DNA of 24,787 nt from a virus, in the IMG/VR virus record IMGVR_UViG_3300024326_000034, positions 1 through 24,787 of that record; one strand, 5' to 3'. Within the stretch, counting starts at the first letter, position 1; each line of letters opens with the position of its first letter. This document shows, piece by piece, positions 1 through 24,787 of the stretch. The notes under the pieces were generated by a model that searched no databases, was not told the origin of the DNA, and was given only the letters and a program-made list of their open reading frames with translations. A program made the position numbers and the translations under genes.

Positions 1-31
1 AATAAACGTACACAAGAAGATAGATCTGTTA

Positions 32-220
32 TTATACTTCACCTCTTAGTTTTAATCTTTTTCTAAGAGTAGTAATTGAAACATCTACGTTATGATCTCT
101 ATAAAGAATCATCTTTGCAGCATGAGCCTTAGTATCTAAATTAGTGTTTCTAGTTTTAACAACAGTATCTAAGACATCTTCTAAAATGTCTTTAACTACA
201 TAAGGAGTTTTGTTCTTCAT
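32..220 (-). CDS. Small basic protein of unknown function, HTH-like C-terminus
   Basis: A 62-residue, lysine/arginine-rich protein that I do not recognise. The C-terminal third (VDVSITTLRKRLKLRGEV) has the spacing of a helix-turn-helix recognition helix, so DNA binding is possible but is only inferred. The start is ATG at 218-220, and its first 29 bases overlap the 3' end of the upstream exonuclease gene, which suggests translational coupling. It is the third gene of the minus-strand ERF-exonuclease unit and might be an accessory or regulatory protein of the recombination or early module. The 31 bases beyond its stop contain no recognisable start before the window edge. Confidence 0.6.
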   Translation of the reverse strand: MKNKTPYVVKDILEDVLDTVVKTRNTNLDTKAHAAKMILYRDHNVDVSITTLRKRLKLRGEV

Positions 221-842
221 TAACTTTTGTATTTAAGGTTTTTATATATTCTCTACATTCTTCAACTCTATCATATATTTTCTGGATGTCATCATCATTC
301 CTTTCTACCTCGAATACTTTGATTCTGTACTTAGCTTCTAAGTTATCATACTCATAAGGAACGTCTGTCCATTGATTCAACAGATCCGTTGGCGTTTCCA
401 TTAGAGTATAAACTAACTTTGCTTTTTTTAGGGTAGTTAGTGCCATATATCCTTGTAGCTGCCAATAATAGTCCTTAGTAGGGATCTTATCTTCAAACAG
501 AGGAAAAGTCCAATGATCCCAGCTATTCTTCATATCAATAATAACACCGTTATGTATTAAGTCAGGAGTACCTGTCATAAACTCATTCTGATACTTTACA
601 GTATTCTTAGCTAAGAAACCTAAGTCTAACTCTTCAGAAAAGTAGTCAATAGAATCATCTTCCATCTGTAAACCTTTCTCTGTGTACTTGTTGCCTGTGA
701 ACTTTTGACCTCCGTAGATCTGTTCTTTCATCCAATCTTGTACATAAGACTGTGTAGTTTTACTTAAAACCTCTGTCTTACTTCTACTATTAGCCATAAT
801 TTGACCAATAGCAGAACATCTAATCTTAAATTGTGTATCCAT
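192..842 (-). CDS. PD-(D/E)XK exonuclease (YqaJ / lambda-exo type)
   Basis: A 216-residue protein with the motif order of the lambda-exonuclease/RecB nuclease fold. There is an acidic helix with the TEKG motif (E56) and following acidic residues, then GTPD at 91-94, then IIDMK with D103 and K105 as the D-x-K pair, and a following YYWQLQGYM segment carrying the Q...Y motif (Q128, Y132). Family members resect double-stranded DNA 5' to 3' to give 3' single-stranded tails using metal ions. The gene lies 25 bases downstream of the ERF annealing protein on the same strand, so the pair should act together in phage recombination, repair or concatemer formation. ATG at 840-842 is the start; no strong Shine-Dalgarno sequence is visible. 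Confidence 0.85.
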   Translation of the reverse strand: MDTQFKIRCSAIGQIMANSRSKTEVLSKTTQSYVQDWMKEQIYGGQKFTGNKYTEKGLQMEDDSIDYFSEELDLGFLAKNTVKYQNEFMTGTPDLIHNGVIIDMKNSWDHWTFPLFEDKIPTKDYYWQLQGYMALTTLKKAKLVYTLMETPTDLLNQWTDVPYEYDNLEAKYRIKVFEVERNDDDIQKIYDRVEECREYIKTLNTKVNEEQNSLCS

Positions 843-867
843 GCTTCTCTAGTAATTTAATTTTTTC

Positions 868-1422
868 TCAAACTTGAGGATTAATAATAGACTTCATCTC
901 GTCTTCAGATACTTCATAGTCAACTAACCTAGATACTACTGCATCTTTTTGTCCGTTCTTTACTGCTTCTAACATCTTCTTCTTGATAGCAGCCGTTAAC
1001 TTCTTCTTAGTAATAGTTTTGGTAACATTACCATGAGTGTTAGTAGCGTCTGCATCTTTAGTGTCGTCAATTAAGAACATTCCATTAAGGGCGTACTTTC
1101 TTGCGTATGAACTCGATGAACCGAAACTCTGTGCAATATCCATCCCCTTTCTGTTTGGATCAATACCTGCTTGCGCTGTTGAAGCCAACCTATCACCTTC
1201 ATACGATACCATAACAGTAGACTCAACATACATATAGTTACCAGCTTCGTGTACTTGGTCTGCAATTGTAATAAGTAATCCATGTTTAGCTAATAAAGGT
1301 TTAACTGCTTCTAAAATGTCTTCACAACTTCTGTAGTTATATTTACCGAAATTATTCCTTTGATTCTTTGGTGCTTTTAGTTCACTTTGAACCTTGAGCA
1401 ATCTTTCTTGTAGTTCTTTCAT
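868..1422 (-). CDS. ERF-family single-strand DNA annealing protein
   Basis: The protein matches the ERF recombinase family in pattern. The N-terminal part has FGKYNYRSCEDILEAVKPLL, a hallmark block, and the middle has QSFGSSSSYARKYAL followed by LIDDTKDADA. The C-terminal tail is Lys-rich. ERF proteins anneal complementary single strands and replace RecA in phage recombination. The reading frame is open to a TTG codon at 1435-1437, but the ATG at 1420-1422 (MKELQERLL) is the more likely start, giving 184 residues. The partner exonuclease gene follows directly. The upstream gap to the plus-strand peptide gene must hold the promoter of this unit, because the gene diverges from its neighbour. 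Confidence 0.9.
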   Translation of the reverse strand: MKELQERLLKVQSELKAPKNQRNNFGKYNYRSCEDILEAVKPLLAKHGLLITIADQVHEAGNYMYVESTVMVSYEGDRLASTAQAGIDPNRKGMDIAQSFGSSSSYARKYALNGMFLIDDTKDADATNTHGNVTKTITKKKLTAAIKKKMLEAVKNGQKDAVVSRLVDYEVSEDEMKSIINPQV

Positions 1423-1462
1423 GTCTCTAATATACAATTTATTTGTAATAAAGGTTACATTA

Positions 1463-1477
1463 TTAAGAAAAATGTTT
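1463..1477 (-). promoter_or_regulatory. Shared upstream motif AAACATTTTTCTTAA, copy 1
   Basis: On the minus strand this reads AAACATTTTTCTTAA and ends 40 bases before the ERF ATG. A nearly identical element (one T fewer) sits at 4002-4015 in front of the 58-aa lysis-region gene. Both lie in real intergenic gaps upstream of a minus-strand gene, so they may be a phage promoter element or operator. Two AT-rich copies are weak evidence. Confidence 0.25.
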
Positions 1478-1504
1478 TATTTAATGTTAAGTTAATATTA
1501 TAAT
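1476..1504 (+). promoter_or_regulatory. Candidate promoter for the plus-strand unit
   Basis: The divergent gap holds TTTATT (1476-1481), a 17-base spacer, and TATAAT (1499-1504), which is 24 bases upstream of the 55-aa peptide start. This looks like a sigma-70 -10 box with a poor -35. A clear Bacteroidota TAnnTTTG -7 element was not found. In such AT-rich DNA a TATAAT match is easily fortuitous. Confidence 0.25.
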
Positions 1505-1528
1505 GGTATTAAGATCGTAAAAGAAGAT

Positions 1529-1696
1529 ATGAAAATAATAATAACAGCAATAGTAATATTAATTGCAACTTCAGACAGAACTATACCTAAAAACTCTGGA
1601 CTAACAGAAGGTCACATAGAATTTTTAAAAGACCATGAAGCTTATGAAGATTTTATGGAGGCTTTTTATCCAGATTCAAGTAAAAATAGTTTGTAG
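1529..1696 (+). CDS. 55-aa putative secreted or membrane-anchored peptide
   Basis: A 55-codon frame from ATG at 1529 to TAG at 1694-1696. It begins with Met-Lys and then an uninterrupted hydrophobic stretch, residues 3-13 (IIITAIVILIA), followed by TSDRT. This resembles a signal peptide or single membrane anchor. The rest is hydrophilic and acidic (HIEFLKDHEAYEDFMEAFY). There is no lipobox cysteine. The start is preceded by A-rich sequence with AGAAG at a suitable distance. It is the only protein gene on the plus strand and shares its orientation with the tRNA and terminator that follow. A short exported phage protein expressed separately from the late genes could be a superinfection-exclusion or envelope-modifying factor, but that is inference. 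I recognise no family. Confidence 0.6.
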   Translation: MKIIITAIVILIATSDRTIPKNSGLTEGHIEFLKDHEAYEDFMEAFYPDSSKNSL

Positions 1697-1726
1697 ATTA
1701 TAAATTAATTACGATATTAGATCCAT

Positions 1727-1800
1727 GCTTCTTTAGCTCAGTTGGCTAGAGCAGTTGATTTGTAATCAACAGGTCGTAGGTTCGAGTCCTATAAGAAGCT
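1727..1800 (+). tRNA. tRNA-Thr (anticodon UGU)
   Basis: The sequence folds as a complete cloverleaf. The acceptor stem is GCTTCTT (1727-1733) with AAGAAGC (1793-1799), fully paired, with discriminator T at 1800. The D stem is GCTC/GAGC, the anticodon stem GTTGA/TCAAC, and the loop TTTGTAA with anticodon TGT at 1761-1763. The T arm is GTAGG-TTCGAGT-CCTAT with one G-T pair. CCA is not encoded, so it must be added by the host enzyme. U34 reads ACA, a common Thr codon in these AT-rich genes. The tRNA lies 30 bases after the peptide gene and is oriented against the flanking phage genes. Confidence 0.95.
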
Positions 1801-1870
1801 CTGGACGTTTTTGTCCAATTAACCATTTGATTGAGGTTAATAACACACATTGTTCTCTATAGTAAGGAAT
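1801..1870 (+). other. Two tandem stem-loops after the tRNA, possible structured RNA
   Basis: Directly after the tRNA there are two adjoining perfect inverted repeats. TGGAC (1802-1806) pairs with GTCCA (1813-1817) around a 6-base loop. ATTAACC (1818-1824) pairs with GGTTAAT (1835-1841) around a 10-base loop. Nothing codes here. With the terminator at 1871 they would form a three-hairpin 3' RNA. It may be a small RNA, a tRNA-processing leader, or simply a structured 3' end. Confidence 0.4.
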
Positions 1871-1917
1871 AGGGAGGTCTAGAAACAAATGCTTGAAGCT
1901 AGCCTCCCTTTTTCTTT
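1871..1917 (+). terminator. Intrinsic terminator of the plus-strand unit, possibly bidirectional
   Basis: AGGGAGG-T-CTAG (1871-1882) pairs with CTAG-CCTCCCT (1899-1909), leaving one bulged T, around a 16-base loop. A T-rich run TTTTTCTTTA follows on the plus strand. The T-run shows that it ends plus-strand transcription of the peptide and tRNA. The same hairpin lies just past the 3' end of the converging minus-strand late operon, where it lacks a good U-tract but may still slow read-through. Confidence 0.8.
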
Positions 1918-3121
1918 ATTTACTTCTCTTCATTTCAAAGAAAATATCAGAATGTTTAATTCTGTTACTATATTTAGGAACGATCTGTACGCTATACCCA
2001 CTATAAGTCTCACCAAAGTTATGTGATACCCATGCAGATGGTGGAGCAAAACTCATGTAGTTTCTATAATCAAACTTCTTAGTTCTCTGGTAACCTACCT
2101 GATGTAAATCTCCCTTCTCTACGTGAATGTATTTAGACTTAATATCGTAATGATCTATGTAGTCATTAATAAAGTTAATGGTACGATCATTAAGAACTAT
2201 AGGCAAACCTCTATTCATGTGTTTCTTGTCCTTACCATGCGTTAAAACAAAGCAATGATCTCCCCATTCAAAATGCTCCATAAACCTCTCCAACAGCTCA
2301 AAAGATACATTAGGCATACCTGCACAGTCAATCATGTATTGAACTGTCTTGTTAGCTATCCATCCAAAGTCTCCTGAGTGATTACAGTTAGAAACAGATC
2401 TAATAACATACTTCTTAGCTACACCAGACTCAATAATCCTTCTAATAAGGTTATATTTACCTCTAACATATACATCAAAAGCTTGTTTATTATTCATGTT
2501 TTGGTCTAGCTTGTGTCCACCTCTTGTAGTGTAACCATCCCATCCATCTAATCCATCACCTAAATCATCTAATACGAATAATTCAAACGTACCATTCTCC
2601 TTATACTCTTGTATGATACTATCATAGACAGAATCTAAGTTCTGATTGAATACTTCTTCATTGTATTCATAAGAAAATAATGAATTACCTTGTGGATTAG
2701 GATCTAAACCAACGTGAATATCGCTTAACACGACTTTTAAGGCACTTTCAAAGGCTATGTCATGTGAAACTACGTCAATAGGCTTATAATCGCTTAAAAC
2801 CTCTCTAACGGTAGATTCAATATCTTCCTGTGATAATCCTGAAACTTCATTCTCTGATACTCTAACAGAAAAGTCCTCACCATTAAACTCACTTTTATGC
2901 CAATACGCATCCACTTTAGAAGTTGGAATACCCTTAGCCTCACAGTAAGCTTCAATAGCTGAATTGTCTTGCTTATTAAGAAATCTTCTAATGTAGTTTC
3001 TGATTGCTTGAAAAGTAGAAGGATCTAAACCATTCTCGGTATAGACCATTCTAGCTATTTCAGACTTTGACTTATCCTTATTTGATAGAATAAAGTCATT
3101 ATAAATTGCCCATTTACTCAT
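1916..3121 (-). CDS. Calcineurin-like metallophosphoesterase with N-terminal HTH-like segment
   Basis: A 401-residue protein. Residues 130-340 carry the metallophosphoesterase motif series: D-x-H in LSDIHVG (D134, H136), GD in LDDLGDGLDGWDG (D189), an Asn-His pair in SNCNHSGD (N247, H248), and later His motifs LTHG (H295) and GDLH (H340). These would bind two metal ions and hydrolyse a phosphoester. The substrate (nucleic acid, nucleotide or protein) cannot be told. Residues 1-50 (KSKSEIARMVYTENG... to RNYIRRFL) look like a helix-turn-helix, pointing to a nucleic-acid-related role. It is the last gene of the late block, 6 bases after the holin candidate, and its stop overlaps the convergent terminator. 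Confidence 0.8.
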   Translation of the reverse strand: MSKWAIYNDFILSNKDKSKSEIARMVYTENGLDPSTFQAIRNYIRRFLNKQDNSAIEAYCEAKGIPTSKVDAYWHKSEFNGEDFSVRVSENEVSGLSQEDIESTVREVLSDYKPIDVVSHDIAFESALKVVLSDIHVGLDPNPQGNSLFSYEYNEEVFNQNLDSVYDSIIQEYKENGTFELFVLDDLGDGLDGWDGYTTRGGHKLDQNMNNKQAFDVYVRGKYNLIRRIIESGVAKKYVIRSVSNCNHSGDFGWIANKTVQYMIDCAGMPNVSFELLERFMEHFEWGDHCFVLTHGKDKKHMNRGLPIVLNDRTINFINDYIDHYDIKSKYIHVEKGDLHQVGYQRTKKFDYRNYMSFAPPSAWVSHNFGETYSGYSVQIVPKYSNRIKHSDIFFEMKRSK

Positions 3122-3127
3122 ACAGCC

Positions 3128-3388
3128 TTATCCTACTAAAACTTTTATTAACTTATCATAAACCTCTTGATCTATCTTTCCGAAAGAGTATGCTACCCCT
3201 GCGATGATTGATACAACAGTTGTAATAAATCCTAAAAGCCTACTGTAGTCTAGCTCACCTGCTGGAGTTTCTGTAGTGTCTGCTCTGTTAATCTTTAATG
3301 CTTTGGTTACGTGCTTGATGTCTTTAATACCTACACCGAATCTTTTAGCTACTTTTGCAGCCGCTTCTGCGAATAAAATGATTTTCAT
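3128..3388 (-). CDS. Small single-pass membrane protein, candidate holin
   Basis: An 86-residue protein with one clear hydrophobic segment at about residues 51-69 (LLGFITTVVSIIAGVAYSF), an amphipathic, Ala/Lys-rich N-terminal half, and a short charged C-terminus. It lies between the M15 peptidase gene (8 bases upstream) and the metallophosphoesterase. A small membrane protein next to the only visible peptidoglycan hydrolase is the usual setting of a holin. Holins have little conserved sequence, so the call rests on size, topology and position. An alternative is another lysis accessory protein such as an antiholin. Confidence 0.5.
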   Translation of the reverse strand: MKIILFAEAAAKVAKRFGVGIKDIKHVTKALKINRADTTETPAGELDYSRLLGFITTVVSIIAGVAYSFGKIDQEVYDKLIKVLVG

Positions 3389-3396
3389 AATTATAT

Positions 3397-3822
3397 TTAA
3401 GGTTTTACAATATCAATCTTACTAGAAGCTGTCCATGCAGTATCAAAATGAAGCCATGTAGGCGCAAATGCACCATCTTCTATTCTAGTAAGTCCTTTGT
3501 CCATAAAAAGACTTTCGTTCTTTATTATGTCTTCTCTTATCTCATCTGGAGTAGCCTTAACACAATTAATGTCAAAGCCTCTACCAAATTTATGTTGTGA
3601 GTAAGATCCCCCTACAGAACAATTAGGTGGTCTAAATCCTCTGAATTGAAGATTACCACCTTGATACCAATTATTAACTGTAGTGCTTCCATAACGTTCT
3701 CTAAAGAACTGTAACAGAAGAACTGTGTCTTTGTCTAGGAATCTCTGAGAAAAAGCTCCCCACTTCTCGTAGGTTGCCTTATCTATTAATTCGTGTAAGT
3801 GAAAATTACTTGTTACTTTCAT
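3397..3822 (-). CDS. M15 family peptidase, endolysin
   Basis: A 141-residue zinc peptidase of the D-Ala-D-Ala carboxypeptidase / L-Ala-D-Glu endopeptidase class. The motif SQHKFGRGFDIN gives H77 and D84 (the H-x6-D zinc pair). WLHFD gives H125 and D127, and E116 in RIEDG is the likely catalytic acid. This short form has no separate cell-wall-binding domain and no signal peptide, so release to the periplasm would depend on a holin. It would cut peptide bridges of the peptidoglycan. The start at 3822 lies inside the upstream 58-aa gene, with a 17-base overlap, which suggests coupled translation. Confidence 0.85.
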   Translation of the reverse strand: MKVTSNFHLHELIDKATYEKWGAFSQRFLDKDTVLLLQFFRERYGSTTVNNWYQGGNLQFRGFRPPNCSVGGSYSQHKFGRGFDINCVKATPDEIREDIIKNESLFMDKGLTRIEDGAFAPTWLHFDTAWTASSKIDIVKP

Positions 3823-3982
3823 CTTGTGCTATTTGCTCTAGTGCCAACATCATGTTTCTAACCTCACGATAGTCGTGTCCAGATAGATAAGTTACAATGT
3901 CGTTAAATAATGCAATAGGGATGCTTACAGATGGTACTTGAGCAGCTTCTGCTTTCTCCAACTCTAATTCTTTCTTGTCCAT
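3806..3982 (-). CDS. 58-aa protein of the lysis region
   Basis: A short frame, ATG at 3980-3982 and stop TAA at 3806-3808. Residues 1-15 are charged and helical (MDKKELELEKAEAA), followed by VPSVSIPIALFNDIVTYLSG and a helical C-terminus ending QIAQDESNK. There is no membrane segment or signal. It fills the otherwise empty space upstream of the endolysin, overlaps it by 17 bases in a different frame, and is preceded by the AAACATTTTCTTAA motif. I do not know the family. The pattern suggests a small oligomerising or regulatory protein co-expressed with lysis genes. Confidence 0.65.
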   Translation of the reverse strand: MDKKELELEKAEAAQVPSVSIPIALFNDIVTYLSGHDYREVRNMMLALEQIAQDESNK

Positions 3983-4001
3983 ATTACAATATACTAAATT
4001 T

Positions 4002-4015
4002 TTAAGAAAATGTTT
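4002..4015 (-). promoter_or_regulatory. Shared upstream motif AAACATTTTCTTAA, copy 2
   Basis: This is the second copy of the element found before the ERF gene. It ends 19 bases before the ATG of the 58-aa gene, in the 34-base gap after the 104-aa gene. It may mark a promoter at the start of the lysis genes. The evidence is limited to the similarity and the position. Confidence 0.25.
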
Positions 4016-4016
4016 C

Positions 4017-4331
4017 CTATGATAAGTCTGCTTTAGCTAATTTAGCCATATCTAAACCTCTTTCTACTAACTCAGCTATTGCTAGGTCATGTAAATAACT
4101 ATACCCTTGTACCGCTGTTAAAGCAGGAGTATTAAAAGGAGAAAAGTCAAAGTCTAATTGACTGTTAATTATGTCCATTGAATTATCTACATAACTATCT
4201 CTGTTTTTATAGATATTAAATCCCACTTCATAAGAACCGTTAATCTTTAACTTTCCATAGATTCTAATGTAAGAGTTAGGTAATTCTAAACCTAACTTAG
4301 TTGCTATTGCGTTTGTGTTATTTATTGCCAT
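4017..4331 (-). CDS. Hypothetical 104-aa phage protein
   Basis: A soluble 104-residue protein that I do not recognise. The first 60 residues look like beta strands (SYIRIYGKLKINGSYEVGFNIY), and the last 35 look helical (LHDLAIAELVERGLDMAKLA). No catalytic motif, signal peptide or membrane segment is seen. It stops with TAG, unlike most neighbours, which use TAA. It lies downstream of the fibre genes, 21 bases after the 76-aa gene. Proteins in this position are often fibre assembly factors or small virion components, but nothing here proves it. Confidence 0.65.
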   Translation of the reverse strand: MAINNTNAIATKLGLELPNSYIRIYGKLKINGSYEVGFNIYKNRDSYVDNSMDIINSQLDFDFSPFNTPALTAVQGYSYLHDLAIAELVERGLDMAKLAKADLS

Positions 4332-4352
4332 TTTTGTATATTTAGTTGTTGT

Positions 4353-4583
4353 TTATAATTGAATGCTAGAAGATTTATAAGTATTTGCTTCTATAGCAGA
4401 ATTTATTTCTATAGTCCCCATGTGGTTTCTAACAATATCATCTATAACAGATTTGTCTGTTTCCGTTACGTTTACATAAATAACGTCTAGGTGATATTTA
4501 TTGTTTTGTTGTTTGTCTATATTTACAACACAAAAATCTCCTTTTGTGTCTAAATCTGCTATTAATGAATTTATATCTATCAT
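4353..4583 (-). CDS. Hypothetical 76-aa phage protein
   Basis: A 76-residue acidic protein with alternating strand-like segments (DFCVVNIDKQ, KYHLDVIYVNV) and a helix around SVIDDIVRNH. No family is recognised. It begins at ATG 4581-4583, 10 bases after the stop of the 212-aa surface-domain protein, in the run of small genes between the tail fibre and lysis genes. It is kept as real because the region is otherwise tightly packed on this strand and the frame fills the gap. Confidence 0.6.
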   Translation of the reverse strand: MIDINSLIADLDTKGDFCVVNIDKQQNNKYHLDVIYVNVTETDKSVIDDIVRNHMGTIEINSAIEANTYKSSSIQL

Positions 4584-4593
4584 CTTATATATT

Positions 4594-5232
4594 TTAATAA
4601 GTAAACCTTGTTACTGGTCTTATATTATCCCTTGAAAAGCTTGATGGCATACTGTATATTGCCTTGCTAGTAGCTCCTCTATTATTAGAGCTTGCTGAAG
4701 TATCGTCTACCATCCACCATTCTCTTCCACTAGCGTAGTCTCCCCAATTGTTTATCCAAAAAATTACAATATTATCTGTTCCGTTATAGCAGAAATTACT
4801 ATCATTAAAACTAAATGTATGATAATCATCTTGACTTAAATTAGGAATAGAAAAAGTACCACTTGCTACTAATGTTTCATTTTTTATCGTTAATATATTA
4901 GACATACTTAGATTAGCAGCACCAGAACCCGTTGGACTCATTGAGCCTGAAGGTAATATAGAGTCAGTAGTATGTGCTATTTTAATATATTGGTTTTGTG
5001 GACTATAAGCATAACTTCCGCTATACCTACCTGCTCTAAGTGTTAATCCTGTAAGTTGCTTTGCACTACCCATTTCACTAGAGCTAATTATCCAACACCC
5101 TATTCCGTATTCCCAATAATGGTCTACTGGATAATCACCATCATATCCATCACCTATATCTGGAATAGGATCAAAATTTAAGTCTTTAACAGACGCACAT
5201 CTAGGCGCACATATTTTATTGAAGAAAAACAT
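4594..5232 (-). CDS. Beta-sandwich surface protein, probable fibre accessory
   Basis: A 212-residue protein rich in Ser, Asn, Gly and aromatic residues, with no signal peptide. The C-terminal half contains TFSFNDSNFCYNGTDNIVIFW, then a loop and an R-x-RF-like end (IRPVTRFTY). This resembles beta-sandwich domains that I associate with secreted Bacteroidota proteins, where a 'F-x-YNGTDNLVI' strand is typical. A phage could use it to bind host surface polymers. Its ATG overlaps the stop of the 864-aa fibre gene (TAATG), so the two products are probably made together and may assemble together. The domain relation is recollection, not a search result. Confidence 0.55.
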   Translation of the reverse strand: MFFFNKICAPRCASVKDLNFDPIPDIGDGYDGDYPVDHYWEYGIGCWIISSSEMGSAKQLTGLTLRAGRYSGSYAYSPQNQYIKIAHTTDSILPSGSMSPTGSGAANLSMSNILTIKNETLVASGTFSIPNLSQDDYHTFSFNDSNFCYNGTDNIVIFWINNWGDYASGREWWMVDDTSASSNNRGATSKAIYSMPSSFSRDNIRPVTRFTY

Positions 5233-7826
5233 TAACCATGATTTTGTGAGAAACTAGCAATATACTCTGAACCATTCCAAGCTAAAGACACAGCGTCTAC
5301 TGCGTTAGCACCTGTTGATACATCTAGTGTATATGGAGCAGTTTCACCTGCAAACTTAACACTTGATGGAAATATAACATCTAATGGTGTTGTACTGTCT
5401 TGTCTTATCTCTATAAAGTATGCAAACCCAGCAACAGGATTAGATAGTGTCAATGTAACATTACTTGAAGCACTTTCTAAATCTAATATTTGATAGTTAC
5501 CGTTATCCCAATCTATTGTTTCAGTAGTTCCTGAAGGTGTTTCTGTGTTAGGTGTTGCACCTGCACTTGAACCTATTTGACCTGTTGATTTTATGCTTTT
5601 AGTCCAAGTTAAATAATTAGAGTCATTATATAAAGCACCTGCATTTGCTACAGTAGCACTTGGTGCTGTATCTACATTTTCTATCCAAAAAACACCATCA
5701 CCTGTATTAGCTGCATTTAAAGCAACAGGTAATCCTGTTCCTAAATACATTAGTCCAGTTGTTTCTGTAGCACTTTCAGTCAAAGACTTAGCAGTTGCTT
5801 TTACTAATCCGAATGAAGGTCTACTTGAAGCTACTCCTAAGTGAACTCCATTTGCAGCACCACTTGCTAACTGTAACATAGAACCTGCATCAGTACCCAT
5901 TCCTATGATAGTTTGGTTGCTTACTTTTCCTCTGATTCTATCTCCGAAAGCGTAATGCTTAGAAAGTGTTGCATCAGTAGAATAATGATCTCCTCCAATA
6001 CCTGTAATATTATCCCCTTTAAATCCAAAAGCAGAAGTACCCATAAGGACTAATCCTGTAGACGTATCATTTAACGCAGTTGTCCCTGTAGCAAACACAA
6101 AAGAGCTAGTTAAATCAGCAGAAACACCACCGTTAATAGTATTACCTCCTATAAAACTATAATCTGCATCAACTACATTTAAACTATTACCTACAAATAA
6201 ACTACCTTTACCTCCTTTTACTGTGTTAGCGTTACCAACTATTAAAGAATCGTCAACATTTGAAGTCCCTGCTATTGTGTGTGTAGTTCCTATTATTGCA
6301 CTTCTTGTAATTGATCCTGAACCACTTCCTGCCGTAATAGATGTACCAATATACATTACTTGATTATGGAATGCACCTAATGTGTTAGAAGTGTTCGTTG
6401 GTGCAATCTGAAAATAATCATTTTTAAACTCTACATAATCTCCATGCCCTGAATAACTAATGCTAGAACCTGTATCAGTCCATGCACCTCCTCCACCACC
6501 AGAAGCTGCCGCCCAATCACCGTTTCCATCTGCATCAGTAGCTGTCCACACATAACCAACCGCCGCTGCTGCTGTGTCAAACTGCATAGCACCTGCAAAG
6601 TAGTTCTTATCGTTTGCACCTGCCTGATATACACCGTATGAAGTTCCTGATAATGTACCAGTTTTAATAACAGGTGGTAAATAAACACCTATAGCATCAC
6701 CGCTAACAGTGTTTCCAGAATTGATTTCTATTTCTCTAACATATACACCATATATATAATCTTGGTTTTCTGTGGTGTTGGCTTCAACCATAATACCAGT
6801 CGATCTTATGTCAGTATCATCTGTATTAGCTGAAAACATACCTGCAATAAACCTACCACCCGCAATAGTTCCCTCTGCTGGTGAACCAGAACCTGAGTGT
6901 TGAGCATATCCTAAGACACCTCCCATTATGCGTTTATTAATTAAACTATTTCCTAAAGCTTGCCCCTCCAATGCATAATGAGATTCATTGTTTTGATTAA
7001 AAATTTTAAACAACCCTGCTTTAGAATCAGTGACTGTATTTGTGTTTACAAATAAAGGTATATTAGATGTTGGAGAGACGTTTACACCTACAGTAGATCC
7101 GTTATCTTGAATAACAGAATCGCCTAATGCACTTCCACTTGGAGTCCATCTAGCTAAGTAATTGTTAGTACCACTTCCAGTAATACCACCTGAAGCAAGT
7201 GAAGAACTCCAATCAGTACCATCAAATACTCTGATAGCACCAAGAGCCACATCATAGCAAGATTGTCCCTCTGAAGGAGTAATAGAAGACCATATACTAC
7301 CATCAAATGTAACGTGTGATACCTTGCTTACGGCATCCCATTCAGCTAATGTATAGTATCCTGTACCAACAGCATCCGTTGCTTCATCATCTGTAGCGTC
7401 AGATCTGTCGTTATTTGTTATTTCTATATAATCAGAACCATCATTAACAGTTGTAATGATAAATGTACCATCGTTAGATGAGTTACCATTACCAGAAGTA
7501 ATGAAATAATCATCAGCAGCTACAGCACTTAAATCAGGAGAACCATTAAAAGCAATTCTAATAGTGTTACCTGACTGCCATGCAATTGTATTAATGTCGT
7601 AGGCTGTTCCTGTCGTGTCGATTAAGTAAACATCACCAGTTACCTCTGTTGGAGGTGCAGATTGTGCTGAAACGTAGTCTAAGGCTTTAGGTAGTTGAGT
7701 CTCTGTGATCCAATCTAAAGCACCAGTAGCATCTTTAACTGGTTTAGTACCGTTAGAAGCTCCATCAAATCCTTTAGGGTTATGTAATGCGTCTCCTGTT
7801 AAATTTCTGTGTTGATTTTTTGCCAT
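5232..7826 (-). CDS. Large tail fibre / tip protein with YadA-like beta repeats
   Basis: An 864-residue Gly/Ser/Thr/Asn-rich structural protein. The N-terminus (MAKNQHRNLTGDALHNPKGFDG) looks like a virion attachment segment. Residues around 90-210 are strand-rich with the pattern VTFDGSIWSSITPSEGQ...IRVFDGTDW. Residues about 505-575 hold short repeats such as SLIVGNANTVKG, SLFVGNSLNVVD and SFIGGNTINGG, which recall the YadA-head / beta-roll repeats of trimeric adhesins. The last about 95 residues form a separate strand-rich cap (VTLTLSNPVAGFAYFIEIRQD). It would recognise the host surface. It is followed, with TAATG coupling, by the 212-aa protein. Confidence 0.75.
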   Translation of the reverse strand: MAKNQHRNLTGDALHNPKGFDGASNGTKPVKDATGALDWITETQLPKALDYVSAQSAPPTEVTGDVYLIDTTGTAYDINTIAWQSGNTIRIAFNGSPDLSAVAADDYFITSGNGNSSNDGTFIITTVNDGSDYIEITNNDRSDATDDEATDAVGTGYYTLAEWDAVSKVSHVTFDGSIWSSITPSEGQSCYDVALGAIRVFDGTDWSSSLASGGITGSGTNNYLARWTPSGSALGDSVIQDNGSTVGVNVSPTSNIPLFVNTNTVTDSKAGLFKIFNQNNESHYALEGQALGNSLINKRIMGGVLGYAQHSGSGSPAEGTIAGGRFIAGMFSANTDDTDIRSTGIMVEANTTENQDYIYGVYVREIEINSGNTVSGDAIGVYLPPVIKTGTLSGTSYGVYQAGANDKNYFAGAMQFDTAAAAVGYVWTATDADGNGDWAAASGGGGGAWTDTGSSISYSGHGDYVEFKNDYFQIAPTNTSNTLGAFHNQVMYIGTSITAGSGSGSITRSAIIGTTHTIAGTSNVDDSLIVGNANTVKGGKGSLFVGNSLNVVDADYSFIGGNTINGGVSADLTSSFVFATGTTALNDTSTGLVLMGTSAFGFKGDNITGIGGDHYSTDATLSKHYAFGDRIRGKVSNQTIIGMGTDAGSMLQLASGAANGVHLGVASSRPSFGLVKATAKSLTESATETTGLMYLGTGLPVALNAANTGDGVFWIENVDTAPSATVANAGALYNDSNYLTWTKSIKSTGQIGSSAGATPNTETPSGTTETIDWDNGNYQILDLESASSNVTLTLSNPVAGFAYFIEIRQDSTTPLDVIFPSSVKFAGETAPYTLDVSTGANAVDAVSLAWNGSEYIASFSQNHG

Positions 7827-7827
7827 G

Positions 7828-8316
7828 CTAGTATATTATATTTGCTCTAATTGATACTTCATTTAAAACATTTTCTCCACTATTATACGTAGAATAACTA
7901 GTTGAGTTGTCCTCTATATAGGTCGTCATTCTCTCTAAGATTTTGATCCCTGTCATAAAGGCTGCGTTCATTACATAAGAAAGCTCGTCATTAGAACCTT
8001 GCTCGTTAAAATCACCGAAAGATCTATTAACACCTTTGCTATTTGACTTATAATGTGCATCTACTAAAGCATCATATTTAACAAACCAATACATTGAAGG
8101 TACGATATACGTATCAAATATAGTTTGATTAGCAGCAGATAAGCTAGAAGCATTATTTTCTGTAACTATAAGGTCGTATAAATCCTTAGTCAACACAGGT
8201 TTCAAGTGTTTAATTTGAGCCTGTTCAATTGTTGTTGTCTTGATTAAGTTAGTATCTGTGTTCGTATTAGTGAACGTGTTATTTATAACTTGCTGTGCTG
8301 TAACGAATTGTGCCAT
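7828..8316 (-). CDS. Probable head-tail connector (neck/adaptor) protein
   Basis: A 162-residue, mostly helical protein. The segments IKHLKPVLTKDLYDLIV and VPSMYWFVKYDALVDAHY, and a C-terminal helix MNAAFMTGIKILERMTTYI, resemble the helical adaptor proteins found in Bacteroidota phages and annotated there as head-completion or connector proteins (DUF6712-like, from memory). It would sit on the portal and seal the head to the tail. It is unusual that it lies between the fibre and a LamG-like protein, far from the portal gene. Its start overlaps the fibre's upstream space by one base gap, and it shares a TAATG junction with the gene before it. A small tail protein is the main alternative. Confidence 0.5.
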   Translation of the reverse strand: MAQFVTAQQVINNTFTNTNTDTNLIKTTTIEQAQIKHLKPVLTKDLYDLIVTENNASSLSAANQTIFDTYIVPSMYWFVKYDALVDAHYKSNSKGVNRSFGDFNEQGSNDELSYVMNAAFMTGIKILERMTTYIEDNSTSYSTYNSGENVLNEVSIRANIIY

Positions 8317-8576
8317 TATTCTAAGTTTATGTCTTGTATTGAATCTATTTCTTGTTGTGTTAATACTTCTAAGATGTAGTTGTGTCTTGGCTCTCGTTCA
8401 TCTATTGCCATACAAAATTGGTCTTCATGTATATAAGCTTCTTGAGTGTCCGCCCATTTTGTTGCAGAATACTTAAATCCATCAACACCAATTTTAGAAA
8501 TCATGTGTAGATGAATCCTTTCTTGTAATTCATTGAATCCAGCTGTATCTTCTTGTGTAAATAATATTGCTTTCAT
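8316..8576 (-). CDS. Hypothetical 86-aa phage protein
   Basis: An 86-residue acidic protein with His/Met-rich helical segments (ELQERIHLHMISKIG) and a C-terminal helix VLTQQEIDSIQDI. No membrane segment, signal or catalytic motif is visible, and I recognise no family. It starts one base after the stop of the LamG-like gene and ends in a TAATG overlap with the connector candidate, so it is tightly embedded in the operon. It may be a chaperone or small partner of the LamG-like protein; this is only positional. Confidence 0.6.
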   Translation of the reverse strand: MKAILFTQEDTAGFNELQERIHLHMISKIGVDGFKYSATKWADTQEAYIHEDQFCMAIDEREPRHNYILEVLTQQEIDSIQDINLE

Positions 8577-8577
8577 A

Positions 8578-9375
8578 TTAATAAATTGAATATTTAGTAT
8601 TTAACCAATCAGAAACCTCTGCCACTTGTGTAGCATCGTGTAAATCTGAGTATAAAAGAACATTACCAACATACCCTATAAAACCTGCACCCCAAAAACT
8701 ATCAAAGTTAAAATCTCCCCACGTTTTAGATTTATATGAACTATTTACTAAAGCACCATTAACATAAGTTGTTATAGTATCTGTTGAAGTATCTAATGTA
8801 AAGGCTCTTATTGCTAAATCAGCAGCATTTGTGATAGTAGCGAAGTGAGAATCACCATCAGTATCTTGAAAATAAATACGACTATTTCCATATTCAAGTA
8901 TTCTGTTAAAGTTACCATCAGTAGTTCCAAAAAGATAACTTATAGTGGCAGTATTAGTTTTATCATATACGCAATAAAAAGTTAATGATTTAGTTGCACC
9001 TTGAATAGTTAGTGTATTACTAAAATCCATATGATCTGCATATGCAAGTATATGAAATGCTGAATTACCAGTCCCTAAAGCATCAGTAGCATATAAATAT
9101 TGGCTAGATGCAGTAGCTTGTTCTAATGTATTACTATTACCACTTTGATCGTTAACTTGTCTAATACTATCTCCATCAACTGCCAATGTAGTACCAGTAT
9201 CAGAATAAACATCAGCATCTGGATTGATATACAATTGTAATTCTTCTGTAATAGGAGGTGAATCTCCACCACCACCAGCATCTGCAACAGTTTCAGGCAA
9301 AGAGATACCTGCATTACCAAAACCACCTGACGCAGATGTGTTTATAGAAAATATTCCATCACCTTTAACTCTCAT
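8578..9375 (-). CDS. LamG / concanavalin A-like lectin-fold virion protein
   Basis: A 265-residue protein. The N-terminal 40 residues are Gly/Ala-rich with a GGGG linker at 34-37. From about residue 44 it follows the pattern of LamG-like jelly-roll domains in phage and surface proteins: LQLYINPDADVYS, a strand-loop with DGDSIRQVNDQSGN, middle strands KSLTFYCVYD, and a closing helix after FIGYVGNVLLYSDLHD (TQVAEVSDWLNTKYSIY). Such domains bind carbohydrate. It is probably displayed on the head or tail to hold the particle to host or environmental glycans. It lies next to two decoration-type genes, with spacing of one base. Confidence 0.7.
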   Translation of the reverse strand: MRVKGDGIFSINTSASGGFGNAGISLPETVADAGGGGDSPPITEELQLYINPDADVYSDTGTTLAVDGDSIRQVNDQSGNSNTLEQATASSQYLYATDALGTGNSAFHILAYADHMDFSNTLTIQGATKSLTFYCVYDKTNTATISYLFGTTDGNFNRILEYGNSRIYFQDTDGDSHFATITNAADLAIRAFTLDTSTDTITTYVNGALVNSSYKSKTWGDFNFDSFWGAGFIGYVGNVLLYSDLHDATQVAEVSDWLNTKYSIY

Positions 9376-9376
9376 A

Positions 9377-9877
9377 TTATAAATATTCTACTGCGATAAC
9401 CTTACCTGCTGTCGCTGTGTTACAAATAAACTTAACTTCTTCTGTTGTTTCAATAAATGTAGCCTTATCAGTTTCTATCTGTACACCTTCATTCAATACA
9501 ACAGTAACATCACCTAACTCAAGAGTTAAATAAACGTCTGTCTTGTTTACAATTAACACACCTTTTCTTTCAAGGTTCTCTGCTACTAACTGAGTAGAAG
9601 CATTGTTATAAGCAATCTCTGTTTGAGAAGAAGATCCACTTGCTGAAGTCTCTATATAATCCATAACAGTATCGTAAAGATCAGAAGCACTAGACTCTGA
9701 AGGTGTAGATACGTTTAAATAGTTTAATTCTATTACATCTCTTTCACTTGCATCAGAATATACTTTTACTATTCCATCTACTAATTTTATCTTAACATCA
9801 CTCTTTGGAAGCAAGTATTTAGTTGCTCCATCTGCGAAGTCTAAATGTGTCGATTTATTTGTTATTACCCAAGCCAT
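9377..9877 (-). CDS. Decoration / head-fibre-type protein, paralogue B
   Basis: A 166-residue protein with a probable two-domain build. The N-terminal half holds ERDVIELNYLNVS followed by a helix SDLYDTVMDYI. The C-terminal half begins NLERKGVLIVN and ends with EEVKFICNTATAGKVIAVEYL. The same three blocks occur in the same order in the 173-aa protein two genes upstream, so the two are paralogues. The C-terminal pattern (RRG-hydrophobic-hydrophobic-N ... A-x-x-V/A-V-x-E) is one that I know from small exposed virion proteins of phages. Role in capsid decoration or fibre attachment is inferred. It is 10 bases from the membrane peptide gene. Confidence 0.55.
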   Translation of the reverse strand: MAWVITNKSTHLDFADGATKYLLPKSDVKIKLVDGIVKVYSDASERDVIELNYLNVSTPSESSASDLYDTVMDYIETSASGSSSQTEIAYNNASTQLVAENLERKGVLIVNKTDVYLTLELGDVTVVLNEGVQIETDKATFIETTEEVKFICNTATAGKVIAVEYL

Positions 9878-9887
9878 AATTTTTGTT

Positions 9888-10064
9888 TTATCTTTTTTTA
9901 ATTTCGTTTATAATTTTATAAACAGTATATATCATAGTAGCCAATAATACGCCACTATAAAGTACGTCATTTACTAACTTCATGTTTAATTCATTTGCTA
10001 TTTTTCCAGCCGTACTTGACGCAAAACCTACTATAATGTAAATATCGTTTTTTATATTGTTCAT
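9888..10064 (-). CDS. 58-aa small membrane protein
   Basis: A short frame from ATG 10062-10064 to TAA 9888-9890. It has a hydrophobic stretch at residues 9-16 (YIIVGFAS) and a stronger one at about 35-52 (VLYSGVLLATMIYTVYKI), and ends in a basic tail INEIKKR. One or two membrane passes are likely. It starts one base after the stop of the decoration-type paralogue A and is followed by paralogue B, so it is co-transcribed with virion genes. Small membrane proteins of this size can be holins, so it competes with the 86-aa protein for that role. It could also be a virion or infection-time membrane factor. Confidence 0.65.
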   Translation of the reverse strand: MNNIKNDIYIIVGFASSTAGKIANELNMKLVNDVLYSGVLLATMIYTVYKIINEIKKR

Positions 10065-10065
10065 T

Positions 10066-10587
10066 TTACCATTCTTGAACGTATGCTATAGGTGAATTTT
10101 CTTCTGCTATTGCAGATATTTCACCTGTATAAATAAATTTACTTGTTAATTCATAGTTTGATCTAGGTGGAATAAATATTCCTTTTAGGTCGTCATCTAC
10201 TGTTGCTGCTTGGAACTTTATATAAAATCCATGATTACTACTGTTGCTTACAACTAATCCTCTTCTTGAAGGGTTAGAATCTATAATCTTTGTTGTTGTG
10301 TGATTATCTAACTCTACGCCTGCAATTAATGTAGCTATAGAATACTTATTGTTTAGTATAGCGTTTATCTTATGAAAGAAGTCTGCACCATCTGTAAAAG
10401 AATAGTTAGTAACTTCATCATACTTAATAACATACTCTTTTGGAGGAGTAATACCAGAATCAAATATGCTAACATACTCACCACTTCTCTCTAAAGAACA
10501 GTTAGTCTTATGTATGCAACGCAAGTCTGCATTACCATCAAAACTTATGTCAATAGTATCTGTATTATCAGTTATCTGTATCGCCAT
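10066..10587 (-). CDS. Decoration / head-fibre-type protein, paralogue A
   Basis: A 173-residue protein. Residues 50-78 (KEYVIKYDEVTNYSFTDGAD then a helix) match the middle of the 166-aa protein downstream. Residues 105-125 (NPSRRGLVVSNSSNHGFYIKF) and 152-173 (ending AIAEENSPIAYVQEW) match its C-terminal half. The N-terminus (ITDNTDTIDISFDGN) is strand-rich. The pattern is typical of small beta-rich proteins displayed on heads or at fibre bases. It overlaps the portal gene's 3' end by 20 bases, which links it to head genes. No catalytic motif or signal peptide is seen. Confidence 0.55.
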   Translation of the reverse strand: MAIQITDNTDTIDISFDGNADLRCIHKTNCSLERSGEYVSIFDSGITPPKEYVIKYDEVTNYSFTDGADFFHKINAILNNKYSIATLIAGVELDNHTTTKIIDSNPSRRGLVVSNSSNHGFYIKFQAATVDDDLKGIFIPPRSNYELTSKFIYTGEISAIAEENSPIAYVQEW

Positions 10588-11887
10588 CCTTCTGAGTTTC
10601 AGGTGTTTCTTTCTGTTGTCCTCTGTCCATAGCCTCTTCCCTGATCTCAGAAATTAGTTTCTTACCTTTCTCTGCATCATGGTAGTTAGCTAAACCTAAA
10701 CTATTCTCTCTAGCTTCATCAACCGTTACAATCGAATTAACGTCAATTAAATCAATAAGTGATACTGGAGACTCATTTCTAAAAGATAATGCCGTAGGAT
10801 CAATGCTAGAGTACTTCTCGATCAAGTATTTAATCTCAGATAATATAGCATCTTGATTCTCTCCTATAATAGTGTTCTTAGCAACCTGATATTCGTTTCT
10901 AATTCTCTTGGTGTCAAACCCTGTAGAATCAGAGATACCAGATAAACTTCTGAACCAATTATGTGCAATTATTAAATCCGAGTCTGACTGTTGATGTAGG
11001 TTTATCCATTCACCTTCGCTCGTTTGAATTAATGGAGTAAATGTAGTTCCCGATCCACTCTCACTAAATTGTTTTGTTATAGCTAATAGCTTACCTACAT
11101 TCTCCTCTCCTGAGAACGATTTTGCTAGGTCTTTCTTAACCTTCTTCATGTCCTCAGCAGACATATCTCCTACTATCTCTAGTATCCCAGATACTTGAAA
11201 ACTATTCTCAAGACGTGATAAGTTCCATCTATTAGTCTTGTACCCAATAGCTGCTGCATCCAAAGCAGCAATCCAATCAGGTACTCCATAATCAGAGAAC
11301 TCAGGTTCATATTGCTTAAAGTGGAATATAGCTCTCTGAGCACCATCAATCTCCTCGAAGTTAGGGTATATAGGCAAAGTCTTAGCAAACCTCTTTTTAC
11401 CTTCATACTGTCTCCAATCTGGGTGAATAATAACGTGTTCTCTGTCTTTGTGTATTCTAATTTTAGTTGCATCCTTATGGAAGAACTGAGGGTTACCATT
11501 AGGCACTAGAACCACCTCTAAATAAGCGTTACCAAAGCTATACCAATCACTGAATATCTTCTTTAGAACCTTTCTTAAACTTTCTCTTTTGTTGTTTACT
11601 TGCTTAATGAAAGCTTCCAACGGAGCATTACCTTCTGTTATAAATCCTCTACCTAAAGAGTAGATAACCTTGTTGTTTAAGATACTTCTGTGCGTTGAAG
11701 ATCTTCTGTTAAGTATAGATAATCCTTGTGGAAACAAATTATCTACTCCAAAAGACACATAGTCTCTAGGGTTGTGATCTACCTTAGATATCTCTTTAAT
11801 AGTAGAGGCACTTGTAGTGTTAATTACACTGCTTGAAAACGATGTTTCCACTTGATTATTAGCTAACTGCTTATCCTTCTTTTCCAT
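10568..11887 (-). CDS. Phage portal protein
   Basis: A 439-residue protein with the layout of HK97/PBSX-type portals. There is an N-terminal region with NPRDYVSFGVDNLFPQ, then DWYSFGNAYLEVVL (wing strands), then DYGVPDWIAALDAAAIGYKTN (the conserved 'YG-x-P' stretch before the long helix). The crown-side helices follow with DAILSEIKYLIEKY near the end. It would form the dodecameric ring through which DNA enters and leaves the capsid. The start overlaps the 68-aa gene by 17 bases. It lies downstream of the capsid gene in transcription order and behind two terminators, which is unusual, because portals normally precede the protease and capsid genes. Confidence 0.88.
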   Translation of the reverse strand: MEKKDKQLANNQVETSFSSSVINTTSASTIKEISKVDHNPRDYVSFGVDNLFPQGLSILNRRSSTHRSILNNKVIYSLGRGFITEGNAPLEAFIKQVNNKRESLRKVLKKIFSDWYSFGNAYLEVVLVPNGNPQFFHKDATKIRIHKDREHVIIHPDWRQYEGKKRFAKTLPIYPNFEEIDGAQRAIFHFKQYEPEFSDYGVPDWIAALDAAAIGYKTNRWNLSRLENSFQVSGILEIVGDMSAEDMKKVKKDLAKSFSGEENVGKLLAITKQFSESGSGTTFTPLIQTSEGEWINLHQQSDSDLIIAHNWFRSLSGISDSTGFDTKRIRNEYQVAKNTIIGENQDAILSEIKYLIEKYSSIDPTALSFRNESPVSLIDLIDVNSIVTVDEARENSLGLANYHDAEKGKKLISEIREEAMDRGQQKETPETQKDGDTDN

Positions 11888-12077
11888 CTACAGATTCTTT
11901 ATCTTCTGTTGCTTTTACTTCTTTCTTTGCTTCTTCTTCTTCTAAGATAAACCCAACCCCTGCGTCATATAGTTCCTTTAAATCTTTTTGAGAGCATGAA
12001 GCTAACTTATATGATTTTTCACCTTTGTGAACAGTTGAATCTTTAAATACCTCTTCTACTTTATATTTGTAAGCCAT
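11871..12077 (-). CDS. 68-aa small head-module protein with acidic tail
   Basis: A 68-residue protein. Residues 1-45 have strand-then-helix character (YKYKVEEVFK, SQKDLKELYDAGVGFI), and the tail is Glu/Lys-rich (EEEEAKKEVKATEDKE). I do not recognise the family. It is the first gene after the terminator that follows the tail-tube candidate, and its leader (AACAATAAAATAAATCTT before ATG) resembles the leader of that gene. It overlaps the portal start by 17 bases, so it may set portal translation. Its build is similar in style to the 59-aa protein upstream of the capsid gene, but the sequences are not clearly related. Confidence 0.65.
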   Translation of the reverse strand: MAYKYKVEEVFKDSTVHKGEKSYKLASCSQKDLKELYDAGVGFILEEEEAKKEVKATEDKESVDGKEG

Positions 12078-12098
12078 AAGATTTATTTTATTGTTATT

Positions 12099-12121
12099 AA
12101 AAAAGGGAGGAAAACCCTCCC
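12099..12121 (-). terminator. Intrinsic terminator after the tail-tube gene
   Basis: On the minus strand GGGAGG (12121-12116), a GTTTT loop, CCTCCC (12110-12105), then six T (12104-12099). The stem is GC-only at the base and the U-tract is good. It lies 31 bases past the stop of the 183-aa gene and 22 bases before the next ATG. Partial read-through would lower portal expression relative to the tube protein. Confidence 0.85.
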
Positions 12122-12151
12122 TCTTTGTATTTGTTCTACTCTACTATACTA

Positions 12152-12703
12152 TTAAGCAGGTGTAGTAAGTGACGACCAAGTAATTGATGTATCAGCAGTT
12201 CTAATAGATCTTGCTTTTTCAGGAGACATACAAGTCATTGTAATTGTTGATCCAGCTAGGTCAGTTAATTCTTTTCCAGATCCTGAAGCATCAGATGCCA
12301 TTTTTAAAGGTCTATCTAAGTCTAAGTCCTCAGACCATCCTATTAAAAAGATAGTTCCGTTAGAGTCCTGTGCAATTGCTAAAACGCCACAAAGATCTTC
12401 TACTAACTCAACGATAGCATTTCTGTTTACTGGGTTATTACCTCTAATATAAAGCTCTATTTCTTCTGTGTACTTTAAAGAACCGTTTACCATTTCTCCG
12501 TTCTCTCTCCATTCGATTGTGTCTTGTTCAGCATCGTATTCGAAGAACTCTTTTCCTGTAGCTAAAGTGATACTTCCAACCTCTCCACCAGTATGTAATG
12601 TGATTGCTCCCTCTGCAACGTCACTTTTAGAAATAAACGCAATACGTCTAATTCCTCCAGAAATTGCAGCACACGAATCAGTTAAATTTGCAGTTATTGC
12701 CAT
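12152..12703 (-). CDS. Probable major tail (tube) protein
   Basis: A 183-residue protein of mixed strand character with no signal peptide. It has the size and pattern of small tail-tube proteins: IRRIAFISKSDVAEG near the N-terminus, a middle loop FEYDAEQDTIEWRENG, a helix RNAIVELVEDLCGVLAIAQD, and closing strands GSTITMTCMSPEKA. Many copies would stack around the tape measure to make the tail tube. Position supports high expression: it is a single gene enclosed between two intrinsic terminators, directly after the capsid gene. The leader is A-rich, without Shine-Dalgarno. A capsid decoration protein is the alternative. Confidence 0.65.
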   Translation of the reverse strand: MAITANLTDSCAAISGGIRRIAFISKSDVAEGAITLHTGGEVGSITLATGKEFFEYDAEQDTIEWRENGEMVNGSLKYTEEIELYIRGNNPVNRNAIVELVEDLCGVLAIAQDSNGTIFLIGWSEDLDLDRPLKMASDASGSGKELTDLAGSTITMTCMSPEKARSIRTADTSITWSSLTTPA

Positions 12704-12732
12704 GATTTATGTTATTTTGTTATTGTTAAATT

Positions 12733-12762
12733 AAAAAAGGGGAGCTACTTAATTCACTCCCC
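12733..12762 (-). terminator. Intrinsic terminator after the major capsid gene
   Basis: On the minus strand GGGGAG (12762-12757), a 12-base loop, CTCCCC (12744-12739), then six T (12738-12733). It lies 13 bases after the stop of the 444-aa capsid gene and 30 bases before the ATG of the tail-tube candidate. This is a good intrinsic terminator that would partly separate capsid expression from the genes downstream. Confidence 0.85.
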
Positions 12763-12775
12763 AAGAAAGAATATA

Positions 12776-14110
12776 CTAGTAAGCAGCAACTATGTAATCT
12801 TCGTGTACATACTGTGTTCCAGCTTTGTACTCAACTCTTACGTGTCTGTTTTGAGTTAATTGCTCATACCAAGACTCAATCTTAGTATCATCAGAAATCC
12901 CATCAGTACCTACAACTAAGTTTCTAGGAATAGTGAATAAGATTCTGTGAGGTCTTACTGAATCGAAATCATTTTCGATATGCTCATCCCACTCTTCTCT
13001 TTCTACGATTTGTACACCTCTGAAAGCTTTAACTTTCTCACCATCTCTCAATGTGAAGTAAGCAGCATCAGAACCATTTAAACTCTCGATAGTATCAGTG
13101 TAGTTATCAGCAACAGAAGCAGTAACCATAATCTTACCTTCTTGCTTGAATAACTTTCTTAAAGAGTTAGGCATTTTAGACCATAACGCTTTGAAAGCAG
13201 TTAAAGCAGCATCAGTTTTTAACGTAGTGTTAGCAACGTTTGCAGTTGTAGTAGCAATGTTAGAATCCATTGTAGTAGAAGCGTCAGTAACGATTTGCTT
13301 CATACCTGCGATACCAGCAGTAACAACTAAGTCAGTAGCAGTACCAGATAAAACTAATTTACCTTCTCTAGCTAAAACTGTAGCAGCGTGAGATGCAACG
13401 AAGTTAGAGATAGTAGTAGCAACAGAAGTATCGAAAGCCTCTGTATAAGTAGTACCGTTGATTACTAATCCTAAAGTACCTGAACCACCAGTTACAACAC
13501 CAGTATCAACTTGCTTAACAGCAACAGTTGTTTGGTAAGTAGAAGAATTAATATCTTGGTATTGTGCAGCAGGTAAAGCAGCAGAATCAAAATCATTAAT
13601 CATTCTAGTCCAGAATCCATTGTATTCTTTGTAGTCAGCATCTAAAGTTCCGTTAGGAGCTTCTGAAGTTCTAGCTTCCTTAGCAGTATCACCGAAGAAT
13701 ACTTGTCTTTGGAAATCTCTTGCGATACCACCCATGTAGATCTCCATTAAGATCTCCTCGAATAAAGTATCACCGATGTCATTCTCGTCAACACCTTTTT
13801 TCAATAAAGATTCTTTAACGTAGTTTAAGAACGCTTTACCGTTTTGTGCAACTTCAGCTTTCATATCAGATACAGAAAGAGTCTTCTGTGTGATAGTAAC
13901 ACCTGTAGATGTAGTGAAAGAAGTACCTTGAGCATAAGCTTTAGTGATCTTCTCTAAGTTATCAATGAAGTCTAATTTCTCAGAGTTCTTGATGTCTGTT
14001 CTTACAGTAACGATATCTTTGATATCAGACTGAATGAACAAAGGTTTAATAAAATACTCGCTAACACTCTCTTTAGAGAAGCTTAACGAATGTGACATTA
14101 AATTAGCCAT
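12776..14110 (-). CDS. Major capsid protein (HK97-fold candidate)
   Basis: A 444-residue soluble protein. The N-terminal arm region (SFSKESVSEYFIKPLFIQSD) is followed by a long helical part (NYVKESLLKKGVDENDIG, FEEILMEIYMGGIARDFQRQVFFGD) and mid-chain Ala/Thr-rich strands that may be an inserted domain (about residues 195-295). Then come LKTDAALTAFKALWSKMPNSL, a typical coat segment, and KIMVTASVADNY, ending with RVEYKAGTQYVHEDYIVAAY. It follows the protease-scaffold gene and the 59-aa gene and is followed by a strong terminator, as expected for the most abundant virion protein. ATG at 14108-14110 has an A-rich leader (AACAAAACAAACAAAGAAAC). Confidence 0.85.
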   Translation of the reverse strand: MANLMSHSLSFSKESVSEYFIKPLFIQSDIKDIVTVRTDIKNSEKLDFIDNLEKITKAYAQGTSFTTSTGVTITQKTLSVSDMKAEVAQNGKAFLNYVKESLLKKGVDENDIGDTLFEEILMEIYMGGIARDFQRQVFFGDTAKEARTSEAPNGTLDADYKEYNGFWTRMINDFDSAALPAAQYQDINSSTYQTTVAVKQVDTGVVTGGSGTLGLVINGTTYTEAFDTSVATTISNFVASHAATVLAREGKLVLSGTATDLVVTAGIAGMKQIVTDASTTMDSNIATTTANVANTTLKTDAALTAFKALWSKMPNSLRKLFKQEGKIMVTASVADNYTDTIESLNGSDAAYFTLRDGEKVKAFRGVQIVEREEWDEHIENDFDSVRPHRILFTIPRNLVVGTDGISDDTKIESWYEQLTQNRHVRVEYKAGTQYVHEDYIVAAY

Positions 14111-14136
14111 GTTTCTTTGTTTGTTTTGTTAATTAA

Positions 14137-14316
14137 TTATTTCTTTTTACTTTTTTTTGGTTCTTCCTTTAATTCAGCCTTAACAGCTTTCTTTGGTGCA
14201 GATCCCCCAACCTTTTTTGCTTTATAAGCTTTCTCGTAATTAGCGAAGTCAGCTTCAGGAATCTCACCTTCTCTTTCCTCACCATTTACAATAAACTTGA
14301 TTTTAATGTTTGCCAT
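14137..14316 (-). CDS. 59-aa Lys-rich protein between protease and capsid genes
   Basis: A short frame with ATG at 14314-14316 and TAA at 14137-14139. The first 30 residues look folded (MANIKIKFIVNGEEREGEIPEADF), and the last 25 are a Lys/Ala/Glu tail ending EEPKKSKKK. No membrane segment is present. It fills the gap between the scaffold-protease stop (16 bases upstream) and the capsid start (26 bases downstream), in the same direction. The location suggests a head assembly or capsid-associated small protein. The strongly basic tail could bind DNA or the acidic scaffold. I know no family for it. Confidence 0.7.
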   Translation of the reverse strand: MANIKIKFIVNGEEREGEIPEADFANYEKAYKAKKVGGSAPKKAVKAELKEEPKKSKKK

Positions 14317-14332
14317 AATTGTGCTTATTTAG

Positions 14333-14830
14333 TTACTCTTTAATATCCTTTAAGAAGTCTTTAAGAACACTAGCGTTTTCGCTTAATTGCTTTTCCTCTC
14401 CTTTGATAGATGGATCTTCGTTTCCTTCTACTTCAGTAGGCTTTACATTGAAAGCAGCTAATTCTGTTTCTTTTACTTCTAACTCAGCTTTAAGAGATTT
14501 AACCTCTTCTCCTAACTCAGCTAATGCATGATTTAAGTCAGTTTCTTTAGAGTTAAACTCTTTTACTAACTCTTCTCTTTCAGCTTCGAAAGTCTCAACA
14601 GCGTGAGCAATAGCATCAGTAGATTCTTCAGCAGTAATTTCTTCAGTTGTTGTTTCTTCTGCAACAGTTTCCTCAACAACTTCTTCAGTAGCTTCTTCTA
14701 CCTCTGTTGTAACCTCTTCAGTTGCAACAACTTCTGTAGTTTCTTCTGATAATTCTGTAGCTTCTTCAGTTTTTGTAATACCGAAGCTTTTAAGAACATC
14801 TACTACTTTGTCTGTAAATGATTTTTCCAT
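14333..14830 (-). other. Possible internal in-frame start for a free scaffold protein
   Basis: Met290 of the protease-scaffold protein (ATG at 14828-14830) begins exactly at the border between the middle domain and the acidic scaffold. The preceding minus-strand sequence is A-rich (AATCAAAAAATCAAGAA), like the leaders of the true starts in this window. The product would have 165 residues (MEKSFTDKVVDVLKSFGI...). The arrangement would match lambda C/Nu3, where scaffold is made from an internal start. The A-rich stretch also codes for Lys/Asn, so it could be a coincidence. Confidence 0.35.
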
Positions 14831-15697
14831 TTCTTGATTTTTTGATTTATAATTATTTTCAACTTCATTAATTTTTCTCTCTGCCCATGCTTTCATAGGT
14901 TTACCTCCCCATAGAAGATAAGAGATAGTACCACAAGCTTCAGGATCATCTGGATTGTAATATTCCTCTGCTCTTGACAGATAAGAAAAAGTTCTTTTTA
15001 TAGTATCCATAGATAGTGCTTCCTTCTTAGAAATCTGTTGCGCACGTTGTTTACCAACATCAGTAGCACATCTATTGTTTACTTTTTCGTTTAATTTAAT
15101 TCCTCTCTTAGCGTTATTAACAGCAGCTTCAGGATAGTCGCTGTAAGACTCTCTTAACTGCATATCAGCAGAGAATAAAGAATCTGTTGCAGCAGGTGTA
15201 TCTACTAAATCAGAAGCAGTTAGTCCAACAATAGAAACATACTCCTTAGTAATTACATTCTCGTTCTCGTCTAATTCATTTTCATATCTAGATTCACCAG
15301 ATTTAAAAACAATACTGTTACCGAACATATCTGGATTGCTTTTTGCCATAGCAAATACATAGCTATATAAATCACCTTTAGGCGACTTCTTAGAAACCTC
15401 ATCCATATATAAGTCAGCTTTTGCTTTCTTATCTTTTATTCTAAAATTCTTATATCTACCGATGTAAGTACCGAACGCATCTGAAGTCATGCTAGGATGA
15501 CCAAATCTTGCTTTTACACCCTCTTCTTGACTGTTACCTAGTTCTACTAAGTCAGAGATGAATTTAGAATCCAAATGAACACCATGTCCTTTTGCAACTC
15601 CTTCTCTAGCTAAAGTAACGCCTTTTATTACTCCTGTGTGCTCATCAATGGTATCTAAACCTGAATTTGAGAAGCATACGTCTGATCTAAATTTCAT
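14333..15697 (-). CDS. Prohead maturation protease fused to scaffold domain
   Basis: A 454-residue three-part protein. Residues 1-178 form a serine protease of the prohead type, with H67 in ARFGHPS, S128 in FGNSIVF and an acidic region SDLVDTPAATDSLF (D163, D166). Residues about 185-280 form a separate domain with YPEAAVNNAKRGIKL, CATDVGKQRAQQISK and YLLWGGKPMKAWAERKI, which I recall seeing appended to other phage head proteins but cannot name. Residues 290-454 are an acidic Glu/Thr-rich stretch and coiled coil, typical of a scaffold. It would guide capsid assembly and then cut scaffold and capsid. It lies just upstream of the 59-aa and capsid genes. Confidence 0.8.
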   Translation of the reverse strand: MKFRSDVCFSNSGLDTIDEHTGVIKGVTLAREGVAKGHGVHLDSKFISDLVELGNSQEEGVKARFGHPSMTSDAFGTYIGRYKNFRIKDKKAKADLYMDEVSKKSPKGDLYSYVFAMAKSNPDMFGNSIVFKSGESRYENELDENENVITKEYVSIVGLTASDLVDTPAATDSLFSADMQLRESYSDYPEAAVNNAKRGIKLNEKVNNRCATDVGKQRAQQISKKEALSMDTIKRTFSYLSRAEEYYNPDDPEACGTISYLLWGGKPMKAWAERKINEVENNYKSKNQEMEKSFTDKVVDVLKSFGITKTEEATELSEETTEVVATEEVTTEVEEATEEVVEETVAEETTTEEITAEESTDAIAHAVETFEAEREELVKEFNSKETDLNHALAELGEEVKSLKAELEVKETELAAFNVKPTEVEGNEDPSIKGEEKQLSENASVLKDFLKDIKE

Positions 15698-15720
15698 ATT
15701 GTCTGTCTATTATTTTGAAC

Positions 15721-15763
15721 AGTATATACCTTATACGTCATAATGACCTAAAAGGTATACACT
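15721..15763. repeat. Nested inverted repeat between tail and head modules
   Basis: The outer arms AGTATATACCTT (15721-15732) and AAGGTATACACT (15752-15763) are complementary at 11 of 12 positions. Between them lies the perfect inner palindrome GTCAT-A-ATGAC (15737-15747). This lies in the 81-base gap between the tape measure stop and the protease start, the largest gap in the structural operon. No U-tract follows on the minus strand, so it is a poor terminator. It may be an operator or an RNA processing hairpin. Confidence 0.55.
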
Positions 15764-15778
15764 ATTAGTTAAAAATTT

Positions 15779-18700
15779 TTATATAGTTGCCATAGCCTCA
15801 GCGTTTTGTACCATTCTTGACAAACTATCTGTTTCTGTAGCTACATTTACTACTGGGATTTGTGTAACAGAAGATGCAACAACCTCCCCAATCATCTGTG
15901 CCATTTCAGCTTGATTTAATGCAGAACTAGCAACAGAAGCTCTTGATACAGCACCACCATCAGCAAACATTCTTGGAGCAGCACCACCGAAGTTTATAGC
16001 GTCTAAAAGTCCTGTACCTAATCTGTCTACTGTGTTTCTAGAGAAGATATACTCTCCACCCTCTGCTTCAAAACCTGCTCTACCTGCAACAGTAAAAGGA
16101 ACTCCACCCTCTGCGTGAGAAGCACCTTCAATCATACCACCATCTTGGAATGTCTTAGGTTGGAACTTTTGAGAAGCAATAGCTGCTGTTTGCAATGATG
16201 AATTAGCTATTGCAATACCAGAAAGAATAGCAAACTGAGTAGCTCCAGCAGCACCAAAAGTCCAAGCGTTATTAGGGTTACCACTAGCGTTAACGGCAAT
16301 AGAAGAAATTTCTTTTGCTAAGTTTATTCCTACTTCAGCTATAGCGAATCTCTTATTTGCTTTAAACGCTGCTTCTGCTATCTTATTCTCAGCCTTTAAT
16401 TGTTTTTGTCTTAAAGCATCTCTTTCTTTTTCTTGTTGTTTTTCAAACTCTAATCTTTCTAATCCTTTTTGTTTTTCAAACTGAGCTTTCTGTTCTTGAG
16501 TACCTTCAAATAAATCTTTCTCCTCCTGTTGATCTAAGTCAAATCTTTCTAACATCTCGTCTTGTTTTCTGTTAAAAAGGTCTAACTCTAAATTGTTTTG
16601 GTTTACTATTGTATTAAGTCTATTCTCAGCTTCATTATTCATTATCTCGCTAATACCAAACATCCATTCTTTAGCCATGTCTGCACCAGATTGAAGTCTA
16701 GCGTCCATATCTTGTAAGGATTGATCGCTTACGCCTAAAAATTTAGCCATAAAATTTTCTTGAGTCTCTTGCTCTCCAAAAAGAAAAGGTACACTTGCAT
16801 TGTTTTTAGCTATCTGTTTTGCTATTTTTACTTTATCTGATTCTTTTTTAAAGAAATCCTTAACCTCATCATCATAAATCCCTCTTACTAACTTTTGGTA
16901 AATTAACATTAAGTCTCTTTCTCTCTTCCTGAACTCCTCATTAAATACAGCTTGTTTTTCTTTTGTAGACTCCATGTATTCGTAAGTCTCTTGAAACTCA
17001 TCTTTTTCTAACTTTAAATCAGCAATTACCTGTAAAGCTCTGTCTCTGTCGTCTGCCACTTGAGCAGTCTTTAACTGCCTTAATTCTATTAAGTTCTTTA
17101 TCCTTTGGTCATGTGCCTTCTTATCTACCTTTTCATTTTGATTGTTAACCTCTTCTATTGCCTTAGATAAATCTGCATTAGCTTTTGTTGTATCCTCAAC
17201 ACTCTTTGTGTATTTGTCGTATTCTTTTCCTAGCTTTTGTAACACCTCAAAATTGACAACGTAAGCTCTAGTTTTGGTTATTTCTTGTAGATGATCTTGA
17301 TGCTCTTCTTTTACATCTTTTAATCTATTTTTTAATATTTTTAAACGAGCAATGTGATTTTGCTCGTCACTTTCATTTGTTATCTGTTTTTTATTCTCAA
17401 GTCTTATTTCTTCTTCAATCTGAGCTACTCTAGCAGCGTGACCATTATCTTGTGCTTCTTCTATCGCTTTTAAAAATCTACCTCTTTTTTCCTGAAGCAA
17501 AGCTTGTTGACTTGTAGCAAATTTAACGTATTCTTCTTCTTGTTCTTTTCTCCTTTCTGTGTGTCTTTCTCTTATTATATTTGCTGCCTCCTCCTTATCT
17601 AAAGATTCTTCTAAAATTGCAGCGTTTTCTTCAGCAAACTTTTTGTTAGCTTTTTTTCGTTTAGAATCAAAATCAGCTTTACCTTTGATAAGAGCTTTCA
17701 TTTCTATATCCATCTGTTCTGCTACACCAAACTCTTTAATTAGGTTTGCTGCTTCTTTCTGACCTTCTCTCGCTAAGACAAGCAAAACAGACAAACCATC
17801 AATAGAGTTTTTAAAAAAATCAGTATTTGTTAATGCAATCTGAGTCTCTTCTATTTGTGATTGAAGTATTTTAAAGCTCCCTGCTAAAGTGTTTTCAATA
17901 ACACCTGCCATAGCTTCTGCCTCACCTGCTGAGTTGCCTAACGCTATTGCCAAGTCCTCTACATTAGTAATACCGTTAACTAAAGTAATGAAAGCAGCCT
18001 TAGATCTTTCATCAACCAACCCTGTTGCGTCTGATAAATCTATACCTTTTAATGAAAGCTCTTTAAAAGCATGAATTAATCCTTCAGAGTTCTTTACAGT
18101 AAAACCTAACTCTTGAGCTAAATCTGAAGTAGGATCTGTTAACTGAGACATAAGGTTTTTTAAACCTGTTGCAGCTCTTGTACCTCTTAGTCCAGCATCT
18201 GCTAAAGAACCTAATAATGCTGTTGTTGTTTCTAGATCAATATTTGCTGCTCTTGCAATCGGAGCAACAGTTTTCATTGATTGTTTAAAGTTCTCAAGAT
18301 TCAAAGCAGAAGAACTAAAAGCAGCAGCCATTATGTCTGTAACTCTTGCTGCCTCTGTTGCAGCTAAACCAAAACCTCTTATAGTAGCACCAACAACATC
18401 TGCTGCACCTGCTAAGTCTTCTCCTGTAGCTGTTGCTAAATTTAAAGTTGCTTCTGTAGCAGCTAATATCTCTGCTGTAGTAAAACCTAATTTAGAGTAT
18501 GCTAATTGCAACTCACCAACTTGAGAGGCAGTAAATGTAGTTCCTAACGCTAAGTCTCTAGCTGAAGCTGTTAGTTTTTGAAACTCTTCTTCAGTTGCTC
18601 CTGAAATAGCTTTTACTTTAGCCATTGTTAATTCAAACTCTGCTGCCACCTTAATAGTAGAAGATATAGTTTGAGCTAATAACTGAAATCCTTTAACAAT

Positions 18701-18874
18701 AATAAAACCTCTAGCTATTGCTCCTAAAGTTTTTCCTAATCCAAAGAAACTTTTACTAGCCTTATCTGCTTGTTTACCTGTCTTCTCAACAGCGTCTCCT
18801 GTCTTCTTTACCTTTTTCTCAGCACCAGATGTCTTGGTAACTATCTCAATTAATATTTTTCTATTATCTCCCAT
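15779..18874 (-). CDS. Tail tape measure protein (TP901 family)
   Basis: A 1031-residue protein. Residues about 75-330 hold the TP901 tape-measure core (FELTMAKVKAISGATEEEFQKL, LAYSKLGFTTAEI, MAAAFSSSALNLENF, GLRGTRAATGLKNLM). Long charged coiled coils follow (about 365-560 and 750-880, Glu/Lys/Gln-rich), and then a hydrophobic segment (GAAGATQFAILSGIAIANSSL) and the Gly-rich HAEGGVPFTVAGRAGFEAEGG tail often seen at the end of such proteins. An N-terminal hydrophobic stretch (GFIIVKGFQLL) is also present. It sets tail length and is ejected on infection. At about 0.15 nm per residue the tail would be near 150 nm. It overlaps the upstream gene by TAATG. Confidence 0.92.
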   Translation of the reverse strand: MGDNRKILIEIVTKTSGAEKKVKKTGDAVEKTGKQADKASKSFFGLGKTLGAIARGFIIVKGFQLLAQTISSTIKVAAEFELTMAKVKAISGATEEEFQKLTASARDLALGTTFTASQVGELQLAYSKLGFTTAEILAATEATLNLATATGEDLAGAADVVGATIRGFGLAATEAARVTDIMAAAFSSSALNLENFKQSMKTVAPIARAANIDLETTTALLGSLADAGLRGTRAATGLKNLMSQLTDPTSDLAQELGFTVKNSEGLIHAFKELSLKGIDLSDATGLVDERSKAAFITLVNGITNVEDLAIALGNSAGEAEAMAGVIENTLAGSFKILQSQIEETQIALTNTDFFKNSIDGLSVLLVLAREGQKEAANLIKEFGVAEQMDIEMKALIKGKADFDSKRKKANKKFAEENAAILEESLDKEEAANIIRERHTERRKEQEEEYVKFATSQQALLQEKRGRFLKAIEEAQDNGHAARVAQIEEEIRLENKKQITNESDEQNHIARLKILKNRLKDVKEEHQDHLQEITKTRAYVVNFEVLQKLGKEYDKYTKSVEDTTKANADLSKAIEEVNNQNEKVDKKAHDQRIKNLIELRQLKTAQVADDRDRALQVIADLKLEKDEFQETYEYMESTKEKQAVFNEEFRKRERDLMLIYQKLVRGIYDDEVKDFFKKESDKVKIAKQIAKNNASVPFLFGEQETQENFMAKFLGVSDQSLQDMDARLQSGADMAKEWMFGISEIMNNEAENRLNTIVNQNNLELDLFNRKQDEMLERFDLDQQEEKDLFEGTQEQKAQFEKQKGLERLEFEKQQEKERDALRQKQLKAENKIAEAAFKANKRFAIAEVGINLAKEISSIAVNASGNPNNAWTFGAAGATQFAILSGIAIANSSLQTAAIASQKFQPKTFQDGGMIEGASHAEGGVPFTVAGRAGFEAEGGEYIFSRNTVDRLGTGLLDAINFGGAAPRMFADGGAVSRASVASSALNQAEMAQMIGEVVASSVTQIPVVNVATETDSLSRMVQNAEAMATI

Positions 18875-21800
18875 TATATTACTACTTTAACCATTTCACC
18901 GTTTATTTCTTCATATATTTGATTCTGCACGTCATCAATATCATCCATAAGTGCGCCACCACCTTCTCTTACTATTCCACTTTTATCAACACTTAATGCG
19001 TTGTATCTTTCCGAGTCACTATTCCCTGTACCTACAGAGAACGCTGAGGTACTTGATGGCTTAGAGTATTGACCTACCACAGTTTGTCCAGAACCAGCAG
19101 CAATGTTATTCCTACCAGTTACAAAGTTACCTGTACCTCTCTTAGACACATTCCCTTTAGCTCTCTGTACCATTGAAACTTCTGTGTTATTGCTCTCATG
19201 CTTAACAACATAAGGATTAGTAGACATACCATCGTAATCAGAGATTCCAACTACATTCTTAGAGTTACTAAAATCATCCGTTTGAGCTTGTTCCTCTGCT
19301 TCAGCATAAGAAACAGAATCTCTTGTATCGGTTGCATTTAACCTAGCAGCACCTGCCTTACCTGCAAACTTACCGCCACTTCCAGAAGCAGCTTGTACCG
19401 CACTAACACCTGCGCCTGCAACAGCATCTTGTCTACCTAATGATTTATTGAATTTGTCAGCTTTCTCTGCTGCATCAGCTAAATCAGCTTGAGACTTAGC
19501 ATCAGACTTACTGTCTCCTCCTCCTCTATCACCTACATCAACAAACGCATGATCGTCACTTACCCATTCCTTGTTGTCTTCAATAATAACATTATCGTAA
19601 GTAGATTCTACTGTTCTTGTGTCGAAGTCCTCTCTCTTAATTAACTCAACCGTTGTAGTTGTGTCTACGTTAGGAAGGAAGTTAGATATTTTATCTACTA
19701 ACCAATAACCTTTTAAATTAGCAGGTTGTCCAATATAGACAGGCTTACTAATATCAAAGTTATGTATATCTCTTTTTGTCAAATAGAATGGAGCAGCTAA
19801 TTTAGTTCCCTTTTCTATTGTATTTATTGTCTTCTGATAATATGTTTGATACAATCCGTTGTCATTAGAATTGTTATATCCTAAGTGCAGATCAAAATCA
19901 ATATTAGCAGCAGCAGTACCGTAGTCATCCACCAAAGCAGAAGGGCAAGTAGATTGGTCTGCACCTTCAAAAAGCCATGTACTTCCTGAGTTTTGCTGTG
20001 CGTTCTCAAAGATTAATAATCTAGGCTTATAGTTGTAATACCTAGATGGTGCTATAGAACTAGGAGAGTATTCGTTCCACATCCTAGCTAAAACTATACC
20101 TTTAGTAGACTTATTAGCCTTACCTAGTATAGATCTGTCTATCATCTGATGAGTGTAAGCAAACAAAGGATTCTCCATCTTCTGCTCTCCATCATCAAAC
20201 CTATCTGATAGAGTATCTAACATAGATCCGTAATCCCAAGATGAAACTCTATTTAATTCACTCAAATAAGCATCTGCTCCATCATCCTTGAATTTAAAGT
20301 TAAGTTCTCTCTTATACAGATTAAGATAACTAACGTCAAACTGTTTCTTTATATCTAATTTATCTGTCCAATCTATAGCATTAACATTATCGTCATAGAA
20401 CTCATCTCTTGACTTAACAATAACTGTCTTAGCGATTGGATCTGTTTTTATCATTAAGTTAAAAGCGTGAAGACACCCTTTAATGTACTGTAATGAATTA
20501 TATCTATCATCAAGAACTGTGTTAAAAGCTAATCCTGTATATCCTTTTATTATATCAGATTGAGGAATAGATTCTAACTCTGCATTTTTTACGCTTACAA
20601 AGGTGCTTTTTTTGGTATTTAAAGGTGCGTTACCGAATAAAACACGATTAGCAGCAGAGCTATTTGTATGATCTATAACAACATCTACATATATCTCGTC
20701 ACCAGCAGCCATATTTACATTACCAGATTCCAAACCTACAGCAATAACAGAAGCCTCCCTATTATATGGTGTCATTGCAAACTCATCCATATTAGAATCC
20801 TCAGTAGGATTAATAAACTCTTGACCAATAACAGTAGTTGTTGATCCTGATTTGTGAATTATTCTGAATGTAAATGTTCCTTCGTTTACTAAATCCTCAC
20901 TAAAACTATACATCTCACAGTCAAATCTAAATCTAGATTTTAATGCCGTTGGAGCAGTATATTTATTTGTTGTTGTGTTAAATACAGAAGAAGGATTAGG
21001 AGATGCTGAATCGAATTGAATTGTAATAGGATTAAAAACTCCTCCAGTTACCTCTCCAAAAATAACATCAAAATATGCAAGAGAAGGTGAGTCAGTTTGA
21101 GGATTAATGTATGTATTAGCTACCCCTGCTGCACCTGCTTGACCTAGTATTTCTATATAATCCTTATTTAAAGCTTCTGCGCTATAACGAGCTGTACCGT
21201 ATCCTATAATTCTATAAACCGTTCCTAGAGGAGATTTTAACAAAGAATTATATGCTTGAGGTAATGCTACGTAAGTGTTGCCATCTATTGTGCTAGGAAG
21301 AGATGATGCGTCAGTAAGCCATATCTTAACTGATTGATTCTGATTAATAATAGTTCCTTCATTAGCTAATCCTGACTGTACTTTTGTTCTTCCCTTTTCT
21401 GTTTGTCCATAGGCTTGAGATCTTTTTACTAACTTAGTTTGAATAGCGTAAGTTTTTGTATCAGGATTAACAGCCTCAAAGTAGTTGTCTGTAACTAAAC
21501 CAGTTGAATCTACCCATCCTGTTCCTGTAAATGGAAATATAACTTGATCTGCTATAGGGTTATTAGTCGTATGGAAGAAGTCATTAGAGTCTGTGTCAGC
21601 TTGAAGCGTATATCCTTCGGCAGCAAATGCTTTCTCAAAGAAAGATCTCATAAACATTGCAGGCTTAAAATCTTCTACTGTTACATAGTTCTTTTCTCCC
21701 CAAGCACCGTAGTTTATTAAAGGATAAGTAATACCTCCATCGTTATATGATGTAACAGCAGTAGCTGAACTAACAGCACCATCGTTATCCCAAAACTTTT

Positions 21801-22230
21801 CTATTTCTGCTTTTGTATAGTCGTGCGTACCCCAATTATAATCTCTAGGAGTCTTACTCTTCATTGACTCTGCCCATCCCATTCCAGAACCTAAGATAAT
21901 ACACTTAAATTCCTCGTGACCTCTATCATCTACTAATCCTAGTAACTTAAAGTCACCTGCAAATACAGGCATATTGTCAATAGTAACCCTACAAGCATTT
22001 CTTGCTAATACAAGGTTACCATCCTCTATATTAGTAGAGTTTAAATGATCTAAGGCTGTTTTATTCTTTTTGTTAGCTGGTATCCTAAACTCAAGTGAAA
22101 AATCTGTACTCCTAGACTCTATATGCTTTAAACTACCAGCAGTATAGTTAAGTGCCAAAGGAAATTGTCTATCCTGTGGTACATCTAGTTCTAATTCTAA
22201 ACTTGTTAATATTAACCTAATATCAGCCAT
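18874..22230 (-). CDS. Large tail-tip / hub protein with YadA-like C-terminus
   Basis: A 1118-residue protein. The N-terminal block has FPLALNYTAGSLKHIESRSTDFSLEFRIPA, a pattern that I associate with large tail proteins of Bacteroidota phages. The middle is strand-rich. A Gly/Ser/Ala/Asp-rich linker spans about residues 900-975. The C-terminus (about 1033-1070) holds GNFVTGRNNIAAGSGQTVVG followed by SAFSVGTGN, which recalls YadA-head repeats and their cap. It probably forms the tail tip or central fibre and contacts the host. It is next to the tape measure, as tip proteins usually are, but is transcribed before it. It overlaps the preceding gene by 8 bases. Confidence 0.7.
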   Translation of the reverse strand: MADIRLILTSLELELDVPQDRQFPLALNYTAGSLKHIESRSTDFSLEFRIPANKKNKTALDHLNSTNIEDGNLVLARNACRVTIDNMPVFAGDFKLLGLVDDRGHEEFKCIILGSGMGWAESMKSKTPRDYNWGTHDYTKAEIEKFWDNDGAVSSATAVTSYNDGGITYPLINYGAWGEKNYVTVEDFKPAMFMRSFFEKAFAAEGYTLQADTDSNDFFHTTNNPIADQVIFPFTGTGWVDSTGLVTDNYFEAVNPDTKTYAIQTKLVKRSQAYGQTEKGRTKVQSGLANEGTIINQNQSVKIWLTDASSLPSTIDGNTYVALPQAYNSLLKSPLGTVYRIIGYGTARYSAEALNKDYIEILGQAGAAGVANTYINPQTDSPSLAYFDVIFGEVTGGVFNPITIQFDSASPNPSSVFNTTTNKYTAPTALKSRFRFDCEMYSFSEDLVNEGTFTFRIIHKSGSTTTVIGQEFINPTEDSNMDEFAMTPYNREASVIAVGLESGNVNMAAGDEIYVDVVIDHTNSSAANRVLFGNAPLNTKKSTFVSVKNAELESIPQSDIIKGYTGLAFNTVLDDRYNSLQYIKGCLHAFNLMIKTDPIAKTVIVKSRDEFYDDNVNAIDWTDKLDIKKQFDVSYLNLYKRELNFKFKDDGADAYLSELNRVSSWDYGSMLDTLSDRFDDGEQKMENPLFAYTHQMIDRSILGKANKSTKGIVLARMWNEYSPSSIAPSRYYNYKPRLLIFENAQQNSGSTWLFEGADQSTCPSALVDDYGTAAANIDFDLHLGYNNSNDNGLYQTYYQKTINTIEKGTKLAAPFYLTKRDIHNFDISKPVYIGQPANLKGYWLVDKISNFLPNVDTTTTVELIKREDFDTRTVESTYDNVIIEDNKEWVSDDHAFVDVGDRGGGDSKSDAKSQADLADAAEKADKFNKSLGRQDAVAGAGVSAVQAASGSGGKFAGKAGAARLNATDTRDSVSYAEAEEQAQTDDFSNSKNVVGISDYDGMSTNPYVVKHESNNTEVSMVQRAKGNVSKRGTGNFVTGRNNIAAGSGQTVVGQYSKPSSTSAFSVGTGNSDSERYNALSVDKSGIVREGGGALMDDIDDVQNQIYEEINGEMVKVVI

Positions 22231-23515
22231 TCTGTCTTCTGTTTTCGTTTGCGTATTGATATGTCATCTTGATAGTGAATAAACCACCACCTTCGTTTAT
22301 TATAGCTGTCTTTCCTCCTCTTACCTTGATAGGAATATAATTAGTTCCTTCTTCTACAAAACACTCAAAACCTTCAAGCATTTCTTCTAACCATATTCTA
22401 TGTGATTCATTTAATGGCTGAGAGTAAACTACAAACTCTTCTCTTGAGTCAATGTTTAATACTCTGTCACCACCTTGATCTACAGTATAAGAACTAGATA
22501 AAGGAGACTTGTAAAATTGCTTTCTAACCTCTATAGATCTATCTCTATATCCTTTGAAAGTAAAATACTCAAAAGCACCAAGTCTATTCATAAACTTTAT
22601 CCTAGTATGCTCATCAGAACAACTATAGTCTACATTATATCTTAAAGCTTCAGAAAAACCTGTTCTTGTTGAATCACTATTAGTGTCACAAATTAAGTAT
22701 GTATAAGAACCAACAGTAGCACCTAAGTCTGGATCGTTTACTGTATCTGAGATTATTACATCACCTGAAACAGTAGCACCACCACCATCTAACACCCATC
22801 CACTAGTTGTAGCATTTAGGTTTGCAACTCCACTAGGGAAATTAAGATACCCTGCTGAAAGAGTTATAGGTAAAAACTTTATAACACTAGTTCCACTTAG
22901 GTTCTTTCCAGAGAATAATCTTACTCTAACATGGTATGAGCCTGTAAGAGTTGTAAAACCACTCAAGTAGTCACTATCATTAGCACCTACCTCTTTGTAA
23001 ACACCTGCTGCTGGTCTTTTATTTGTAAGAAAGTAAGGTTTAGCTGCGTTTCTTAACTTAAAATTATCAAACTTATCAGCCACTTCATCATGTTGCCATA
23101 CTCCATTAATAGCGTACCAATCAGATATACTAGTATGACTTAAAGAATCACCATCAGAAAGCAACCCTCCAGAAAGCAATACCTCTGTGAATGTACAGCT
23201 AATCTTCTTAATAGAATTACTCGTTGTCACTACAGAAACAGCAGCACCATGAGTTTGTATGTCGTAAGTTAAAGAATCTAAACCTGCAATGTAAGTAGAT
23301 ATATCAAAAGTAAACTCATTTGTTGTTCCAAAGTCAGGATCTAATATAATAGGCGTACTAGCGTTGTCTGCTGTTGCGTTGTCATCTAAGTGAATAAAAC
23401 ACTTCATCTTAGCTATAGTAGCAGCGTTAGACTTAACGCCTATTTCCATAGGTCTATAAGGACTATGAATATTGCCTGCTGATGGCTGTGTTAATATTGG
23501 TGTTATTATTGCCAT
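22223..23515 (-). CDS. Tail protein, distal-tail-like candidate
   Basis: A 430-residue, strand-rich protein. The N-terminal part is Ser/Thr/Asn-rich (PSAGNIHSPYRPMEIGV). A middle domain includes SGSYHVRVRLFSGKNLSG style beta strands. The C-terminal 130 residues (RIKFMNRLGAFEYFTFKGYRD, then VVYSQPLNESHRIWLEEML and IPIKVRGGKTAIINEG) look like an attachment domain that packs on other tail proteins. 'F-x-N-R-L-G-x-x-E-x-F-T-F' is a pattern that I recall from Bacteroidota phage and prophage tail proteins. It is coupled to the genes on both sides (TAATG with the gp10-like gene, 8-base overlap with the tip gene), so it likely belongs to the tail tip assembly. Confidence 0.6.
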   Translation of the reverse strand: MAIITPILTQPSAGNIHSPYRPMEIGVKSNAATIAKMKCFIHLDDNATADNASTPIILDPDFGTTNEFTFDISTYIAGLDSLTYDIQTHGAAVSVVTTSNSIKKISCTFTEVLLSGGLLSDGDSLSHTSISDWYAINGVWQHDEVADKFDNFKLRNAAKPYFLTNKRPAAGVYKEVGANDSDYLSGFTTLTGSYHVRVRLFSGKNLSGTSVIKFLPITLSAGYLNFPSGVANLNATTSGWVLDGGGATVSGDVIISDTVNDPDLGATVGSYTYLICDTNSDSTRTGFSEALRYNVDYSCSDEHTRIKFMNRLGAFEYFTFKGYRDRSIEVRKQFYKSPLSSSYTVDQGGDRVLNIDSREEFVVYSQPLNESHRIWLEEMLEGFECFVEEGTNYIPIKVRGGKTAIINEGGGLFTIKMTYQYANENRRQNG

Positions 23516-24075
23516 TATTTTAATATTTTCATGTTAGGGTATCTACTTGCTAATCTCTCTAAGATCCTAGATATAGACTCAACTATATCCTTTGTTATTG
23601 CTGGTATCACCTTTTTGTTAACTTCTATTTTACTTCTTTTGAATGGTAATGAAATCCATCCAGTTCTCCTACCGTTGTTGGAGAAATTATAAGAGTTAGC
23701 TGTTGGAATGCCTTCCTTCTCTATTGCTCTCTTTAAAGCATAAGCTATTCTTTTCCTCTCTTTAGGAGTAGTCGATACAAACTTCTTACTTCCAATAGCG
23801 GTCTTGTTCTTATTAGTCATCCACCTTAGTAGCTGATTAATACTAACAACAGCGTTTGCTTGTCTCTTATCTAGTTTCTCTCCTCTAGGCATTGATTTAA
23901 TAGTTTGCTTTACTTTACCACCTCTAGTATCTAAGTCTCCTAGTCCAATACTATCTAGCAACCTACCACTTGCAACGTGTCCTTGTTGTTTAAGTTCTTT
24001 ACGTAAAGCTTCAGCTAACTTTTTCGCCCATTTTACTGTCTCTTCTTCTGTATGTGACCAATCAAATCTAGGCAT
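23515..24075 (-). CDS. HK97 gp10-like neck / tail-completion protein
   Basis: A 186-residue basic protein. The N-terminus has a helix followed by GHVASGRLLDSIGLGDL, the 'xTGxLxxSI' pattern of HK97 gp10-like proteins. Later come a helix RIAYALKRAIEKEGIP and a C-terminal helix DIVESISRILERLASRY. These proteins are made from genes between the capsid and tail-tube genes in many siphophages and act in the neck. It starts in a TAATG overlap with the 229-aa gene and ends in another with the 430-aa gene. The placement right after a tail-terminator-like gene supports a neck or tail-end role. Confidence 0.65.
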   Translation of the reverse strand: MPRFDWSHTEEETVKWAKKLAEALRKELKQQGHVASGRLLDSIGLGDLDTRGGKVKQTIKSMPRGEKLDKRQANAVVSINQLLRWMTNKNKTAIGSKKFVSTTPKERKRIAYALKRAIEKEGIPTANSYNFSNNGRRTGWISLPFKRSKIEVNKKVIPAITKDIVESISRILERLASRYPNMKILK

Positions 24076-24764
24076 TATGCTGAAGTTGTGTCAGAAGCTG
24101 TGTTAGAATATGGAGATCTATTTGTAGCTGTTGTTGCTCTTACACGAAAGTAATAAAGAGTGCTAGGATCAAGACCAGTAGCAGAATAAGAAGTAGAGTC
24201 AGAAGCTAGTGTAGCAATAGTTGACCATGTAACATTGTCAATACTGCGAGACACTTCATAATTTGACTCTGTAGTTTCGCTGTCATTCCATGCTAAGTCT
24301 ATTTGTGAAGAAGATGCAGTCGTTGCTGCTAAATTATATGGTTTCTCCAATAACTTCATACATTCATGTACTCTAACAACAAAAGAGAATTGCACAACAG
24401 CTAAGTTATCATTATACTGCTCTGTTCCTCTGTTTACTGTTACGTTATCTACGTTTCTTATTTGAGCAACGTCATATATTTCTTGTATTAACTGTAATCC
24501 CCATATTTGCATATCAGAATACTTCTGTCTAAGAGACTTAGTGTCATCTTGGTAGTAAGTATCTAACAAGAACAACTCTAGGTTGTAGTCTTGCTCGTTT
24601 GCTCTAGGATCAATGCTGTCCTCAAGAGGATTCATTAACAATAGAGGGTAGTCTGTAGCGTGAAGTTCGTTCACTTTTTCAGGTTCATCGAAAAGGAACG
24701 TATCTATGTTGGGATCGGATGTTACTAGTGATTCAATTTTATCAACGAGTTCTTCCAGTTTCAT
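24075..24764 (-). CDS. Tail-terminator-like protein with C-terminal fibronectin III domain
   Basis: A 229-residue two-part protein. Residues 1-138 are an alpha/beta domain (MKLEELVDKIESLV, YPLLLMNP, YNLELFLLDTYYQ, LQLIQEIYDV, VVQFSFVVRV) in the style of tail-terminator or tail-completion proteins. Residues 141-229 are a fibronectin type III domain: W159, the strand YEVSRS, the segment GLDPSTLYYFRVRA, and the SPYSNTAS end. Such FN3 or Ig-like domains are displayed on virions and bind glycans weakly. It is the first complete gene at the right edge in transcription order. The upstream 23 bases show no promoter. The terminator call is based on fold pattern and neighbours only. Confidence 0.6.
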   Translation of the reverse strand: MKLEELVDKIESLVTSDPNIDTFLFDEPEKVNELHATDYPLLLMNPLEDSIDPRANEQDYNLELFLLDTYYQDDTKSLRQKYSDMQIWGLQLIQEIYDVAQIRNVDNVTVNRGTEQYNDNLAVVQFSFVVRVHECMKLLEKPYNLAATTASSSQIDLAWNDSETTESNYEVSRSIDNVTWSTIATLASDSTSYSATGLDPSTLYYFRVRATTATNRSPYSNTASDTTSA

Positions 24765-24787
24765 ATTCTCTTATTTTCTCTTGGTAC

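What the first reader, a model, noticed from the sequence alone, without database searches (positions are those of the whole stretch)
1476..1917. Moron-like plus-strand cassette: exported peptide, tRNA-Thr and terminator against the flow of the genome
Everything else in the window is on the minus strand. This unit is oriented the other way, with a divergent gap upstream and a strong terminator downstream. It encodes a 55-aa peptide with an N-terminal hydrophobic segment. Independent units of this kind in phages often serve the lysogen or block superinfection. The combination of a membrane peptide with a tRNA and structured RNA is not a layout I recognise.
Basis: partly seen in the sequence, partly recalled or inferred. 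Interest (0 to 1): 0.6.

Follow-up and report, generated by a model that had tools for sequence, protein, structure and literature searches.

The report
Counter-strand phage tRNA and peptide cassette
A phage of marine flavobacteria, whose other genes all run one way, carries a small plus-strand insert with a short probably exported peptide, a threonine tRNA and a terminator; close relatives lack the insert at the same spot, and the RNA after the tRNA keeps its shape in a second phage with a different tRNA.

Summary
The window is a 24.8-kb IMG/VR record of a probable flavobacterial phage with every other gene on minus. On plus lie a 55-codon ORF with coding-like codon use, a bona fide tRNA-Thr(UGU) and a terminator. 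The unit is accessory: L008 has it, while L003 and L006 lack peptide and tRNA at the same point and keep only a promoter-like motif plus terminator. "Moron-like" is fair as anatomy. "Serves the lysogen" is unsupported: no integrase or resolvase was found. The part that is not obviously ordinary is the RNA between tRNA and terminator: two abutting hairpins plus an ACACACA linker. It recurs with compensatory changes behind a different tRNA in L033, also facing the 3' end of the homologous gene, and matches no Rfam family. Best reading: a lytic-phase accessory tRNA cassette whose structured trailer aids processing (rival: acts as a small RNA), with an exported peptide as passenger. Transcription is not shown. 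Interest moderate.

The parts
1438..1528 (.). AT-rich divergent intergenic region (GC 0.165) between the ERF gene on minus and the plus-strand unit; TATAAT at 1499-1504 is a possible -10 for the plus unit
   Evidence: in four of the closest ERF relatives (L003, L004, L005, L006) the same place holds a flavobacterial-type TTTG-19-TAnnnTTG motif reading away from ERF, absent from about 70 more distant ERF loci; in the window itself the strict and relaxed motif are not found
1529..1696 (+). 55-aa ORF; N-terminus M-K-IIITAIVILIA followed by ATS/D (possible signal peptidase I site), then an acidic 40-aa tail; probable exported or membrane-anchored peptide (inference from sequence)
   Evidence: identical protein in L008 with one synonymous base; no Pfam, PHROGs, phage or genome contigs match
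1690..1720 (+). possible separate promoter of the tRNA: TTTG (1690-1693, overlapping the ORF's end), 19 nt, GATATTAG, then 6 nt to the tRNA; L033 has TTTG-18-TAAATTAG shortly before its tRNA
   Evidence: read from sequence; consensus of the flavobacterial primary sigma -7 box TAnnTTTG from PMC9723704; inference
1727..1801 (+). tRNA-Thr, anticodon UGU, no encoded CCA
   Evidence: positions 8-63 are 93-95% identical to tRNA of most sampled Flavobacteriaceae genomes, acceptor stem different
1802..1817 (+). hairpin H1, 6 pairs and 4-nt loop, directly behind the tRNA
   Evidence: all six pairs kept in L033 with three pairs changed on both sides, and A-U to G-U in L008
1818..1841 (+). hairpin H2 abutting H1, AUUAACC..GGUUAAU, 10-nt loop
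   Evidence: same stem in L033 with outer pair A-U to U-A and a 12-nt loop
1842..1860 (+). unpaired linker AACACACAUUGU.. shared with L033
1870..1914 (+). intrinsic terminator, GGGAGG..CCTCCC then T-run, abutting the stop codon of the convergent 401-aa gene
   Evidence: a plus-strand terminator lies at the same position in L003 and L006, where two stem pairs change on both sides (AA/TT to GG/CC)
868..1425 (-). flank: ERF-family ssDNA annealing protein
1916..3121 (-). flank: 401-aa phage protein matching PHROG exonuclease families; Cellulophaga phage relatives annotated calcineurin-like phosphoesterase

Best explanation
The unit is an accessory, independently terminated plus-strand cassette (moron-like in anatomy) in a probably lytic, one-directional phage of about 41 kb that infects Flavobacteriaceae. 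Its main cargo is a host-derived tRNA-Thr(UGU), made with a structured 3' trailer (H1, H2, ACACACA linker, terminator). Proposed mechanism: during infection the tRNA is transcribed against the main flow from its own or the peptide's promoter. The terminator stops that transcript from running antisense into the 401-aa gene. Processing (probably RNase Z after the discriminator, since no CCA is encoded) frees a working tRNA-Thr that supports translation of the phage's Thr-rich proteins, or replaces host tRNA-Thr lost to host damage or defence. The paired hairpins protect or position the 3' end for processing. The 55-aa peptide is a passenger gene for an exported or membrane peptide. Shown: tRNA, coding-like ORF, terminator, presence/absence, and trailer fold shared with a second phage. 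Inferred: transcription, processing, tRNA supply, peptide export, lytic lifestyle.
For: Intact tRNA by two programs, 71.5 bits; core like the Flavobacteriaceae tRNA-Thr, with a remodelled but fully paired acceptor stem, which argues for selection as a tRNA. Thr is 7.9% of window codons, and ACA/ACT are 549 of 603 Thr codons. Presence in window and L008, absence in L003 and L006 at the same point. Terminator against the convergent gene. Trailer fold shared with L033 behind another tRNA. No integrase or resolvase in six records. Precedent for phage tRNAs rescuing infection from tRNA-depleting defence: PMC11555353.
Against: A relative without the tRNA has the same Thr codon use (ACA fraction 0.448 against 0.446 and 0.428 in carriers), so codon demand alone does not explain its presence. 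The anticodon loop UUUGUAA equals that of the Tenacibaculum tRNA, so escape from an anticodon nuclease by loop mutation is not indicated. Plus-strand transcription is not shown, and the promoter match in the window is weak. L033's tRNA has an 8-nt anticodon loop and may not decode normally.
Confidence: 0.5

Rival explanations
1. The structured trailer is itself the product: after cleavage behind the tRNA, the roughly 115-nt H1-H2-linker-terminator RNA acts as a small regulatory or sponge RNA, working like E. coli 3'ETS-leuZ, with the tRNA serving as its processing handle.
For: Same order and fold behind two different tRNAs, H1 sequence replaced while pairing is kept, and a conserved single-stranded ACACACA(A)UUGU. 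The H2+ACACACA pattern has 28 other matches in IMG/VR, none beside a tRNA. Precedent for tRNA trailers pairing with small RNAs in PMC6191717.
Against: Only two independent examples. The exact complement of the linker occurs nowhere else in the window or L033, so no phage target is evident; host targets were not searched. L003 and L006 do without it.
Confidence: 0.2
2. The peptide is the selected cargo (superinfection exclusion or another envelope effect) and the tRNA is incidental.
For: Coding-like ORF with a signal-like hydrophobic N-terminus; moron-type placement and presence/absence.
Against: No homologue anywhere searched except one near-identical copy. L033 keeps tRNA and trailer without this peptide. 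No sign of lysogeny.
Confidence: 0.15
3. Neutral hitchhiker: host tRNA and DNA picked up in a recombination-prone gap and kept only until deleted; the trailer similarity reflects shared ancestry without function.
For: The gap looks recombination-prone: in L008 an HNH endonuclease gene is inserted and ERF is swapped exactly at the edge of the cassette. The Tenacibaculum tRNA-Thr is followed by a plain terminator without H1 and H2.
Against: Acceptor and T-stem pairing are intact, and H1 pairs were kept while both sides changed, which indicates selection.
Confidence: 0.15

Closest known systems
Phage morons (autonomous gene with own promoter and terminator inserted between genes of a phage)
   Same: Counter-oriented unit with terminator, present in some and absent from other close relatives at one point
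   Different: No evidence of a prophage state; carries a tRNA and a structured trailer; promoter in the window not clear
Phage-encoded tRNAs that offset host tRNA loss (PMC10264068, PMC11555353)
   Same: Bona fide host-type tRNA carried by a phage
   Different: Single tRNA-Thr rather than an array; anticodon loop not changed from the sampled host's; no defence system known to hit tRNA-Thr was identified here
tRNA 3' external transcribed spacer acting as sponge RNA (3'ETS-leuZ, E. coli; PMC6191717)
   Same: Structured RNA with terminator behind a tRNA in one transcript
   Different: Two extra abutting hairpins and no target known; in a phage; no sequence relation tested

Membership tests
Phage moron | Present in some, absent in other close relatives at the same point | tested here: met
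   window and L008 against L003 and L006
Phage moron | Own terminator | tested here: met
   1870-1914; same place in L003 and L006
Phage moron | Own promoter | tested here: inconclusive
   Clear motif at the equivalent place in four relatives, no consensus match in the window
Phage moron | Deviant base composition | tested here: inconclusive
   ORF GC 0.286 against genome 0.35, lowest 5% of windows; tRNA 0.44
Phage moron | Expression from a prophage | not testable with these tools
   No integrase or resolvase found
Phage-encoded tRNA | Complete tRNA fold with canonical 7-nt anticodon loop | tested here: met
   ARAGORN and Rfam 71.5 bits
Phage tRNA evading anticodon nucleases | Anticodon-loop change relative to host tRNA | tested here: not met
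   UUUGUAA in phage and in the Tenacibaculum tRNA-Thr
Phage tRNA for codon compensation | Cognate codon use higher in carriers than in non-carriers | tested here: not met
   ACA fraction 0.446 and 0.428 in carriers, 0.448 in the non-carrier G202; G200 lacks the region in its assembly
Superinfection-exclusion peptide | Homology to a known exclusion protein | tested here: not met
   No Pfam or PHROGs match
3'ETS-type sRNA | Stable trailer RNA pairing with a target RNA | not testable with these tools
   No exact linker complement elsewhere in the window or L033

The most novel reading that the evidence does not exclude
A previously undescribed phage RNA gene: a tRNA fused to a fixed trailer of two abutting hairpins and an ACACACA linker, which keeps its architecture while the tRNA is swapped, and which yields a functional small RNA that targets the host or protects the tRNA.
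Probability: 0.2. Interest if true: 0.55.

Novelty: new variant of a known kind. Interest (0 to 1): 0.38.

Why it matters
If the trailer is functional, a phage tRNA gene would carry a second RNA product or a dedicated maturation signal, and that could be tested directly by deleting H1 and H2. The window, L008, L003 and L006 also give a natural with/without comparison for asking what a single phage tRNA is for.

Tried and rejected
Attachment-site reading of the tRNA: rejected, because the tRNA is complete, its acceptor stem differs from the sampled host tRNAs, and no integrase or resolvase was found. Rfam at relaxed threshold for the trailer: only sub-threshold, probably chance matches besides the tRNA. 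Wide pattern scans for the trailer in IMG/VR: 30 and 31 stretches, convincing only in L008 and L033. The tRNA-linked trailer pattern in 199 Flavobacteriaceae genomes: none. Kinship of the L003 short RNA with the trailer: a 10-nt TTTGACTAAT match to L033, 99 of 2000 shuffles as good, not accepted. G204's tRNA-like gene and its downstream AATAACACA: 49 of 2000 shuffles as good, left open. Short-RNA motif scan: the further matches L132 to L134 lie in unrelated contexts. One search failed on a search-term format; on a handle format.

Full report
What is there. The window is a whole IMG/VR record of 24,787 bases. Its genes include an ERF-family annealing protein, a YqaJ/RecE-like exonuclease, an endolysin-like protein and a portal, and all substantial ORFs are on the minus strand. 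The nearest annotated relatives of the 401-aa flank are Cellulophaga phages and those of ERF are Riemerella phages, so a Flavobacteriaceae host is likely; this is inference.

Is it more than chance. The tRNA scores 71.5 bits. The ORF's codon use resembles the phage's genes: score 11.3 against -10.0 with sd 5.5 for stop-free shuffles, and the other five frames score lower. The trailer folds with z -4.85. The standard terminator scan did not list the terminator, presumably because its loop exceeds the scanner's limit; the stem and T-run are plain in the sequence and in the fold.

Presence and absence. L008 (record G201) matches the window at 99% over 1418-3200, with the same peptide and tRNA; the match then stops at the ERF start, where L008 has an HNH endonuclease gene and an ERF only 65% identical. 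L003 (G202, 41.8 kb; ERF 81%, 401-aa protein 82% identical) and L006 (ERF 69%, end of the 401-aa protein 87%) have about 150 bases in the gap with no tRNA and no peptide. What they keep is a plus-strand motif TTTG-19-TATTATTG and a terminator directly beside the 401-aa stop codon. The terminator stem differs by two compensatory pairs between L003 and L006. L004 has the same short unit beside a different gene, and L005 has a full TTTG-19-TAACTTTG motif followed by an ORF. None of about 70 more distant ERF loci has this outward motif. The flavobacterial -7 box TAnnTTTG is documented in PMC9723704. The gap thus looks like a slot with an outward promoter and a terminator whose content varies. G200, 99% identical over the part of the 401-aa gene it holds, breaks in its assembly across this gap, so its content is unknown; its two ends match window 682 and 2555, consistent with a circularly permuted genome of about 41 kb.

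The trailer. Between tRNA and terminator the RNA forms two abutting hairpins and an unpaired linker. In L033, whose 401-aa homologue is 62% identical, a different tRNA sits at the 3' end of that gene, again convergent with it, followed by the same order: hairpin of 6 pairs with 4-nt loop, hairpin of 7 pairs, linker ACACACAATTGT, terminator. The distance from the T-loop to H2 is 30 nt in both. All six H1 pairs are kept, three with changes on both sides; H2 keeps all seven, one with changes on both sides. The sequence similarity of the trailers is reached by 3 of 2000 dinucleotide shuffles. Across IMG/VR the H2+ACACACA pattern occurs in 30 stretches, of which only L008 and L033 lie by a tRNA. 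It matches no Rfam family, and the tRNA-linked pattern is absent from 199 Flavobacteriaceae genomes. Two independent examples support a conserved fold but cannot establish it firmly.

How it works. The tRNA core is that of the Flavobacteriaceae tRNA-Thr(UGU), with a different but paired acceptor stem, so it is probably a working tRNA of host origin. Thr codons are frequent, but equally so in a relative without the tRNA, and the anticodon loop is unchanged from that of the sampled Tenacibaculum tRNA, so neither simple codon demand nor loop-mutation escape is demonstrated. Supply of tRNA in hosts that lose it remains the most likely role, by precedent (PMC11555353). The trailer most likely helps 3' processing or stability; a role as a small RNA is the main rival (precedent 3'ETS-leuZ, PMC6191717). 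The peptide has a signal-like N-terminus but no relatives, and L033 keeps tRNA and trailer without it, so I treat it as a passenger gene.

Verdict. The lysogen reading is not supported. Cassette and tRNA are of known kinds; the trailer is the part worth following.

Noticed in passing
L033:6529-6604: tRNA called Val(AAC) has an 8-nt anticodon loop (GATAACAG) and an acceptor and D-arm that recall initiator tRNA; three Flavobacteriaceae genomes gave no good match. May be a non-standard or decoy tRNA.
   Followed up: partly
L216:1501-1570 (record G204): tRNA-like gene (46.7 bits) with Glu-like D-arm, anticodon arm apparently closed by a GCAA tetraloop and an altered T-loop; probably a decaying tRNA.
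   Followed up: partly
L008:5543-5998: HNH endonuclease ORF inserted exactly between the cassette and a swapped ERF gene, suggesting endonuclease-driven recombination at this gap.
   Followed up: partly
L003, L004, L006, gap upstream of ERF: Short plus-strand promoter-like motif plus terminator without an ORF, possibly a 70-80-nt RNA, with conserved GASTAATTGGGAG before the loop and compensatory stem changes.
   Followed up: partly
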